DNA from: Diacronema lutheri
Taxonomy: Eukaryota > Haptophyta > Pavlovophyceae > Pavlovales > Pavlovaceae
DNA length: 64,000 bases
Assembly (NCBI GenBank): GCA_019448385.1
Contig: JAGTXO010000005.1
Span: 868,001 to 932,000, forward strand
Reading direction: 5' to 3'
A program made the translations under genes and the position numbers. Position 1 is the first letter of the stretch; each line of letters starts with the position of its first letter. The notes beneath the pieces are model-generated. The model searched no databases. It saw nothing but the letters and a program-made list of their open reading frames with translations, and was not told the origin of the DNA. Of the stretch, positions 1 through 64,000 are shown piece after piece.

Positions 1-1
1 G

Positions 2-3000
2 GAGGCTGCGCGCAAGCAGGCCGACACCGAAAACGCCGCGCGCGCGCGCGCCGAGGAGCGCGCCGTACTCGCCGCGCGCGCGCGCGCTGCCGACGACGCG
101 GCGGCCGCCGCGCGCGCGGCAGCAGCCGCGGCCGACGCGGAGGCGGCGCGCGTCGCCGCGGAGGCGGACGCGCGCGCGCGCACGGCCGAGGCGGCGCACG
201 ATGCGCTCGTCGCCGCTGCGCGTGGCGGCGGCGCGCACGCACCGTTGGCCGACGCTGCCGCTCGAGCGCGACACGAGCCGCGGGCGGATGCTGCAGCTGT
301 GCCGCGCGGACGCCAATTGCGCTCCTCGCTCTTCGACGAGGCCATCTCGCTTGCGCCGCCGCTCGCGGCGGTCGCGCTGCGTGCCGAGGCGGGCGCGGCG
401 TACACCGTCGTCCTTGTGCTCGACGGTCTCACGCAGGCCCAACTCGGCAGCCTCGTCGCGCGCATCTTTGCGGCCGCGCCGGGTGCTGGCGGCGTGCTGC
501 CATGCTCCGCCTCCGGCGAAGCGCCGCCGGCGCTGCTTGCCGCCGCGCTGACCGCATGGCCACTCGCGGCGAGTGACACACTCGCCCGCGATGCGACGAC
601 GGCGCCCGAACCTGCGAGAGCGCGCGCGCTCGCCCTCGGGTTGGCCGAGACGAACGTTGGCGGCGTAGCCTCGTGGTTGGCCGAGACCACGCTGCGCGCG
701 CTGCTCCCGCTCGACGAAGCGCCGGCGGCGCGCGATGCGCGCGGTGCGCACAGCGTCGGCGAGCGAGCGTTGCTGCTCGAGCGCCCGCTCAGCCAGCTGG
801 CGGAGGTGCTTGAGCCCGTGGATGGAGCGCTTCCCGTCTTTGCGCACTCGGCCGATTTTCAAGCTGGCGCGTATCTCAGCTCGCGCGGTTTGGCGGAGGG
901 CGCGAGCGGCGGCGATGGCGATGGCGCGACGCCAGAGCCGCACCACGCCGCGCGCGAGATGACGGTGCTGCTTGCGCCCCTCGATGCGCCCAGCGGCGCG
1001 CCGGCCGGCACAGACGCGCCGTCCGAGAGCGCAGCGCGCTGTTCGGCCCCGCTCGCGGAGCAGCTGCTGCGGCTGGCCGCGCACGCGTGGGAGGCGCGCG
1101 GGCTGTCGCTCGTTGGCGCACGGCTGCTCTTCGCGCCCGCGCTTGCGCCCGAACAAGCGCTCGGCGCGCGCGCCGGCGTCCGCTCGGGCGCGAGCGCGAG
1201 CGCGGGCGGGTTTGCGCCGCTGCTGCCGTGCAACACGGCGCTCAGCTTTGACGCGGTGCCATCAGCGCCGGCGCGCGCGTGGGCTGCGATCGCGCTGCGC
1301 GGGGTGGGCGCGGTTGGGCGCTGGCTCGAGGTCGCTGGCCCGTCCGACGGCGCGCTCGCCGTGCGGACCGACCCACAGTCTCTGCACGCCCTCCTGGCGC
1401 GCGCGCTCGCGCCGCACGGCGGCCCGCGGCACGCGCGCTTCTCGAGCGCGCGCTCGGTCGGCGGCGCGACGCGGCTGCTCGCTGCGCTCTTTGGCGGCCG
1501 CGTGCCTGCGGCCGCGCATGCGCCGCGCACCGACGGGGTGTGCGCGGCAGTGCGCGAGGTGACGGGCGACGCGCTGCCGAAACTCATCTGCTGGCATGGC
1601 GAGAGCGTGTGCGCCGCGCTCGTGCCCGCGACCGACGCGCACCTGCTCGGCGGCTTGCTGTGCGGCCTCGAGGCACATGGCTTCGCGCTCGTCGACCTGT
1701 ACACCGCCGATCTGCCCGCCGGCGCGCGCGCGCAGCTCGCCGCAGCGTCGGCGCCACGAGGGGAGGAGGTGGCGGGAAAAGAAAGGGACGCTTGCCGGCA
1801 CAGCATGCTCGTTCTGTCGAGGGAAGGCGCGCGCGCATCGCTCGGCACGGCGTTTGCGCTCGCGTGCGCGGAAGTTGCGAAGCGCGGCGGCCTGCTAGCG
1901 CGAGCAGCGGGCCGCGCGATCTTTGTGGGCGATGCGTCAAGCGCACGCAGCGCGGTGGAATTGGCAGCACGCGCCGCGTGCGGGGCGGCCGGCGCGGAGG
2001 CGACGCCATTGGCGCACCTTGCAAGTGCCGGCCCTGCGCGCGCGCCGCCCGGCGCCGAGCCGCACGGCGCGCCCACGTGGCGGTGGGGAGACCTTGCGCT
2101 GGAGCAGTGGGTGGGTGCGCACGGACCGTTGATCGCGCCGGCCTCCGTGCGCGCTCTCGAGGGCGGCAGTGCGACCGGGTGCCATCCTGATCTGCCGACG
2201 CTCGCTGTGGTTGCGCTCATCGCCGAGGAGGACCCCGCCGCACCGCTCAACCTCGCCGGGCCGGGCGGCGTCGGGCCGGCGCTCCTCGCGCTCTTCTCAG
2301 AAAGCGAGTCCGGCGAGTCCGGCGCGCCGGCCGCCGACGGACGGCCCGGCGTCGGCCGATGGCCAACGCGCCCGGAGCTGCTTGGCATCAAGGCGGTCTC
2401 ACGTCTGCCGCGCGCGCTCTGCGCGCGCTTCGAGCCGTGGCCGCCTGGCGTTGAGCCGCCGTCGGCCGCGGGCACAGGCGGCGGGCGAACAGGTGCAGGC
2501 TGGGCGCGCCCAGCGTCGGCGTCGGCCGCGCGCGCGCGCGCGGCCGCGCAGGCCGCCGCGCCAGGCGCTGGCGGCGACGCAACCGCTGGGCTCTGCGTAC
2601 ACGGAGCAGGCGTCAAGCTGCTTGTCGCGCTGCGCGGCATTGACGTCGGTTCGGACGTGCGCTCACGGCTGTGCACGCTGCCCGAATTTGCAAGCGCGTG
2701 CACCGCACTCGTGTCGGTCGATGCCATCGCGGGCGCGCAGCACGTGCTCACGCTCTTCGCGAGCGGCGAGCTGCGCGCAGAGGAGGTGCGTCCGATTGCG
2801 CGTGCGTGCGTGCGCGCGGCGCGTAGCGCGCACAACGCGTGCCCGGCGCGCGCCGATCGCCGCTTTGGCGCGAGAGTTGCCACCGACTCACCCGCTCTCT
2901 CTCTCTCTCGCGCGCGCGCACACGCGCCCGCGGCTCCTCAGGCGCTGGTGGCGCGCTACGAGGCGTGCATCGACGCTTCGGCGCCGATCGACTTGCCCCG

Positions 3001-4024
3001 CCTTCTCGCGCCCGCCCCGCTGCAGCTCGTGCCGCTGCTCGTCAAACCGCACGTGATTGCGCGCGGGCACCTCCACCGCGTGTGGCGCGCGCTCTCGCGC
3101 GCCGGCTTTGAGGTCGCAGCCGTGCGGCTGTTGCGCTTGCGATCGGACGGGAGCGAAGTCGTGGTGCATGACGGCCTTGAGGTCGACGATAAGGGCGGCG
3201 CCAGCGCGCCCGCCGCATCGCTCAGCGCCGTGCTCGCGGGCGGCGCGTGCGGCGGCGGCGCATGCGGCGTCGAGCCCTTGGAGCCAGCGGTCGAGGGGAC
3301 GGCGGCCGTATTTGCGGTGCGCCGGCCAGCGGCGCTTCGCCTCATCCGCTCCCTCGCCGGAGCACCTTCGCCAGCGCGCGCCAAGCGAGAGGGTGCCTTC
3401 ACGATGCGCGCCATGTTCGGCATCGACGACGAGCACAATGCCGTGCAGCTGCCTGCACACGCCGCGGCCGTGGCTGCAGCGATCGAGCTCGCCTTCCCGC
3501 TCGAGCGAGGCCACGCCCCGTGCCCGCCGATGCGCCCGGGCGCGCCGCGAGCGGACGACCCGCTCATGCCTGCTGGCGTGATGAGCGCGCCATTGCGCAA
3601 GCTCGTGCGCTCAAGCGCCGCAAGCCTGTGCGAGCTGCTGCTCGTAGCGGTGCCGTGCGCGCTCGTCCGCGCCGACCCCGAAATCGTGTCGGCCGGCCTG
3701 CTCGACAAGGCGCTCGCCGAGCGCTTCGAGGTGTGCGCCGTGCGGATCGCGCAGTTGAGCGACGCGCAGGCTGCGCGGCTGCTTAGCCGCGCCCGCGCGC
3801 CCGCGCTCGCGGCGCGCGCGCTGAGCGCGGGGCCGTGCGTGCTGCTCGCTCTGCAGCGTGACAATGCGCTCGCCCGTTTCGCCGCGCTCCAGCGGACGGC
3901 GCTGCGGCAGCTGGCGCCGCCACACGCGTACGCGAGCGCGAGCGCGCCCGCCGCGGCGGCCGACCTGGCCGACGCGTTCGACGAGCTCCATGGCGCGCGA
4001 GGGTTTGCGCTCGTGCGCGTGTGA
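2..4024 (+). CDS. Tandem NDK-like domain protein (5' truncated by window edge)
   Basis: The frame is open from base 2, so the start lies outside the window. The N-terminal part (to about base 230) is an Ala/Arg/Glu-rich probable coiled coil. Several degenerate nucleoside-diphosphate-kinase-like modules follow. The clearest begins near 3030 with VKPHVIARG, continues with FEVAAVRLLRL, and near 3390-3500 has MRAMFGIDDEHNAVQ, the NDK/NME7-type signature (R-A-x-F-G-x-D-x-x-x-N-A-V). A second module at about 3630-3900 has FEVCAVRIAQL and SGPCVLLALQRDNA-like residues. The catalytic His of true NDKs (NAxHGSD) is replaced by NAVQ, so kinase activity is doubtful. Proteins with serial NDK modules (NME5/7/8, TXNDC3) belong to ciliary axonemes, which I infer here. 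The pyrimidine-rich stretch at 2895-2940 ending CAG could be the end of an in-frame intron. Ends 3 bp before the region leading to the next gene. Confidence 0.65.
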   Translation, partial: EAARKQADTENAARARAEERAVLAARARAADDAAAAARAAAAAADAEAARVAAEADARARTAEAAHDALVAAARGGGAHAPLADAAARARHEPRADAAAVPRGRQLRSSLFDEAISLAPPLAAVALRAEAGAAYTVVLVLDGLTQAQLGSLVARIFAAAPGAGGVLPCSASGEAPPALLAAALTAWPLAASDTLARDATTAPEPARARALALGLAETNVGGVASWLAETTLRALLPLDEAPAARDARGAHSVGERALLLERPLSQLAEVLEPVDGALPVFAHSADFQAGAYLSSRGLAEGASGGDGDGATPEPHHAAREMTVLLAPLDAPSGAPAGTDAPSESAARCSAPLAEQLLRLAAHAWEARGLSLVGARLLFAPALAPEQALGARAGVRSGASASAGGFAPLLPCNTALSFDAVPSAPARAWAAIALRGVGAVGRWLEVAGPSDGALAVRTDPQSLHALLARALAPHGGPRHARFSSARSVGGATRLLAALFGGRVPAAAHAPRTDGVCAAVREVTGDALPKLICWHGESVCAALVPATDAHLLGGLLCGLEAHGFALVDLYTADLPAGARAQLAAASAPRGEEVAGKERDACRHSMLVLSREGARASLGTAFALACAEVAKRGGLLARAAGRAIFVGDASSARSAVELAARAACGAAGAEATPLAHLASAGPARAPPGAEPHGAPTWRWGDLALEQWVGAHGPLIAPASVRALEGGSATGCHPDLPTLAVVALIAEEDPAAPLNLAGPGGVGPALLALFSESESGESGAPAADGRPGVGRWPTRPELLGIKAVSRLPRALCARFEPWPPGVEPPSAAGTGGGRTGAGWARPASASAARARAAAQAAAPGAGGDATAGLCVHGAGVKLLVALRGIDVGSDVRSRLCTLPEFASACTALVSVDAIAGAQHVLTLFASGELRAEEVRPIARACVRAARSAHNACPARADRRFGARVATDSPALSLSRARAHAPAAPQALVARYEACIDASAPIDLPRLLAPAPLQLVPLLVKPHVIARGHLHRVWRALSRAGFEVAAVRLLRLRSDGSEVVVHDGLEVDDKGGASAPAASLSAVLAGGACGGGACGVEPLEPAVEGTAAVFAVRRPAALRLIRSLAGAPSPARAKREGAFTMRAMFGIDDEHNAVQLPAHAAAVAAAIELAFPLERGHAPCPPMRPGAPRADDPLMPAGVMSAPLRKLVRSSAASLCELLLVAVPCALVRADPEIVSAGLLDKALAERFEVCAVRIAQLSDAQAARLLSRARAPALAARALSAGPCVLLALQRDNALARFAALQRTALRQLAPPHAYASASAPAAAADLADAFDELHGARGFALVRV

Positions 4025-4131
4025 GACGGCGTAGTGGCAGTAGATCCGACTCAAAGTGCGGATTGGCTCCATCGTGCGTCCTCCGCCCAAGCCAACGAAT
4101 CGCCGGCGCGCGCCTCTTCGGACGCCGGCGG

Positions 4132-5463
4132 ATGCTCGCCTCATGGCTGGCCGCGCTGCTCCTCGGCGGCTCGCTGAGCGTCGAGCGGCCGATGAAGTCC
4201 GCGCGGGTGCCGCGCACCGGCCCCTCCGTCGCGTACGCGGCCGCCACCGCGCGCCAGGAGCAGCCACGGCCGCCGCCGCGAAGGGTGCCGCACATGGCCG
4301 GTGCTAGCCGGCAGCCAGTCGCGCCCGAGCCGCTCTCGGCGGCGGCAGCGGCTGTGACCAACTCGCCGCTGTACATGATCACGCAGAAGAAGGAGATCAC
4401 GAACCTGATTACCTACCTGCACCAGTCGCGCCTCCCGATCGAGCGCGAGCCCGACGCGCCGCACGAGCTGCGCTTCTCGCGCTCGCAGATCGAGATGGCG
4501 CGCGCCGAGTTCGAGGCGACGCTGCGGGAGGGCGAGCAGAAGCAGCACACGCTGTGCGGGCTGCTTGGCCAGCGTCTGCTCGGCCGCTACTACCTGCAGT
4601 CCGTCGTCGTCGGCGAGCTGCCACGCACGCGCCATCGCTTCGAGCTGTCGCAGCGTGTGCAGCCGACGACGCTCCTCACCGAGACGGACCTCGCGTTGGG
4701 GAACCGCGTGCTCTCGCAGCACCGGGTGATGTCGAATGGCCAATGGGTCGCGCCCAACCTCGTCGCCTCCTTCGTCGAGTACCACCCGACGGTGCCGACC
4801 GCCGTGTTCGCGTTGGGCGACGCGTGCGAGCCCAACGGCGAGGCGCAGATCTACAAGATGATCTCGCGGATCAAGGCGGAGCAGGAGATCTTCAACAAGG
4901 TGTGCGACGAGATCTTCGATTTCGATCGCCTCGTGCGCGACCTGTCGCGCGAGGACAAGAAGCTCGCGTCGCTCGGGCACTATGTAAAAGACGTGTTTGG
5001 CATCAAGCTCGTCGTCGGCACCGTCGAGCATGCGCGCGAGTTGCAGAGCGCGATCGAGGCGCTCACGTTTACAGACGACGAGCTCGCGGGCGTGCACGTG
5101 GGCTCGCGGGGTGCCGAGTCAAGCCGGCTGCGCTTCATCGAGGTGAAGGACCATCTCGGTCTACAGCGCAAGGGCAACTCGGGTTGGGAGTGCATCAAAT
5201 CGGTCTTCGAGTGGAACGGCGGCATCTTCGAGGTGCAGATCCAACCGCTCATCAACTACTGCCTGGAGCGCGAGCGCCTCACCAAGCAGTCGCACGATGC
5301 GTTTAAGCAAAAGCGCGAGCGCGCGCGCGACCAGGTCGTCGAGCGCGTCCCACTCTTTGGCTTTTACCGCGATATTTTGCGCACGCTCTTCGTCGAACCG
5401 CCCTCGTGCGACGGCCTGCGGATACCCAAGTTCCGCAACGTGCGCGTGCTCGTCAGCCAGTGA
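4132..5463 (+). CDS. RelA/SpoT-like nucleotidyltransferase-fold protein with bipartite leader
   Basis: 443 residues. The start at 4132 gives MLASWLAALLLGGSLSVE, a good signal peptide, followed by an Arg/Ala/Pro-rich transit-like stretch to about residue 75; this is the layout of secondary-plastid targeting. The mature part is soluble and much less biased in composition. Residues about 280-410 resemble the (p)ppGpp synthetase region: DVFGIKLVVGT, then FIEVKDHLGLQRKGNSGWE, then GGIFEVQIQPLI, then a following ERLTKQSHDAFKQK helix (compare D-x-x-G-x-R, I-K-D-Y, N-G-Y-x-S-x-H and E-V-Q-I-R-T of RelA). The canonical substrate residues are only partly kept (NSGW for NGYQ), so it could be a diverged non-catalytic relative. 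The frame is open back to 4021, but upstream codons lack a good ATG and overlap the previous stop. Confidence 0.5.
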   Translation: MLASWLAALLLGGSLSVERPMKSARVPRTGPSVAYAAATARQEQPRPPPRRVPHMAGASRQPVAPEPLSAAAAAVTNSPLYMITQKKEITNLITYLHQSRLPIEREPDAPHELRFSRSQIEMARAEFEATLREGEQKQHTLCGLLGQRLLGRYYLQSVVVGELPRTRHRFELSQRVQPTTLLTETDLALGNRVLSQHRVMSNGQWVAPNLVASFVEYHPTVPTAVFALGDACEPNGEAQIYKMISRIKAEQEIFNKVCDEIFDFDRLVRDLSREDKKLASLGHYVKDVFGIKLVVGTVEHARELQSAIEALTFTDDELAGVHVGSRGAESSRLRFIEVKDHLGLQRKGNSGWECIKSVFEWNGGIFEVQIQPLINYCLERERLTKQSHDAFKQKRERARDQVVERVPLFGFYRDILRTLFVEPPSCDGLRIPKFRNVRVLVSQ

Positions 5464-5543
5464 GCACACGGAGTTACGCTTCCTCCCTCCCTCGTCCAGG
5501 AGCAGCTGGACAATCTTGTGAATCAAACGCGCTCGCGTCCGCA

Positions 5544-6872
5544 TCAAGCGCCTTCAACCTTGACGCGTGTGGTCCCGCTGAGAACCTGCCCCTGCTTCTG
5601 GGCTGCCGAAGCCAAAACCTCGCGCACGCAGCGCCACCCTCGATCGTTGAGATGTTGCATCCGCTCACGGGGAAGCTGCAGCAGGCTGTTGATGCCGACA
5701 ATCTTCTGCGCCTCCGCAGGGTACGCGATCGCCTGCGCCTGAACACCGAGCACGTGCGCCGCAACGAGCGGGTGGTACCGGTCGCTCAGCACAAGCGCGC
5801 CCGCGTCGCGAGCTGCCTCGATGAGGCCCCACATCTGCTCGACATTCTCGAGCAGCATCGCCCTCGTCGCGGGCAGGCCAAGCCGCTTGACGAGCTGCAC
5901 AAGGAACGAGGTGTCCAAGTCAACGTCCGACGTGGCGAACGCGACCTCGGAAGCGTGGAAGTCGAGAAACTCGACCGGCGGCGCAACGAGCGGCACGGCG
6001 GTGCTCAGCTCAGGCGTCGCACCACCTCGGACGTCGGCGGAGCGTGAACGCGCGAGCACGCGCACGCGCACTGCCCGCGGCGTGGGAGCGTTCAACCCGT
6101 ATCGCTGGTTGGACGCACGATGGAAGATGAGCGCCCTCCAGCGGGCACCTGCGCGAAAGAAGCCAAACGCCCAGCCCGCGTAGTGCGCGCGCCACATGGC
6201 CTTGAGCGAGAGAATGGGCTGGAATGAGAAGGACGTGTCGCCCATGAGCACTGCAGAGCCAAGCGCGGGGCACGGCGTCTCCAAGGATGGAACGGCGAGC
6301 TCGGTCGCGCTGCGCGCCGCGCGGTCCTTGCCGCGCGGCACGAGTGCGTTCCAGTTGTGCACGGTGAGTGGCTCGCGCGCGACGACGAGTGCATTCGCGC
6401 AGTCGCGCTGCCAGCCTTGCATGGAGCGCGCAGACGATCGTGGCCCGGCGCCATGGAGTTCGAGGCCGTTGATGGTCACTCCTATGGCCAGCACGGCCGG
6501 TTTGGTCGCGAGCGCGTGTACGTGCTGACACAGCGTCCTCAGCCGCTTCGCCCTGATCGGACCGGGCATCACGATGTATGCCGTGTAGTTGCGCGCGAGA
6601 AGCGCCTGCCGTGCGCCCCGTGAGCCCGAAGAGCGCTCTTCGAGCGGGTCGTGCACAAAGATCTCGTCAGCGTACAGCAGCTCGCGCACGGCTCGCGGGC
6701 TCACGCGCAGGTTGGGCTGCGGCGCTTTCCACGGCGAGGTGAAGACGTCAAGCTTGTAACCGAGCTCGTGCAGGGCCCGCAGCACCGGTGTTGTCTCCAT
6801 CTCGTCGCCGAGATTGCCCTCGAGGTGCGTGTTCACAGCAGCAATGCGCGGCACGCTTTCCGAGCGCGCCAT
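5544..6872 (-). CDS. Polysaccharide pyruvyl transferase family protein
   Basis: 442 residues, single exon. The N-terminus contains NTHLEGNLGDEMETTPVL, the conserved G-N-x-G-D-E entry of the polysaccharide pyruvyl transferase (CsaB/WcaK, PF04230) family. The C-terminal half has GALVLSDRYHPLVAAHVLGV, matching the conserved R-x-H-x-x-I/L-A-x-x-x-G segment of the second Rossmann lobe. These enzymes transfer a pyruvyl ketal from phosphoenolpyruvate to a sugar; several algal paralogs have unknown acceptors. No clear signal peptide or membrane segment is visible. Convergent with the RelA/SpoT-like gene (80 bp between stops). Start chosen at the first ATG because it lies immediately before the conserved beta-strand (PRIAAVNTH). 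Confidence 0.75.
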   Translation of the reverse strand: MARSESVPRIAAVNTHLEGNLGDEMETTPVLRALHELGYKLDVFTSPWKAPQPNLRVSPRAVRELLYADEIFVHDPLEERSSGSRGARQALLARNYTAYIVMPGPIRAKRLRTLCQHVHALATKPAVLAIGVTINGLELHGAGPRSSARSMQGWQRDCANALVVAREPLTVHNWNALVPRGKDRAARSATELAVPSLETPCPALGSAVLMGDTSFSFQPILSLKAMWRAHYAGWAFGFFRAGARWRALIFHRASNQRYGLNAPTPRAVRVRVLARSRSADVRGGATPELSTAVPLVAPPVEFLDFHASEVAFATSDVDLDTSFLVQLVKRLGLPATRAMLLENVEQMWGLIEAARDAGALVLSDRYHPLVAAHVLGVQAQAIAYPAEAQKIVGINSLLQLPRERMQHLNDRGWRCVREVLASAAQKQGQVLSGTTRVKVEGA

Positions 6873-7106
6873 AGCGGGCGGCGCGCTCAGCCCGGATGCA
6901 GAGCTGTGAACGCGCGAGCGCGGGCCAGCGTTGGCCGTTGTGCTGCCAACCGGGTCCGATCGGCCGGCCAGCGCCGGTTTCGCCGGTTAGCACGCTGGCA
7001 GCACGAGGGCGATGCATGCGACGATCCATTCCATTCGCCAAACCATTTTTGAGGCAGGCCACGGAAATCGTACGAAGTCACCCCCACAAGCGGGACTACC
7101 GTCGCG

Positions 7107-8126
7107 TCAGAGCGAGTCCGATCCGTCCGACACGTACGACATGGCGTCCTCCTCGTCTGTGTCTTCTGTCGTCGTCGCCCTCTTCGAATGCTCAACGTCA
7201 AAGCTCGCTTCCTGCGCGTACCGAGCGACGTACTCTGCGCACGACGCGCGCAGCGCGGGTGTGCTGCGTAGGTGAGCGGGGAGCGGTGCGGCTCGCGCGC
7301 GCCGGCGCGGCACGGAACGTTCACCTTTGACCTTTGCGTTGTACAGCGCAGGCTCGCGCATAAGGAGCGACGCCGCCTCCCCGTTGAGCGGATCAGTCGG
7401 GTTTGGGTACAGCAGGAGCTGCGGAAGGAACGACTCGAACACGTTGAGCAGCTCAAACATGGGCGACCAAGTCTGGTTGATCACGTCGAGGCAGACCGAG
7501 CCAGACCTGCGCGGAGCAGATGGGCGCAGCGGCGCGGGCGCACTCAGCTCGCGCGCCGTGTCGCCCGGCGACGCGTTACCCGCGGCCGCGACGGAGCACG
7601 GGTGAGCCACCGACGGCGGCATCTGGCGCGCGTGGCGTCAAAGCGGCGCACATCTCGTCCACGTTGGGGTGGAAGATGCGGTTGCAAAAGCCGATCGACG
7701 GCGATTTGTACGGGTAGTTGTCCGGCAGCTCCACGTGCACCTTCCAACGCCCGCCCTCGTACGGGCCTGTACGGGCGAGCGGCGACGCGCGTGAGAGAGT
7801 GGATCGCGTGTTCCAAAAGTGCGCGCCCGGAGCACGCCGCAGCGCGAGGCTGCGGCGCACTCTCTTTCGGCCCATCGAAGATGAGGTAGAAGTCACTCAC
7901 GTTGTCGTCCACGAGCGAGACCTTGTAGTCGCTCATCATGCTGCCGCGACCGACGGGGCGCAAGCGGGGCCGTGCGCGTTTGGCCGTGAGCGAGCGGCGC
8001 AGCGCGCGCGCGGCCCCGAGCGAGCTGCGGACGCGTGGGGCGGACACGGACGGAGGGAGCGCGCTCTGCGCACGGCGCGTACAGCTTCATCACGTCCATC
8101 TCTCGCCTCTTCCCCGGGGAGGACAT
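7107..8126 (-). CDS. UBE2H: Ubiquitin-conjugating enzyme E2 H (UBC8/UBE2H type)
   Basis: Five exons on the minus strand: 8126-8083, 7940-7861, 7766-7652, 7506-7325 and 7234-7107. They splice to 182 residues (human UBE2H has 183). The product begins [15 protein letters not shown], carries [19 protein letters not shown] and [18 protein letters not shown], and has the catalytic cysteine at residue 85 in [14 protein letters not shown]. The C-terminal helix [13 protein letters not shown] is followed by an acidic Ser/Asp tail, typical of this E2 class. All four introns are GT-AG (donors GTACGC, GTGCGCC, GTGCGCC, GTGAAC) of 142, 94, 145 and 90 bp. UBE2H acts with the GID/CTLH ubiquitin ligase in other eukaryotes; that partnership is inferred here. 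Identity is very secure; exon borders follow from frame and alignment. Confidence 0.95.
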
Positions 8127-8404
8127 TCGGTTGTTGGGAGCGAGGACGCCCAAAGGCAAATGAGAGAGGCCCGCCTCTCCCGCCCGGCCGTCAAGGACTT
8201 TCTCCTTCTCTTTTTCACGAAACGATTGGATTATTGCCCGCGCCTCCCCCAAGCAGGCCCGGGTCCTCAGCTTCGGTGCGCGGCCCGGCTTGGGCCGTGC
8301 ACTCGAGCCAAGCGGCCGTCACCACCAGGCTCGTTGCCACCGCGCGCGCCACGCCCGCTTTCGACCACGCAGGCGCTCTGCCGCTCCCGCCCGCCGACCC
8401 GGCC

Positions 8405-9289
8405 TCAGGTGGACACGGCGCCGCGCTTGGGCGCGGCGCTCTTGCCCTCGAGGGCTGCGGGCGGCGCGGCGCTAGCGCCGCCCAGCAGCTGCTTCTGGGC
8501 GTCCTGCATCTCCTTGAGCGCCTCCGGATCGATGTTCTTCATCAGCTGCGGCATGAGGAAGATGGAGAAGAACGAGAAGCCCATCGTGAGCACCATCGGG
8601 TTCATCAGCATGGCGCGCAGGTTGAAGCCTTCGCGCTTCTCGAAATAATTCGCCGCGCCGAGCGGCTCGAGCTGCAGCGGGTAGACCAGCGTCTCCTTGC
8701 GCGCCGAGAGCGCCTGCACGCGGCCGGGCTGGCGCACACCCACGTCGACCTCGAGCTGCGGCCACACGCTGAGCGAGTCGATCACCTCGAGCGTGTACAC
8801 GCCGGGCGGCACATTGTGGCTGCGCAGGCGGAGGAGCGGCGCGCGACGCGCGGCAGGTTAGAGCAGGGCAGCCACGGGGGGAAAACGGCGGCGGGCGGCA
8901 GTGGGCCGTGGGCCCGCTCGTGCGCACCGAGCGCGCCGCATGCCAGCCGGCCGGCTTCGCATGATGCGAGAGCGGGTGACGCGAGCGAGCGCAGCAGGCG
9001 CGCACATGGTGAACGTGCCGTCTTGCCGCGAGATGCCCGTGTAGGGCGTGCCCTGCAAGTGGACGCGTACCGTGCGCATGTCTGCGCAACGCCCGGGGGG
9101 CGCCTCGGCGCGGGGCGTGGGCGAGGGCCGTGCCGGCGACGCACGGCTCGCCTTGACGCGCGCCTAGCGGAGCGGGTGGGCGCGCGACGTACCCGAGCTC
9201 ACGCGCCCGCTCACGGCCAAGCCCGGCTCGCCACCGGAGGCCGCGTGGGCAGTCACGAGGGCCGCGCCGGCCCACACTGCCATCAGCAT
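8405..9289 (-). CDS. EMC7: ER membrane protein complex subunit 7
   Basis: Three exons: 9289-9193, 9081-9006 and 8819-8405, giving 195 residues. The start MLMAVWAGAALVTAHA is a signal peptide. A beta-sandwich follows (VRVHLQGTPYTGISRQDG, FTIHNVPPGVYTLEVID), then the conserved membrane-proximal segment YFEKREGFNLRAMLMNPMVL and one transmembrane helix, with a Lys/Ala-rich cytosolic tail. This is the full architecture of EMC7, a lumenal-facing subunit of the EMC insertase for tail-anchored and multipass proteins. Introns are 111 and 186 bp (donors GTACGT and GTGCGC). An in-frame ATG 21 bases further upstream (9310) would add MGAARAS. The start codon overlaps that of the divergent RNase HII gene. 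Confidence 0.9.
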
Positions 9290-9308
9290 GCTGGCTCGCG
9301 CTGCCCCC

Positions 9309-10280
9309 ATGCTGCTGCCTTCTGTGCTCGTGTTGGTGCACGGCTTGCTGCACGCGCGCGCGATGGTGTCGACGCGCGCCCGCACCGCCGCCACGGGCGC
9401 CTCCGTCGTAATGCGCGCCACCACCGGCGTACGCACCGAGCCCGCCGCCGTGTCGGCCGCTCTTGCCGCCGCTCTCGCCGCCGCCGCCGCTGTGCCGGCC
9501 GCAAGTGAGGCACGAGCAAAGGGCGGCGTGCCGGCGGGGCGCGCGGCCTCGAGCGTGCCGGCGGCGACTACACCGCGCGGGTCTCCAGCCGTCGACATGC
9601 GCGAGAGGGAGCGCGCGCTCTACGCAAGCGGCTGCGAGTGTGTCGTCGGCGTGGACGAGGCCGGCCGCGGGCCGCTCGCCGGTCCGGTCGTCGCGGCCGC
9701 CTGCTTCATCCCGGTGCACGTGGAGATTCGCGGCATCGCCGACAGTAAGGCGCTCTCCGAGGCGGCGCGCGAGGCCATATATGCGGAGCTCACGTCGCAC
9801 GCGGACGTGGCGTTTGCCGTCAGCATCCAGCCGCCGGCCGTGATCGACAAGGTCAACATCCTGCAGGCGACGCTTCTCGCGATGCGTGAGAGCGTGCACG
9901 CGCTCCGCGCTCGCGCCCCCGGCCTCGACTACGTGCTCGTCGACGGCAACCGCTCGCCGTTTGACGCGGATCCCGCCGGGATTCGGTGCGAGGCCGTCGT
10001 GAAGGGCGACGCGCGCTGCCTGTGCGTCGCGGCCGCAAGCATCATCGCAAAGGTGACGCGCGACCGGCTGATGGTGGAGATGGACCGCACGTTCCCGCTC
10101 TTCGAGTTCGCCCGGCATAAGGGCTACCCAACCGCGCGGCACGTTGCGCTGCTCGCCCAGCACGGGCCGTGCGTCGAGCACCGGCGCTCGTTTGCGCCCG
10201 TGCGCGACGCAGAGTTCGCCCGACAGGCCCGGCGTGAGCGCGACCAGGTGCCCTCTCTTCCCCGAGATCCGGCAGGCTAG
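9309..10280 (+). CDS. rnhB: Ribonuclease HII (bacterial type), organelle-targeted
   Basis: 323 residues from 9309 (330 if the ATG at 9288 is used). The catalytic core is bacterial RNase HII: GVDEAGRGPLAGPVVAAA (first catalytic Asp at about residue 116), ADSKALSEAARE-like helix, VDGNRSP, and VAAASIIAKVTRDRLM followed by HKGYPTARH. It cleaves the RNA strand of RNA-DNA hybrids, including single ribonucleotides. The core is preceded by about 105 residues: a hydrophobic MLLPSVLVLVHGLL segment and then a long Ala/Arg/Thr-rich region, which fits plastid (signal plus transit) or, if translation begins at 9363 (MVSTRART), mitochondrial targeting. It probably serves organellar DNA replication. Head-to-head with EMC7 with overlapping 5' ends. 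Confidence 0.85.
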   Translation: MLLPSVLVLVHGLLHARAMVSTRARTAATGASVVMRATTGVRTEPAAVSAALAAALAAAAAVPAASEARAKGGVPAGRAASSVPAATTPRGSPAVDMRERERALYASGCECVVGVDEAGRGPLAGPVVAAACFIPVHVEIRGIADSKALSEAAREAIYAELTSHADVAFAVSIQPPAVIDKVNILQATLLAMRESVHALRARAPGLDYVLVDGNRSPFDADPAGIRCEAVVKGDARCLCVAAASIIAKVTRDRLMVEMDRTFPLFEFARHKGYPTARHVALLAQHGPCVEHRRSFAPVRDAEFARQARRERDQVPSLPRDPAG

Positions 10281-10307
10281 CCACGGCAGTGCCAACGCCT
10301 TTTTCGC

Positions 10308-10370
10308 AACTCCTGCGGCCTGACGCACGTCCAGCCGAAAACTCCTGCGGCCTGACGCACGTCCAGCCGA
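10308..10370. repeat. Two direct copies of a 31-bp unit, period 32
   Basis: The unit beginning AACTCCTGCGGCCTGACG occurs at 10308-10338 and again at 10340-10370 with no mismatch seen. It lies in the short gap between the RNase HII stop and the next ORF, so it is probably in a 3' or 5' untranslated region. Confidence 0.9.
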
Positions 10371-10389
10371 GAACGCCGCCGCCTCCTCC

Positions 10390-11181
10390 ATGGCTTTCGG
10401 CTTTCCGTGGACGTGGAGAACGATGGCGCCAGAGATGAAGCTCGTGTTCCATGGACCGCCTCCTCCCCCACCACCACCCCTTCGCACACCGGACCATTCG
10501 TCGCGTACGCCACCGTCCCAGTCGGACGGAGCGCAACAAGCGGCGCCGCTGTCCAGCCTCGCTCACCTCGCGCTGCGTGCCCTGCTGCTGTGCGAGTACG
10601 ACACCGCTTCGCGGCCGATCGTCGAGGCTGCGCTCCTCGCGCACGTGCCACTAGAGCGCGTGCTCGCGCATGCTGTGGAGCCGGCGGTGTTCGCCGCGCT
10701 CGCTCCGTACCCCAACCTCATCGATGCGGCGCGCGATCACCTCACGAGCCGACCCAAGGCGGGGAGGCGGACGCTCGAGCGCGTGCTGGCTCGATTTCGC
10801 TCCGAGCGGAGCCACGGCGACTTTGGCTCACCCGCGGTGGTGCACCACGCGCTGGCGGTGCTCGCAGTTTGTGAGCGCTTGCTGTGCACCGGTTTATTCA
10901 AGCGCAGCATCCGCGGCCCGCTGCTCTCCACGGAGCTCGCGAACCTCGTGCGAGCTCTCCGCAAGGCCTGCCAGCGCGTGATCCCCGCCGACGATGGCAT
11001 CGGCCACTGGAGGCCGGCTGCCGCGGGTGGGAGCGCCGAAGACGACCGATGGCGCAGTGCGCCGTATCTCGAGCTTCTCGCCCGGGCGCAGGCGGGTGGC
11101 CTCGCGCCAAGGCCGCCGCCGAGCGCGCTCGTCGGCCCCGACGCCGTGCAGCTCCGGAGGCTCGACCAGTGGACTGGCTGA
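10390..11181 (+). CDS. Uncharacterised helical protein
   Basis: 263 residues; not recognised. An N-terminal poly-Pro stretch (about residues 22-32) precedes a compact, mostly alpha-helical region, LALRALLLCEYDTASRP onward, with conserved-looking elements TGLFKRSIRGPLL and LVRALRKACQRVI. Codon use and composition match neighbouring real genes, and no antisense frame is better, so I accept it as coding. A second ATG at 10423 (MAPEMKLVFHG) is an alternative start. No signal peptide or membrane helix. Convergent with the transporter downstream (119 bp between stops). Confidence 0.55.
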   Translation: MAFGFPWTWRTMAPEMKLVFHGPPPPPPPPLRTPDHSSRTPPSQSDGAQQAAPLSSLAHLALRALLLCEYDTASRPIVEAALLAHVPLERVLAHAVEPAVFAALAPYPNLIDAARDHLTSRPKAGRRTLERVLARFRSERSHGDFGSPAVVHHALAVLAVCERLLCTGLFKRSIRGPLLSTELANLVRALRKACQRVIPADDGIGHWRPAAAGGSAEDDRWRSAPYLELLARAQAGGLAPRPPPSALVGPDAVQLRRLDQWTG

Positions 11182-11300
11182 TGAAGAGAGAGTCCGCGCT
11201 TTCGCGCAAGCGCTACATTCACATTGACAAGGCGATGCCAACCAGGCGGTCCAGGCCGTGCCGCGAGTGATGACAGTGCCCGGGACCGGCACGCTCCCAT

Positions 11301-12713
11301 TCACAACCTGAGCGCGCTGCCCGCGGCGCGGAAGGCGGCGATGTCCGCGATGGCCGAATAGGTGCCGACGAGCATCGCGCAGCCGCAAAAGGCCATGAGC
11401 ACCACGTGCACGGCCGTGCGCGTGCGCGAGAAGGTGACGAGGCCGAGGCGGTGCAGCTTGAGCGAGAGCGCGAACGGCAGCAGGGCGAGGCTCGCCTGGC
11501 AGAGCGCGCCGAGTAGCGCGATGAGCAGCTCGAGCGCGGGGACGAGGAACACGACGAAGACGCACGCCGCTGTGATCCCGACGCGCCGCGCGACAAATGC
11601 GGGCCCGTGCCAGCCGCTCGGCTTCCCGACGGCGGGCGGTGGCGCGCAGAGCCGATCGAAGATCATGGCGGCGGGCTGCAGTTGCAGCGGGTAGGTGAGC
11701 AGCACGGCCAGGCTGACCAGCGCGTTCACTGCCGGCAGCCACCAGCCTGCATCCTCCCGCTCGGCTAGGAAAGCGGTGACGGAACCCGAGTCGATGTGCG
11801 GGAACGCCGCCGCGACGCTCGAGCCGAGCAAGACAAAGAGCAGCGCGACGCAGCCCATCGCCGCGACGAGCAGCGCCTCGAAGCGGCGTGCCCGCCGCTC
11901 TTCCGCCGCCTCGAGCCCTTCGACCAACCCCGCGCTGCCGTCCGCGCTTGGCGCGTGCCCGTCGGCCGCGGCCGGCAGCTGCGCGGCCGCACCGTCGCCT
12001 CCGTGCGCCGCGAGCATTTCGACGCCGGGCGAGGTGCGCGTGCCGGTGCCCGGGCGAAACGGGCTGAACGCGTTCTCCACCGGCAGCACGAGCGCTATGC
12101 CCTCGTACGCAAAGAACTCGACGCTCAGGCACCGCGCGACCGTCGCGGCCGTGACGCGCCGCTCGATCGGCTCAGCCGGACCATCGCGCGCCGCGAGCAC
12201 GCGCAGGCTGACGCCGACGGCGGTGGCGATGGCAGTGAGCATGATCGCGTTGGCCGTCGTCGAGAGCAGCCACAGGTCCGAAAGGCCGCGCAGCAGCGAG
12301 AGCAGCGCGCAGACGCACGAGACGGCGAGGAAGACGGCGCGCTCGGGCACGGCCGGCACGCCCGCGTGCACGTTTGTGACGAGCAGAGAGATGTAGATGC
12401 AGCAGACTCCGAGTTGGAGCGCAACGACGAGCGCGCCGATCAATCGCCTGCCCACCGCGCCGAACGCGATTTCGCCAATGTCCTCGTATGTTTGCGCCTT
12501 GAGGCCGTGCGCGCGCACCGCGTGCTTGCACCGCACGATCAGCACCATCGAGTAGGTGCCCTGCAACGCAACGACCGCGAAGAGGCCAAGCGCGCCGCCC
12601 GTGCCAAGCCTCGCGAACACGAGGGGCAGCGCGAGGCACCCCGCACCGAGGTTGCCTTTGAGCAGGTGCGTGAAGGCGCGCGCCGACTCTGTGTCGAAGC
12701 GCTCCGCCACCAT
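11301..12713 (-). CDS. Amino-acid/auxin permease family transporter (AVT/SLC36-38 type)
   Basis: 470 residues, single exon. It opens with TESARAFTHLLKGNLGAGCLALPLVF, the first-helix signature of the AAAP family (T-x-x-H-L-L-K-x-N-x-G-x-G-x-L-A-L-P), followed by ten or eleven hydrophobic helices including VCCIYISLLVTNV, FFAYEGIALVLPVENA and LTYPLQLQPAAMIFDRL. The family exports or imports neutral amino acids across vacuolar or plasma membranes by proton coupling. An unusually long Gly/Ala/Glu-rich cytosolic loop (about residues 215-270) separates the two halves. The frame is open upstream to 13055, but that extension is Arg-rich noise, so 12713 (MVAERFDTES) is preferred. Confidence 0.85.
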   Translation of the reverse strand: MVAERFDTESARAFTHLLKGNLGAGCLALPLVFARLGTGGALGLFAVVALQGTYSMVLIVRCKHAVRAHGLKAQTYEDIGEIAFGAVGRRLIGALVVALQLGVCCIYISLLVTNVHAGVPAVPERAVFLAVSCVCALLSLLRGLSDLWLLSTTANAIMLTAIATAVGVSLRVLAARDGPAEPIERRVTAATVARCLSVEFFAYEGIALVLPVENAFSPFRPGTGTRTSPGVEMLAAHGGDGAAAQLPAAADGHAPSADGSAGLVEGLEAAEERRARRFEALLVAAMGCVALLFVLLGSSVAAAFPHIDSGSVTAFLAEREDAGWWLPAVNALVSLAVLLTYPLQLQPAAMIFDRLCAPPPAVGKPSGWHGPAFVARRVGITAACVFVVFLVPALELLIALLGALCQASLALLPFALSLKLHRLGLVTFSRTRTAVHVVLMAFCGCAMLVGTYSAIADIAAFRAAGSALRL

Positions 12714-13567
12714 CGTGCCTGCCGAACCGTGGGAAAGCAACCTCGGGAAAGCCCCCGCGAGGCGCCTGGTCCCAATCGGCGCGGCGCTCGCTTGCGCGAC
12801 CGCGCCGGCCGGCAGCTTCGGCCGGGGGCAACAACGTCTACGGCCTGCCTCGGAACGGCTGCCTCGACGACGCCCACGTTGATCGTTACGGCTGCTGCGC
12901 CTTCGCGCTCGGGTGGCCGCGCACCGCGCGCCCCGTCGCCCCCGGCACCACGAAACGTACGTTTCGCCCATGGTTTGGGGACGGCGAGGCGCGCGTGCGC
13001 GGCCGCGCGGGCTGCATCGTGGCGTGTGACACATTGGCGGCGGACTGTGGCGCACTCTGCGGCGACGACGGGCCGCGCGGAGGCGCCTGGCTAGGTGCGG
13101 GGCGGCGGTTGGGGCTCAGGCCGGGATGAGTGTTCGACGTGGAAGGCGGCGGCTCACTGATGACGGGCGGCGACACGCCCGTCGTCGGCGTCGGGTTGCA
13201 CGGCGTCGTGGAGGGTAGCGGCCCGCTGGTGGCGGGCGGCTCACTTTTCGGCGGCAGCGGGCGGTGCGGTGGCGTGGCCGGCGGCGGCGCGGGGGCGGCG
13301 GTCGTTGAAGGCCGCCTCCGGGCCTCTGCGTGTGGATTGCACGGCGTCGCCTCTCGGGCTGCCTGCATGCGCAAGGCGTCGACGACGAGGGTGGCTCTTG
13401 ACTCTTCAGTCCTCTGCCGTCGATGACTGGCAGTCTGGCACCCTTGACTCGCTCTTTCTTCCGTTACAGCGTTTCTGCCTTTCTGGGTCCGTTTTTGCGC
13501 GTCGCCACACACGGAGATCTGAGATCTCAACTTCGCTCATCTCGGGTCGTGCACGCTCCCGGCCGCG
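12714..13567. other. Intergenic region, 854 bp, with one dispersed repeat
   Basis: No gene I can support lies here. It holds the promoters of the divergent transporter (minus) and the asparagine synthetase fusion (plus). A minus-strand open frame at 12886-13530 is Pro/Ser/Thr-rich and looks like low-complexity translation. From 13224 to 13333 lies one copy of a dispersed repeat (see separate entry). Confidence 0.7.
13224..13333. repeat. Dispersed repeat, copy 1
   Basis: About 110 bp, from CGCTGGTGGCGGGCGGCTC through GGCCGCCTCCGGGCCTCTG, recurs with few differences at about 58909-59046. The shared part includes CTTTTCGGCGGC, GGCGGTGCGGTGGCGTG and GGCGGCGGTCGTTGA. It is not simple sequence, so it is likely a remnant of one repeat family. 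Family unknown. Confidence 0.75.
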
Positions 13568-16500
13568 ATGTGCGGGATCCTCGCGCTCTTTGACGGAGCG
13601 CTGTCGGCGGCGGAGCTTGAGGCCCTGTGCAAGCGGTTGACTTCGCTCCTCAGCCACCGCGGCCCCGACGAGGTAGGCTGCCACGTCGGAGGCGGCTTTG
13701 CGCTCGGACATGCGCGCCTCTCGATCATGGACCCGGCGCACGGGCATCAGCCGCTGGTGCACGCGCCGACGGGCAACGCGGTCGTGCACAACGGCGAGAT
13801 CTACAACCACGCCGAGCTTCGCGAGCGCGCGGCGCTCGAAGCCGCCGCGGCGAGGGCGCCGCCGGTCGTGTACGCGACGCACTCGGACTCGGAATCCATC
13901 CTGCCGCTCTTCGAGACGCACGGCGCGCACGTGGCGGCGATGCTCGACGGCATGTTCGCGTTCGTCGCGGTGCGCCCTGATGGCACATGCGTTGCCGCAC
14001 GCGACCCGTGCGGCATCAAGCCGCTGTACCGCGGCTGGAGCGCGAGCGGCCGCGTGCTCTTCGCGTCGGAGCTCAAGTGTCTCGTCGGCCACGTCGAGCA
14101 CGCGGAGGAGTTCCCGGCCGGCCATCTCTGGACCGCCGAGGGCGGGTACGAGCGGTACTTTGCGCCCGATTGGCTGCGACCCACCCTCGACCCTGCCGCG
14201 CCGCTCATCCTGCCAACCGGCGGCGTCGAGCGCGTGCGCGGCCTGCTGAAGCGTGCGGTCGCCAAACGGCTCATGTCCGACGTGGGCTACGGCCTGCTCC
14301 TCTCGGGCGGGCTCGACTCGGCGATCGTGTGCGCGCTGATGGCGGAGCTGACCGACATGTCCAAGATCAAGTCGTTCACCGTCGGCATGCCCAACTCACC
14401 CGACATCATGGCCGCGCGCGAGGTTGCCAAGCATTTTGGCACCGTCCACCACGAGTACCTCTTCTCGCCCGACGAGGCCTTCGCGATGGTGCCGCAGGTG
14501 GTGTACCACCTCGAGACATACGAGCCTGAGCTGATCCGCTCGTCCATCCCAAACTACTTCCTCGCAAAGCTCGCCGGCGCGCACACCAAAGTGGTGCTCA
14601 CGGGCGAGGGCGCGGATGAGCTATTCGCCGGCTACCTCTATTTTCGCGACTGCCCCGACCGCGAGGCGATGCAGCGCGAGACGCTGCGCATCTGGGGGCA
14701 CCTGCACAACGTCAACCTGCAGCGCTCGGATCGGATGGGCATGGCGCACGGCCTTGAGGCGCGCGTTCCCTTCCTCGACGTCGAGCTGCTCGAGGAGGCG
14801 TACGGCAGGGTCGACCCGGCCGCCAAGATGCACACGGCCACCAAAGCAGAGAAGCACGCGCTGCGCGCGCTCTTCGAGGGCGAGATCCCGCACGACGTGC
14901 TCTGGCGGACCAAGGCGATGCAGTGCGAGGGCGTCGGTACCGACTGGGTGTCCATCCTGCAGGCCAAGTGTGCGGCCGCTGTGAGCGACGCTGAGTTTGG
15001 CGCCGCGAGCGCCACGTTCCCGCTCAACCCGCCGCAGTCCAAAGAGGAGTTCTACTACCGCAAGCTCTTCGCGCAGTCGCACGCCGGGATGGACCACTTT
15101 GTGCACGTCTGGGAGGGCGGATGCCGCGCGGGCGGCGCGGCGTGGCAGAGCGCCGTGTACACGCGCGCCGGCCTGGCGGACACGGCGCAGCTGCGGCACG
15201 CGCTCATGGACGCGGACAAGGAGGGAGAGGACGCACGCGGCGAGGGTCTGCGCGGCACGGCCGACGGCACGGCCCGCAGCGGCGCGAGCGACGCGGCCAA
15301 CGCCTCCGCCATCGACCCGTCGAGCGGCGCCGGCGCCAAGCGCAATGCCGCCGACCCGCTCGGCGGAGCAGCGAGCAGTTTGCCGAGCGGGAGCACGACG
15401 AGCGAGGTGATGCGCGCTCTCGCCGACGCGGGAGTGCGCGCGACCGAGCTGCACGAGCTGCTGGGCACCGGCGGCGACTCGCGCATCTCGCTCAAGGCGG
15501 GCGTCAACAAGTACGGCATACCCGCGACACCGCAGCCGCGCGCGGTCGTGCGCTCGTCGTGCACATCGTCGCCGCCCACCGCCGCGGGCTACGCGGCCGC
15601 CGCCGAGGTGCTCGCGCGGATGGCGTCGGCGGACGGGACGATCGATGCATTTGGCGCCGAGATGCGCGCCGTGCGCACGCGCATCGCCACGGCGCTCAAG
15701 CTGCCCGCCGGCTCCGAGGTCGTGCTCGCGCCGTCGGGCGTCGAGGCAGAGTACATTGGCATGCTCGTCGCACAGCAGCTCCACCCGCACGCGCGGCTTC
15801 ACTCGATCGTCGCCGCCGCCGGCGAGGTGGGCACAGCGACAGCCGAGGCGGCGCGCTGCGTGAGCTACGACAACCTCACGCCGTTTTGCGCGCCCACCGC
15901 CCGCGCGCCGACCAAGGGCTCGCTGCTCGACGGCTTTGCGCACATCGAGCAGTTCTGCGTGCCCGCGCGGGATGCGACGGGGAAGCAGAGCGACGAGGCC
16001 GCGGCAATCGGCGCGCACATCGACGCCGTCGCGGCGGCGAGCGCCGAGCCGATCGCGTGGGTCGTGCGGCAGGTGGCGGGTACGAAGACAGGCTTCACAA
16101 CCTCGCTGCCCGATGCAGCGTCCGCCTGCGGCGCGCTCCCCGCCGATGCGCTCGTCGTGATCGACGCATGCCAGCTGCGCGTCAGCTGCGAGCTGGTGCA
16201 CAGCTACTTGCGGCAGGGCCAAGTCGTTTTGATCACCGGCTCCAAGTTCGTGCACGGCGCGTCCTTCTCGGCCGCCATCCTCATCCCACCAGAGCTCGCG
16301 CAGCGCCTCGAGGCCGTGCGCGACGCGCCGCCGCTTCCCGTTGGCCTCGGCGCGCACTTCTCCGCGCACGAGATGCCCGACCGCCTCTCGCGCTGGGCGG
16401 AGCAGCTGCACCGCTCGCCAAACCTTGGCTTGCTGCTGCGCTGGCACACGGCGCTGCCGATGCTCGAGCGGCTCTGCGCCCTGCCCGACGGCGAGCGTAC

Positions 16501-17112
16501 GCGCCTCGAGGACGCGTGGGCCGCGAGCGTTGCTCAGCTCGTCGAGCGGCAGCCCCGCCTTTCCGTGCTCTCGCGCGAGGCGGGCATCGTCTCGTTCACG
16601 TGCGCGCGGCCGAGCGCCGACGAGGGCATGTACGGCCTTGACGAGCTCGCAAAGGTCCATCGCTGGCTGCAGGAGGACTTTGCGCACGTGCAGGGCGCGC
16701 GGCCGTGCGCACACCGCTCGCTGGTCTGCTTCATCGGCCAGGCGGTCGCCATCACGCGGGTGCGCGCGCGCGCGAGGGCTGCACGCGCGCCCTGCGCGCG
16801 CGCGCGCGCGACGTGGCGGCGCAGTGCCACTCCACGGCGCAGTGCCACTCCACGGCGCAGTGCCACACCACGGCGTAGCTGCCGCGAGCGCCGTGCTGAC
16901 CCCAGGCGCGCTCGATTTCCCCTGCGCTTTGCTCCGTGCGCCCGTTGCTCTCTCTGCAGGGCGTGGCGGTGCTCCGGATCGCGTCGAGTGCTGACTTGCT
17001 CGTGCGCCTGCACGACGGCGCGTACGAGCTCGCCATGGAGGAGGCGCTCGTCGACAAGATTGGCTGGCTCATCGAGTCGTACGATGCGGTGCTCGACGCG
17101 GCCTTGCGATGA
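13568..17112 (+). CDS. Asparagine synthetase (glutamine-hydrolysing) fused to a PLP-dependent transferase-fold domain
   Basis: Two exons, 13568-16759 and 16960-17112, giving 1,114 residues. Residues 1 to about 200 are a class-II glutamine amidotransferase with nucleophile Cys2 (MCGILALFDG), SHRGPDE, and HNGEIYNHAEL. Residues about 220-510 are the synthetase domain: PP-loop LLSGGLDSAIV at about 244-253, GEGADELFAGY near 350, and RMGMAHGLEARVPFLD. These are complete, so asparagine synthesis from aspartate, ATP and glutamine is expected. After a linker (about 560-640) a second enzyme-like domain resembles fold-type-I PLP enzymes: SGVEAEYIGMLVAQQL, SIVAAAGEVGTAT, VVIDACQLR with Asp866, and ITGSKFVHG with candidate Schiff-base Lys893. 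Its substrate is unknown. The last exon adds 50 residues (GVAVLRIASSADLLVRL...) that continue this domain. Intron 200 bp, donor GTGCGC. No frameshift or stop separates the two halves. Confidence 0.85.
16818..16871. repeat. Three tandem 18-bp units inside the intron
   Basis: GGCGCAGTGCCACTCCAC at 16818-16835 and 16836-16853, and a variant ending ACACCAC at 16854-16871. The array lies wholly within the intron of the asparagine synthetase fusion gene. Confidence 0.9.
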
Positions 17113-17219
17113 AGTGACTTCGAGGGCCGCATCGCGCGTGTGATGCGCGCACGGCCAAGCGCCGTGTGGTGTGCGCAAAACGGAGCGGGCGGCGTGGCGC
17201 CTCGAACACCCTCAAAGAG

Positions 17220-17298
17220 TCGGCCTCTTTCTTACGCTCACCAGACTAAGCAGACTCAGAAAGAGGCCGAGCCCCCCCCCCCCCCCCCCCCCCCCCCC
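17220..17298. repeat. 13-bp perfect inverted repeat followed by 27 C
   Basis: TCGGCCTCTTTCT at 17220-17232 is exactly complementary to AGAAAGAGGCCGA at 17258-17270 with a 25-nt loop; a run of 27 C follows at 17272-17298. It sits between the convergent stops of the asparagine synthetase fusion (17112) and the BAR-SH3 gene (17306), so it is transcribed in at least one 3' UTR. It could act in 3'-end formation or RNA stability; this is inference. Confidence 0.8.
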
Positions 17299-17305
17299 TA
17301 AGTCC

Positions 17306-19326
17306 TCACACCTTCTTGCAGTAGTTGGGCCTGCAGAGGGGGTTGTTCACGCGCGGCAGGACGTGCGAGGCGCGAGGCGAGTGCAGCGCGGTGAGCTGCG
17401 AGGCAGCGACCGCGGAGAGCGCGCGCGCACGGCGGGACCGGGACGCATTGTGCTCGGGGCAGCGTACGGAAAGTAGCCGGACTGGCCTCGGTCGTTTGAG
17501 CCGAAGAACCAGCCATCCTCCTCCTTCTCTTTAGTCAACAGGTCGCCCTTCTTAAGCGCGAGCATGCGCGGGTCTCCGGGCGCGTAGTCTGTGAGCGCCT
17601 TGTACTTCTCGCCCGCGACTGGCGCAGCGCCAAACAAGTCGACGGGCGCGGAGGGCTGCTGCTGCTGCGGCTGCTGCTGCTGCTGCTGCGCCGGCGCGGC
17701 GAATGGGTCGCTGCTGCCGCCGAGCAGGTCGACCACCGGTTGCGGCTGCGCGGCCGGCTGCGCGTGTTGCTGCAGCTCGGACTGGCCCCACGGGTCCGCC
17801 TCGGGCGTCGCAAACGCCGACGGTGCGGGCGCGGCGGCTGGCTGCGTCGCGGCGGCAGTTGGCGCTCTCTGCGCGTGCAACTCCTCCATCGATACAACCT
17901 GCGCACGGGGCACGCGCGGCGGCGCGGGAAGCACGGCGCGCGCGCGTTGCACGAGCGCGCACGCTACAGAACACGCCACATCCCATCCGCACGCCACATC
18001 CCATCCGCACGCCACATCCCATCCGCACGCCACATCCCATCCGCACGCCACATCCCATCCGCACGCCACATCCCATCCGCACGCCACATCCCATCCGCAC
18101 GCCACATCCCATCCGCACGCCACCGCGCGGGCGCGGCGCGCATGCCAGGCGGCGCGCCCGCGCTCACCGGCGGATTCGCCTGGTGGTCGTCCTCTGCTGC
18201 CCAGCCCTTGTCCTGGCCCGCATCCGCGCCCATCTCGCCTGCAACGATCTGTTCAACCGTGAGCATTGCTCGCCTGCGCGACGGGCGAGCGTCCATCGCG
18301 TTCTTCGCCGAGGCGAGCGCCTGTTCGGACGTCCACTTGGCGAACGGCGCGAAGGCGGTGAAGACGCCGCCAAAGTAGTTGCGCTGCATTGCGAGCACCT
18401 GCGTGAGCGGGCCGCCGTAGAAGGCGAAGCGCTCGGACATGAGTTCTCGCATCCTCGCACGCACCTCCTCGGTGAGCGCGAGGAAGATCTGACGGCTTTG
18501 CTCGAGCTTAAACGCGTTGCGCGAGATCTTCTCGTCCATGTTCTTCTCGCCGCGCTTCTTCTCCAGCTCCGTCGTCTTTCCCCTGGGAAGGCGCGCGGCA
18601 CGCGCGGCGAGTGGCCGTAGAGGCGCGCCGGCGTGAGAGGCGCGCGGACTCCGCGTCAAGCGCCGGCGCGCGCAGGCAAGTCCGCACCTGTAATAATCAA
18701 AGTCTTGCCGGCGCTTCCGCCTGTGCTCCCAGAGGTCGGCCACCTTGTCAAACTCCGCGAGGTGCGCCTTGAGCGGCTCCAGGACGGCGTCGTCGACTAC
18801 TTGCTCGAGCTGACGAATCGAAAGAGCGCCCGCCTCCTGCCACGCCTGCGTGTTGGCGACCACCGCCGGGCGATGCTCGGCGCTGACATCCGAGTAGAGC
18901 TCATTGAGCTCCTGCGCGGCCGACGAGGCGAGGTCGTCGCGTCAGCGCGCGCCGACGTGGCGCGCGCCGCGCCGCCTCGCCGCGCGCGCCACCGCGCGAG
19001 GCTCACGTGTGCAAGCGCCGCGCCGCTTGATGTGGCGAGCTTGAGGGCGCTGACGTGCGCGACGATCGACGCATGCACTTTCTTCGCAAGCGCGTGGTGC
19101 TCCTTGCATTGCACGACGAGCTGGTCGTAGTCCTCGTCGTCGTGCGTCTCGTCAGCCTTGCCCAGCTTCACCTTGGTCGTCTGCTTGGTGCGCCGCCATC
19201 TGCGCGCGCGCCCGTCGGGGAGCGTGCGCGCGTGGCGGCGCGGAGAAGCGGTTGGCGCGCGGGTGCGCGCAACGCGCCGCGCACGGCGCGCGCCACGCAC
19301 CCATCCTTGAGCGTGTCCTTGATCAT
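17306..19326 (-). CDS. BAR domain and SH3 domain membrane-remodelling protein
   Basis: Six exons: 19326-19301, 19199-19007, 18911-18688, 18582-18168, 17898-17468 and 17330-17306, giving 437 residues. The N-terminal two thirds is a helical BAR domain (KQTTKVKLGKADETHDDEDY, WQEAGALSIRQLEQ, LEKKRGEKNMDEKISRN, RARMRELMSERFAFYGG), which forms a curved dimer binding membranes. A Gln/Pro/Ala linker with DPF and DLLGG/DPFAAP motifs (typical AP-2/clathrin-adaptor ligands) leads to a C-terminal SH3: KYKALTDYAPGDPRMLALKKG, DGWFFGSN, GYFPPNYCKKV. The layout matches plant SH3P1-3 and opisthokont endophilin/amphiphysin relatives, so a role in endocytosis or vesicle scission is likely. Introns 101, 95, 105, 269 and 137 bp. 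The final exon codes only eight residues after the split proline codon; it restores the normal SH3 end. Confidence 0.9.
17977..18120. repeat. Intronic minisatellite, eight 18-bp units
   Basis: CACATCCCATCCGCACGC is repeated eight times without visible mismatch. It lies in the fourth intron (17899-18167) of the BAR-SH3 gene. On the minus strand it would translate as repeated CGWDVA if the intron were retained. Confidence 0.95.
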
Positions 19327-19401
19327 CCACGACGGGCGGGTGGGGTGGTGGGCAAGGGACGATGTCGGTGTGACACAAGTCTCGGCTGCTGGCCGGACGT
19401 C

Positions 19402-19439
19402 GGGGTATTAATATTACGTATTAACTTTCTCCAAAAAAA
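19402..19439. promoter_or_regulatory. AT-rich island between divergent start codons
   Basis: GGTATTAATATTACGTATTA followed by a short pyrimidine stretch and eight A stands out sharply from the GC-rich surroundings. It lies in the 113-bp gap between the BAR-SH3 start (19326, minus) and the ABC transporter start (19440, plus). Likely a core-promoter or leader element; function inferred. Confidence 0.4.
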
Positions 19440-22197
19440 ATGCCGGCGAGGAGGATGGCCGACGAGACGACCGCCCGGCAAAATCGCGGCGAGCGGTGGG
19501 CCGCGCGCCTCCTCGCTATTGTCGACGTGCTCGCGGGCGCCGCGCTCGTCGGCTATTTCGTCGCACACCCCCGAGCTGGGCCGCACCGCGGTGATGCGCC
19601 GCGGCGCGCGCGCGCGCTCGTGGCGTTGTGCTTGCCGGCGGCGGCTGTGAGCGCGCGCGGCGCAGGCTCGCTCGGCCTGAGATGCGCGCGCTCAGCGTGG
19701 AGGCGGAGCGCGAGCATCGCGTGGCTTACGCTGATAACGCTCGCAGCCTTTGCGCTGGCCGGCGTGGAGCTCGCGCGAGAGGCTCACGTGGCGCCACCGG
19801 GCGCACGAGGCGCGGTCGCGGCGCTGCGCGCGCTCGCATGCTATGCGGCCGTCGCGGCGGCGGCGCAGCTCGTGCTGCTCCTCCGTGACCGGAGTGAGCC
19901 CTGCACGCGCGCAACGAGCGCGCCATTGCTCGAGCCTGCCGCGGACGGCAACGCTGGCGAGCGTCCAGCGGCCGCCGCGCCGGCGGCCGCTCCGGCGCGC
20001 GGCGGGGGTGGCGGCAAGCTCTGGCGGATCCTCGCGCTCGCGAGGCCCGAGGCGCCGACGCTCGCGTTCGGCACGCTCGCACTGCTCCTCGATTCTACTG
20101 CGAGCCTCCTCGTCCCCAAGTTCTTCGGCGGGCTGGTCGACTCCGTCGCCGTTCGCGACGGCCGCGCGCTGCGCGCGCAGACGGGTCAGCTCGTCGGGCT
20201 GCTCGCCATCGGCGCGGGCATGACCTTCGGCCAGCAGCTCGCGTATGGCATCGCGGGCGAGAAGATTGTCGCGCGGCTGCGCGCACACCTGTTCCGCCGC
20301 ATTCTCGCGCAGGACGCGTCCTTCTTCGACGTTGCCAAATCGGGCGAGCTGATCTCGCGCCTCTCGTCTGACTGCACCAAGTTGCAGGACGCGGCGACCA
20401 ACGACATCTCGGCGCTCGTCGCGTCCGCGGCTTCGTGCACCGTCGCCGTCGCGCTCATGTTCGCCACGCAGTGGCGCCTGACGCTCGTCACGCTCGCCGT
20501 CATCCCGCCCATGGTCGGCGCAGCCGTCGTGTACGGTCGCGCGATTAGCCGGCTGTCGCGCGCGTACCAGGACAAGCTCTCCGCAGCATCCGGAATCTCG
20601 GCAGAGGCGCTCGGCGCGCTCAAGACGGTGCGCGCGTTTGCGGGCGAGCCGCTGCAGCTCGCCGCCTACGTGCATGCCGTTGGCGACCCGGACGGCGAGG
20701 GCCTGCTGCGCGTGCCGCTGTGTGCGCTGCGCTCGGGTGTGCGCGGCCTCTCGGCGTACGCGCTGGGCGTCGTGCGCTCGCTCTGGCTTGGCGCGTTCGT
20801 CTCGGCGATCACGCTCGCCTTCTTCCTCGCAATCGTCGCGATCCTGTGGTACGGCTGCCTGCTCGTGCTGCGCGGCGTGAGCACGCTCGGCGAGCTCGTC
20901 GCGTTCGTGCTGTACGCGGTGCAGATCGGTGGCTCGATGGGCGCGATCGCCTCACACATGTCCGCGTTCGCCGAGGCAATCGGCGCGAGCAGCCGCGTCT
21001 TCGAGCTCATCGATCGCGTGCCCGCCCTCCCTTCGCTCCTCGACGCGCCCGGCGCGCCGACCGTCGGCGGCTCGGCCAGCGCTGACGGCGCGCTCGCGCA
21101 GCCGGGCGCCAATGGCGACGGCGACGCGGGTGCGCCCGCGGTGCCGCGCGTGTGCTTTGAGCGCGTGAGCTTCGCATACGCCGCGGCGCCCGACCAGCCG
21201 GTGCTGCGCGACGTGTCGCTCGCGGTGCCGCGCGGTTCGACCGTTGCGCTCGTTGGCCCGTCGGGCGCGGGCAAGTCGACGGTCTCTTCTCTGCTGCTGC
21301 GCATGTACGCGCCCACCTCCGGGCGCGTGCTGCTCGACGGGCGCGACCTCGCGACCGTCGACTTGCTCGAGCTGCGCAGCCGGGTGGGCGTCGTCGCGCA
21401 AGAGCCCGTGCTCTTCGCCGCGAGCATCTTTGAGAACATCGCGTACGGGGCGCGCTCGCGCGAGGCGGCGAGCGCCGGTGCGCGCGCAGCCGGCTCGGTG
21501 CGCGGCGGCTCGGGCGCCGCGAGCGCGGCGGCGGCGAGCGACGCGGCAGCGCTCCGGGTGCGCGTCGAGGATGCGGCCCGGCGGGCGCACTGCACCGAGT
21601 TCATTGCGTCGTTTGCCGACGGTTACGAGACGCTCGTCGGCGAGCGCGGCGTGCGCCTCTCGGGCGGGCAGAAGCAGCGCGTCGCGATCGCGCGCGCCCT
21701 GCTGATGAGCCCGCCCGTGCTCGTGCTCGACGAGGCGACCTCCGCGCTCGACGCCGAGTCGGAGGCGCTCGTCGTCGCTGCGCTCGACACGCTCACGTCG
21801 GGGCGCACGACGCTCGTGATTGCCCACAGGCGAGGGCTCGCCACGCCGCCGGCGCGCGGCACCGCCAGCGCGCCGGCTCGCCCTCGCGCGCGGGAGGCGC
21901 GCGCACTCATACCCGTGCGCCATCGCGCGCGCACGCCGCGCGGCGGCTCGATGCGGCAGGCTCTCCACCGTCGTGAACGCGGACCAGATCGTGTGTATGG
22001 TGGAGGGGCGCGTGGCCGGGGCGGGTACGCACGTCGAGCTGTTCAAGAGCTGCGCCGCGTACGCCTCGCTCATCACGAGGCAGCTCGCGGCGCAGCACGC
22101 GGACCGCGACGCACTCGCGTCCAACGCGGGGCCGGGCCGCCTCGTCACGGACGCGGCGACCGCCTCGGAGCCCCCGTGCGATGCGGCACGCGCGTGA
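19440..22197 (+). CDS. ABC half transporter, ABCB/TAP type
   Basis: Two exons, 19440-21829 and 21960-22197, 875 residues. The N-terminal hydrophobic region (about 1-150) adds extra helices, as in TAP and ABCB9. A standard exporter membrane domain with six helices follows (residues about 200-530), then one nucleotide-binding domain: Walker A GPSGAGKSTV near 607, Q-loop VVAQEPVLF, signature LSGGQKQRVAIARALL near 740, Walker B VLVLDEATSALD near 760, and H-loop His796. The intron interrupts the codon directly after the H-loop (LVIAH, then RLSTVVNADQ) and has a GC donor (GCGAGG) with a CAG acceptor. Half transporters dimerise; lysosomal, vacuolar or organellar peptide or metabolite export is typical, substrate unknown. 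A second ATG at 19455 is possible. Confidence 0.88.
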
Positions 22198-22287
22198 CCC
22201 TATATAGGGCGCGGTCCGGGCTGGTCCGGCCAGTAGGGGGCTGACCGGCTGACTATATAGGGCGCGGTCCGGGCTGGTCCGACCAGT
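22198..22287. repeat. Direct repeat of a 34-bp TATATAGGGCGCGGTCC unit, plus CCCTATATAGGG palindrome
   Basis: TATATAGGGCGCGGTCCGGG and its continuation occur at 22201-22234 and 22254-22287 (period 53), differing at one base near the end. The first copy starts inside a 12-bp palindrome CCCTATATAGGG (22198-22209) that begins at the base after the ABC transporter stop codon. Confidence 0.85.
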
Positions 22288-22299
22288 GTAAGGCTGAGA

Positions 22300-22317
22300 G
22301 TACGACCCGGGTCGTAC
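22300..22317. repeat. Perfect 18-bp palindrome
   Basis: GTACGACCCGGGTCGTAC reads the same on both strands. It lies 13 bases after the second TATATA repeat. Confidence 0.95.
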
Positions 22318-22996
22318 AATCAAGGGTTAAAAGCCAGGCAATGAGCGCTCGAGGGGTCGGAGCGAGGCTTAGGACGAGCCTAGGACCGAGACCTCCCTCC
22401 GACCGGCCGATTTTGAGTAGAATTCGGGGTCGAGCGGGCGCGGCGGACGGAGGGCCCGAGAAGGGCCGACGGAGGGTCCGACCCCGGAATGCGGGCGACC
22501 GGAAGGGCTCGAGTGATTTTGACGCCCAGTAGAATAGAATGGCGGATTCCGGGGGGGGTCGCAACTGGCATCGCGCAAGCTGAGGCGCTCTGACTGACCG
22601 GACCGCGCCGAGTGCGCGTGCACCCCGAGGAGGGCGCGGCCTCGGACAGTGTTCGCGGCTGAGCTCGCTGCGGCATACCGTACGCCGCTGCTGCTCGGGC
22701 AGCGCTACTTGCCCTTGGCCGAGCTGCGGATGTTGCGCGCGGCCGTGTTGCGCAGCCAGCGGCTGGATGCGCCGGTGGCCGGAACCTTGGCGCGCTTTGA
22801 CTTGGCGACCTCGGCCTGCGCAGACTCGAACGCGTGCGTGAACTCGAGGCGTTGCAGGTGGCGAGCACGTGAGTTCGCGTAGGAGGTCTTGTACTCGGTG
22901 GCCTGGCTGTCGACCGACGAGAGCTTGGGCGAGTTCGGCGGCACGTTGGCTCACTCGGGCTCGGTGCGCGGCTCTGCCGGCGCGGGCGCGGGCGCG

Positions 22997-23227
22997 GGCG
23001 CGACGTTCTCGGACTCGCTGCCCGGTTCTGCCTGTGCGGGCGCGGTGCACTTGGACTCGCTGCCCGGCTCTGCCTGTGCGGGCGCGACGCTCTCGGACTC
23101 GCTGCCCGATTCTGCCTGTGCGGGCGCGGTGCACTTGGACTCGCTGCCCGGCTCTGCCTTCGTGGGCGCGACGCTCTCGGACTCGCTGCCCGGCTCTGCC
23201 TTCGTGGGCGCGGTGCACTTGGACTCC
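22997..23227. repeat. Five and a half tandem 42-bp units
   Basis: Units starting GGCGCG(G/A) occur at 22997, 23039, 23081, 23123 and 23165 with a partial unit from 23207. Two variants alternate: one with GGTGCACTTGGACTCG and one with GACGCTCTCGGACTCG. On the minus strand they encode 14-residue repeats alternating PAQAEPGSESKCTA and PAQAESGSESESVA, so the array expanded as 84-bp pairs. Confidence 0.9.
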
Positions 23228-23241
23228 AAGTGCACCGCGCC
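23207..23241. repeat. 35-bp near-palindrome (17-bp arms, 1-base centre)
   Basis: GGCGCGGTGCACTTGGA at 23207-23223 and its exact complement TCCAAGTGCACCGCGCC at 23225-23241 flank a single C. The left arm is the start of the last 42-bp repeat unit, so the array ends in an inverted copy of its own sequence. Confidence 0.95.
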
Positions 23242-24379
23242 CTCGACCTCGTCGCGGTTGAAGCCATCGATCTCGACGCACACGCCGTGGTCCTTGTAGT
23301 CGGTGGCCTCGCTGTCTTTCGCGTCAACCTCGGGCGAACTCGCAACGAGCGACGATATCTCGGCGTGGAGCCAGCACATCTCATGCTGCACCGCGTGATC
23401 AGGTTCTTGAGCGCTCCGTTGAAAGAGTCATTCTCTCGGAGGCCCTCGCTGCACCACACCAGATAGCCATCGAGCTTGTAAGGGGGGGGGGGGCGTGCAC
23501 GTGCGCCCGTGCGAGGTCCTTGGAGAGCGCATCGGCGCGCGCGCACATGCCGTCGCATGATTTGGCCGGTGTCATGCTGTGCTTCCAAGGCCTGGCGCTC
23601 GGCGTTGAGCGTGTCGTGATCCACGCGAACGAGCTGCAACCAGCTGCAGCAGCCGCGCGACGCCGCGGTCGCCGACGATGCGCTGGAGCATGTGGCCCAT
23701 GAGGTGCGCGCGGCACGTGGCGAGCGCGACATTCTTGTGCAGCAGCGTGATGATCCGGGCGCCGCGCACGAGCCAGCCCGCGCACTTGACCGCGTAGACC
23801 CGGCCGGCGGCCGCACATGCACGCGCCAACGACCAAGTCGGCGGGCCCGCCGTCGAGCCAAAAGTTGGCCTCGGCCGCATCGCGGCGGTGGGCGATGCGC
23901 CGCAGGATGCGCACGCGGTAGTGCCGGGCGACGAGCAGGTCGTCGCCAAAGATCACGTCGGGCAGCAGCTCGGAGACGTTCTGGGGGTACATGTTGTGCG
24001 AGCGTGTCCGAGATCTCGGGCGTGCTGCCGGTTCAGAGCGCGTCGGACCGAGTTTCGGGCGATGCAGCTCGCGCACGAAGCCGCCTGTGCGCGCGGAGAC
24101 GGCAAGCGCGACGAGGGGCGGCGCGGATCAGGAGGTCTACGTCGCGTACGCGCCCTCGCCCGCCGACCTCGACGCCGCGACGCTGACGATGCGCGCGGCG
24201 TACCGCACCAACCGTGCTGGGATAAAGTAGCCGATTGCTGCCATGCTGTGCCCCGAGCGGAGAGAGCCAACTCCGTCACGAACTTGAAACTTTACAACTT
24301 GCAAACTTGGAACCTCGTTTCTCCAAGGATGCGCCGGGCACCAATCGCCGGCCACTGAAACCGGGCTGACCCAGCATTC

Positions 24380-25255
24380 ATGGGCGCGGCGCGCGGCCAG
24401 GCCGTGGCAAGCAACTGGACCTCGCCTCTGCCGGTGCTGATGCTCACCATGCGGCCGCCTGCGCAGCGCGAGAAGCTGCTCACAAACGCGCGATCCGCCG
24501 GCATCGACGCGCTGCGTTTCATCGAGGCCGTCGACGGCGCGCGTCCGCACGACGACGACGGGTGTGTGTCTTCGCTCGACTTCTCCGCGGTGCAGTGCTC
24601 GGCCTGGCGAAGGCTTGCCGTCAAGCGAACGGCTCAAACCTGCTCGCACATCCGCGTCGCCGAGGAGATTGTCAGGCTGGGCACGCCCGCGCTCGCGCTC
24701 GAGGACGACATTGTCTTCAGGCCGACCGTCGTCGACTTTCAGGGCCTGTTCCCACGCTTGCTCGAGCATTTGAGGGGCAAGCAGGGCGGCTGGGACCTCG
24801 TGCATCTCGGCCCATGCCTCGAGCAGATCAACCGGATCCGCACGTGCGAGTTCATCGGCACACCGCCGAAGCCGCTTTGGCTCTCGCCCTCGTTCCAACC
24901 GGCGTGCACGCACGCCATGCTTATAACGCCGTCGGCCGCAGCCAAGCTTCGAGTGATGTGGTCGCGCTTTCGCCTCGGATATCATGTGCGCGTCACGCAG
25001 CAGCTGCCGCAGGCGCCGGCGGACTGCGAGCAGGGCGTCAATCGCTGGCAGAAGAATGCAACGCTCAAGCTGGCAATGAGGTCGCTCAACGGCGGCGATG
25101 ATCAGGTGATGCGCAGCTCGATCTCCAAGGGCGCTTTCGCATCGTTCAACGTGTGGCCGATGCTGGTCGAGCAGGCGGACCATTTGCACGACCCGATGTT
25201 CAGCCTTGCGCACCGCAAGCCTGCAGCATGCCGTCCCAGCAGGCAGGGCGCGTAG
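24380..25255 (+). CDS. Glycosyltransferase family 25-like protein
   Basis: 291 residues, single exon. It has the order of the GT25 family (LPS beta-galactosyltransferases and collagen galactosyltransferases): an N-terminal strand VLMLTMRPPAQREKLL, GIDALRFIEAVDG, the acidic metal-binding motif LALEDDIVF near residue 112, DLVHLGPC and CTHAMLITPSAAAKL (compare C-x-H-A-Y-x-I-S-x-x-G-A). No signal peptide or membrane anchor is visible at this start, which is odd for a Golgi enzyme, so an upstream leader exon may be missing. Sugar donor and acceptor are unknown. AT-rich leader sequence lies just upstream. Convergent with the SANBR homolog. Confidence 0.7.
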   Translation: MGAARGQAVASNWTSPLPVLMLTMRPPAQREKLLTNARSAGIDALRFIEAVDGARPHDDDGCVSSLDFSAVQCSAWRRLAVKRTAQTCSHIRVAEEIVRLGTPALALEDDIVFRPTVVDFQGLFPRLLEHLRGKQGGWDLVHLGPCLEQINRIRTCEFIGTPPKPLWLSPSFQPACTHAMLITPSAAAKLRVMWSRFRLGYHVRVTQQLPQAPADCEQGVNRWQKNATLKLAMRSLNGGDDQVMRSSISKGAFASFNVWPMLVEQADHLHDPMFSLAHRKPAACRPSRQGA

Positions 25256-25349
25256 CTCGCCTGATGTCCGATCAGCAAGCCAGGCGGTGTCGATTGATCG
25301 CCTCGCAATCGCAAGATGTGCCAAATTCGGCGAGCGGGCTGCACACGCG

Positions 25350-28300
25350 TCAGCTCCGCGGCTTCAAGCTTCCCGGCCTCGCCATCACGACGCCGCCGTT
25401 GGTGTGGCTGCTGCCGCGCGAAACGTGCATGATGACCGACGGGCGTAGAAAGGTGGGCTTGGGCTCGAGCAGATGAGCGTCGTCCCTCACCCAGCCGTGG
25501 GCGGCGGCGCCGCGCGCAACCGCCCTGCAGCCGCCGGCGTACGCCCTCTCGGCAGCACCGTGCGGCCCGCCGTCGCCGATCTGGGCGTCGCGCTCAAGGT
25601 CGAGCGCGCGCACCAGGCGGTCGACTCGACGCCTGTCGTCCACGCGCTGCTGGTCGAGCTTGAGTTCTCGCGCTCGGCGCGGGCTCATCACGGGCTCGCG
25701 CTGCGCCGACGCGGTCAAAGGCCGTCGCCTGCTCCGCGCCGGCCGCTCGATGCGCGCGGTCGCGATGGCCGCTACGCCCGGCCCGCCCCGAGCACCGACG
25801 GCGCCGCGCCGCGCGCCGGCGGGCGGCGGCGCGTCCGAATCGGACGACGCGGACGAGTCGCTCGTGTCGGATACGCCGCCGTCCCTCCCCGGACCGGCAC
25901 CCTCGAGCTCGTCGTCCGTCCCGTCGTGGGTGTCCCTTGCGCGGCGCCCGGCAGCGCGCCCGACGGCTGCGCGCGCAGCGTGGGCGTTCGTCGGAGTGCG
26001 CGCGTGCACGCTGAGCGAGGCCGGCTGCGCGCACGAGCCGGGCGCGCCGATCCGCGCGCCGCCGGACGCGCCGCTGCTGCCCTGCTTGCCGCACGCGGAC
26101 AGCGGCCGGACGTGCGCCCGCGCACCCGCAGCCGACGCGGCGCCGAGGAGCGCGCCTCCGTCGGGCCGATGCGCACGCGCGTCCGTTGCCGACCGGTGGA
26201 GAGCGCTACCGTTTTGTAGCGCGCGCGCGAGCAGCACGGCGGGTGCTGTCGGTGAGACGCACGCGTACGCCGCGGCGTCGCCTCGGCCGGCACCGCCGCC
26301 CGCCTCGTCGTCGGCGCGCGCCACGCCGTCCGCCATGGTTGATACGCCCGCGGTGACGAGCGAGCGCATCGCGACGACGAGGGCGGCGACAGTCGCGGCG
26401 CCTGCCTGGCCGCGCGACGAGCCGTCGCCCGCACGCGCGGCGCCGTCGAGGTCGACGCCATCGGCGGGCGCGAGCCGCTGCGGCGCAACGTGCCCTATCG
26501 CGCGGATTGTGTGGTCTCGCACGCAGCAGCCGTTGGGCAGGCCGCGCATGACGCCGAGTGGGAGGGCGCGCTGGCCGCAGCACGGGTGGCATGCGCCGGC
26601 GAGCGACGCGTCCGGCAACGCGTGGCGCGGATGGTACGCGCAGCACGCGAGCTCGGCGGCGACGAACGGGCTGCCGCACGTCTCGCACTCGAGCGAGTGC
26701 AGCCGGCCCCACAACCGCCAATACGCCTCCATGGCGCTCAAGCTGACGGGCGGCGCACGCAGCGACGCGACCTGCGCGCGAGGCGGCGCGAAGTCGCGCA
26801 CGGGCGACGTGTCGATGCGGAGCGAGGGCAAGGGCCGAATCGTCTGGCGCACGGCTCTTTAGGCGCGCGCGCCGCACGCTGCCCAGCGCAGCTGCCGCCG
26901 CGGCGGTGCGCGCTTGCCGCCGCGTGCGCGCACCCATGCGCGACTGTGCCATCCGCGCTGCGCCTCGTGCCGCGCGTCGAGCGCGCCATGCCAATCGACG
27001 GTGGGCTGCGCGTGCAGGCAGGGCTCCCACTCGCTCTGCTCGGCGGTGAAGAGACGCGCGCAGTGCACGCAGCGCATGAGCGCGCGCGCCTGCCCGTCGA
27101 GCAGCCTGGCGAGAGCCGCATCGTACAGCCTCGGCGCCAGTTTCCCCTTACGGTCAGTGAGGCCCTGCAGCATCGCGGGTGTGAAGTGCGCGGCCATGCT
27201 GCTCGCAGACGGGCAGGCGACGACGCTGGGCGACGTGCATGAGCGGCGGGCCGCGGCGCGGCGACCCGCGCGCGCGCGCGGCCGGCGGCCACGCCGGCCA
27301 CGCCGGCCACGCCGGCCACGCCGCTGTGCGGTCGCCGCGTGCGCGGGCGCACACCGTTCGATCGTCGTCGGCGTGATGCACGAGAGGTCGATGGGCAGCT
27401 GCGCGATCTGCGAGGCGTGCCGCGCGACGAAGCGCTCGCACTCGTCGACAAGAGGCCCCATCTGCAGGAACTCGGAGCTGATCAGGATCGAGACGCAGTT
27501 GCTGATTTCGAGGAAAGGGCCGTCGAGCCGCCGGCTGCCGTGCTCCGACACACGCGCGTGGCCGACGCGCCGCACGTACTCCATCAGCCACGCGAAGACG
27601 TGCACGTCGCAGTGGACCGAGATGTCCAGCTCGTCCGCGCGCGAGACGCCCGCGAGGTAGGTCTCGAAGTAACGCATGTGTTTCAAGAGCAACGAGAGCT
27701 CGCAGTGGAAGTCCTGGCGCACGCCGCGCGGCTCGTCGCAGACGTGGATCGCGATCGGCTCGGCGAGGCCAGGCGGCGGCGCTGACGGGAGCAGCCGCGC
27801 GAGCGGTGCTGGCGGAGGCGGCGATGAATCCGCCACCTGGCTCGGCGCGAGCGGCGGCGCCGACCTCGGCGCAGCCACTTCCGCCGGCGCGGGTGTGGCG
27901 GAGCTCGCGCGGCACGATGCGGCGCTTGCCGAGGCCGGCCGCGCGCACGTGTGCCTGCCCGAGTCTGAGCGCTGGCGTTCGAGCGCGCCACTCTCCCTAG
28001 GGTGCAACGGTGGCTGCGGCGGCTTGCCCGGCTCGCCCACCGCCGGTTCGCGCGGCTCGCGCGGCTCGATCGCAACGGCCGCAGCGCGAAGCGTGCCGAT
28101 CGCGTCCGCGCACGATAACGGGATGCCGCGCGCGTGCAGTGCGGATGAGGGCGCGGCCGAGAACGGCCTCTCACGGCCGCGGACGGCGCCCATGTTGCGC
28201 GCCGGTAGGAGGTGCGGCTTCGCCGCCCCGGCGCTGCCGATGCGCCCGGGCAGCGTCCCCGGCGGCGGGAAGGCGCGCCGCGGCGACGACGGTGACGCGC

Positions 28301-28445
28301 CCGCCGAGGTGCGCCAACGCTCCTGCGGCTGAGCGAGCTGCCCAGCGATGGCTGGCGTGCCCACCAGCGCGCTGGCCGTGGGCAGGCGGCGCACCTCCCC
28401 CGGCCCATGGCGGGTTGGTAGGGAGGCCCTGCGGGTGGGCACCAT
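25350..28445 (-). CDS. SANBR (KIAA1841)-like protein
   Basis: Three exons: 28445-27355, 27198-26934 and 26771-25350, giving 925 residues. After a disordered Ala/Pro-rich leader, residues about 240-360 match the BTB-like domain of animal KIAA1841/SANBR: DFHCELSLLLKHMRYFETYL, DELDISVHCDVHVFAWLMEY, and SNCVSILISSEFLQM. Downstream are the family's Cys/His segments: CVHCARLFTAEQS, then MEAYWRLWGRLHSLECETCG, CAYHPRH, CCGQRALP and CCVRDHT. The C-terminal 400 residues are low-complexity with an acidic Ser/Asp patch. In mammals the protein inhibits class-switch recombination by recruiting corepressors; a protist role is unknown. Introns 156 and 162 bp (donors GTGTGC and GTGCGC); the first carries CCACGCCGG repeats. 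The start at 28445 is the least certain point. Confidence 0.8.
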
Positions 28446-28520
28446 GCTTCCGTCGCACGGTTGCACGCGCCACAACGAACGCCCTCCAGTGTCTTTTTTT
28501 GAGTGGACCGAATTCGGTGT

Positions 28521-28609
28521 GAGCATGCAAACGCGCGGTGTGGACGAGGCGAGACCGCGCGTTCGCCGTCGCGCGGTGTCGACGAGGCGAGAGCATGCAA
28601 ACGCGCGGT
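28521..28609. repeat. Partial tandem duplication, period about 70 bp
   Basis: GAGCATGCAAACGCGCGGT occurs at 28521-28539 and 28591-28609. Between them GCGCGGTGTGGACGAGGCGA (28533) recurs as GCGCGGTGTCGACGAGGCGA (28571). It lies upstream of the SANBR-like gene. Confidence 0.8.
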
Positions 28610-28712
28610 CCCCCCAAAGCAGCCCCCTATGCACGGTGCTAAGTGGTCAACGAGGCGGGACCAATCCCCTTGGTTCGCCCACGCAAGGCGAGCAGCACCT
28701 CACACGGGGGCC

Positions 28713-29893
28713 TCATTCGATCTTCTGCTCCGCGCCGATGTGAGCCACGGCCTTGCACTTGACGGCGCTGCAAGCAGCGGCGCTGCTCGGCTCGCTCTTT
28801 GCAGCGATGACGACCTTGAGGACCTTGGCGAGCATCTTTTTGAACCAGACGATGTTGAGCGCCGCAAAAGCGAGCGTAATCGCAAACGCCACGTTGAAGT
28901 GCAGCTGGCTCGCAAACTCGCCCTTCTCGATCCCAGATGCCCACAAGCTCCTCACAAGCAGCAGCACGCTCACCACGCGCAGCGCGAACCCTACGCAATT
29001 CGACGAGTCAAGACCGCGCGCGCGCGCACGACGGTAGCGCGATGAGCACCCGCCGCGCCCGCGCGGCGCCCTGTATGCTGGGGCGCGGAGCGCGCAGGGC
29101 GAGGTTCGGCGCGCACAGAGGACGATGCACGTCAACGTGGAGGCCACGCACGTAACGCTGCTCGACATGTTGGCCTGGTAGAGGATCCACGAAAAGTAGA
29201 GAAATGGCTGCGTCGCCTGAGCGAGGTGAACCCAGAGCATGTACGACACGCCGCTCGACGTGAGCAGGCAGCTCGTCTCCGCGACGATGCCGAGGACGTG
29301 GTGGAGCAGCTCGAGCGCGCCCGGCTCGCACCAAAGGTCGTACAACGTCATGTACACAAGCTCGCCGACCTCCATCGCAACGAAGGCCGCCTCTGCCCGC
29401 GAGAAGACGCCTGCGCGCACCGTTCGGCCCGGGGCTCGCGTGAACGACGCGAGGCGATCGGCCGGCCGCGCGCCGCGCCAGACGCACCGGGATGGAGGTT
29501 GAACACATTGACTCCGCCCACAAAGCGGCCCTTGAGAAGCAGCGCGGCACCGCCGGCAGAGATGGCGCAGTGCACGCCACACACGACGCGCGACTCGATC
29601 CCGCGCAGCTGCGAGTTGGAAAACTTAATGCCCAGCTTGGCCGCCAGCCGGCCGACGGTGCGGTTGGAGGCGAAGTGCAGCGTCCCGAGGCACGCGATCC
29701 AGACGGCGGCAACACAAAACAAGTCGGTGCCGCTGAGGTGGTGCTCGACGAGCCCGCCGGGCGCGCGACCCGCGCCAATGGATGTCGCGTTGGCGAAGCC
29801 GTCGTGCGTGAAGAACTCCATCGGCTGACAAAACCTGGCAGCTGGTTGGAACGCTTTCGAGTTTCGAAAGGGGCGGCAAAAGTTTTCCGCCAA
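28713..29893 (-). CDS. TLC-domain (TRAM/LAG1/CLN8) multipass membrane protein
   Basis: Three exons: 29893-29488, 29410-29117 and 28990-28713, giving 325 residues (301 if MEFFTHDG at 29821 is the start). There are about seven hydrophobic helices in TLC order: DLFCVAAVWIACLGTLHF, VVCGVHCAISAGGAALLL, the central EVGELVYMTLYDLW and LELLHHVLGIVAETSCLL (the H-H in this segment is the hallmark of TLC proteins), VSYMLWVHLAQATQPFL, a helix rebuilt across the second intron (TLTCIVLWFALRVVSVLLL), and HFNVAFAITLAFAALNIVWF. It is nearer TMEM56/TLCD type than ceramide synthases, since the Lag1p motif is not evident. Introns 77 bp and 126 bp; the second has a TAG acceptor. Confidence 0.75.
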
Positions 29894-29943
29894 CGAGGCG
29901 GCAAAACGCCAACGAGTTCTCGGCGTTAAGCGAGGCGGTCGCC

Positions 29944-30483
29944 ATGGGCATGGCCCTGACGCTCATTGCGTTTGGCTACGTCGGGATCTCCGTCATCTTC
30001 TTGCACATGAAGCACGACAGTTTGTGGGAGCATGATGGCGCAAGCGCGGCCGACCGGCCGTGCACGCGGTCGTGCGAGGATGTGCTTGGGCTGAGCACGT
30101 GCGCGTCGCGGCAAATGCCCCCGGCGGGCTTGCTGTGCAGGAACAACGAAGCAATGGGCCGGATGCGCCTCAGTTCGTTCAACTGCGAATGCCCGTACGA
30201 GCCCATGCTCACGTGCATCAGCACCAACTCGACCGCTCTCTGGTCGATGACACAGGAGACGGGCACGTGCCAACCCGACAACGCGATCTGCTTGTGGGCA
30301 GCATCCGTGGCCGTCGCCCTGCTGATTGGCGTGTTCGATTTGGCTTCGTGCTTGCTGTGCGGCTGCCACTCCAAAGCGGACCGCGGCTGTGGGCCCATGG
30401 TCGGCATCGCGAGGACGCTGCTCGGCGCGGGGGTCGCTGGTCCGGGCGGCGTGGCCATGTCCAAAGCCATGTCGCTGGTCTGA
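29944..30483 (+). CDS. Small cysteine-rich two-helix membrane protein
   Basis: 179 residues; not recognised. Residues 1-21 (MGMALTLIAFGYVGISVIFL) form a signal anchor, then about 100 lumenal/external residues with ten or so cysteines (CTRSCEDVLGLSTC, CRNNE, CECPYEPMLTC, TGTCQPDNAIC), then a second helix near residues 118-138 (LWAASVAVALLIGVF), and a short Gly-rich tail. The even cysteine spacing suggests disulfides. It is divergent from the TLC gene with only about 50-120 bp between starts. Confidence 0.6.
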   Translation: MGMALTLIAFGYVGISVIFLHMKHDSLWEHDGASAADRPCTRSCEDVLGLSTCASRQMPPAGLLCRNNEAMGRMRLSSFNCECPYEPMLTCISTNSTALWSMTQETGTCQPDNAICLWAASVAVALLIGVFDLASCLLCGCHSKADRGCGPMVGIARTLLGAGVAGPGGVAMSKAMSLV

Positions 30484-30492
30484 CGTCACCCG

Positions 30493-31794
30493 TCAGCTGC
30501 GCAGAAACAGCGTCAGCCGATCGGCGTCGAGTGGGCGCTGTGCGCCCGTGTCGGCAGCCAACACCGACGCCGCGCCGGAAGGCGCGGGGTGCTCGGCGCT
30601 CCCAGTGTCCGCTTGCCCCTCACGAAAGCTCGTCTGCGTGACGACGCAGATGGGCTGCAGCGCCGACCAGCGGGGAAGGCTCGGCACGAGGTAGCTCTCA
30701 AAGGTGTCAGCGGCAAAGTTGGATGTGACAATGATTCGAAACTTCTGCGCGACGACGAAGACACCCGCCTGCATGTCCTCGGGCCGCAGCACGGCGCCGA
30801 GCGCATGGCCAACGAGGTTGGCGCCAATGGGCAGCGCAGTCGCGTCCTCGAGCAGCTCGATGGGGAAGTGCTCGGGTGAGCACAGCCGAGAAAAGTCGGG
30901 CGCACTGGTGCCCAGCCGAAGCACCAAATTGTGCCCCCACCGCATCGCTTGCACGAGCTGCGACCGCAGCTCCTCGCGTGCGTCGTCAAGCGTCGCCGCG
31001 CCGGTGCGCATCCGAACGACCAGCCGCTTGACCTCGACGAGCGTGCTCGCCATGTAGAGGAAGAATGCGTCGACGGAGCGGTCGAGCGAGCTGTCGACCA
31101 AAAGTGCGATGCGGTCTGCTGCACCGGCGCGCTCGAGCGCGACGCCAAGCTGGTGCATGGGCACGGTCCACACAGGGCCGTCGAGGGTGAACGCGTGCGA
31201 CGCGGCCTCACCCGACGAAGGCTCTTCGCGCTCGCCGGCGGGCGCTGCGTCGCCCAACGCTGTGCTCGCTCGCTCCCCCGTGTACGCGGCGCGCGTGCCA
31301 TGGTCGAGCAGAAGCGCGAAGCGCGCAAGCACCGCGTCCGGCGCGCGGCAGCTCATGCCGCACGCACAGCCGCCCGTGCAGCCTGGCTTATGCGCGATCG
31401 CCGCGTCGAGGTCAGCCAAGGCGCGGTGCCTCTCACCGAGCGCGCTGAGCGCCATCGCACGGAAGAAGAGCGCGTCGCACGTGTTCAGCTGCTGGAAGGC
31501 CACGAGAGACAAATATGTGCTCAGCTCACGCTCAGCCTCCAACGGCTGATCGAGGCTGAGGAAGCAGAGCCCGCGCGCGAAGCGCGCGCGCTCGTGCGTG
31601 GCGACGAGGGCGAGCACGCGATTGAGCGCTTCGAGTGCCTCAGCGCACCGCCCCTCCGTGTACGCCAGCCAGCCCGTGTCGTACATGGCATCGATTGACG
31701 CTGTCGCTGGCGTGCGAAATTCAGCCATCGTGCTCGACGTTACCATACTGGCCGTCATTTTAGGGCGTGGAGGAGCGGTGCGGTGGCCCTGCAC
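30493..31794 (-). CDS. TPR-repeat protein with uncharacterised C-terminal domain
   Basis: 433 residues, single exon. Residues about 38-150 carry TPR-like helical pairs: YDTGWLAYTEGRCAEALEAL, ARFARGLCFLSLDQPLEAER and CDALFFRAMALSALGERHRA. The C-terminal half (GHNLVLRLGTSAPDF, AGVFVVAQKFRIIVTSNFA, ESYLVPSLPRWSALQPI) looks like a folded alpha/beta domain reminiscent of the end of dynein-like or IQ/ankyrin proteins, but I cannot assign it. Cys-rich GCTGGCACGMSC sits between. Alternative starts at 31758 (MTASMV) or later Mets. Stop is 10 bp from the neighbouring plus-strand gene's stop. Confidence 0.65.
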   Translation of the reverse strand: MQGHRTAPPRPKMTASMVTSSTMAEFRTPATASIDAMYDTGWLAYTEGRCAEALEALNRVLALVATHERARFARGLCFLSLDQPLEAERELSTYLSLVAFQQLNTCDALFFRAMALSALGERHRALADLDAAIAHKPGCTGGCACGMSCRAPDAVLARFALLLDHGTRAAYTGERASTALGDAAPAGEREEPSSGEAASHAFTLDGPVWTVPMHQLGVALERAGAADRIALLVDSSLDRSVDAFFLYMASTLVEVKRLVVRMRTGAATLDDAREELRSQLVQAMRWGHNLVLRLGTSAPDFSRLCSPEHFPIELLEDATALPIGANLVGHALGAVLRPEDMQAGVFVVAQKFRIIVTSNFAADTFESYLVPSLPRWSALQPICVVTQTSFREGQADTGSAEHPAPSGAASVLAADTGAQRPLDADRLTLFLRS

Positions 31795-31840
31795 GCCGCT
31801 GCCGCGAGCTCACGCCTCTGTTGCGCGCCTACCGCCTGAG

Positions 31841-32218
31841 ATGGCGCGCATAAACTTTGCGACGCCTAGCGGGCAGATCGAGTGGCAAAAGGCGATCGAG
31901 AAGGAGCAGAAGACACGCGCGACGTGGATGTCGCAGTACGGGTCCGAGGAGTACAAGCTCGCCCCGCGGATGGTCAAGGTGAAGCGAATGGCGCCGCAGC
32001 CCGCGTCGCTGGCGAGTGCTGCTCCTTCGGTGGAGCCCGGGGATGCGCCGACAGAGGAGGCGCCCTTGACGCATGAGGAGGTGCTCAAGCGAATGCAGTT
32101 CAGCACGACCACGTCGGACGATTTTTGGGACATGGCCTCCACGCGAGTGCATAACCTGGCGAAGACGTCGATTCAGCACGGGCAGTTCAACAGGCGCAAG
32201 TCATTGCACAGCCTGTGA
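31841..32218 (+). CDS. Small conserved-looking protein, possible SPMIP1-type microtubule inner protein
   Basis: 125 residues. The start MARINFATPSGQIEWQKAIE is followed by KEQKTRATWMSQYGSEEY, a charged helix that recalls the short N-terminal motif (S-x-x-F-W-K-x-x-x-x-K-E-x-x-x-R-x-x-W) of the ATP6V1FNB/SPMIP1 family of sperm and ciliary microtubule inner proteins. The C-terminus (DDFWDMASTRVHNLAKTSI) is also helical. Family assignment is from memory of the motif and is weak; coding status is better supported by composition and the clean start. Divergent from the TPR gene, 46 bp between first ATGs. Confidence 0.5.
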   Translation: MARINFATPSGQIEWQKAIEKEQKTRATWMSQYGSEEYKLAPRMVKVKRMAPQPASLASAAPSVEPGDAPTEEAPLTHEEVLKRMQFSTTTSDDFWDMASTRVHNLAKTSIQHGQFNRRKSLHSL

Positions 32219-32621
32219 GGTTCGAACCCGCGCGCGGCCAGCGAGGCGCGCGGAGGGCGTGGACGGGGGCGTTCGCCGTGCTGTCTCTCATAATTACACT
32301 AACGGCGCTTACCGGGATCGCGACCTGCGCTGAGGTGCGCGTTGGCGTGACTTGCTGGTCCTGGGGGAGCTCGCTTGCCGGGTGCGGACGTCATCCAGAG
32401 GGGTCGCCTTCAACCTCGCCGACCCCTGTGGGCGGGCTGGAGCAAACGGAAGGCGAGCCCTGTGCCGGGTGCGGACGTCATCCAGCCCGCTCCAACCTGG
32501 TCACACTTGGCACCTTCTCGCCCTTGGACCGGGACAAAGTGAGCCTCGCTCTGGGGCAGCGGGACGGCGCAGCGCGAATTGAAACCCATTTTGAAAGTTG
32601 GTTTTTTTCGCGCCACAATCC
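32219..32621. other. Intergenic region, 403 bp, with a 23-bp direct repeat
   Basis: TGCCGGGTGCGGACGTCATC plus three more bases occurs at 32376-32398 and 32463-32485. The last 50 bases before the next ATG are AT-richer, with TTTTGAAAGTTGG and seven T, and are probably leader sequence. No gene seen. Confidence 0.7.
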
Positions 32622-35600
32622 ATGGCAAGCACCGCTCCTGAGCACGAGCGCGGCGAGCGGGAGCGCGCCCTGGTGTACTGGCTCAACTCGCTGCCGTTCC
32701 GGAGCTGCCTCGTCGTCGGCTCCATTAAGGATCTCGCCGATGGCTTTGCGCTCGCCGAGCTCGCCCGCGAGCTGAGCTCCGCGGTTGGCATTCCTCCGCC
32801 TGCAGGGCGCGCCGAAGGCGCCGCTGGCCGGATGGCCGGCGCGATCGATGTGCTGCATCACGCGCTAGACGGCGAGGGCCTCGATGCCGAGCTCGCCGAG
32901 CCGCATGCGGCAGTCCGCGCGGCGCGTGGTGACGCGCGGACGCTCGCCACGCTCGCCGCGGCGTTTGCGCGCGCGTGCGGCTCGCTCCCCCCCGCGCGCG
33001 CGTCGCGTTTTCGGGACGTGCCGGCCATCGTGCCCAGCTTCGAACCCTACGCGCGGCTCGTGGGCCCGGCGCAGGGGTCTCAAGCTATCTCTCGCGCGCG
33101 CCTTGCGCAGCCCGCGCGTGGCGCGCGGACCCGCCATTGCGCAGGTGTGCCGGCGCGGCGACGGCCAGGGGACGAGCGCCCGCCGAGCCCGCCGAGCGTG
33201 CCCGCGCGCGCGCCCGGCGCGAGCGGGTCGCGCGCTTCGCGTGCGAGCGTGGCTCAGGCGCGGCAGCTGCTCGATTTTGACGTGCACTTCGCCTCGCACC
33301 GGATGTCGCTCCCTCGGCCTTCGTTGCACCTCAGCCTTGTGCGCGAGTGCGCGGCTGCAGGCCCAGCGCCCGCGGACCAGGCGGCAGCGCCGCTGTACGC
33401 CGCGCGCGCGCTCGATCGGCGCAGTGCGCCGCAACCGCGCGCGGGCGCGAGCACCGCGGCGGCGGCACGCGCGGCGCAACGCGCCACCGCCTCGTCCGGC
33501 GCGCACGCTCGCGCGCTGCACGAGGGCGAAACCGTGCGCGCTGCGGCCGCCCTTTTCCCAGCCGGCGCCCTGCAGAGGCTCGAGGGCGCGATGGGCGTGG
33601 GCGCGCGCGCCCGCGCGGTCGCGACGGCCGGCACGTGCGCTGACTGCGCGTCGGTTCTGCCGGCCTCGGAGCTCGCCGCAGCGGCAGGCGCGGCGGTCGA
33701 GACGGCCGCACGGTGCTCACCACGCTCAGCTCGGCGCTCATTCCGGCGGGGCGCGCCGGCTGACGCGGCAGCCGCGGCAGTGGCGGCGGCGAGCGCGAGC
33801 GACCAGCGCGCCTTCCAGGGCGGTTGGCACACGCGTGCGCTCGCATCGGCGGCGCACGCGACGCGCCTGCCGCCGGCCGCGGCGAGCGCAATGGATGCCG
33901 CCCTCGCACTGAACGCGGCTGGCGATCGAGCGGCGGGCGGCGCGGGTTCGCACGGCGTAGAGCGCACGCTCGAGGCGGCCCGGTCGGTGTCGCTCGGCAC
34001 GGTGGGGCAGGCGGAGCTGCTGCGCTGGCTGCGCTCCTTCGCGCTGGTGCCGCCGCACGTGCCTCTGGCGCGCGCAGCGGAGCGGCGCGCCATGAGCGCG
34101 CCGGCCGGCGGCGGGCGCGCGCCGAGCGAGCGACGCGTGTCGGCCGACAGGTCGAGCCTGGCGTGGGCCACGTCGCTGCCAGTCGAGCTGCGCGGTTCGT
34201 ACGACGTGCTGATGGCGTTTCAAACGGGCGCGCTCGCGTGCCAGCTCGTCTCGCGCGTGAGCGGCGTGCGGCTCGTTGTGAGCGGCGCGGACGCCGCGCC
34301 CGCGCACGCATGCACGCGCGCGGCGCGCGCGCGGAACTTTGGTCGAGCGCTCGCCGTCGCGCGCGCGCGGTGCGGCAGCGCGCTCGAGCCATCGCTGCAC
34401 GCGCCAGACGCGGATGCGCGCCTCGCCGACGGCGACTCGCCGCTGCTCTGGGCGCTGCTCGAGGGGCTCCATCGCTATTCAGCCGCGCAGCACGCCGCGC
34501 GCGCGCCGCATGCGGGCGCGCGCGCACGGCGCGGCGCGCGCTGGCTGGCTCGGGGCGAGGAGACGGTGACCGCCGGAAGCACGAGCGGCGCGGCGAGCGC
34601 GCTCGAGGACGAGGCGAACGCGTCGAGCGACGGCGGCGACGATGCCGAGCGCGGCGGAGCGGACGATGTGGCGCACGAATCGCGAGCGCCATCGCTCGGC
34701 GGTTGGCTTGCGTTGGGTGCGCTCGCGCCCGGAGAGCTGCGGCGCTCCGGCGTGCTCACGCGCGCCGAGTACGAAGCGCGCGTGTGGTTGCGACGCCGTC
34801 TAGGGCAGGACGTGCCGTGGGGCACGCACGCACGCAGGCTGCATCCGCTTCGCCACCCGCTCACGAACGGCGCGCTCGCCGCGCGCGTCGCGCTTGGCGT
34901 GCGCACGGCGTTGCGCCCGTCGGTGCCGGCGCCGGCGCGGACGGACGGTGGGCAGCCGCAATCGCTTGAAGGCTTGCGCTCGCTCTGGCGTGAGGCGCTC
35001 GCGGACCTGGCCGCGCTCGGCGTGCACGCGCGTCTGGACAAAGCCGAGCTCGACGCGCTCGCGAGCGGGCACGACAGGACAGGCTGGCAGCTGATGCGCA
35101 GAATCGCTCGAGCGACCGCGCGCTCGCGCCTGCTGCTGCGGCCACTGCCGGAAGCCGAGGCGGCGGAGCGCGCCGAGGCCGACGTGCTCCGCTGGCTCGA
35201 CAGGACGGGCATCGCCGCCGCTCTCGCCGCAGGCGACGTGGCGCGCGCGCGCGGCCGCGTGCGCCCGCCCACCGAGCACGCAGCCGCGCGCACGCGCCAC
35301 GACGCGGCCGGTCACGGCGACGAGTCGCCGCTCGCGCCGCCACAGCCTGCGCCGGAGCTGCCGTACGCGTGGGCGCGCGCGCGACCAGCCGCCGCTGAGT
35401 CAATCGCAGCAGTGCTACTCGACGGCAGCGCGCTCAGCGCCGCCGTGCACCGCGCGACGGCCGGCGGGCGGAGCCGCAGCGTGGGCGAGCACCCTGACGC
35501 CCGTGGCTGGCCACAGCGCGCCGCCGCGTCGCCTCCGGTCCCCATGCTGGCAGGCACCGCGTGGCCCGTGCGCTCGGCCGCAGCCGCGCAGCACAACGTG

Positions 35601-37030
35601 TCGCTCGCATGCGCGGCGCTCGGCGCGCATCTGTCCGCGCGCGCGCAGCTGGACGCGCTGCGCGACGAGGTGTGCGACGGGCGGCTCGGGAGCGCGGTGC
35701 GCCTCCTCTCGCTCGCCCTGCTTGTCGCACGGCGGCGGAGAAAGCAGCTGCGCGCGTCGCGCCGCGCCGCCGGCTGGCGGGCGGGCGGGCCCAATGGTGG
35801 CGACGACGGCGTGCCCGCCGACACTGCGCGTGCGCACGGCGGTGAGCCGAGCGATGGCAGCGACGGCGAGGAGGGCGATCGGAGCATGGAGGCGTTGGCG
35901 GCGGCGATGGAGCACGCGTCGGCGATGCCTCGGGCCGTCCACCCCACCCTCGCCGCGGGCGGGGGCCCGCTCGACATCGCGTGGGACGAGCTGCTCGCGC
36001 AGAGCGCCCACGACGACGACGGCGGACGCAGCGCGCGCGCGCCGCGCGACGCCGACGCGCGGCGCGCAGGCGCGCAAGGTGGCGGCTCGCCTACCGCTCA
36101 TGCTCGCGACGCTGCCCACGCGTCCGCCCAGGATGCCGCCGTGTCAGGCGAGCTGCGCGCGCGCCCAGTTGCGTGGGACGAGCTGCTCAGCAACGGGCAC
36201 GCGCCGCGCGCGCGCACGAGCGACGAAATCGGTGGGCGGACGCGCACGCCGATCGACGGCACGGTTCCTCCACTCTCTCCGCCCGCGCCGCCGCGGCGCG
36301 TGCGCGAGCGCGAGCTCGCGCTCGCCGGCAAGAGGGACGAGCAGCGCGCGCGCGCCATCGCGGCCGAGCTCGTCGGCGGCGCGCCGCTCGCGCGCGCCGC
36401 GGACGATTCGCTTGGCGCGCTCTCGGCGCCGGCTGGCGCGGCCGACCTGCGCGGCACCCCACGCGACGACCTCCGCGCGCCGCGCAGCGTCGCGTGGGAC
36501 GTCATGCGCCCCTCGTCGGACGCGCCGCTCGGCGCGCGCTCGCACCGAGCGCTCGCGGCCAAGCTGAGCGATTGGGTGCGCGAGCGCTCGGGCATCGCCC
36601 TGACGGTGCACGACTTATGCTCGCCCGCGATCGGCGTCATGTCCGACGGACTGATCCTCGCGCAACTCACTGGTGCGTGCGCGCGTGCGTGCGGCGCGCG
36701 CCTTTGTTGATGCGCCTTTGTTGATGTACTTTCCCGTTGGGCCGGTCTGTCGAATCTCTCCCTGACGTGTCTCGCGAGCGCCCGACGCTGGCCGCCGCAG
36801 GCGCGCTCGAGGGCCGGCCCATCACGGGTCTGGAGGCGCGCCCGCGCTCATTCGCGTCGTGCAAGCACAACTACGAGCGCTCGCTGCTTGCGCTGCGTCT
36901 GCGGCCCAACATGCCCCTCGACCACCTCTACTCAGCAGAAAAACTCGCGCGGGGCGAGCCGACGGCCGTGCTCGGTCTCCTCGCGCACATGAGGCGCGCG
37001 TACGGCCCATCTTTGGCGCGCAAGGCCTAG
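32622..37030 (+). CDS. Large protein with calponin-homology domains at both ends
   Basis: Two exons, 32622-36672 and 36801-37030, 1,426 residues. The N-terminus (YWLNSLPFRSCLVVGSIKDL, DGFALAELARELS) resembles the first helices of a CH domain. The C-terminus is a clearer CH domain split by the intron: KLSDWVRERSGIALTVHDLC, SDGLILAQLTGALEGRPI, NYERSLLALRLRPNMPL, LLAHMRRAYG. The middle is Ala/Arg-rich and largely disordered, with another CH-like stretch (WATSLPVELRGSYDVLMAFQ) and three copies of an AWDELL/AWDVM motif near 35980, 36173 and 36490. CH domains bind actin or microtubules; large ciliary CH proteins are the likeliest relatives. Intron 128 bp, donor GTGCGT. Further introns inside exon 1 cannot be excluded because of the bias in composition. 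Confidence 0.65.
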
Positions 37031-37109
37031 TTTCGTTGGTGCGCTCTTCCTTTGGAGAACGTCCCACGCGTCAGGGTGGCGTCGCGCCGTCGGCGGGCAC
37101 GCGCCAGTC

Positions 37110-38681
37110 TCAGCGCGAGCTCTCGATGACGAGCCCCGCCTCGCGCGCGAGGGAGAGCAGCGCAGCCGAGCAATTGCGCGACGGTCCCAGCGCCTCGCAC
37201 ACGCCCTTGCGCGCAAGGCTCAACCGGCAGTAGCCGCCGCACGAATCCATCCCGCGCGCAACACCGGTCGCATTCGCGATCGCCGCGTCAAGCTCCGCCC
37301 GCCTGACGCCGCGCAGCGCGGGCAGCGCATAGCCGCGCGGCAGCAGCAGGCTCACGATCTGTACGCCGCTTCTCCGCACGGCCGCCACTAGCCTCGACCC
37401 GTCGATAGAGCCTGCGATGAGCGCTGGCTCGGACCCTGCGCTGGCAGGTGCGCCGCCGCTGCCGCCCACCGCGCGCACCCAACCGAGCTGCGCGGAGGCG
37501 CTGTCGCCAGCGAGGACGAGGGTGGCGCGACTCGCATTTGCGCATGTGGCACGCACGCGCACGGGCGAGAGCGCGTAGGCGCAGTGGTAGAAGATGTGTG
37601 AGGTGGGCGTGCACAGGTTGGAGTCCTTGAGCGTCGACACGTCCCACACGAACGAGCAGCAGCCGGTGGGCGCGGGCTGCGCCGCTGCGCTCGCGGCGCC
37701 CAACTCGGCGCCCGTGCTGTTGGCATCGGCTCCGGCGCGAGAGCCCACCTCGTCGCACGCGCCCGCGAACGGCACCGCCGCGACGAGCAGGTGAGTGAAG
37801 CGCGCGTGCGCGTGCGTTGCCAGCCGCTCGCGCGACAGCGTCTCGGGCGCGGGCTGCAGCGCCTGGTCGACGCCGTGGTGCGCACCGCGGCGTCGAGGCA
37901 CCCACGGCTGTGCGCAGGGAGCGCTCACGTCGACTGCCATCGCGCCACTCAGCCCGGCTGCGAGTGCGAGCCAGCCGCGCGCAGCGTTGACGCGCGCCGC
38001 AAAGCCGTGCACCGACGGCGCGCGCAGCGCGCTCTCGAAACCGTCGCCTGTCAGCCGCAGCAGCTGGCGGCCAACGACGCAGCGCGCGCGCTCGCGCTCC
38101 GCCCGACCTGCGCCCGCGCGCGGCATGAGTGCGAGCTCGTCCGCGGCGGCGGCCGCCGCGAGCAGGTCTGTCGCCATCGCGTTGAACGAGGAGTGCGACA
38201 GCGCGCGCAAGGCTCCCTCCATCGCGCCCACCTCGTGCGCACGCACGCTCGCCCCCCTGGCCGCGTCCACACCCTCGCGCTCGCGCGCGTCGCGCTCGGC
38301 GCGGCGGCTCGCGGCGAGCCAGCCCAACGGTGCGGCGCGGAAGTCGTACAACCCGGTCGCCTGCATGTACCGCTCCTTTGGGTGCGCGCCCACAAAGTGC
38401 GCGAGCGCCGGCGCGCTCGCGCCCTGAAAGATGCCCTCGCGCCCTCCCTGCGGCGAGTCGAAGAAGTTTGAAATTAACGGCGCTGTCACAAGGACGAGCG
38501 TCTCCACGGCCGGGAGCGGGTCGTCGGGTGGGGTCAAGGCTTCGATGCCTGCCGGCTCGCCATCGAAGCGCCCAGCCGCGAGGTCTGCCGCCTGCGCGAT
38601 GAAGCGATCAATGTCTGGAATAGCTTTCAGCCTGCGGCCGGCGGACGGCGCGAGGACCCGGCCCCATAAGGCGCGGCGCAT
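37110..38681 (-). CDS. Uncharacterised protein
   Basis: 523 residues; not recognised. Recognisable non-repetitive stretches include IPDIDRFIAQAADLAAGRFD, VETLVLVTAPLISNFFDSPQ, FVGAHPKERYMQATGLYDF, CCSFVWDVSTLKDSNLCTP and CGGYCRLSLARKGVCEALG. The cysteine-containing C-terminal half and NATG/NCSA sequons suggest a secreted or lumenal protein, but no leader is visible at this start. Its 5' end overlaps the 3' end of the glycosyltransferase ORF on the same strand by 55 bp in another frame; CCGCAG at 38628-38633 (minus) is a good acceptor, so the real product may begin with an upstream exon, even from the glycosyltransferase transcript. Confidence 0.5.
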   Translation of the reverse strand: MRRALWGRVLAPSAGRRLKAIPDIDRFIAQAADLAAGRFDGEPAGIEALTPPDDPLPAVETLVLVTAPLISNFFDSPQGGREGIFQGASAPALAHFVGAHPKERYMQATGLYDFRAAPLGWLAASRRAERDAREREGVDAARGASVRAHEVGAMEGALRALSHSSFNAMATDLLAAAAAADELALMPRAGAGRAERERARCVVGRQLLRLTGDGFESALRAPSVHGFAARVNAARGWLALAAGLSGAMAVDVSAPCAQPWVPRRRGAHHGVDQALQPAPETLSRERLATHAHARFTHLLVAAVPFAGACDEVGSRAGADANSTGAELGAASAAAQPAPTGCCSFVWDVSTLKDSNLCTPTSHIFYHCAYALSPVRVRATCANASRATLVLAGDSASAQLGWVRAVGGSGGAPASAGSEPALIAGSIDGSRLVAAVRRSGVQIVSLLLPRGYALPALRGVRRAELDAAIANATGVARGMDSCGGYCRLSLARKGVCEALGPSRNCSAALLSLAREAGLVIESSR

Positions 38682-40180
38682 GCAAAGGCGCCACGCCCGG
38701 GCGCGCGCAGGCGCGTGGCCACGCGGGCTCCGAGGCAGCGCACGCCGCGCGCGCGCAAAGGCGAGGACGCGAGCGCGACGTGAGCCCGAGCAAGCAAAAT
38801 TCGAGGGGCGATGCAGGCCGCATGCGGCATGGCGCGGCGGTGCGCGTGCCTGAAGCCGTCGGCGCCGCGCGTGTCATGCGCGAGCGGCCGAAGCGCCGCC
38901 TCGCGCTCGGCTGCGGAGATGAGGGGCTCGTGCCAGTGCCGAATCTCGTGCGCGTACACGCCGGGCGCAATGGGCGGCGGCATCATCGCACAGCGCGGCA
39001 GCGCGTACACGGCGGAAAAGCGCACGCGCTGCACTGCCGGCACGTGACGCGATGCCGGAGCGACGGCGTAGCTCACTTGCGCGCCGCAGCACGCGGACAT
39101 GGCGAGGTCGCTCAGCAGCTCGTTGGAGCGATGAATGGCCCTGTGTTTGTACGGGCCCGTGCAAACGCCCAACCGGTCGCCCTTCGACCACCAGCCTGCC
39201 ACGGTCGAGGCATTTGCAAAGGCGTACCGCTCGTGCCGCGCGAACGCGCGCGCAAACATCCGCTCGGCCGGCCCGCCCGGCGCGCACCGGTTGCAGTAGA
39301 CGAGGCCGAGGAGGATGCGGCCACAGTGCGCGGTCGACGCGCGCGCCGCGAAGATCGCGTGCTTGTCCGCGAGCGCGGCCGAGCGCAGCAGCGGGTACGG
39401 GTTTGCGGAGACGGCGACGTCAGCATCAAGGAACAAGGGAGACACACCGAGCGCGATCGCCCGGCGCACGTAGTGCAGCTTGGACCACTCGAGGCGGTAC
39501 GCGTGCGTGACGGCGCCGACAAGGCCGACCGTGCGGAACGACGTGTGCGCGCAGCTTGCGCGCCAAGGCTCGCTTGCGAGCAGCGCGCAGTGCTCGGGCT
39601 CGAGCACGATGACGATCGAATGGTCGATGCCGACGCGCCGGAGGCCCCAGATGAGGTTTATCGCGTACGACGAGGCCTGCTCGGTGGCGATCGTGAAAAT
39701 GAGCTCGCCGTGGCGAGAGCGCGCCGCGAGAGCACGCTCCAGCTCGCACCGCGCCTCCAGGTCGCCGCCGCGGAAGACGGGCAGGTCGGGCCCGGACGTA
39801 CGCGGCGGCACGTGGCCGCGCGCGTGGTCCATGTTGCGCGCCCACCGGTGCTGCGGGCAGAGCGGACTGGGCACGAGTGGCGCGTTGGCGATGGATAGCA
39901 GCCCTGCGAACGGCGCTATGTGCGCCAGCGTCGGCTGCTCGGGCGCTGCGCCCGTAGCCGCCACGCCGCGTGCGCGCTCAGCGCGCGGCGCTCGCTCGCC
40001 CGATCGGTCGCCCCCGTCGCGAGACGACGGGGGCGTGGCCGCCAGTCGCGAGACACTTGCACTGAGCACGCTACCGCGTAGGTTTGCGTAGAGCTCGCAT
40101 GTGCAAAGCAGCAGCACCGCCGCGACCCAACCCCGAGCACGAAAGGGGTCGCAGTTCGCCGCCCTGCGCGTGTCCGCCAT
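38627..40180 (-). CDS. Type II membrane nucleotide-diphospho-sugar transferase (GT77-like)
   Basis: 517 residues. A short cytosolic N-terminus is followed by a signal anchor (GWVAAVLLLCTCELYANL, residues 18-35), a stem region rich in Ser/Pro/Ala, and a catalytic domain with NLIWGLRRVGIDHSIVIVL, WSKLHYVRRAIALGVSPL and LFLDADVAVSANPY; the D-A-D triad is the metal/nucleotide-sugar site of the Nucleotid_trans (PF03407) family. YALPRCAMMPP and HEIRHWHEP lie toward the end. Golgi glycan synthesis is likely; donor unknown. The last about 70 residues are Arg/Ala-rich and overlap the next gene's 5' end, so the true 3' end is uncertain. Confidence 0.75.
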   Translation of the reverse strand: MADTRRAANCDPFRARGWVAAVLLLCTCELYANLRGSVLSASVSRLAATPPSSRDGGDRSGERAPRAERARGVAATGAAPEQPTLAHIAPFAGLLSIANAPLVPSPLCPQHRWARNMDHARGHVPPRTSGPDLPVFRGGDLEARCELERALAARSRHGELIFTIATEQASSYAINLIWGLRRVGIDHSIVIVLEPEHCALLASEPWRASCAHTSFRTVGLVGAVTHAYRLEWSKLHYVRRAIALGVSPLFLDADVAVSANPYPLLRSAALADKHAIFAARASTAHCGRILLGLVYCNRCAPGGPAERMFARAFARHERYAFANASTVAGWWSKGDRLGVCTGPYKHRAIHRSNELLSDLAMSACCGAQVSYAVAPASRHVPAVQRVRFSAVYALPRCAMMPPPIAPGVYAHEIRHWHEPLISAAEREAALRPLAHDTRGADGFRHAHRRAMPHAACIAPRILLARAHVALASSPLRARGVRCLGARVATRLRAPGRGAFACAAPYGAGSSRRPPAAG

Positions 40181-40473
40181 GGACGGAAGTCGCGTTCGCC
40201 GCTCATGACTTCAGTCTCGTTCCGACCGCTCTCGCCCAGCTTGCTGCCTGTGGCGTGAGAGAAATCATCGCTCGCCCCAAGACATGACTTGTCGATCCAG
40301 CACCGCCGCACTGCTAGACGCGGCGCTCACGGTTTGTCCTGTGAAAGCCGCGCGACGCGAGCCCATCGTCGCAGGCCATCGCGCGTTTTTGCGGGGAGCG
40401 TGCGATGTTGCTTTGAAGAACAGGCGCTTGTGCCTGCAAAGACGTTGCGCGCGCTCCAGCCCGCCAGCGATTA

Positions 40474-40511
<38 letters not shown>

Positions 40512-40920
40512 CCGTATGGGGGTTCCACGTGTGCACGAATACATCCACGCCGCCGAGCGCTATGCGAACCACGTGCTCGAGGTGGCTCTCCGCCACGTAA
40601 GCGATCAGGCGCGCGCTCGCGCCGATCGGCTCGTGGCGTGCGCGCGCGAAGCTGTGCGCAGGATGCGCATCCTGCCCGCAGCGTGCCGACGAGGCCGCAG
40701 AGCAACAGGGCAGAGTGCGGCTGCCACGCAGAGCAACAGAGCAACAGGGCAAAGTGCGGCTGCAACAGGGCAAAGTGCGCACGCGCAGCGCCCCCTTATT
40801 AGAACGCGTGTGCTTTTGCGCTTGTCGATGCCGCGCGTGCGCACGCGCAGCCCAAGCGCCAGGCCGACGAGCTGACTGCTTCGTTCTTTGCACGCGCGGA
40901 GAATCTGCCAAAATATAGGC
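40181..40920. other. Intergenic region, 740 bp, with a 34-C tract and short tandem repeats
   Basis: A run of 34 C occupies 40477-40510. From about 40696 to 40790, variants of GAGCAACAGGGCA(A/G)AGTGCGGCTGC are repeated three to four times. Several small open frames exist but none has family signs. No RNA gene recognised. Confidence 0.7.
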
Positions 40921-42753
40921 TCAGAGCATGCCCTGATCAGGCACCTCGCGTCGCGACTCATCTCCGCCCCCTCCCTCGCCGTACCTCCCGTATGCTGCGC
41001 TCTGCTGCGATGCCGGCAAGCGTCGGCCACCACGGCCGTCACCGTCGCCATCGCCATCGCCTGCATCGCCGTGGCCGCCGCCCGTGAGCCCATCGAGCTC
41101 GTCGGGCATGGCGCTGATTGTGAAGTACGACTTTGCGCGGGCGGGCTGGAAGCTGTACAGCAGGAAGGCGAGGGTGAGAGTGTTGATGGCGGCCATCCAC
41201 GCGGTGGCCACGCGGTGGCGCGTCCACTTGTTCGTGCTCCACGCGATGATGCACGTGAGCGGCATCTGCATGAACCAGACGCCGCACGAGGCGATCGCCT
41301 TGCGAAAGAAGGCGAGCTTCTCGACGGACGGCTCTCGGCGGTACGTGTCGTGGAAGAAGAGCGCGCACAGACAGAGGAGCCTGCGCACGCGGCGGCGGGC
41401 GCGCCGGGCGGCACGGCGGCAGCACGATGCGCACGGTCGGCCGCGCGGGCGGCTCGGTCACGCGCGAGGCCGGCAAAATGGCCGATCGGCGCGCACATGA
41501 TGCGGATGACGGCAAGGAAGAATGCGCCGGTCGTGAGCAGCACGTAGACCTCGGACGCTGGGTCCCTGAGCGCGTAGTCGACCGTGTAGATGACGGTGTA
41601 GCACGCGCAGTACACGAGCACAGCGCCGCCAACCAACAGCTGGTCACGCTTCGACGGCAGGTCGGCAGTGAGGCGCCAGCCCTGCGCAATCATCAGGAAG
41701 AGCACCATGACGACCAGATCGGACGCCGTGTACAACACCTCGGCCCTGCGCGTCCCAGGCGTGGGGGCAGGGTGAGCTGCCGCAGTCAGACCAGCTGGCC
41801 GTGCACTCAAACAAGTTGCCGTGCGCTCAAGAGCTGCTCAGCGCGCGCGCTCCGCACGCCCGCGCGCGCGCGGGGCGCCGCGAGCGCGCGAGCGCGTGGC
41901 GCAGCGAGCGACGCGCGCACATGAGGAGCGCGCCCTCCGGACCAACACCATGGCTCGCGTAATCCGCGTAGAAGCACACGTTGAGCAGCTGCGCGAGCGA
42001 AAAGCCGCCGAGCGCGGCGGCGAGCACGAGCAGCGGCGGGTGCGAGAGCTGGCTGGCGCGCAGGTCGTGCACGCCGCGCGCGGCGACGACAGCGAGCGCA
42101 CTTTGCGCGACGAACGCAAACACGTGTGTCTGCAGCATCCCCTGGTCGTTGTACGAGAAGTGCGTGCCCCACCAACCGCCCGGGTTTTGCAGCGTCACCC
42201 GGTAATAAAGCGAGAGGGCGCCCGCGTAGCGCGGCTCGCAGTTGAGCGCGACGACGTGGACGAAGAGCGGTCGTGCGCTGAGGCGGAGCGCATGGTAAAA
42301 GTTGACGCCGTCCTGCGAGCCGCGGCCCTCGAGCGGGTTCGACGCGTCGGTGAGCGGCAGTGTGAAGATGGCGTGCGATCGCTTCTGGGCGCACGTGAGG
42401 CGCTGGTTGCGGTAGACGTCCGCCCAGCTGGCCTTGACGTCGTTGGTGCCGTTGTACCACGTGTCTGACGAGAACATGGCAACCTCCTGCCCCTTGATGA
42501 ACGGGTCGCCGTGCGCCTGGATGTGGATCATCCCCTTTTGGTAAAAGCTCGCGCTCGATTCGGGCACCGTCCGGCCGCACTTGCCCGTGATGCACTCGAA
42601 CCCAAACGTGCCGAGGACCACAAGGTTGGGATCCGCGCTGTGAAGCAGCGCGCTTCCGGTCACATGCCCCTCAAGCACCTTGGCTGCGGCACCGTGCAGC
42701 GCGGACGCGAGCGCCAAAAACGGCCGCCACCGCAAATGCGCGCCGTCCGGCAT
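40921..42753 (-). CDS. GPR180/TMEM145-type (intimal-thickness-receptor family) seven-helix protein
   Basis: Three exons: 42753-41921, 41745-41497 and 41380-40921, giving 513 residues. A signal-peptide-like start (WRPFLALASALHGAAA) precedes a beta-rich extracellular domain containing GTFGFECITGKCGRTVPE and HVVALNCEPRYAGALSLYYR, then HFSYNDQGMLQTHVFAFVAQ, the junction typical of GPR180/TMEM145 (PF10192) before helix 1. Seven hydrophobic segments follow, including YTASDLVVMVLFLMIAQGW, YCACYTVIYTVDYAL, FFLAVIRIMLLCLCALFF (rebuilt over the second intron) and VATAWMAAINTLTLAFLLY. The tail has an Asp/Gly repeat (GDAGDGDGDGDG). Introns 175 and 116 bp, both with GTGCGC donors. Ligand and signalling partner are unknown; animal GPR180 is linked to TGF-beta signalling rather than classic G proteins. 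Confidence 0.82.
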
Positions 42754-42889
42754 CGTGCGCTCAAGCTGGTCAGTTTAGGCAACGGCGGCCGTATTCTCAC
42801 TGGTCTGGTCTGCTTGCCCGCCCCCCGCGCACGGGGCACTGGACAAGCAGGCTGCTGGAGGAGTCGTGGCGCGCGCGCCTGCCCGGCGC

Positions 42890-43828
42890 TCACTGCCCAA
42901 ATTCGACGTACGCGCCGCTGTCGGCCGTGGCGCGTGCGCGCGACGCGTTGGCCACACCGCACGCGCGCAGCCACGCCGCCGAGGGCACGGCGTAGCTCAC
43001 GCCGCCGCCGCCGCCGCTAGCGCCGGCGACGGAAAGCGCGCGTTGCATCGGCGGTTTTGCGACCGCGGCCACGGCGTGCGACGCCGCGCGCTTAAGCTGC
43101 GGCGGCGGGCTCGCCTCGGCCGCGTGCAGCCCAAACCGCTCCGAAAGGTCCGGCGGCACGTCCGCGACGCCGAGGCCGGACGAGGGCGCGCGCGGCGGGC
43201 TGCGCGGCACATAGGGTGGCGGCGGGCGGAAGGCCGGCACCGGCGCGCAGCACACCGGCGCGCAGGCGAGCGAGTGCGCCGCCGCGCGGTGCCGCTCGAG
43301 CGCCCGGAGCGTGCCGCACGTGTACGAGCACGTGCCGAACGCGCATTGGATGACATCCACCCCACCGACGACGCGACGCGTGCACCGCGCGTCCGCCTCC
43401 CCCTCCGAGCTCGGCGCGACGCCGGACTTGAAATAGGCCTCTGCGGCCGCGGCCGCCGCTGCGTGCATGCCGGCGTCCGACGGCTTCCGGCTGCCCGCAC
43501 GGCTCCCTGGCCGGTCAGTCCTCTGCACGGCGCGCACGGCGGCAATGACGCCGTTAGCGAGCTTAAGCGCGTGCTCGGCGACGCGCTCGCTTTCGCGCTG
43601 CATGTCCTGCGCGGCCGCCAGCTTGAGCTCGAGCTCGGCCGCACGCGCGTGCTCGTGCGACCACGCTTCGTGCAGCCGCGCGATCAGCGCGGCGGCCTCG
43701 GCCGGGTCGGAGGGCGCCACAAGCGTCGCCGGAAACAGCTGCCTGCTCGCCGCCGGCGCTTCGGCTGTCAAATCGAACGACTTTCGCGTCGCGCGGGTGG
43801 GCGTGTCAGCGAGGCTCTCCTCGGGCAT
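42890..43828 (-). CDS. Coiled-coil protein with one C2H2-like zinc finger
   Basis: 312 residues from MPEESLADTPTR. A helical stretch (ALIARLHEAWSHEHARAAEL, EHALKLANGVIAAVRAVQ) forms a likely coiled coil at about residues 48-105. VIQCAFGTCSYTCGTLRALE followed by RHRAAAH gives C-x4-C-x12-H-x4-H, a plausible but single zinc finger. The rest is Pro/Ala-rich. The frame is open 20 codons further upstream (43888), an alternative start. Role not known; DNA, RNA or protein binding are all possible. Confidence 0.55.
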   Translation of the reverse strand: MPEESLADTPTRATRKSFDLTAEAPAASRQLFPATLVAPSDPAEAAALIARLHEAWSHEHARAAELELKLAAAQDMQRESERVAEHALKLANGVIAAVRAVQRTDRPGSRAGSRKPSDAGMHAAAAAAAEAYFKSGVAPSSEGEADARCTRRVVGGVDVIQCAFGTCSYTCGTLRALERHRAAAHSLACAPVCCAPVPAFRPPPPYVPRSPPRAPSSGLGVADVPPDLSERFGLHAAEASPPPQLKRAASHAVAAVAKPPMQRALSVAGASGGGGGVSYAVPSAAWLRACGVANASRARATADSGAYVEFGQ

Positions 43829-44450
43829 CACGACGGAGCATAAAAAAAACGTTGGGGCGGAAGCTGGTACCGAGCCAACCCTAGGCACGATGGCGGCCGA
43901 AAAACGTTGCTCGGCTTGCGATTAGTCGTCAGGCGCCTTGCCGTGGCTGCGCCAACCGGGCGCCCTGCTTGCGCGCGCCGAGAACGTGCGCTGGCGCTGT
44001 CCCGCGCTCGACGTCGCCGCTCGCGCAGGCGGTGCACCCGGAGCCTGAGTGGACAGAGGCGGGCGATGGGCGTGCGTGTCTGTTGGCGCCACGATGGCCC
44101 AAGTCCACACCGACCGTCGGCTGCACGATGCGCTGCAGCGCATCTGCGGCCTAGGCCGCGGTCACTGTGACCCGACCTGACCGCGACGAAGCTGCGGTGG
44201 TGGTTTTCGGAGTGGGGCTGGGGGGAAGGAGGGAATCGCGAGGTTGTATTGTCCTTACCGCTCGGAGCCTCTGAGCCTCGCGGCGAAGTCTAAGTGGCGC
44301 CTGGATTGCTCACTGCCGCGTCGCGCTCTGGCGACGCGGCATATCATCCGTGGGCGCGGCGCGGCGCACTGAGCGCGGCGCGGCGCGATTTTGCGCGAGC
44401 CGCCGCGCTCACGCCGCCGCGCTCATGCCGCCGCGCTCACGCCGCCGCGC
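43829..44450. other. Intergenic region, 622 bp
   Basis: Upstream of the zinc-finger gene and downstream of the cytochrome b5 gene. Contains a 13-bp palindrome GGTCACTGTGACC at 44160-44172 and the start of a 14-bp tandem array (separate entry). Small open frames on both strands show no family features. Confidence 0.6.
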
Positions 44451-44456
44451 TCACGC
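44401..44456. repeat. Four tandem 14-bp units
   Basis: CGCCGCGCTCACGC at 44401, 44415 (one change, T for C), 44429 and 44443. The last copy overlaps the stop codon of the cytochrome b5 gene. Confidence 0.9.
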
Positions 44457-44837
44457 AGCCGCAGAGGCTCGTCTCCTGCGCCCAAACGCCCAGATCGCCA
44501 CGCCGAGCAGAGGGCTGCACCGGTCCGCGTTGGCGAGCCAGCCGATCTGGTACTGCGCCCAGTCGCGCTGGCCGGCGACGGAGTGGAAGTTGAAGTCGAG
44601 CGTGCAGTCCTGACCGGCGTGCGAGAGCAGTGACTTGCCGCCACCAGGATGCGCGCCGGACTCGAAGAGGCGGCTGACGTCGTAGACGCGGCCGTGCGCG
44701 CTCATCCACAGATCGCCCTCCGTGTTGTGCGCGCCGAGCTCCGCGTGGGAGAAGACGGGTAGCCCGAGGAAGACGGCGCGATCGTCGGGCCCCTTCTCTG
44801 CCGCCACGCTCGTCACATGCCGACGGGCCGACGTCAT
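44451..44837 (-). CDS. Cytochrome b5-like heme-binding protein with C-terminal hydrophobic tail
   Basis: 128 residues. FSHAELGAHNTEGDLWMSAH, GRVYDVSRL and HPGGGKSLLSHAGQDCT give the cytochrome b5 fold; the axial heme ligands are the His of HPGG (near residue 62) and the His of FHSVAG (near residue 85). The C-terminal LLGVAIWAF followed by RRRR could be a very short tail anchor or peripheral membrane segment. It would carry electrons to desaturases, hydroxylases or reductases. Start chosen at MTSARRHVTSVA; the open frame extends upstream into low-complexity sequence. Divergent from the VIT/CCC1 iron transporter with 187 bp between ATGs. Confidence 0.8.
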   Translation of the reverse strand: MTSARRHVTSVAAEKGPDDRAVFLGLPVFSHAELGAHNTEGDLWMSAHGRVYDVSRLFESGAHPGGGKSLLSHAGQDCTLDFNFHSVAGQRDWAQYQIGWLANADRCSPLLGVAIWAFGRRRRASAAA

Positions 44838-45024
44838 CGCCGCGGTGGACGAGCCCGTACTCCCCCTTGACGACCCCGTGCTCCCCCTCGACGGGCACCT
44901 GTAAGACACGGACGGGCAAGATGTGGGCACCCCCGCCCACTTTAGAAAAAAGGTTCGACAGCCCGCCATCGCCGCTCATCCACGCGAGGGAGGCCACGCC
45001 CGCCAGCGCGACGCCTGAGCGGCG

Positions 45025-45764
45025 ATGGCACCAAAGGCATCGGCGACCAACGGTTCGGCTGCCGTCCCGCTGCTCCAGCGCGACCTGGAGGGCGCGAGGT
45101 CGGCCTTCACCGCGCGCGACGTCAACGCGAGCGCCGTCGCACACGCGAGCAAGGCGGCGGCCGGCGTTGCGGGCGCGCCGCACCACAGTGCGGAGCCGCA
45201 CGTGCAGGGCGGCGAGTATGTCAAGCTGCTCGTGTTTGGTGGGCTCGACGGCATCCTTACCTCGTTCGCCATTGTCGCGGGCGCGGCCGGCGTCGGGCTG
45301 AGCGTCAAGGCTGTACTTGGCATCGGTATCTCAAACGTGCTCGCAGACGCGCTCGCGATGGGCGTGGGCGAGTACTTGTCGACCAAGTCAGAGCACGAAT
45401 ACATACGCGAGGAGCACGCGCGCGAGTCCTGGGAGTTCAAGAATCACCCGGACGGCGAGGTGGCCGAAAGTGCGCCGCGCCGGCCGCTCGGCACGCACGC
45501 CGTGCGGCCTCGGGGCGCGCGCGAGGGTCTCGCGCGTGACGGCGCGCGCGGCACGCGAGCTCGGCCCGTTGCGAGCGCGCACGCACGTCATGCCTCAACT
45601 GCCGTTTCGATGCCCCCACCCCAATCCACATTTCCCCGAGCGTCTTTGACGAGCATTTGTTGAGAAGTCGCTTCCGCGCGCGTCCAAACATCCCCCCCCC
45701 CCCCCCCCCCCCAGCGTCTTTGACGAGCATATGTTGAGAAGTCGCTTCCGCGCGCGTCCAAACA

Positions 45765-45808
<44 letters not shown>

Positions 45809-46268
45809 TTCCCCTTTCCTTCCAGTGGTCGAGATCTTTGTCAACCGTGGGATGACGCAGGAAGACGCGCAGGCCGTAACGGTGACGATGAGCAAGTACC
45901 CGGCATTCTTCGTCAACCTGATGATGACCGAGGAGCTCGGCTTGCAGGTGCCCGACGACAAGGAGCCGACGCTGCTGCGCGCCTTTGTCATGTTTGCCGC
46001 GTTCGCGCTCTTCGGCATGCTCCCCATCGTCGGCTACGTGCTCACGGCCTTTGTTGTGCAGGAGACGGCCCAGCCGCCGTCGCAGGCGCACATGATGCTC
46101 GCCGCGTGCGTCATCACGAGTGTCACGCTTGTCGCGCTCGGCGCGTTTAAAGCGCACTTTGCGCACCGGCGATACGTGCGCTCAGCGCTCGAGACGCTCG
46201 TGCTCGGCGGCGTGTGCGCCTCGCTCTCGTACAACGTGGGCCTTGCCGTCGCCTCCATCGACTGGTGA
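45025..46268 (+). CDS. VIT1/CCC1-family vacuolar iron (or manganese) transporter
   Basis: Two exons, 45025-45469 and 45826-46268, 295 residues. After an N-terminal soluble part, YVKLLVFGGLDGILTSFAIV, GIGISNVLADALAMGVGEYL and STKSEHEYIREEHARESWEF are the first two helices and the cytosolic start of the CCC1/VIT1 family; Asp and Met residues in these helices conduct the metal. The second exon supplies the metal-binding cytosolic helices (MVEIFVNRGMTQEDAQAV) and three more helices (FAALFGMLPIVGY region, MLAACVITSVTLVALG, LETLVLGGVCASLSYNVG). The protein moves Fe2+ or Mn2+ into a vacuole-like store. The 356-bp intron (donor GTGCGC, acceptor TTCCAG) contains two C tracts in a duplicated element. 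Confidence 0.9.
45639..45805. repeat. Tandem duplication (period 74) with terminal C tracts inside the VIT intron
   Basis: AGCGTCTTTGACGAGCAT starts copies at 45639 and 45713. Each copy ends in CGTCCAAACAT plus a C tract, 21 C (45692-45712) in the first and 40 C (45766-45805) in the second. The second tract leads through CTCCTTCCCCTTTCCTTCCAG into the acceptor, so it serves as the polypyrimidine tract. Confidence 0.95.
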
Positions 46269-46343
46269 AAGTGGGAAGGAAAGAAAGGCCGCGAAGTAGC
46301 TGGAGCCGGAAAGCCTCCCAACAACTTTCTCCCCGACCCAATC

Positions 46344-49300
46344 ATGTCCCACGCCGCGCTCGACGAGCTCGAGGCGCTCGCGCTCTCGCCCGACCGCGGC
46401 GCAGCGATCGCGGCGCTCGTGGCGGGCAGCGAGGAGCGCGATTACTGGCGCGTGATTGACGCGCAGCACCGCGGCGCCCTCGCCGAGGCCTCGGAGATCC
46501 TCGACGGGTGGCCGAGCGAGCACGGGCGCACGCCGCGGTACGAGTGCGTGCTGCGGCGGCAGCGGTTGCTTTTGGCGAGCGCCGACCTCGAGGCGCATGC
46601 GCACGAGCTGGCCGAATCAATCGATGGTGTGCGCCTTGACCACCAGCCCGAGGCGGCTGAGTCGGCGGCCGCGCTCCACCCGAGCGAGCTCGATCCGTCG
46701 GCGATCGACGAGCACGCGCTCATCATCGCGGCGGTCGCGCAGCACGGGCTCGGCGGGTTGTCGGCGCATGGCGTGCGGCTAGTCGACGCGCGCGCGTTTG
46801 ACGCGGCTCGCCGCCGCCAGTACCTCGAGCGGCTAGACCGCCCGCTTGGCGTGCCGCACGCGCTCGAGCTGATCGCGGCCGACCTCGCGCATCCGTCGTC
46901 GCGCGGCTTTGGCTCGCTGCCCGTTCACTCCAAGCTGACGCTCGCCGAGTTGGACGAGCTGCTCGCGCTACGTCCCGAACTGCTTGCCGACCCAGCGCGG
47001 GTTGCCGCCGTTGTGGCGCGCCTCCGCCCGCCCGAGCACGTCGAGTGGCAGGGCGAAGGTGCGGACGACGGCGCGCTCGCCGCCTTTCTCGACGCCGTCT
47101 TCGCCGCCCTCATCCCGCTGCCGCGCGCATTCGACGCGCACCGCTCGCTCGTGCTCTACCACCGGCTGGCATGCGACGTGCGCACGGGCCGCGTCGATCG
47201 TGCGCGCGTCCGCGCCTACCTCGCGCTGCCGCGCGTCGGCGCGAGCGCGCCGCGGCCGCGTGCGCCGCTCGCTGGCGACTGCGTGCCGCTGCCGGTGAGC
47301 GGCAGCTTCTCGGCCGCGCTCGCGCTCGGCGCGCCCGCGCGCGGCGATCTCGACGTGGTGCGACCGTGCGTGCGAGCGCTGCTCCTGGAGGACGACGCCG
47401 TCGACCTCGCCGAGCTGTGCGACGGCGCGTGGCTCGCGCGAGAGCGCGCGGAGGTGCGCCTGCTCGCCGGGCGCACCGACGGCGCGTGGGCGGCGGTGCT
47501 CGGCGCCGACTGCGCGTCCGCGCTGCGCGAGCGCGTCGACATTGAGCTGCTACCGACCAATCCGGCGCGCTGGAGCAAGGCGGCGACCGGGGTCACGCTC
47601 AACGTCGCCGTCAAGAACGTGCCCGTGCTGCACGTGCGCATCTTCCGGGTGAACGTCGGTGCGTGGTTTGACGCGACCGGCCGCGCGGTCGACGATGAGA
47701 TGAACCTCGACGGCCTCGCGGCGGGCTGGGAGCGCGAGCTGAGCTACGCGGCGCGCTTCCCGCCGATCGAGCGGCACGTTGAGCGCATCCCGCTGCCCGC
47801 GTGCGAGCGTCCGGGCACCTACGTGGTCGAGCTCATCGGCGGCGGGAAAGCGAGCCGTGCGATCATCCGCAAGGGTGACCTGCGGTGCGCGGCGAGGCCG
47901 AGCGCGGCCGGCGTGTGCGTCGACGTCTTCGACGAGGCGGGTGAGCGCTGCCCGCGCGCGACGCTGCGCCTCGACGGGCGCACGTACGAGGCGGGCGCCG
48001 ACGGGTCGATCGCGCTGCCCTTCTCGACGCGGCCGGGCATGCACACGGCGCTCGCCGTTGACGGCGACGTCGCGTCGGCCGTGCGCGTCGCGCTGCGCGC
48101 CGAGGAGCCCGCGTTGCGCGCGGCGTGGCTCGTCGAGCGGCAGTCGCTCATCCCGGGCGAGAGCGCGCGCGTGATCGTGCGCCTCGAGCTTGCAATCGGC
48201 GCCGTGCCCGTCTCGCTCGCGCTGCTCGACGAGCCGCACATCGACGTGGGCACGGTCGACCGGCGCGGCGTGCGCGCGACGCACCGCCAGCCGCTCGCCG
48301 TCACCGACGCGTCCGACGCAGTCGTTGAATTTGCCGTGCCTGCCGACGCCGCGTCGATACACCTCGCCGTCGGCGCGCGCGTGCGTGTTGTCTCCGAGCA
48401 GCGCACGATCGACGTGCGCGCCGAGCACGCGGTCGAGGTCGGCGCGATGCACGGCGCATGCGCGACGAGCGCGCTTTACCTGAGGCCGTGCGCAGACGGG
48501 CTTCGACTGACGCTGCTCGGCAAGAATGGCGAGCCCAAGGCGCTGCGCATGCTGGCACTCACCCTGCGCGCGCGCGTCCTCGCGCCGTCGCGGCCGGTCA
48601 ACGCGATCCTCGCGACCGACGAGCGTGGCGAGGTGCGTCTGGGCGCGCTGCCGGGCATCCTGGGCGTGAGCGCGCTCGTCGGCGGCGGCGGCGACGCCTT
48701 CGACTTTGACCTCGCCGAGCTGAGCGCAAAGGCGCCGACGGAGCAGGTGGCCGTGGCGGGCGAGGAGATCATCGTGCTCACGCCAACCGCCCGGCTCGGC
48801 GCGACGCCCGCGGCGCGCGCGCACGCGGTCGTCGAGCTGCGCGCGGGCGCGCCGGCTCGCGACGTCTCTGCGCACGCGCGCGCCGAGCCCGGGCGGCTCG
48901 TCATCGCGCCCGACCTCGGCGCGGGCCGATACGAGGTGGCGACAGACGGCATCGTGCGAGCCAGCCTGCTCGTGCTGCCCACCGACGCGCGGCTGGCGCG
49001 CGGCTGGGCGTGCGTTCCGGGCGGGCTGGTCGAGCTCGCGCCGAGCCCGCCGACGAGCGCGCGCGTGCGCGCGACGTCGGCGGGCGGCATCGAGGTGCGC
49101 ATGTCCAACGCGACGGCGCGCACGCGCGTGCACGTCGTCGCGACGCCGTTCGCGCCCGCGACCACCGCCGACCCCGCCCTCGCCGTCGCCGCGCGCGGGC
49201 CGGCGCGCCACGCGGCGGCGCTCAACGTCTCGCGCTACCTGTCCAACAAGCGACTCGGCGACGAGCACCGTTACGTGCTCGACCGGCAGAAGGAGCCGCG

Positions 49301-52300
49301 CCGCGCGGGGATGCTGCTCGCAAAGCCCAGCCTGCTGCTCAGCCCGTGCGCGCTGCGCACCACCTCGACGGTGACGCATGCGGCCAGGCTGGGCGGCGGA
49401 TACGAGAAACGCGCGCTGAGCGACAATGCATGCGCCGGGCCCACGATGGCCGCCGCGTTCGCGTGCTCGCCGCTCGGCGCGGCGAGCTGCATGCGCGGCC
49501 GTGGTGGCGGCGGCGGCGGTGGTGGCGGCGGCGGCGGCCGTGGGGCGGTGGACGACTCCTTCGCCGCGTACGCCTTTCTCGCGGCCGCGCCCGCGATCGT
49601 GCCCAACCTGCGCGCGGGCGAGCGCGAGGGCGGCGAGTGCGTCCTCGCCGTCTCGCCGGCCGAGCTTGGCGGCGCGAGCTTTGTGCGCGTGCTCGTCGTC
49701 GACCCGTCGGCCACCACGTGCCACGCGCTCACGCTCGCCCGCGCGCCGTCGAGTGGTGGCCCGGGCGGCTCGGCCGCCGGCGCCGACGCGAGCCCAGCCC
49801 TCGCCGTGCGCGACGTGCGGCTGAGCGCGCCGCTGCCGCTCGGGCAGCACGTGCGCGAGGACAGGCGGCTGCTCGCCGCGCCGGCGGGCACGGCCGTCCG
49901 GCTGCTCGATCGCGCCACCTCGCGCATCGCGCTCGTCGACACCGTTGGCAAGGCGTACGAGCTGCTCGTTGCGCTGTCTGCTGACCGGACGCTCGCGAGC
50001 TGGGACTTTCTGGCAAAGTGGCCAAGCCTTTCAGAAGCGGAGCGCCTGCGGCTCTACGCGGCGCACGCATGCCACGAGCTCGCGCTCTTCATCTACTGCA
50101 AGGACAGGCCGCTCTTTGACAAGGCGCTCCGCCCCTTCCTCGCCGCAAAGCTGCAGCCCGCCCTCATTGACCTCTGGCTCCTCAGCAGCGCGCGCACCGT
50201 GCACTTTGTGCAGCCCGCGCGCCTCGACCGGTGCAACGCGCTCGAGCTCGCGCTCCTCGCGATGCGCCACCCGCACGCCGCGCCCGCGATCCGCCGCCGC
50301 CTTGCCGACCAGGTCGAGCTCGCGCCGCTCGACCCGGCCGCCGACGCTCGGCTCGTCGACATGATCATCGCGGGCGGTGCGCTCGAGGCCGGCGGCGCGG
50401 ACGACGCGCTCGCGCCCGACGCGCTGGCCGCCGAGGGCGACTTTGAGATGGTCGTGCCCTGCTCCGCCGCGCCGGTGCCGCCCGGGGCAGGCGCGTACGG
50501 CTGCGCGTACGGCGGCGGGTGCTGCGGCCTGCCGGCCGGCGCGCCGCCGTCACCTCCGCCGCCGCCATCGCAGCCGCGGGCGCGCTGCGCTGCGCCCGCG
50601 CCGCGCAGGGAGATGGCCAACCGGATGTGCCGGCGGAGCGTCCCGAGCGATGACGACGACGACGACCTCGACCTGTGTGACGTGCCCGAGGCGGCAGGCG
50701 CGGACGGCGGTGGCCCGAGCGAGCCCTTCGACCCGCTCACGCTCGGCGTCGCGCAGCGCGCGGCCGCGCCGCCGCTCTTCCGCGCCGCCGAGACGACAAA
50801 GGAGTGGGTAGAGCACGGGTGGCACGGCAGATCGGCGCAGGCGGCGGAGCCGAGCCTCATCCCCGCCGCGCGCATCTGGCACGACCTCGCCTGCCATGCC
50901 GAGCTGGACGGCACGCCCTTCCTTTCGCCGCACCTCGCCGACGCCGCGTGCTGCCTGCCCGGCGCGGTCGCGGCGCTCGCCTTTCTCTCGCTCCCGTTCG
51001 CGCACGCCGCGCCGCACGCCGTCGGCGCGGCGGGCGCGGGCGTGACGGTCACGACGAGCGGCCACGCGCTCGCCGCGTGCGTCGAGATCGCACCCGTCGA
51101 CGGGCCGCCGAGCGAGCAGGTGCTGCTCGGCCAGAGCTACTTCCAAGCGGACGACCGCTGGGCGTACGAAGGCTCGGAGCGCGTGGACAAGCCCGTCCTC
51201 GGCGAGATGGTGCGCGGCGTCGTGTACACGTGCCGCGTCGTCGTGAACAACCCGACGAGCCGACGGCAGCTCGTCGCAATCCTGCATCAAATCCCCGTCG
51301 GCGCGATCGCCGTCGGCGGCGGCGTCGGCACGTGCACCGAGCGGCGCGGGCTCGAGCCGTACGAGAGCGCCGCCCTCGAGTTCTCCTTCTATTGGCCGCA
51401 GCCCGGCGCGTACGCGCACTACGGCGCGCAGGTGACGCGTGCAGCTGGCGGGCCGCACGCGCTGCTCGCGGCCGTCGCGCCGCGCACGCTCGTCGTCGCG
51501 TCCGCGCCGAGCGACGTCGACGCGGACTCGTGGACGGTCACGGCGCAGCGCGGCTCGCTCGACGCCGTGTGCGCCTTCCTCGCCGCGCGCAACCTCGGCC
51601 GCGTCGAACTCGGCGCGATCGCGTGGCGCTGCCGCGAGCGCGGCGCCTTCGAGCGCATCACCGCCGTGCTGGCTGAGCGGCGCGTCGTCGACACCACGCT
51701 CTGGGCCTACGCGCTCGTGCACGCCGACGCGCCGCGCGCGCGCGAGTGGCTCGCCGCGCTCGGCGGTGCGGGGCTGGGCGACGTGGGCCCGGCGTTTGCG
51801 TGCGCGCTCGTCGAGTTCGAGCCCGCCGAGCACGGCGCGTACGAGCATTTGGAGTACGGTCCGCTCATCAATGCGCGCGCGCACCGGCTGGGCGAGCAGC
51901 GGCGCATCGCCAACGAGGCGCTCGGCGCGCAGTGGCGTTCCTTCTTGTTGCAGCTCGCGCACCGGCCGGCGCCGCGCGCCGAGGACGAGCTCGCGGCGAG
52001 CCACTACCTCTTCGCGATGGACCGGCCTGACGAGGCGATCGCGCGGCTCGCGCGCGTCGACGCGTCGCGCCTCGAGACGCGCGGTTCGCTGCAGCTGCGC
52101 TACATGCGCGCGTACGCCGCCGTCCTGACGGGCGAGCTGCCGGTCGCGCGCGCGCACCTCGCCGGCCTTGCCGATCACCCGGTCGAGCGCTGGCGCGCAC
52201 GCTTCGCCGCGCTCAAGGCGCTCCTCGACGAGGCGAGCGGCGGCCCACCCGCCGCCGTGACGGACGCGGACAGCCGCGACCAGGCGATGGCGGCCGCCGC

Positions 52301-52889
52301 GCGTCACTCGCCGACCGTCTCCGTCTCCGTCGACGCGCGCGCAGGCGCCGTCGTGATCGCGCACTCGGCGCAGCTCGAGCACGCCGAGCTGCGCTTCTAC
52401 CGAGTCGATCTGGAGCTGCTCTTCTCGCGCCAGCCTTTCTTTGGCGCCGACAGCAGCCGCTTCGCCTTCATCGCGCCCACCCAGGCGGAGCGCGTGCCGC
52501 TCGGCGCGCAGAGCCCGACCAGCTGGCCGCTGCCCGCCGAGCTCCGGCGGCACAGCGTCGTCATCGAGGCGGTCGCCGGCAGCGCGCGCGACGTGTGCAC
52601 GCACTTTGCCCACGAGCTCTTGCTCAGCGTCGTCGCGTCGCACGGCCAGCTGCGCGTCAGCCATGCGCCGAGCGGCGCGGCGCGCATCGCGGCGTACGTC
52701 AAGTGCTACGCGCGGTACCACGACGGCGGCGTGCACTTTTACAAAGATGGCTACACCGACCTCTGCGGCCGATTCGATTACGCGACGCTCTCGACTGACG
52801 ACCTCGATCGCGTTGAGCGCTTCGCGCTGCTCGTCGTTGATGACAGCGCCGGGTCGACCGTTGTTGAGGCGGCGCCGCCGGCGCGCTGA
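46344..52889 (+). CDS. Giant macroglobulin-like multidomain protein
   Basis: 2,181 residues in one open frame. The middle and C-terminal regions have repeated beta-sandwich features like the MG domains of alpha-2-macroglobulin-like proteins: VPVLHVRIFRVNVGAWF, PGTYVVELIGGGKASRAII, PRATLRLDGRTYEAGADGS, LLGQSYFQADDRWAYEG, LVAILHQIPVGAIAVGGG and LEPYESAALEFSFYWPQPGA. The C-terminus AYVKCYARYHDGGVHFYKDG with YTDLCGRFDYATLSTDDLD is a strongly conserved-looking end known from bacterial and protist hypothetical proteins. There is no signal peptide and no evident CGEQ thioester motif, so it is probably intracellular and not a classical protease trap. Poly-Gly (about residue 1054-1066) and poly-Asp stretches occur. 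Possible unrecognised introns within the Gly-rich region. Function unknown. Confidence 0.6.
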   Translation: MSHAALDELEALALSPDRGAAIAALVAGSEERDYWRVIDAQHRGALAEASEILDGWPSEHGRTPRYECVLRRQRLLLASADLEAHAHELAESIDGVRLDHQPEAAESAAALHPSELDPSAIDEHALIIAAVAQHGLGGLSAHGVRLVDARAFDAARRRQYLERLDRPLGVPHALELIAADLAHPSSRGFGSLPVHSKLTLAELDELLALRPELLADPARVAAVVARLRPPEHVEWQGEGADDGALAAFLDAVFAALIPLPRAFDAHRSLVLYHRLACDVRTGRVDRARVRAYLALPRVGASAPRPRAPLAGDCVPLPVSGSFSAALALGAPARGDLDVVRPCVRALLLEDDAVDLAELCDGAWLARERAEVRLLAGRTDGAWAAVLGADCASALRERVDIELLPTNPARWSKAATGVTLNVAVKNVPVLHVRIFRVNVGAWFDATGRAVDDEMNLDGLAAGWERELSYAARFPPIERHVERIPLPACERPGTYVVELIGGGKASRAIIRKGDLRCAARPSAAGVCVDVFDEAGERCPRATLRLDGRTYEAGADGSIALPFSTRPGMHTALAVDGDVASAVRVALRAEEPALRAAWLVERQSLIPGESARVIVRLELAIGAVPVSLALLDEPHIDVGTVDRRGVRATHRQPLAVTDASDAVVEFAVPADAASIHLAVGARVRVVSEQRTIDVRAEHAVEVGAMHGACATSALYLRPCADGLRLTLLGKNGEPKALRMLALTLRARVLAPSRPVNAILATDERGEVRLGALPGILGVSALVGGGGDAFDFDLAELSAKAPTEQVAVAGEEIIVLTPTARLGATPAARAHAVVELRAGAPARDVSAHARAEPGRLVIAPDLGAGRYEVATDGIVRASLLVLPTDARLARGWACVPGGLVELAPSPPTSARVRATSAGGIEVRMSNATARTRVHVVATPFAPATTADPALAVAARGPARHAAALNVSRYLSNKRLGDEHRYVLDRQKEPRRAGMLLAKPSLLLSPCALRTTSTVTHAARLGGGYEKRALSDNACAGPTMAAAFACSPLGAASCMRGRGGGGGGGGGGGGRGAVDDSFAAYAFLAAAPAIVPNLRAGEREGGECVLAVSPAELGGASFVRVLVVDPSATTCHALTLARAPSSGGPGGSAAGADASPALAVRDVRLSAPLPLGQHVREDRRLLAAPAGTAVRLLDRATSRIALVDTVGKAYELLVALSADRTLASWDFLAKWPSLSEAERLRLYAAHACHELALFIYCKDRPLFDKALRPFLAAKLQPALIDLWLLSSARTVHFVQPARLDRCNALELALLAMRHPHAAPAIRRRLADQVELAPLDPAADARLVDMIIAGGALEAGGADDALAPDALAAEGDFEMVVPCSAAPVPPGAGAYGCAYGGGCCGLPAGAPPSPPPPPSQPRARCAAPAPRREMANRMCRRSVPSDDDDDDLDLCDVPEAAGADGGGPSEPFDPLTLGVAQRAAAPPLFRAAETTKEWVEHGWHGRSAQAAEPSLIPAARIWHDLACHAELDGTPFLSPHLADAACCLPGAVAALAFLSLPFAHAAPHAVGAAGAGVTVTTSGHALAACVEIAPVDGPPSEQVLLGQSYFQADDRWAYEGSERVDKPVLGEMVRGVVYTCRVVVNNPTSRRQLVAILHQIPVGAIAVGGGVGTCTERRGLEPYESAALEFSFYWPQPGAYAHYGAQVTRAAGGPHALLAAVAPRTLVVASAPSDVDADSWTVTAQRGSLDAVCAFLAARNLGRVELGAIAWRCRERGAFERITAVLAERRVVDTTLWAYALVHADAPRAREWLAALGGAGLGDVGPAFACALVEFEPAEHGAYEHLEYGPLINARAHRLGEQRRIANEALGAQWRSFLLQLAHRPAPRAEDELAASHYLFAMDRPDEAIARLARVDASRLETRGSLQLRYMRAYAAVLTGELPVARAHLAGLADHPVERWRARFAALKALLDEASGGPPAAVTDADSRDQAMAAAARHSPTVSVSVDARAGAVVIAHSAQLEHAELRFYRVDLELLFSRQPFFGADSSRFAFIAPTQAERVPLGAQSPTSWPLPAELRRHSVVIEAVAGSARDVCTHFAHELLLSVVASHGQLRVSHAPSGAARIAAYVKCYARYHDGGVHFYKDGYTDLCGRFDYATLSTDDLDRVERFALLVVDDSAGSTVVEAAPPAR

Positions 52890-52892
52890 CGC

Positions 52893-53465
52893 CTAGTCGA
52901 GGATGCGCGAAATCGTGTCCTCGTCGTCCTCATAATCCGCGCCGTCGTCCTCCGTGGGCGCGAGCTGGTGCGCGCTGAAGGCGCCGATGCGCACGATCTC
53001 CCGGGACTTGTCGGTTTCGACGATGCCGTCCGTGAGGCGGAAGACATCTTGCTCCGCGGGCTCTGCGCCTCGGCCAGCCGCGACGAGGCGACCGCTGTAG
53101 TAGAGGTCGTTCCCAAACAGGAAGGTCGGCTGCTTCACGACGACGAAGCCTTGCCGGGCGCGCCACGTGCCGTCCTCGCCACTGTTGGAGAACTGGGCGA
53201 CGCCATCGGGCAGCATGTCCACCGTGAAGAGCGTGCGCCCGCCCTCGTCGAGCGCGAGGTAGAAAGACCACCGCGTGCTCGCGAGCTCGAGGCTTCCGCC
53301 GGCGCCCTCGTCGGGCGGAGGCGCCTCGCTCTGCCTTGCTCGAGGCGAGCGCTCGGATGCCGCGATCACGGCGCGGCGCATCGACGAGCGCGAGCGCGAG
53401 ACGTGCGCCGGGGCGAGCGACAGGACGACCGGCACGAGGCTCGCCAGGATGGCGGCTCGCGCCAT
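52893..53465 (-). CDS. Plastid-targeted-looking protein of unknown function
   Basis: 190 residues. MARAAILASLVPVVLSLAPA is a strong signal peptide; an Arg/Ser/Ala-rich, acid-poor stretch (to about residue 45) follows as in a plastid transit peptide. The mature part is mainly beta-strand: WSFYLALDEGGRTLFTVDML, FSNSGEDGTWRARQGFVVV, FLFGNDLYYSGRL, and the tail is acidic (DDGADYEDDED). I recognise no family with confidence. Its stop is only 3 bp from the stop of the macroglobulin-like gene, and its start is 27 bp from the divergent gene's ATG. Confidence 0.65.
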   Translation of the reverse strand: MARAAILASLVPVVLSLAPAHVSRSRSSMRRAVIAASERSPRARQSEAPPPDEGAGGSLELASTRWSFYLALDEGGRTLFTVDMLPDGVAQFSNSGEDGTWRARQGFVVVKQPTFLFGNDLYYSGRLVAAGRGAEPAEQDVFRLTDGIVETDKSREIVRIGAFSAHQLAPTEDDGADYEDDEDTISRILD

Positions 53466-53492
53466 CGTGGCGCCCGCCGCAGGTGCTCAGCG

Positions 53493-54434
53493 ATGGTTGC
53501 CGCGCGCCAGGGGCGGGCGATCGTCCTCCTCTCGCTGGTCGACCAAGTGGTCGTGCTCTTCTCGCCGGCAGGCGGGCGGCACCAGCTGCCGTCGCACGGC
53601 GTGTACGTTTCACGCACCGCGCTGTCGGGCGTCGAGTGCCTGCGCAACTGCCGGAAGAACTCGGCCGACCCTCGCCCAGCCGGGCAGCAGACGACCTTCA
53701 TGACGCGCAGGCGGAGGCACGACCCCGACGACGGGGATGAGGACGACGCGGAGGAGGACGAGGGGTACGACGGGCCGAAGCCTCAAAGGCGCTCGCTCGC
53801 CACGCGCGCGCGAGCCCCCAACCCGAGCGGCGTGTGGAGCAATCGGTCGCTCGCGGCGAGGCGGCGGTGGGCCGACCCCGAGTACCGCGACAAGGTCGTG
53901 CGCAAGCGGATGGAGAACGCAGCACCCAAGTCGCCGAAAAGCGCGCTCGCCATCGGCCCGCTCGACTCGGTCGTCTTCAGCCCGTCCCAGGCGCAGACGG
54001 AGATATGGCGCAGCAAGGCGGATGAGATCAACCGCTGGGCGCGCGCCAACCAGCTGCGCAGGGAGGGCGCGCTGCGCTGGAAGCGCGACCCGATGGGCTG
54101 GACGCTGGCCAACCTCGAAGCGGGCAAGCCTGCGCGCTCGCGGCTCGACAACGACACGTACAAGATCGTGCGGCAGGAGCAGCGCCGCCTCCTGTCCGTC
54201 GCTCGCTGGGAGACGCGCCGACGCAACGAGGCGCTCGCACCCCCGGCCAGCGCGGAGGCGGCCGTCAACGCGACGGCCCTTGCGAGTGCCAGCACGGCGC
54301 CGGCCGTCAACGCGACGGCCCCTGCGAGTGCCAGCACGGCGCGGCGAGTGGCGCGCGGGCAATCCGCGGCCAAGCTCGGGGCCGAGGCTGCACCGCGCGC
54401 ACCACCTCAACGCACTCGAGCAAACGAGATTTGA
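53493..54434 (+). CDS. Basic protein with NUMOD3-like motif, possibly organelle-targeted
   Basis: 313 residues from MVAARQGRAIVLLSLVDQVV, a hydrophobic start that could be a signal peptide for plastid import; MTRRRRHDPDD at 53700 is an alternative start for a nuclear form. NRSLAARRRWADPEYRDKVV matches the short NUMOD3-like helical motif (A-M-K-x-R-W-x-D-P-E-x-R) found in organellar and nuclease-associated proteins, suggesting nucleic-acid binding. SQAQTEIWRSKADEINRWAR and YKIVRQEQRRLLSVARWETR are further basic helices. Near the C-terminus a 14-to-15-residue unit (AVNATALASASTAP) is duplicated. Divergent from the plastid-like protein gene. Confidence 0.5.
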   Translation: MVAARQGRAIVLLSLVDQVVVLFSPAGGRHQLPSHGVYVSRTALSGVECLRNCRKNSADPRPAGQQTTFMTRRRRHDPDDGDEDDAEEDEGYDGPKPQRRSLATRARAPNPSGVWSNRSLAARRRWADPEYRDKVVRKRMENAAPKSPKSALAIGPLDSVVFSPSQAQTEIWRSKADEINRWARANQLRREGALRWKRDPMGWTLANLEAGKPARSRLDNDTYKIVRQEQRRLLSVARWETRRRNEALAPPASAEAAVNATALASASTAPAVNATAPASASTARRVARGQSAAKLGAEAAPRAPPQRTRANEI

Positions 54435-54448
54435 GAGAGAAGGCCCGA

Positions 54449-55949
54449 CTAAAATTGGCTCATGCCGCCGCCCACAAGCATAGGGTCGCGCGAGCCGCCG
54501 TGCGGGTCGTGCACAGTGTGGCCGTCCGCGCCCAGCAGGCTCAAGCGCACCGCCTCGCGGAACGCAGGCAGCGGGCAAGGCCCGAAGCGCGGACAGCCCG
54601 GCACACGCGCCGTGATGTCCTCAAAGTTGTACATGACGCGCACGCCAAACTCCTCCTCCCCCCTCCGTTTCTCGCCGACAGGCCGAGCAGCGCCGGGCAC
54701 GAGATCGTGAAGCTCGAGCGCGAGGCATGAGCAGAAGCCGGGCCAGCGGTTGTGCGGCGGCTCGAACGCGCCAAGGATCATGAGCAGCGGAAGCAGCGTC
54801 GTGTCGTGCGCCGAGTAGAGCCTGAGCGCCGTCGTGTTCTCGCCGCGCACGCGCTCGTCCATCTGCGCGAGCAGCTGCGAGACGAACACGCCGAGAGAAT
54901 GGCGATGCGCCTCGTGCGACAGGTCGGCGCCTGTGCCGCCGGGGCCACCGCCACCGCGCATCATGCGCACGATCTGCTCGGTCGCGAGCGCATCGACGCG
55001 CTCGAGCACGCCCCCGTCGCCCAGGCCGTGCGGGAGCGGCAGCGCGTGCACGTCGAGAGCGACGAGTACGTCGCGCATCCTGTGGCGAGCGCCGACGCGA
55101 TGAGCGGCGGCGCGCACGCGGCTGAGCACGCAACGCGCCGTGGCCGCCGCCACCCCTCGCGCGCGCGCGCGCACACCGCACAAAGTTGCATCGATCCATG
55201 CCGTACGCGCGGAACGCGTCGGCCGGCATCGTGCGACGGACGAGCTCGCGCACGCGCACCGCCTCCTCGGGTGGCGATCGCTCCCACGATGCACGCCCGT
55301 CGGCGAGGATGTGCGCGAGCCGCTCGCTTCGCCGCCCGTTCGGGAAGAGCGTCTCCTCGCCGAACTCGCCCACGCCCACTGGCACAGGCTCCACCTGCCG
55401 CGGGAAGAGGCCGCGCAGCACGTACTGCGCGGACGCCACGCACCGCGGCACGCACGTCGAGCGAACTGACATGGCGCGCTCGTCCCACACGTCGGCCACG
55501 AGGCGGCCGTTGCCGTACGCCGCGCGCAGACGCGCCCCCAGCTCGTGCGCTTGCGCGCAGCCCACGGCAGTCAGCTGCCCCCCGCGGCAGCCGCCGCCGA
55601 GCACGGTCGCCCACTGACCGACAATCTCGACGGGTGCGCGCGGCGGCGGCCGCGACGTGTCCAGCAGGTGGTGCAAACGCACTGGGCAAGGCGCGACGAC
55701 CACGTCTCGAACCCGCAGCGCGGGCTCACCCGGATCGAGCGCGAGCGAGAAGTCGCGCGCGCTGGCCGCCGAGCATGCCGGCCAGGTCACGCGCTCCAGC
55801 CCGGGCACGTCCGCGTAGACGGGCGTGCGCGCGCCGTGGCGAAAGATGGCGTGCACCGCAACCAAGCGTGGCGTGTCATCGCCGTCCTCCGACCGCGCGG
55901 GCGCACTCACCGCGGCGGCGTGCCAGGCCCGCGCGATCCACGCGCGCAT
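54449..55949 (-). CDS. Histidine acid phosphatase family protein (ACP6-like)
   Basis: Two exons, 55949-55177 and 55079-54449, 467 residues. The catalytic RHGARTP lies at residues 37-43 (nucleophile His38) after LVAVHAIFRHG; LTAVGCAQAHELGARLR and MSVRSTCVPRCVASAQYVL follow the family pattern, and the proton donor pair is in LYSAHDTTLLPLL (His349-Asp350). The NRWPGFCSCLALELHDL strand and FGVRVMYNFED end fit lysophosphatidic acid phosphatase/ACP2-type enzymes. Substrate could be LPA or another phosphomonoester. No good signal peptide at this start, which fits a mitochondrial ACP6-like or cytosolic enzyme. Intron 97 bp, donor GTGTGC. Confidence 0.85.
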
Positions 55950-56124
55950 TATGGGGGTATGAGTACTTCTTGTTGGCGCTCTTTCCTGAACTTTTGAACA
56001 GTCTTCTCTCTCTCCTTGGCGGTGGGGCCTTGGCCTCATTTTGCGTGCGCTTTGCCGGGCTTGAAGAACGCAGCTCCTCGCAAAACAAACACAGCGACGT
56101 GGGGGAACGCGAGATAGCACCCCT

Positions 56125-56149
56125 CCCCCCCCCCCCCCCCCCCCCCCCC
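56125..56149. repeat. Run of 25 C
   Basis: An uninterrupted C tract between the phosphatase start region and the stop of the SLC52-like transporter gene. One of six long C or G tracts in the window. Confidence 0.9.
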
Positions 56150-56184
56150 GGCGAGTCAGCCGCTTTCTGGGCCCGGTTGGTTTT

Positions 56185-57558
56185 TCAGTCGCTCGCGACG
56201 GCGGCGTCGGCGCGCATCAGTGCGCCGACGAGCCAGAAGGCGACGAACGCGCCTATCGTCGTCGAGACCCGCTCGGCGAGCGAGATGGCGCGCTGCACCG
56301 CCTGCTGCGCGTCGCCGTACCGCGTGTCGGCCGAGACGGAGCGGAAGATCATCGCCGTCGCGTACCCGTCCATGAAGCGCATGAGCGCGGTCGAGCCGAC
56401 GAGCAGCGTGGAGCCGGCGCGCGCCGAGAGGAGCGGCTGGCCTGCGTACGCCATCACCACCGTCACGGCCGCGCACGCGACGAGCAGCACGACCTGCGGC
56501 GCAAGGCGGTACGACGACCAGACCAGCGACGCGTACGAGCCGGCGACCAGCCCCAAGTAGGACACGTCAATCGCATAGCTCAGAACGTCCTCCGAGGCCA
56601 GCGCCGCGCCGGACCCGCGCGCGGCGTTGCGCGCGGCGAAGGGGAGCAGCGCGGGCGTGATGCCCCACACGAGCGACTGCATGAACGCAAACACAAGCCA
56701 CAGCCGCACGGCGCGCCACAGCCACGGCCGAGCAGCGCGCTTGGGCGCCGCCGCGCGCGCCCCGACTTTGTCTGAGGCGCTTTTCACGGCCACCTGCTCG
56801 AGCTCCACGCCGACGGTTGCAGCTGTGCCCGTCGGCGGCGCGGTGGACCGTGCGGCCGGCTGCTGGAGCAGATGGCCGTACCACCGCTTGATTGCGACAA
56901 ATGCGCCCAGGCTCGGCAGCGCAAACATCGTCGAGACCAGAAAGAAGGCGCTCGGCGAAAAGCGGCGGACGCCGCCGGGCTGCTGTACGAGCGCTACCAT
57001 GGCGGACGCGCCATCGGCGATGGCGCCGCCCAGGACGGCCGACGAGATGAGACGCTCATCGTACGCGAGCATCCACGGCATCATCACCGACAGACGGAGC
57101 GCGCCGATTGCGCCGCCGACAAACGCAAAGGCGAGCAGCGCCACCGAATGTCGCTCCGTCGCCACCTGCCACAGGAGCGCGGCGAGCGCGAGCCCGCCAA
57201 CCGTGGCGAGAATGAGCGCTACGAGCAGGATCTCGTCAAGCTCACGAGGGTTGCGCGGCCATAGGCGGTGCGCGATCAGCAGCAGCACGACGACAACGTT
57301 GGCTGCATTGAACGCGCTTAGCATCCACGACGAGAGCGCGAGCCCCTCGGGCTGCGTCGCCTGAGCCCAAGGGATCTGCAGGAACAGGGCGTCGCAGAGC
57401 AGCCAACCCGGGCCCACTCCCAGTAGCGCGAAGATGGCGTGCTCGTGCCATGCGATGTGCGCGGGGGCCGCTGTGCTCGCGGGCGCCTGTGCGGCAGTGA
57501 CGGGACGTTCGTCCATGATGAGCGCGGAATAGTCGGCCGGGGGGCCGGCGGCCATCAT
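56185..57558 (-). CDS. Multipass transporter resembling SLC52 riboflavin transporters
   Basis: 457 residues from MMAAGPPADYS. About ten to eleven hydrophobic helices. The first (IFALLGVGPGWLLCDALFLQ, then IPW) resembles the SLC52/RFVT opening (G-x-x-x-W-x-x-x-N-x-L-x-x-x-L-P); later AFVGGAIGALRLSVMMPWML, VLGGAIADGASAMVALVQ and RFSPSAFFLVSTMFALP match SLC52-like spacing. A hydrophilic loop with basic residues divides the halves. Riboflavin uptake is the best guess but a distinct MFS-like substrate is possible. The frame is open to 57804, overlapping the upstream gene's stop as TGATG, but that extension is Ala/Arg-rich and probably untranslated. Confidence 0.55.
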   Translation of the reverse strand: MMAAGPPADYSALIMDERPVTAAQAPASTAAPAHIAWHEHAIFALLGVGPGWLLCDALFLQIPWAQATQPEGLALSSWMLSAFNAANVVVVLLLIAHRLWPRNPRELDEILLVALILATVGGLALAALLWQVATERHSVALLAFAFVGGAIGALRLSVMMPWMLAYDERLISSAVLGGAIADGASAMVALVQQPGGVRRFSPSAFFLVSTMFALPSLGAFVAIKRWYGHLLQQPAARSTAPPTGTAATVGVELEQVAVKSASDKVGARAAAPKRAARPWLWRAVRLWLVFAFMQSLVWGITPALLPFAARNAARGSGAALASEDVLSYAIDVSYLGLVAGSYASLVWSSYRLAPQVVLLVACAAVTVVMAYAGQPLLSARAGSTLLVGSTALMRFMDGYATAMIFRSVSADTRYGDAQQAVQRAISLAERVSTTIGAFVAFWLVGALMRADAAVASD

Positions 57559-57803
57559 TTTTGTAAACGGAAGGCCGAGGAGCTCGTCGAGCTGGGCGCG
57601 GGCGCGCCGCAACTCGCTGCCGACGGCAGCCGCCCGCCGCTCAGCGGGTCTGGCAGCGCCGGCAGCCCGACTTGCCGAAGCGCGAGGGGCGAGGCTTCCG
57701 GGCGAGCTCCCCCCGGTCTGCCCGGCCGCTTTGGCATGTCCCCCGCCCAGTCTCAAGACTTTCTGCGCCCGGGTCCGGCAGGGCGCTGCGCCGGCGGGAC
57801 CCA

Positions 57804-58622
57804 TCAGGGGTCAACGGAGACGAGGCGCACGGCGCAGGCTTGCGGCCACGCCTCCGTCTCCGTCACGACTGCCTGAGTTGCAACGCCGAGCATCTCGATC
57901 GCAAGCGACCTGCCGTCGTGCGCGACGGTCGAGTTGCCGAGCAGCTCCCAGAGCGCGCGCATCTCGTGCTCAAGGTACTGCGGGTAGTTATACAGTTCGT
58001 CGAACACGATCACGACGCCCGGCGTGAGGAGGCCGTGCGCGCGCAGCGAGCTGAAGACGGTCATTGCCGACGAGTACAGGTCCGAATCGATGTGGAGCAG
58101 CGCAAGCCGCGCGCTGGCGTGCGCGCGCAGAAAGGGCTCGAGCGTGTCGCTGAAGAGGCCGATGACCCAGGCAATCTGCTCGCTTGCGGGAAAAGGTGGC
58201 GCACCGCGCAAGCTGAACGACCCCTTCTGCACGTACTTCAAAATGGTGCCGCTCGCATCGCGCCACTTTTCCGGCAGGCCGCGGAACGAGTCGAAGCCCC
58301 AGATCGGCAGGCTCGACGGGCGCAGCCTGGTCGCAAACGCGGCCAGAGACTTGATCGTGCCCCCGCGAAAGACCCCAAATTCAAGCCACAACCCGCTCTC
58401 GCGCGTACACGGCATCGCGGCCTTGAGCGCGTGCATGTCGGCCGCGAGGCACTGCGCCGTCCGCACCGAGTTGATCACGGATTTTGCAAAGACGGCGTAG
58501 TTAGGATGGTACAGGATGACGTCCCCTTGTGGGATGCAAGGGAGCTCCCACGCCTCTCTGTTGCGACAGCTCCCACGCAGAGCGAGCGTCAATGCGGTCA
58601 TGAGCAGACTCCATCGTCGCAT
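57804..58622 (-). CDS. TylF/macrocin O-methyltransferase-like protein with signal peptide
   Basis: 272 residues. MRRWSLLMTALTLALRGSC is a signal peptide, so the product is secreted or lumenal. The catalytic part has GLWLEFGVFRGGTIKSLA (SAM-binding motif I), IWGFDSFRGLPEKWRDA (the family's conserved F-D-S-F-x-G-L-P), LALLHIDSDLYSSAMTVF (metal-ligand D-S-D-L-Y) and GVVIVFDELYNYP. These are all hallmarks of the TylF family (PF05711), which methylates sugar or small-molecule hydroxyls. Together with the glycosyltransferases in this window it suggests methylated surface glycans; this is inference. Confidence 0.85.
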   Translation of the reverse strand: MRRWSLLMTALTLALRGSCRNREAWELPCIPQGDVILYHPNYAVFAKSVINSVRTAQCLAADMHALKAAMPCTRESGLWLEFGVFRGGTIKSLAAFATRLRPSSLPIWGFDSFRGLPEKWRDASGTILKYVQKGSFSLRGAPPFPASEQIAWVIGLFSDTLEPFLRAHASARLALLHIDSDLYSSAMTVFSSLRAHGLLTPGVVIVFDELYNYPQYLEHEMRALWELLGNSTVAHDGRSLAIEMLGVATQAVVTETEAWPQACAVRLVSVDP

Positions 58623-59107
58623 GTCAGGCGCGTTCAGGCCCGTTCCCTGGAGACAAAAATTTCTGCAGACAAAAATCGTGACGCTCTTCGGGCCCCTGTT
58701 CGATTTTGCGCCGCCATGGATTTTCGGTATCGTCACATATGCCGAAACCCAAAATTTCGTAAACTTGACGCAAAGTGGGAGGGAGACCCAAGACGTGCTG
58801 TGCTCGTGTTTGGACGACGTGGGCGCCGCCCAAGGCGGCGGCTCGCTCGTGGCGGGCGGCGTCGGGCTAGCATTGTGGAGGATGGCGGCTTGCCAGTAGC
58901 GGGCGGCTCGCTGGTGGCGGGCGGCTCGCCGTGGCCCGTGACAGGCGGCTCGCTTTTCGGCGGCGGCGGGCGGTGCGGTGGCGTGCGTGGCCGGCGGCGG
59001 CGCTGGGGCGGCGGTCGTTGACGGCCGCCTCCGGGCCTCTGCGTGTCCGGATGTTTCGTCGCCCCTTCCAGCCGCCGCCCCGCTCCACGGCCGCCGCGGT
59101 CTTGCTC
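58623..59107. other. Intergenic region, 485 bp, with repeat copy 2
   Basis: An AT-richer patch (58650-58780) holds the direct repeat AGACAAAAAT (58652, 58668) and short inverted motifs around CGGTATCGTCACATATGCCG. From about 58909 to 59046 lies the second copy of the dispersed repeat. No gene seen. Confidence 0.65.
58909..59046. repeat. Dispersed repeat, copy 2
   Basis: Matches 13224-13333 from the CTGGTGGCGGGCGGCTC part through CTTTTCGGCGGC, GGGCGGTGCGGTGGCGTG and GGCCGCCTCCGGGCCTCTGC, with a 22-25 bp insertion (CCGTGGCCCGTGACAGGCGG) and a few single-base changes. Same orientation in both places. Confidence 0.75.
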
Positions 59108-61105
59108 TCATCCATGCACGCGGCCGCGCCGCCGCCCAGCGGCCGCCGCGTGCGGCGCGTGCGCGACGAACGCGTTGGTGTGGTATATGTTGTACAGCGC
59201 GCTGCGCGAGCGCTTGCGCAGCTGCTCGGCCGAGCAGCTCGCGCACATCGACGTCGCTTCGCTCCACGCGAAGAATGGCTGCGCGCCCTCCGCGCTCGCA
59301 ACGGCGATCGCACATTCGCGCGGGCTCAGTCGGCCCCAGCTGAGCGAGCTGCCGGCAAACGCCATGTCCGGTGCGGATGCGCGGGCGGCGCTGCCGCCGC
59401 CCACGCCGTCGCCGCACGCGTAGCCAGCGTAGGCGAGCAGGCGCTCGTTGAGCTTGGGTGGCGACGGCGGCGGCGACGGCGGCGGCGACGGCGGCGGTGC
59501 GCGCGGCGAGCCGAGGCGCGCGCGCTGCGCCGCGCCGCGCGCTTCGCGCCAAGCGTCGCGCTGTGCGCTCGGCAGCGGCAGCGTGCCGCGTGCTGGCGCG
59601 GGCGCGATCGGCGCGTCCTGCGCCGCATCGCCGCCCGCGCGCGCCCCGCCGTCCGCCCCCCGCGCCCCGCCGCGCTCGGGCGCCGCCGCAAAGGCGTTGG
59701 CAAGGTATATACTGTACTCGTCGTTGCGCACGCGCGCATCGAGCTGCTCCTCGGTGCAGCCCCAGCAGAAGCGCGCGCGTGCGTTGAAGGCAAAGGTGCG
59801 CGTCGCGTCGCCCTTTGCGACGAGTCGCGCGCACTCCGCCGCGTTGCTCTCACCCCAGCTGAAACTACCGCCCCCACTCCCGCTCATCTGCCACAGCGCA
59901 CCGCCGCACGCATACCCGGCGTACAGCACGCCGTGATCGGGCGACGGCGGCGGCGCGCGCGGCGGCGGCGGCGGCGGCGGCGTGGGCGGCGGCGGCGGTG
60001 GGCGCGGCGAGACGACGGGCGGGGGCGCCGGCGGCTCGGGCGGCGGTGGTGACGGCGGCGGGCGGGGCGCGGGCGGCGGCGGACTGAGCACAGCCCGGTA
60101 GACATCGTACGCGCCATGCGCAAAGCGGCGCTCGACGTCCTCCTCCGAGCAGACGAGGCAGTTGTGCAGCGTGGGGCTCCACGCGAAGAAGGGCGCAGCC
60201 ACCCGCTCCGCGCCCACGCCCTCGCCGAGCGCGTGGCAACCTGCGGCCGTCGTGATGCCGACGCCCACCAGGTTGCTCACCGCGCGGCCGCACGCGTAGC
60301 CCTCGGTGTGCAGCACGAAGCCACCGTCGGTCAGGGGCTCGGGCTCGCGGACGGTCGAGCCGCTCGGCGCGGGCAGCGGCACGCGCGCCGCCGGAGGAGC
60401 GGATGCGCCGCTCGGCGGCGCGGCGTCGGGCGGCGGGGCGCGCGGTGGTGGCAGCGGCGGCGATAGGAACGGCGGCGGGAGCGCGGGCGCGACGCACGCC
60501 GCGGACGCGTCGGCCGGGAGCGGGACGGCGTGGATGTCGAACCCACGCTGCGCGACGCGCAACTCGACAAGCTCGTCCGAGCAGCCGAAGCACGCGCCAT
60601 CGTCCGCGCCGTGCGCCACAAACGCGTAGCAGCGCGCGCGCGCCACGTTCACGCAGCTGCTTAGCGGCGCGCGGCCGAGCGTGAGCGGCTTGCCCGGGCA
60701 AGCTTGGCCGGCGAAAAGGGGCGCGTCGAGCGGAGCGCCGCTACGCGCCGCGCCGCGTGCCTCGGCTGCGCGATGCGGCGCGAGCAGCACCAGCGGCGGC
60801 AGGGCGAGCAGCACGAACGCGCAGAATAGGACCGGCAGCTTGAGGAGCGCACAAATGGCCGGCTGCTCGGCGGGCACGGGCGCGGCTTTGGCGCCCAAGC
60901 CCTGCCAGTGCCCGCCGTCCTTACACTCGGGCGGGCTTGGCGCAGGCGTGCCCGGAAAGCTGCTCGCGCAGCTCGCGCACGACTCGAGATCGAAGTGCGA
61001 GCCGTCCGCCCGCCCGGCGGGCGAGGGCAGGCGCGCGTCCTCCATCTCGGCGACGCTCGTCGATTCAGACGCGTCGTCGCGCACGGAGCTCGCCAACGCA
61101 GCCAT
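59108..61105 (-). CDS. Type II membrane protein with four Cys-rich repeats on poly-proline linkers
   Basis: 665 residues from MAALASSVRDD. A cytosolic N-terminus (about 90 residues) and one transmembrane helix (LLKLPVLFCAFVLLALPPLV) precede a large external part. Four copies of a domain of about 60-75 residues, at roughly 60710-60530, 60315-60090, 59925-59690 and 59430-59160, share a first Cys (YACG in copies 2-4), an internal Cys, F-A-W/F-A-F, C-x2-C-(S/T)-x-E, an Arg, and a final Y-x-(I/V)-Y. Linkers are extensin-like runs of SPPPP/PPPP. This suggests a cell-surface adhesion or wall/scale-associated protein with disulfide-bonded modules; the repeat resembles PAN/apple-type folds only loosely. 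Not assigned to a named family. Confidence 0.7.
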   Translation of the reverse strand: MAALASSVRDDASESTSVAEMEDARLPSPAGRADGSHFDLESCASCASSFPGTPAPSPPECKDGGHWQGLGAKAAPVPAEQPAICALLKLPVLFCAFVLLALPPLVLLAPHRAAEARGAARSGAPLDAPLFAGQACPGKPLTLGRAPLSSCVNVARARCYAFVAHGADDGACFGCSDELVELRVAQRGFDIHAVPLPADASAACVAPALPPPFLSPPLPPPRAPPPDAAPPSGASAPPAARVPLPAPSGSTVREPEPLTDGGFVLHTEGYACGRAVSNLVGVGITTAAGCHALGEGVGAERVAAPFFAWSPTLHNCLVCSEEDVERRFAHGAYDVYRAVLSPPPPAPRPPPSPPPPEPPAPPPVVSPRPPPPPPTPPPPPPPRAPPPSPDHGVLYAGYACGGALWQMSGSGGGSFSWGESNAAECARLVAKGDATRTFAFNARARFCWGCTEEQLDARVRNDEYSIYLANAFAAAPERGGARGADGGARAGGDAAQDAPIAPAPARGTLPLPSAQRDAWREARGAAQRARLGSPRAPPPSPPPSPPPSPPKLNERLLAYAGYACGDGVGGGSAARASAPDMAFAGSSLSWGRLSPRECAIAVASAEGAQPFFAWSEATSMCASCSAEQLRKRSRSALYNIYHTNAFVAHAPHAAAAGRRRGRVHG

Positions 61106-61213
61106 CTGAATCCTCCCTACCCGCCTCTTTTTGGGGGGAGGAAGTGTGCAAAATGAAAATAAGAAAATAAGAAAATCTTGCTTTTGAATTGGCAATTCCC
61201 GCCTCGAAAATGG

Positions 61214-62179
61214 TCACTCGCTCGAGGGCGCGGCGGGCGTGGGCGCGCGCGCCCGGCAAATAGCGCATGCGCGGCCGGCTTGCCGCACATCGACGTCGAC
61301 AAAGCCTGCGTCGCGCAGCATGCCGCGCAGCTCGTCGAGCTCAAAGACGCGGAAGCCCGCGCCCGTCCGCCCGCCCGCGCGCCGCGTGCCGATGAGCGCG
61401 GCAGTGAGGAAGGTCGTGGCGAAGAAGGCGCCGCCGGGCTTGAGCACGCGCCTGATCTCGCCCACGCCCCGCTCCGCGTCGGGCCAGCAGTGGAGCGCAG
61501 CGCCGGCGTGCACGGCGTTGAGCGAGGCGGATTGCACGGGCAGCGCGGCGACGTCGCAGCGCACGAGGTCGGGCACAGCCATGCCCTCTTCACGAAAACG
61601 GCGCGCCGTCTCGGCGAGCATCGACTCGCTGTAGTCAGCGCCAATCACGCGCCTGTACGCGCCGCTCGCGGCGAGCCGGCGCGTCATGAGCCCCGAGCCA
61701 CACGACATGTCGAGCACGACGCCGCGCTGCGCGACGGGCGCGAAGAAAGCCTGCACCTCCTCAAACTCCTGGTCGATCCCGGGGAAGCCGTTGGCGTTGA
61801 AGTTTTGGCGCCAGCCGCGCTCATACGCCCAGGAGACGGCCGGGTTGCGGAAGAGCGATTGCCCAAACTGCGCGGGCTGCACAAAGGCGGCGGCGGCGGT
61901 CATGAGCGAATTAAGCAGCTCGTCCGGCGTGGGGTCCGGCCCCGGCGGCGTAAGATCGACGTACGCGCCATTGTCGCGGTAGAGGCGGCCGCCGTCCTCC
62001 TCGCGGTACGCGAGCTGTACGGTGCGGCCGAGAACGGTGCGCTCGCGGAAAAGGGGTGCGCCGGTGCGCGGGCTGGCGAGGACTGGGTCGCGCAGTGCAC
62101 CGCCCAGCGCGGCGATCAGCCGCTCCTTGGCGGCCGGCGGGGCCACGACCGTCACCGCGACGAGTGCCAGCGCGAGCAT
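61214..62179 (-). CDS. Plastid SAM-dependent methyltransferase (type 11, plastoglobule-like)
   Basis: 321 residues from MLALALVAVTVVAPP, a signal-peptide-like start. The sequence has the hallmarks of the plant plastoglobule methyltransferases (Arabidopsis At1g78140/At2g41040 type): SWAYERGWRQNFNANGFPGI and DQEFEEVQAFF just before motif I VLDMSCGSGLMTRRL, then RVIGADYSESMLAETARRF, DLVRCDVAALPVQSASLNAV, HAGAALHCWPDAERGVGEI and RVLKPGGAFFATTF. The family probably methylates prenyl-quinone or other plastid small molecules; substrate unknown. Divergent from the hydrolase gene, 69 bp between ATGs. Confidence 0.85.
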   Translation of the reverse strand: MLALALVAVTVVAPPAAKERLIAALGGALRDPVLASPRTGAPLFRERTVLGRTVQLAYREEDGGRLYRDNGAYVDLTPPGPDPTPDELLNSLMTAAAAFVQPAQFGQSLFRNPAVSWAYERGWRQNFNANGFPGIDQEFEEVQAFFAPVAQRGVVLDMSCGSGLMTRRLAASGAYRRVIGADYSESMLAETARRFREEGMAVPDLVRCDVAALPVQSASLNAVHAGAALHCWPDAERGVGEIRRVLKPGGAFFATTFLTAALIGTRRAGGRTGAGFRVFELDELRGMLRDAGFVDVDVRQAGRACAICRARAPTPAAPSSE

Positions 62180-62248
62180 GTCCCAGAGACTTCGAGTTTT
62201 CGGATTTTTTTCCCCGCTGGACGAAAGCAGCAGCTGTTCACCTTCCCA

Positions 62249-63766
62249 ATGGCATCGTTTGTGACGCACGTGCTCGAGCGCGCATGGTTGCGCTCACGGA
62301 TCGCCAGCTCGGCGCTTGGGTTCCGGCTGCTCGCCAAGGGGCTGCTGCTCGTCGCGCTTCACATGCTCGTTGGAATTTATGCCGTGTGCGGCGCGTGCTG
62401 GGTCGCGCTTTCGCTCGCCGCGCCGCGCCGGCTGCCGGCGCGCGTCGGCCCTGTCGAGCTCGCGCGCTGCGAGGAGGCGTACGTGCGCGTCGCGCACCCG
62501 CCGCGCACGCGCTCGGTGTGGACGCACCTTCAAGGCTGTGCGCTCCACTCGCTCGTGCTGCCCTGCTCGGGCGCGCCGCGTGGCGCGCTGCTCGTGCTGC
62601 ACGGCACCGGCTCGTCGGCAGCGCTGTTGATGGCGTCGTGCGCGCGCGCGCTCAGCGCGCACTTTGACGTGCACGCGCTCGACCTGCCGGGCTACGGCAT
62701 ATCAACAGCGGACGGCCTTGCTGACGCGTGCGCAGAGCGGACAATCGACATCATCTGCTGCGCGTGTGAGGCGTACTGCGTGTCGCACGGGCTCGGCGAC
62801 AGGCTCGCCGTCGTCGGCCACTCGATTGGTGGGTTCTATGCACTGCACTGGGCGAGCAGGTCGAGCCGGGCGGCGCGCGTCGTGCTCGTCAACCCGACCG
62901 GTCTTCTCCCGATGCTCGGTGCGAGCGGTGCCTATTGGGCCGAGCTCTTTCGACTGGGCCTGCCAATGAGCTGCTTGCAAGCATTCGGCTCGCACGTTGC
63001 GCTGCTGCTTTGGCCGCTGCTGCGCGGCTGCGGACCGCGCCTGCGATACTGGGCATGCCTGCAATCATCGTGCGTGCAGCATCACCTCGTCGCGCGCTTC
63101 CTCGACGTGCGCTTTGCACGCGCGCGCTGGGCGTTGCCAGCAGCGCCGCTCGCTGCTGAGCTTGCGGCGCGCGGACGGCTCTCGCTCGTGTGGTCGCGCG
63201 GCGACACGATCGTGCCCGTCGAGCAGGGCCGCTTCGTCGCCGCGATGCTCGGCCTGGCGAACGCTGGCGCCGGCGCCGGCGCAGGCGCCACCGGTGGGCG
63301 TGTGAGCCTGTACGTCGAGATGGATGGTTTGCACGGACCCTTCCACGAGCGCGCCGGCCGGGCAATCAGCGCCGCGCTGTTCGCGGCGATTCCGCGCGGG
63401 ACGGACGACGAAAGAGCCGGGGCCGTGCACCGTCGTACACCCACGCCACACTCGCCTGAGCCGGGCAGCGTGCGTGCCGCGGCGCCGGACGCAATGGTGG
63501 CGCGGTGTGCGCGTGCGGTACGCGCCGGCCGCATCGGCGCCCTGCTGCCGAGCTGCGGCGCGCTGTCGAACACATGGTCCTACTTTGACCGCGATCTCAC
63601 GCGCGCGTCCCTCGCCGTGGCATACGAGCAGCTCGCCGCCCTTGCGGCTGAGGGCGGCCCTTGCTCAGACTGCGCCTGCGGCGGCAGTGCGGCAAGCGGT
63701 CGACTTGCAGGCGCCGCTGAGCTTCGCAGGCTTGGCGCGCAGGCGGCGCGTAGCAAGCTCGCCTAG
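62249..63766 (+). CDS. Alpha/beta hydrolase-fold protein with N-terminal membrane helix
   Basis: 505 residues. A hydrophobic N-terminal helix (LLAKGLLLVALHMLVGIYAV, about residues 28-47) anchors the protein. The hydrolase fold has GALLVLHGTGSSAALLM (oxyanion HG), FDVHALDLPGYGIS, nucleophile elbow VVGHSIGGFYALHWA (Ser), acid-strand SLVWSRGDTIVPVEQ (Asp), and MDGLHGPFHERAGRAISAAL with the likely catalytic His. The triad is complete. The last about 110 residues (after IPRGTDDE) form an extra Cys-containing tail not typical of the fold. Substrate unknown; lipid or ester hydrolysis at a membrane is plausible. Confidence 0.8.
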   Translation: MASFVTHVLERAWLRSRIASSALGFRLLAKGLLLVALHMLVGIYAVCGACWVALSLAAPRRLPARVGPVELARCEEAYVRVAHPPRTRSVWTHLQGCALHSLVLPCSGAPRGALLVLHGTGSSAALLMASCARALSAHFDVHALDLPGYGISTADGLADACAERTIDIICCACEAYCVSHGLGDRLAVVGHSIGGFYALHWASRSSRAARVVLVNPTGLLPMLGASGAYWAELFRLGLPMSCLQAFGSHVALLLWPLLRGCGPRLRYWACLQSSCVQHHLVARFLDVRFARARWALPAAPLAAELAARGRLSLVWSRGDTIVPVEQGRFVAAMLGLANAGAGAGAGATGGRVSLYVEMDGLHGPFHERAGRAISAALFAAIPRGTDDERAGAVHRRTPTPHSPEPGSVRAAAPDAMVARCARAVRAGRIGALLPSCGALSNTWSYFDRDLTRASLAVAYEQLAALAAEGGPCSDCACGGSAASGRLAGAAELRRLGAQAARSKLA

Positions 63767-63830
63767 ACCAGCAATTCCCTCGCGACGTGGTGCCGCTCGA
63801 TGCAAACGTGGTGTTGCCAGTTGCGCCCCG

Positions 63831-63990
63831 TCAAATTTTTTTTTCCCTTTTTTCCATTAATTTTGGGAGTTCCGTACTTTTCGACGTTTCAAACTTTGCC
63901 TCCGTACTTTTAGACTTCCAAAATATTTGCAAACTTTCGCCCGGACTCCGCCCGGACTCCGTACTTTTCGACGCTGGACCCAAAACTATC
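63831..63990. repeat. AT-rich intergenic DNA with CCGTACTTTTNGAC repeats
   Basis: TCCGTACTTTTCGAC, TCCGTACTTTTAGAC and TCCGTACTTTTCGAC occur near 63870, 63900 and 63957, and CGGACTCCGCC is duplicated just before the third. Runs of T and AATTTTGGG also occur. This is the most AT-rich part of the window and continues to its end; no gene seen. Confidence 0.75.
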
Positions 63991-64000
63991 CACGCGGCCA

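Follow-up and report, generated by a model that had tools for sequence, protein, structure and literature searches.

A long open reading frame of the haptophyte alga Diacronema lutheri raises the question of whether an asparagine synthetase (AsnB) and a pyridoxal-phosphate (PLP) enzyme-like domain are joined in one protein, and which reactions such a protein may catalyze. The gene is located within a stretch of 64,000 nucleotides (referred to here as the window), to which all coordinates refer unless a contig or locus is named. The unusual domain order, AsnB followed by a PLP-like domain, had already been pointed out in the initial annotation, and our literature searches found no description of it. 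Judged from the result listings, these searches returned nothing on an AsnB-PLP fusion, a haptophyte asparagine synthetase or the bacterial operon described below, and the word "asparagine" is absent from the main text of the D. lutheri genome paper (PMC8379373).

Translated without splicing from the ATG at position 13568, the frame is free of stop codons up to position 17143 (1191 aa). Beyond approximately position 16760 it encodes low-complexity residues, the codon-phase G+C pattern is lost, and the stretch concerned is bounded by GT and AG. Homology to bacterial proteins resumes 3′ of this stretch (GVAVLRIASS in the alga; TVLRVAAS in a bacterial relative). Based on the GT-AG boundaries, the loss of codon phase and the resumed homology, we infer an intron at 16760..16959; alternative in-frame donor sites are possible a few codons upstream of 16760. 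Removal of this putative intron places the TGA stop codon at 17110-17112 and yields a protein of 1114 aa encoded on the plus strand (13568..17112), a reading that fits the gene limits originally annotated. The protein is composed of (i) an AsnB-type glutamine amidotransferase part (residues 1-515; 13568..15112), (ii) an in-frame linker, Ala/Gly/Ser-rich in its second half (residues 516-615; 15113..15412), and (iii) a predicted PLP fold-type I (class V-like) domain, of which residues 616-1064 are encoded by exon 1 (15413..16759) and the last 50 residues, together with the stop codon, by exon 2 (16960..17112). An 18-bp tandem repeat occurs at 16817-16875, inside the putative intron, and further short tandem repeats are present at 17972-18123 and 22992-23226; the repeats of the window have units of 18 bp and 42/84 bp.

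Exon 1 comprises 1064 stop-free codons; in 200 mononucleotide shuffles of its sequence, stretches without a stop codon reached at most 582 codons. The third-position G+C content stays between 0.88 and 0.92 along the coding parts (AsnB part, 0.90; linker, 0.92; second domain, 0.91; exon 2, 0.88), compared with 0.68 in the intron. Since the linker value is similar to those of its flanks, coding appears to be continuous through the junction, and the sequence of residues 516-615 suggests no division into two genes. As claimed in the initial annotation, AsnB thus continues into the second domain without a stop codon or frameshift, and the fusion is present in the genome. A divergently oriented neighbor (11304-13055, minus strand) codes for an amino-acid transporter (PF01490, E 7e-46), and it and the fused gene could be driven from a common promoter region. 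Downstream, at 19440-22241 on the plus strand, lies a gene for an ABC transporter that has both a membrane domain (PF00664) and an ATPase domain (PF00005).

The N-terminal half was matched by the NCBIfam asnB model NF006949 over residues 1-508 of the fused protein (523.4 bits; cut-off 499), by Pfam PF00733 and PF13537, and by the E. coli AsnB structure 1ct9 (E 3e-100); it shares 39% aa sequence identity with an E. coli AsnB over 518 residues. All three motifs on which its original assignment was based (Cys2, SGGLDS and GEGADELFAGY) are present in the translation. Cys2 (13571..13573), the expected N-terminal glutaminase nucleophile, aligns with the Cys of AsnBs, and the pyrophosphate loop SGGLDSA spans residues 246-252 (14303..14323). 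HRGPD, NGEIYNH, the SD of the glutaminase site, GEGADE and the lysine of WRTK (residue 449) were also identified. The glutaminase residues listed in the available text of PMC6748925 (N-terminal Cys, Arg, Asn-Gly-Glu, Asp) are all conserved in our alignments. The synthetase-site residues named in the available parts of PMC6748925 and PMC11615228 that are kept comprise (human numbering) SGGLDS, Glu-364, Gly-365, Asp-367, Glu-368, Arg-403 and the catalytic Lys-466; beside them, Ser-362 is replaced by Thr and Ser-366 by Ala. Gly-365, Asp-367, Glu-368 and Arg-403, all retained in the fused protein, are positioned at the aspartyl moiety of the intermediate in a 2024 model (PMC11615228, as far as its text was available).

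The fused protein therefore shares with the class II glutamine-dependent asparagine synthetases (EC 6.3.5.4) E. coli AsnB and human ASNS the N-terminal Cys, the glutaminase motifs, SGGLDS, GEGADE, the WRTK lysine and Arg-403, but it differs from them at Asp-334, Thr-336, Thr-337, Asp-400 and FSD, lacks the C-terminal DPSGRA-type tail and carries an added second domain. The differences were defined by comparison with nine other AsnBs: the second AsnB of the alga, six from bacterial plasmid records, one from a viral contig and part of human ASNS. In the altered segment EPEL (residues 319-322; 14522..14533), which corresponds to Asp-334 to Thr-337 of human ASNS, Glu replaces both Asp-334 and Thr-336, and Leu replaces Thr-337 (Thr in 8/9 of the others, Ser in 1/9). 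Asp-400 is changed to Asn and FSD to QCE; these positions, as well as Asp-334 and Thr-336, are invariant in the nine other proteins. The available text of PMC6748925 describes Thr-336 as a residue of the synthetase-site surface that is highly conserved across kingdoms, reports that T336I nearly abolishes glutamine-dependent activity, and shows the amino group of a bound inhibitor as surrounded by Asp-400, Glu-364 and Asp-367.

Overall, 24 of the 109 columns invariant in the nine other AsnBs differ in the fused protein, three of them within the missing tail. Leave-one-out comparison of the eight full-length proteins, human ASNS being omitted, gave 1-9 differences in 121-129 columns; as these column sets differ from the 109-column set, the two counts indicate orders of size only. 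AsnB-family proteins of other kinds, encoded by a bacterial locus (L142; a protein which we read as XrtA-like) and a viral locus (L150), likewise depart at the places changed in the fused protein. The alignments point to a synthetase site that has been re-shaped, with the glutaminase and ATP machinery kept. The initial description of this half as a complete AsnB thus holds for the glutaminase and ATP residues, which are intact; it does not extend to the conserved positions that are replaced or to the tail. Because several synthetase-site positions differ from their counterparts in true asparagine synthetases, aspartate may not be the acid that is amidated, or may not be the only one.

The alga contains a separate, canonical AsnB gene (contig C28:259345-260250, minus strand), whose 677-aa frame has the motifs of a canonical AsnB and is extended at its N-terminus. 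Its product is 39% identical to the fused AsnB half and 53% identical to an E. coli AsnB. The extension, which looks like a plastid-targeting leader and may be one, ends just before the sequence CGILAVFD, and processing could expose the Cys. The fused protein, unlike the second AsnB, begins directly with MCG, and it is therefore probable that the fused enzyme is cytosolic.

Identification of the second domain from its sequence alone failed. The isolated domain had no Pfam match at E≤10 except for a sub-threshold hit to TerB, and Aminotran_5 was absent from the whole fused protein (E≤1), from the domain alone (E≤10) and from four bacterial relatives (E≤1). A phmmer search against the PDB produced one chance match (E 0.88), and a five-sequence profile gave E-values of 0.77-1.4. 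With a 63-sequence profile all matches had E 0.066 or worse; the top match was a designed protein unrelated to the family, and matches to SecA fell between those to desulfurases. The structure prediction proposed as a check in the initial annotation did return a PLP fold: the AlphaFold model of the domain (pLDDT 89.1) was assigned by Foldseek/VIA to PLP fold-type I, aminotransferase class V-like, with modest Foldseek TM-scores (about 0.42-0.62 among the matches listed). The structure alignment comprised the alga and 62 of 70 listed loci.

The structural relatives include NifS/IscS, the C-DES cystine lyase, a carbon-sulfoxide lyase (8iry) and AGT. The algal domain differs from these class V enzymes in its low identity to them (8-16% among the VIA matches listed), in having no Pfam match above the cut-off, and in the conserved motifs GGDxR, SKTG, DACQxR and TGSKF, which are particular to the algal domain and its bacterial family. 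Both residues of the previously noticed Asp/Lys pair are at the positions given for them and are invariant in all 77 family sequences compared (the algal one and those of bacterial open frames 431-719 aa long). Asp866 (16163..16165) is the expected partner of the PLP ring nitrogen and aligns weakly with the Asp of selenocysteine lyase; Lys893 of the TGSKF motif (16244..16246) is the expected Schiff-base lysine and aligns weakly with the lysines of GHKF and HKW motifs. The two are in register with the selenocysteine lyase pair (E 0.08), and the lysine with that of IscS, in profile matches that are individually non-significant. Alignment of the family with the decarboxylases of the bacterial operon also placed Lys opposite Lys (hhalign E 0.084, probability 0.7%; not significant by itself). 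Two motifs were the initial ground for the PLP assignment; the predicted fold and the invariance of Asp and Lys across a bacterial family uphold it. The C-terminal half is thus predicted by the model to be a PLP fold-type I domain, which would bind PLP on Lys893.

Homologs of the whole domain were found in bacteria (E 1.6e-44, about 30% identity), among them WP_133255566.1 and WP_011971043.1, both annotated "hypothetical protein". A related-locus search with the algal domain alone found nothing; the relatives were detected by tblastn on plasmids and then with an alignment query. The best 80 of the 270 relatives so obtained were analyzed; as the ranking followed similarity to a rhizobial protein, closer relatives of the alga may be missing from this set. 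The family was present in 25 of 398 sampled Pseudomonadota genomes, including the centre genome chosen for having the gene, and in 2 of 288 Verrucomicrobiota genomes at E≤1e-5, of which one is a centre genome (L077) and the other matched with only 26 bits. No relative was detected among phage records (E≤0.01) or viral contigs, and there was no PADLOC match. The members scanned had no Pfam match above the cut-off, and the one member scanned against NCBIfam had no match there. The domain occurs once in the genome of the alga (search of 43,492,796 bases in 103 contigs at E≤1). Based on full-length homology, the algal domain appears to be a member of an unnamed bacterial PLP-like family. Unlike the algal gene, the bacterial genes examined are neither fused to AsnB nor adjoin an AsnB relative.

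The neighborhoods of the bacterial genes were compared in 73 of the 80 loci (L016, L021, L031, L046, L049, L055 and L059 having no anchored open frame under the simple gene picking used). A group II PLP decarboxylase is encoded within three genes of the PLP gene in 56 of the 73 loci and an ATP-grasp ligase in 46; both are present in 40 loci and neither in 11. The one decarboxylase scanned matched PF00282 (E 8e-68), its best NCBIfam matches, NF052646 and PanP, being below the cut-off. The ATP-grasp protein matched the RimK family below the cut-off (E 1.8e-7) and, as a profile, the structure 3vpd (E 0.0013). The ATP-grasp and PLP genes are on the same strand in 44 of the 46 loci, and their ends lie at most 26 bases apart in 29 of these 46. 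Two gene orders recur: decarboxylase, ATP-grasp, PLP gene (e.g. L061, L133-L137 and L140) and ATP-grasp, PLP gene, decarboxylase (e.g. L012 and R. tumorigenes). In Sinorhizobium medicae and Rhizobium jaguaris, the PLP gene is located directly behind a giant NRPS gene. This operon of a group II PLP decarboxylase, a RimK-like ATP-grasp protein and a class V-like PLP protein, in varying order, was observed mostly in Pseudomonadota and also in Thermodesulfobacteriota. To our knowledge, it has no name. In Rhizobium rhododendri (L012:4032-5807), the ATP-grasp partner has 592 aa, compared with approximately 415 aa in many loci, and contains an extra C-terminal part.

No AsnB relatives were detected by blastp among the open frames of loci L007-L092, and tblastn with the second AsnB of the alga over the bacterial neighborhoods examined matched only L142. 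This protein was set aside as a candidate partner: it is encoded six genes away, lacks asparagine-type motifs and stands behind a putative gene that we take for exosortase-like. The ATP-grasp partner was not found in the algal genome (best match E 0.023 over 50 residues) by an exon-by-exon search that could miss genes. The nearest algal homolog of the decarboxylase is encoded on another contig (E 4.8e-20).

We tentatively favor, with a probability of about 0.4, the interpretation that the gene encodes one bifunctional enzyme, in which an amide-forming AsnB half with a possibly altered acceptor is joined to a PLP-reaction half that is the algal member of the bacterial family. Both halves retain the residues for their basic chemistry, i.e. 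glutamine hydrolysis and ATP-dependent amide formation on the one hand and a PLP Schiff base on the other. From these residues, the predicted fold and the bacterial context we infer the activities, the acceptor, the order of steps and the pathway as follows: (i) glutamine would be hydrolyzed at Cys2 and the ammonia passed to the ATP site, (ii) a carboxylate would there be adenylated and turned into an amide, and (iii) PLP held on Lys893, with its ring nitrogen on Asp866, in a fold like that of cysteine desulfurases and cystine lyase, would serve a lyase- or aminotransferase-type reaction on the same compound or its precursor. The bacterial neighborhood with an ATP-dependent ligase and the algal fusion to an amide-forming enzyme suggest, by analogy, a common denominator: a pathway in which an amino-acid-derived compound undergoes both amide formation and a PLP-dependent step. 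In the alga, the AsnB half may take over the ATP-dependent amide formation for which the ATP-grasp enzyme serves in bacteria, as the missing match in the algal genome and the analogy between the two systems would allow.

A more specific version of this interpretation, which we regard as rather doubtful, holds that the alga possesses a self-contained, single-polypeptide eukaryotic version of a widespread and undescribed bacterial pathway, in which a re-shaped AsnB replaces the ATP-grasp ligase and acts with the new class V PLP family on an amino-acid-derived amide. Several observations argue against the interpretation that we favor, namely the loss of near-invariant residues from the PLP half and its long branch (see below), the modest TM-scores, and the 11 loci with neither partner.

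In the initial annotation, it was proposed that asparagine or its nitrogen is channelled into an aminotransferase or lyase step. The AsnB half would then produce asparagine, and the PLP half would transaminate or cleave it, e.g. as an asparagine:glyoxylate-type aminotransferase in nitrogen recycling. The asnB score above the NCBI cut-off and the kept Gly-365, Asp-367, Glu-368 and Arg-403 argue for asparagine as the product, and because these aspartyl-site residues are kept we gave more weight to channelling and less to both the bifunctional enzyme with a possibly altered acceptor and the replacement of the ATP-grasp ligase. The replaced Asp-334, Thr-336, Asp-400 and FSD motif, together with the separate canonical AsnB gene, argue against plain asparagine; furthermore, no bacterial relative adjoins an asparagine-type AsnB among the loci examined, where the context points to an amide-forming step beside a PLP step, and the domain has no Aminotran_5 match. 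Channelling thus stands as one option among several, which we consider somewhat unlikely.

Alternatively, the protein could be a drifted but still working asparagine synthetase whose PLP half no longer catalyzes a reaction and instead serves regulation or oligomerization. At six positions, the start Met not being counted, the algal protein has lost a residue shared by at least 97% of the 76 remaining sequences (A667S, T725V, D837A, S839T, P898A and W936M), T725V being in the expected phosphate loop; the next worst rows have lost four and the median is zero. In the 77-row tree the algal branch has a length of 2.43 (median 0.3), and with this long branch and an unsettled bootstrap any placement of the alga within the family would be tentative. 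In view of these losses and of the branch length, the PLP half may have changed its function or lost its activity. Lys893, Asp866, Gln869, Arg871, Ser723, Gly724, Arg958 and Arg1070 are retained, however (Arg1070, encoded by exon 2, is invariant in 77/77 sequences), and a non-catalytic role appears improbable. That two independent genes merely share a frame, or that the fusion is an assembly artifact, is very improbable: there is no stop codon between the halves, the coding signature runs through the linker, and the available text of PMC8379373, which also mentions three RNA-seq libraries, describes the D. lutheri genome as a PacBio assembly of approximately 315x coverage polished with Illumina reads.

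The fused gene combines two familiar enzyme folds in an order that our literature searches did not find described. Fused domains often serve one pathway, and it is on this ground that we suggest an amide-containing amino acid derivative as the product of the bacterial ATP-grasp/decarboxylase/PLP operon. The gene offers an initial point of access to the PLP-enzyme-like family, present in 25 of the 398 sampled Pseudomonadota genomes, and hints that algal metabolism includes an amide-forming step not described so far.
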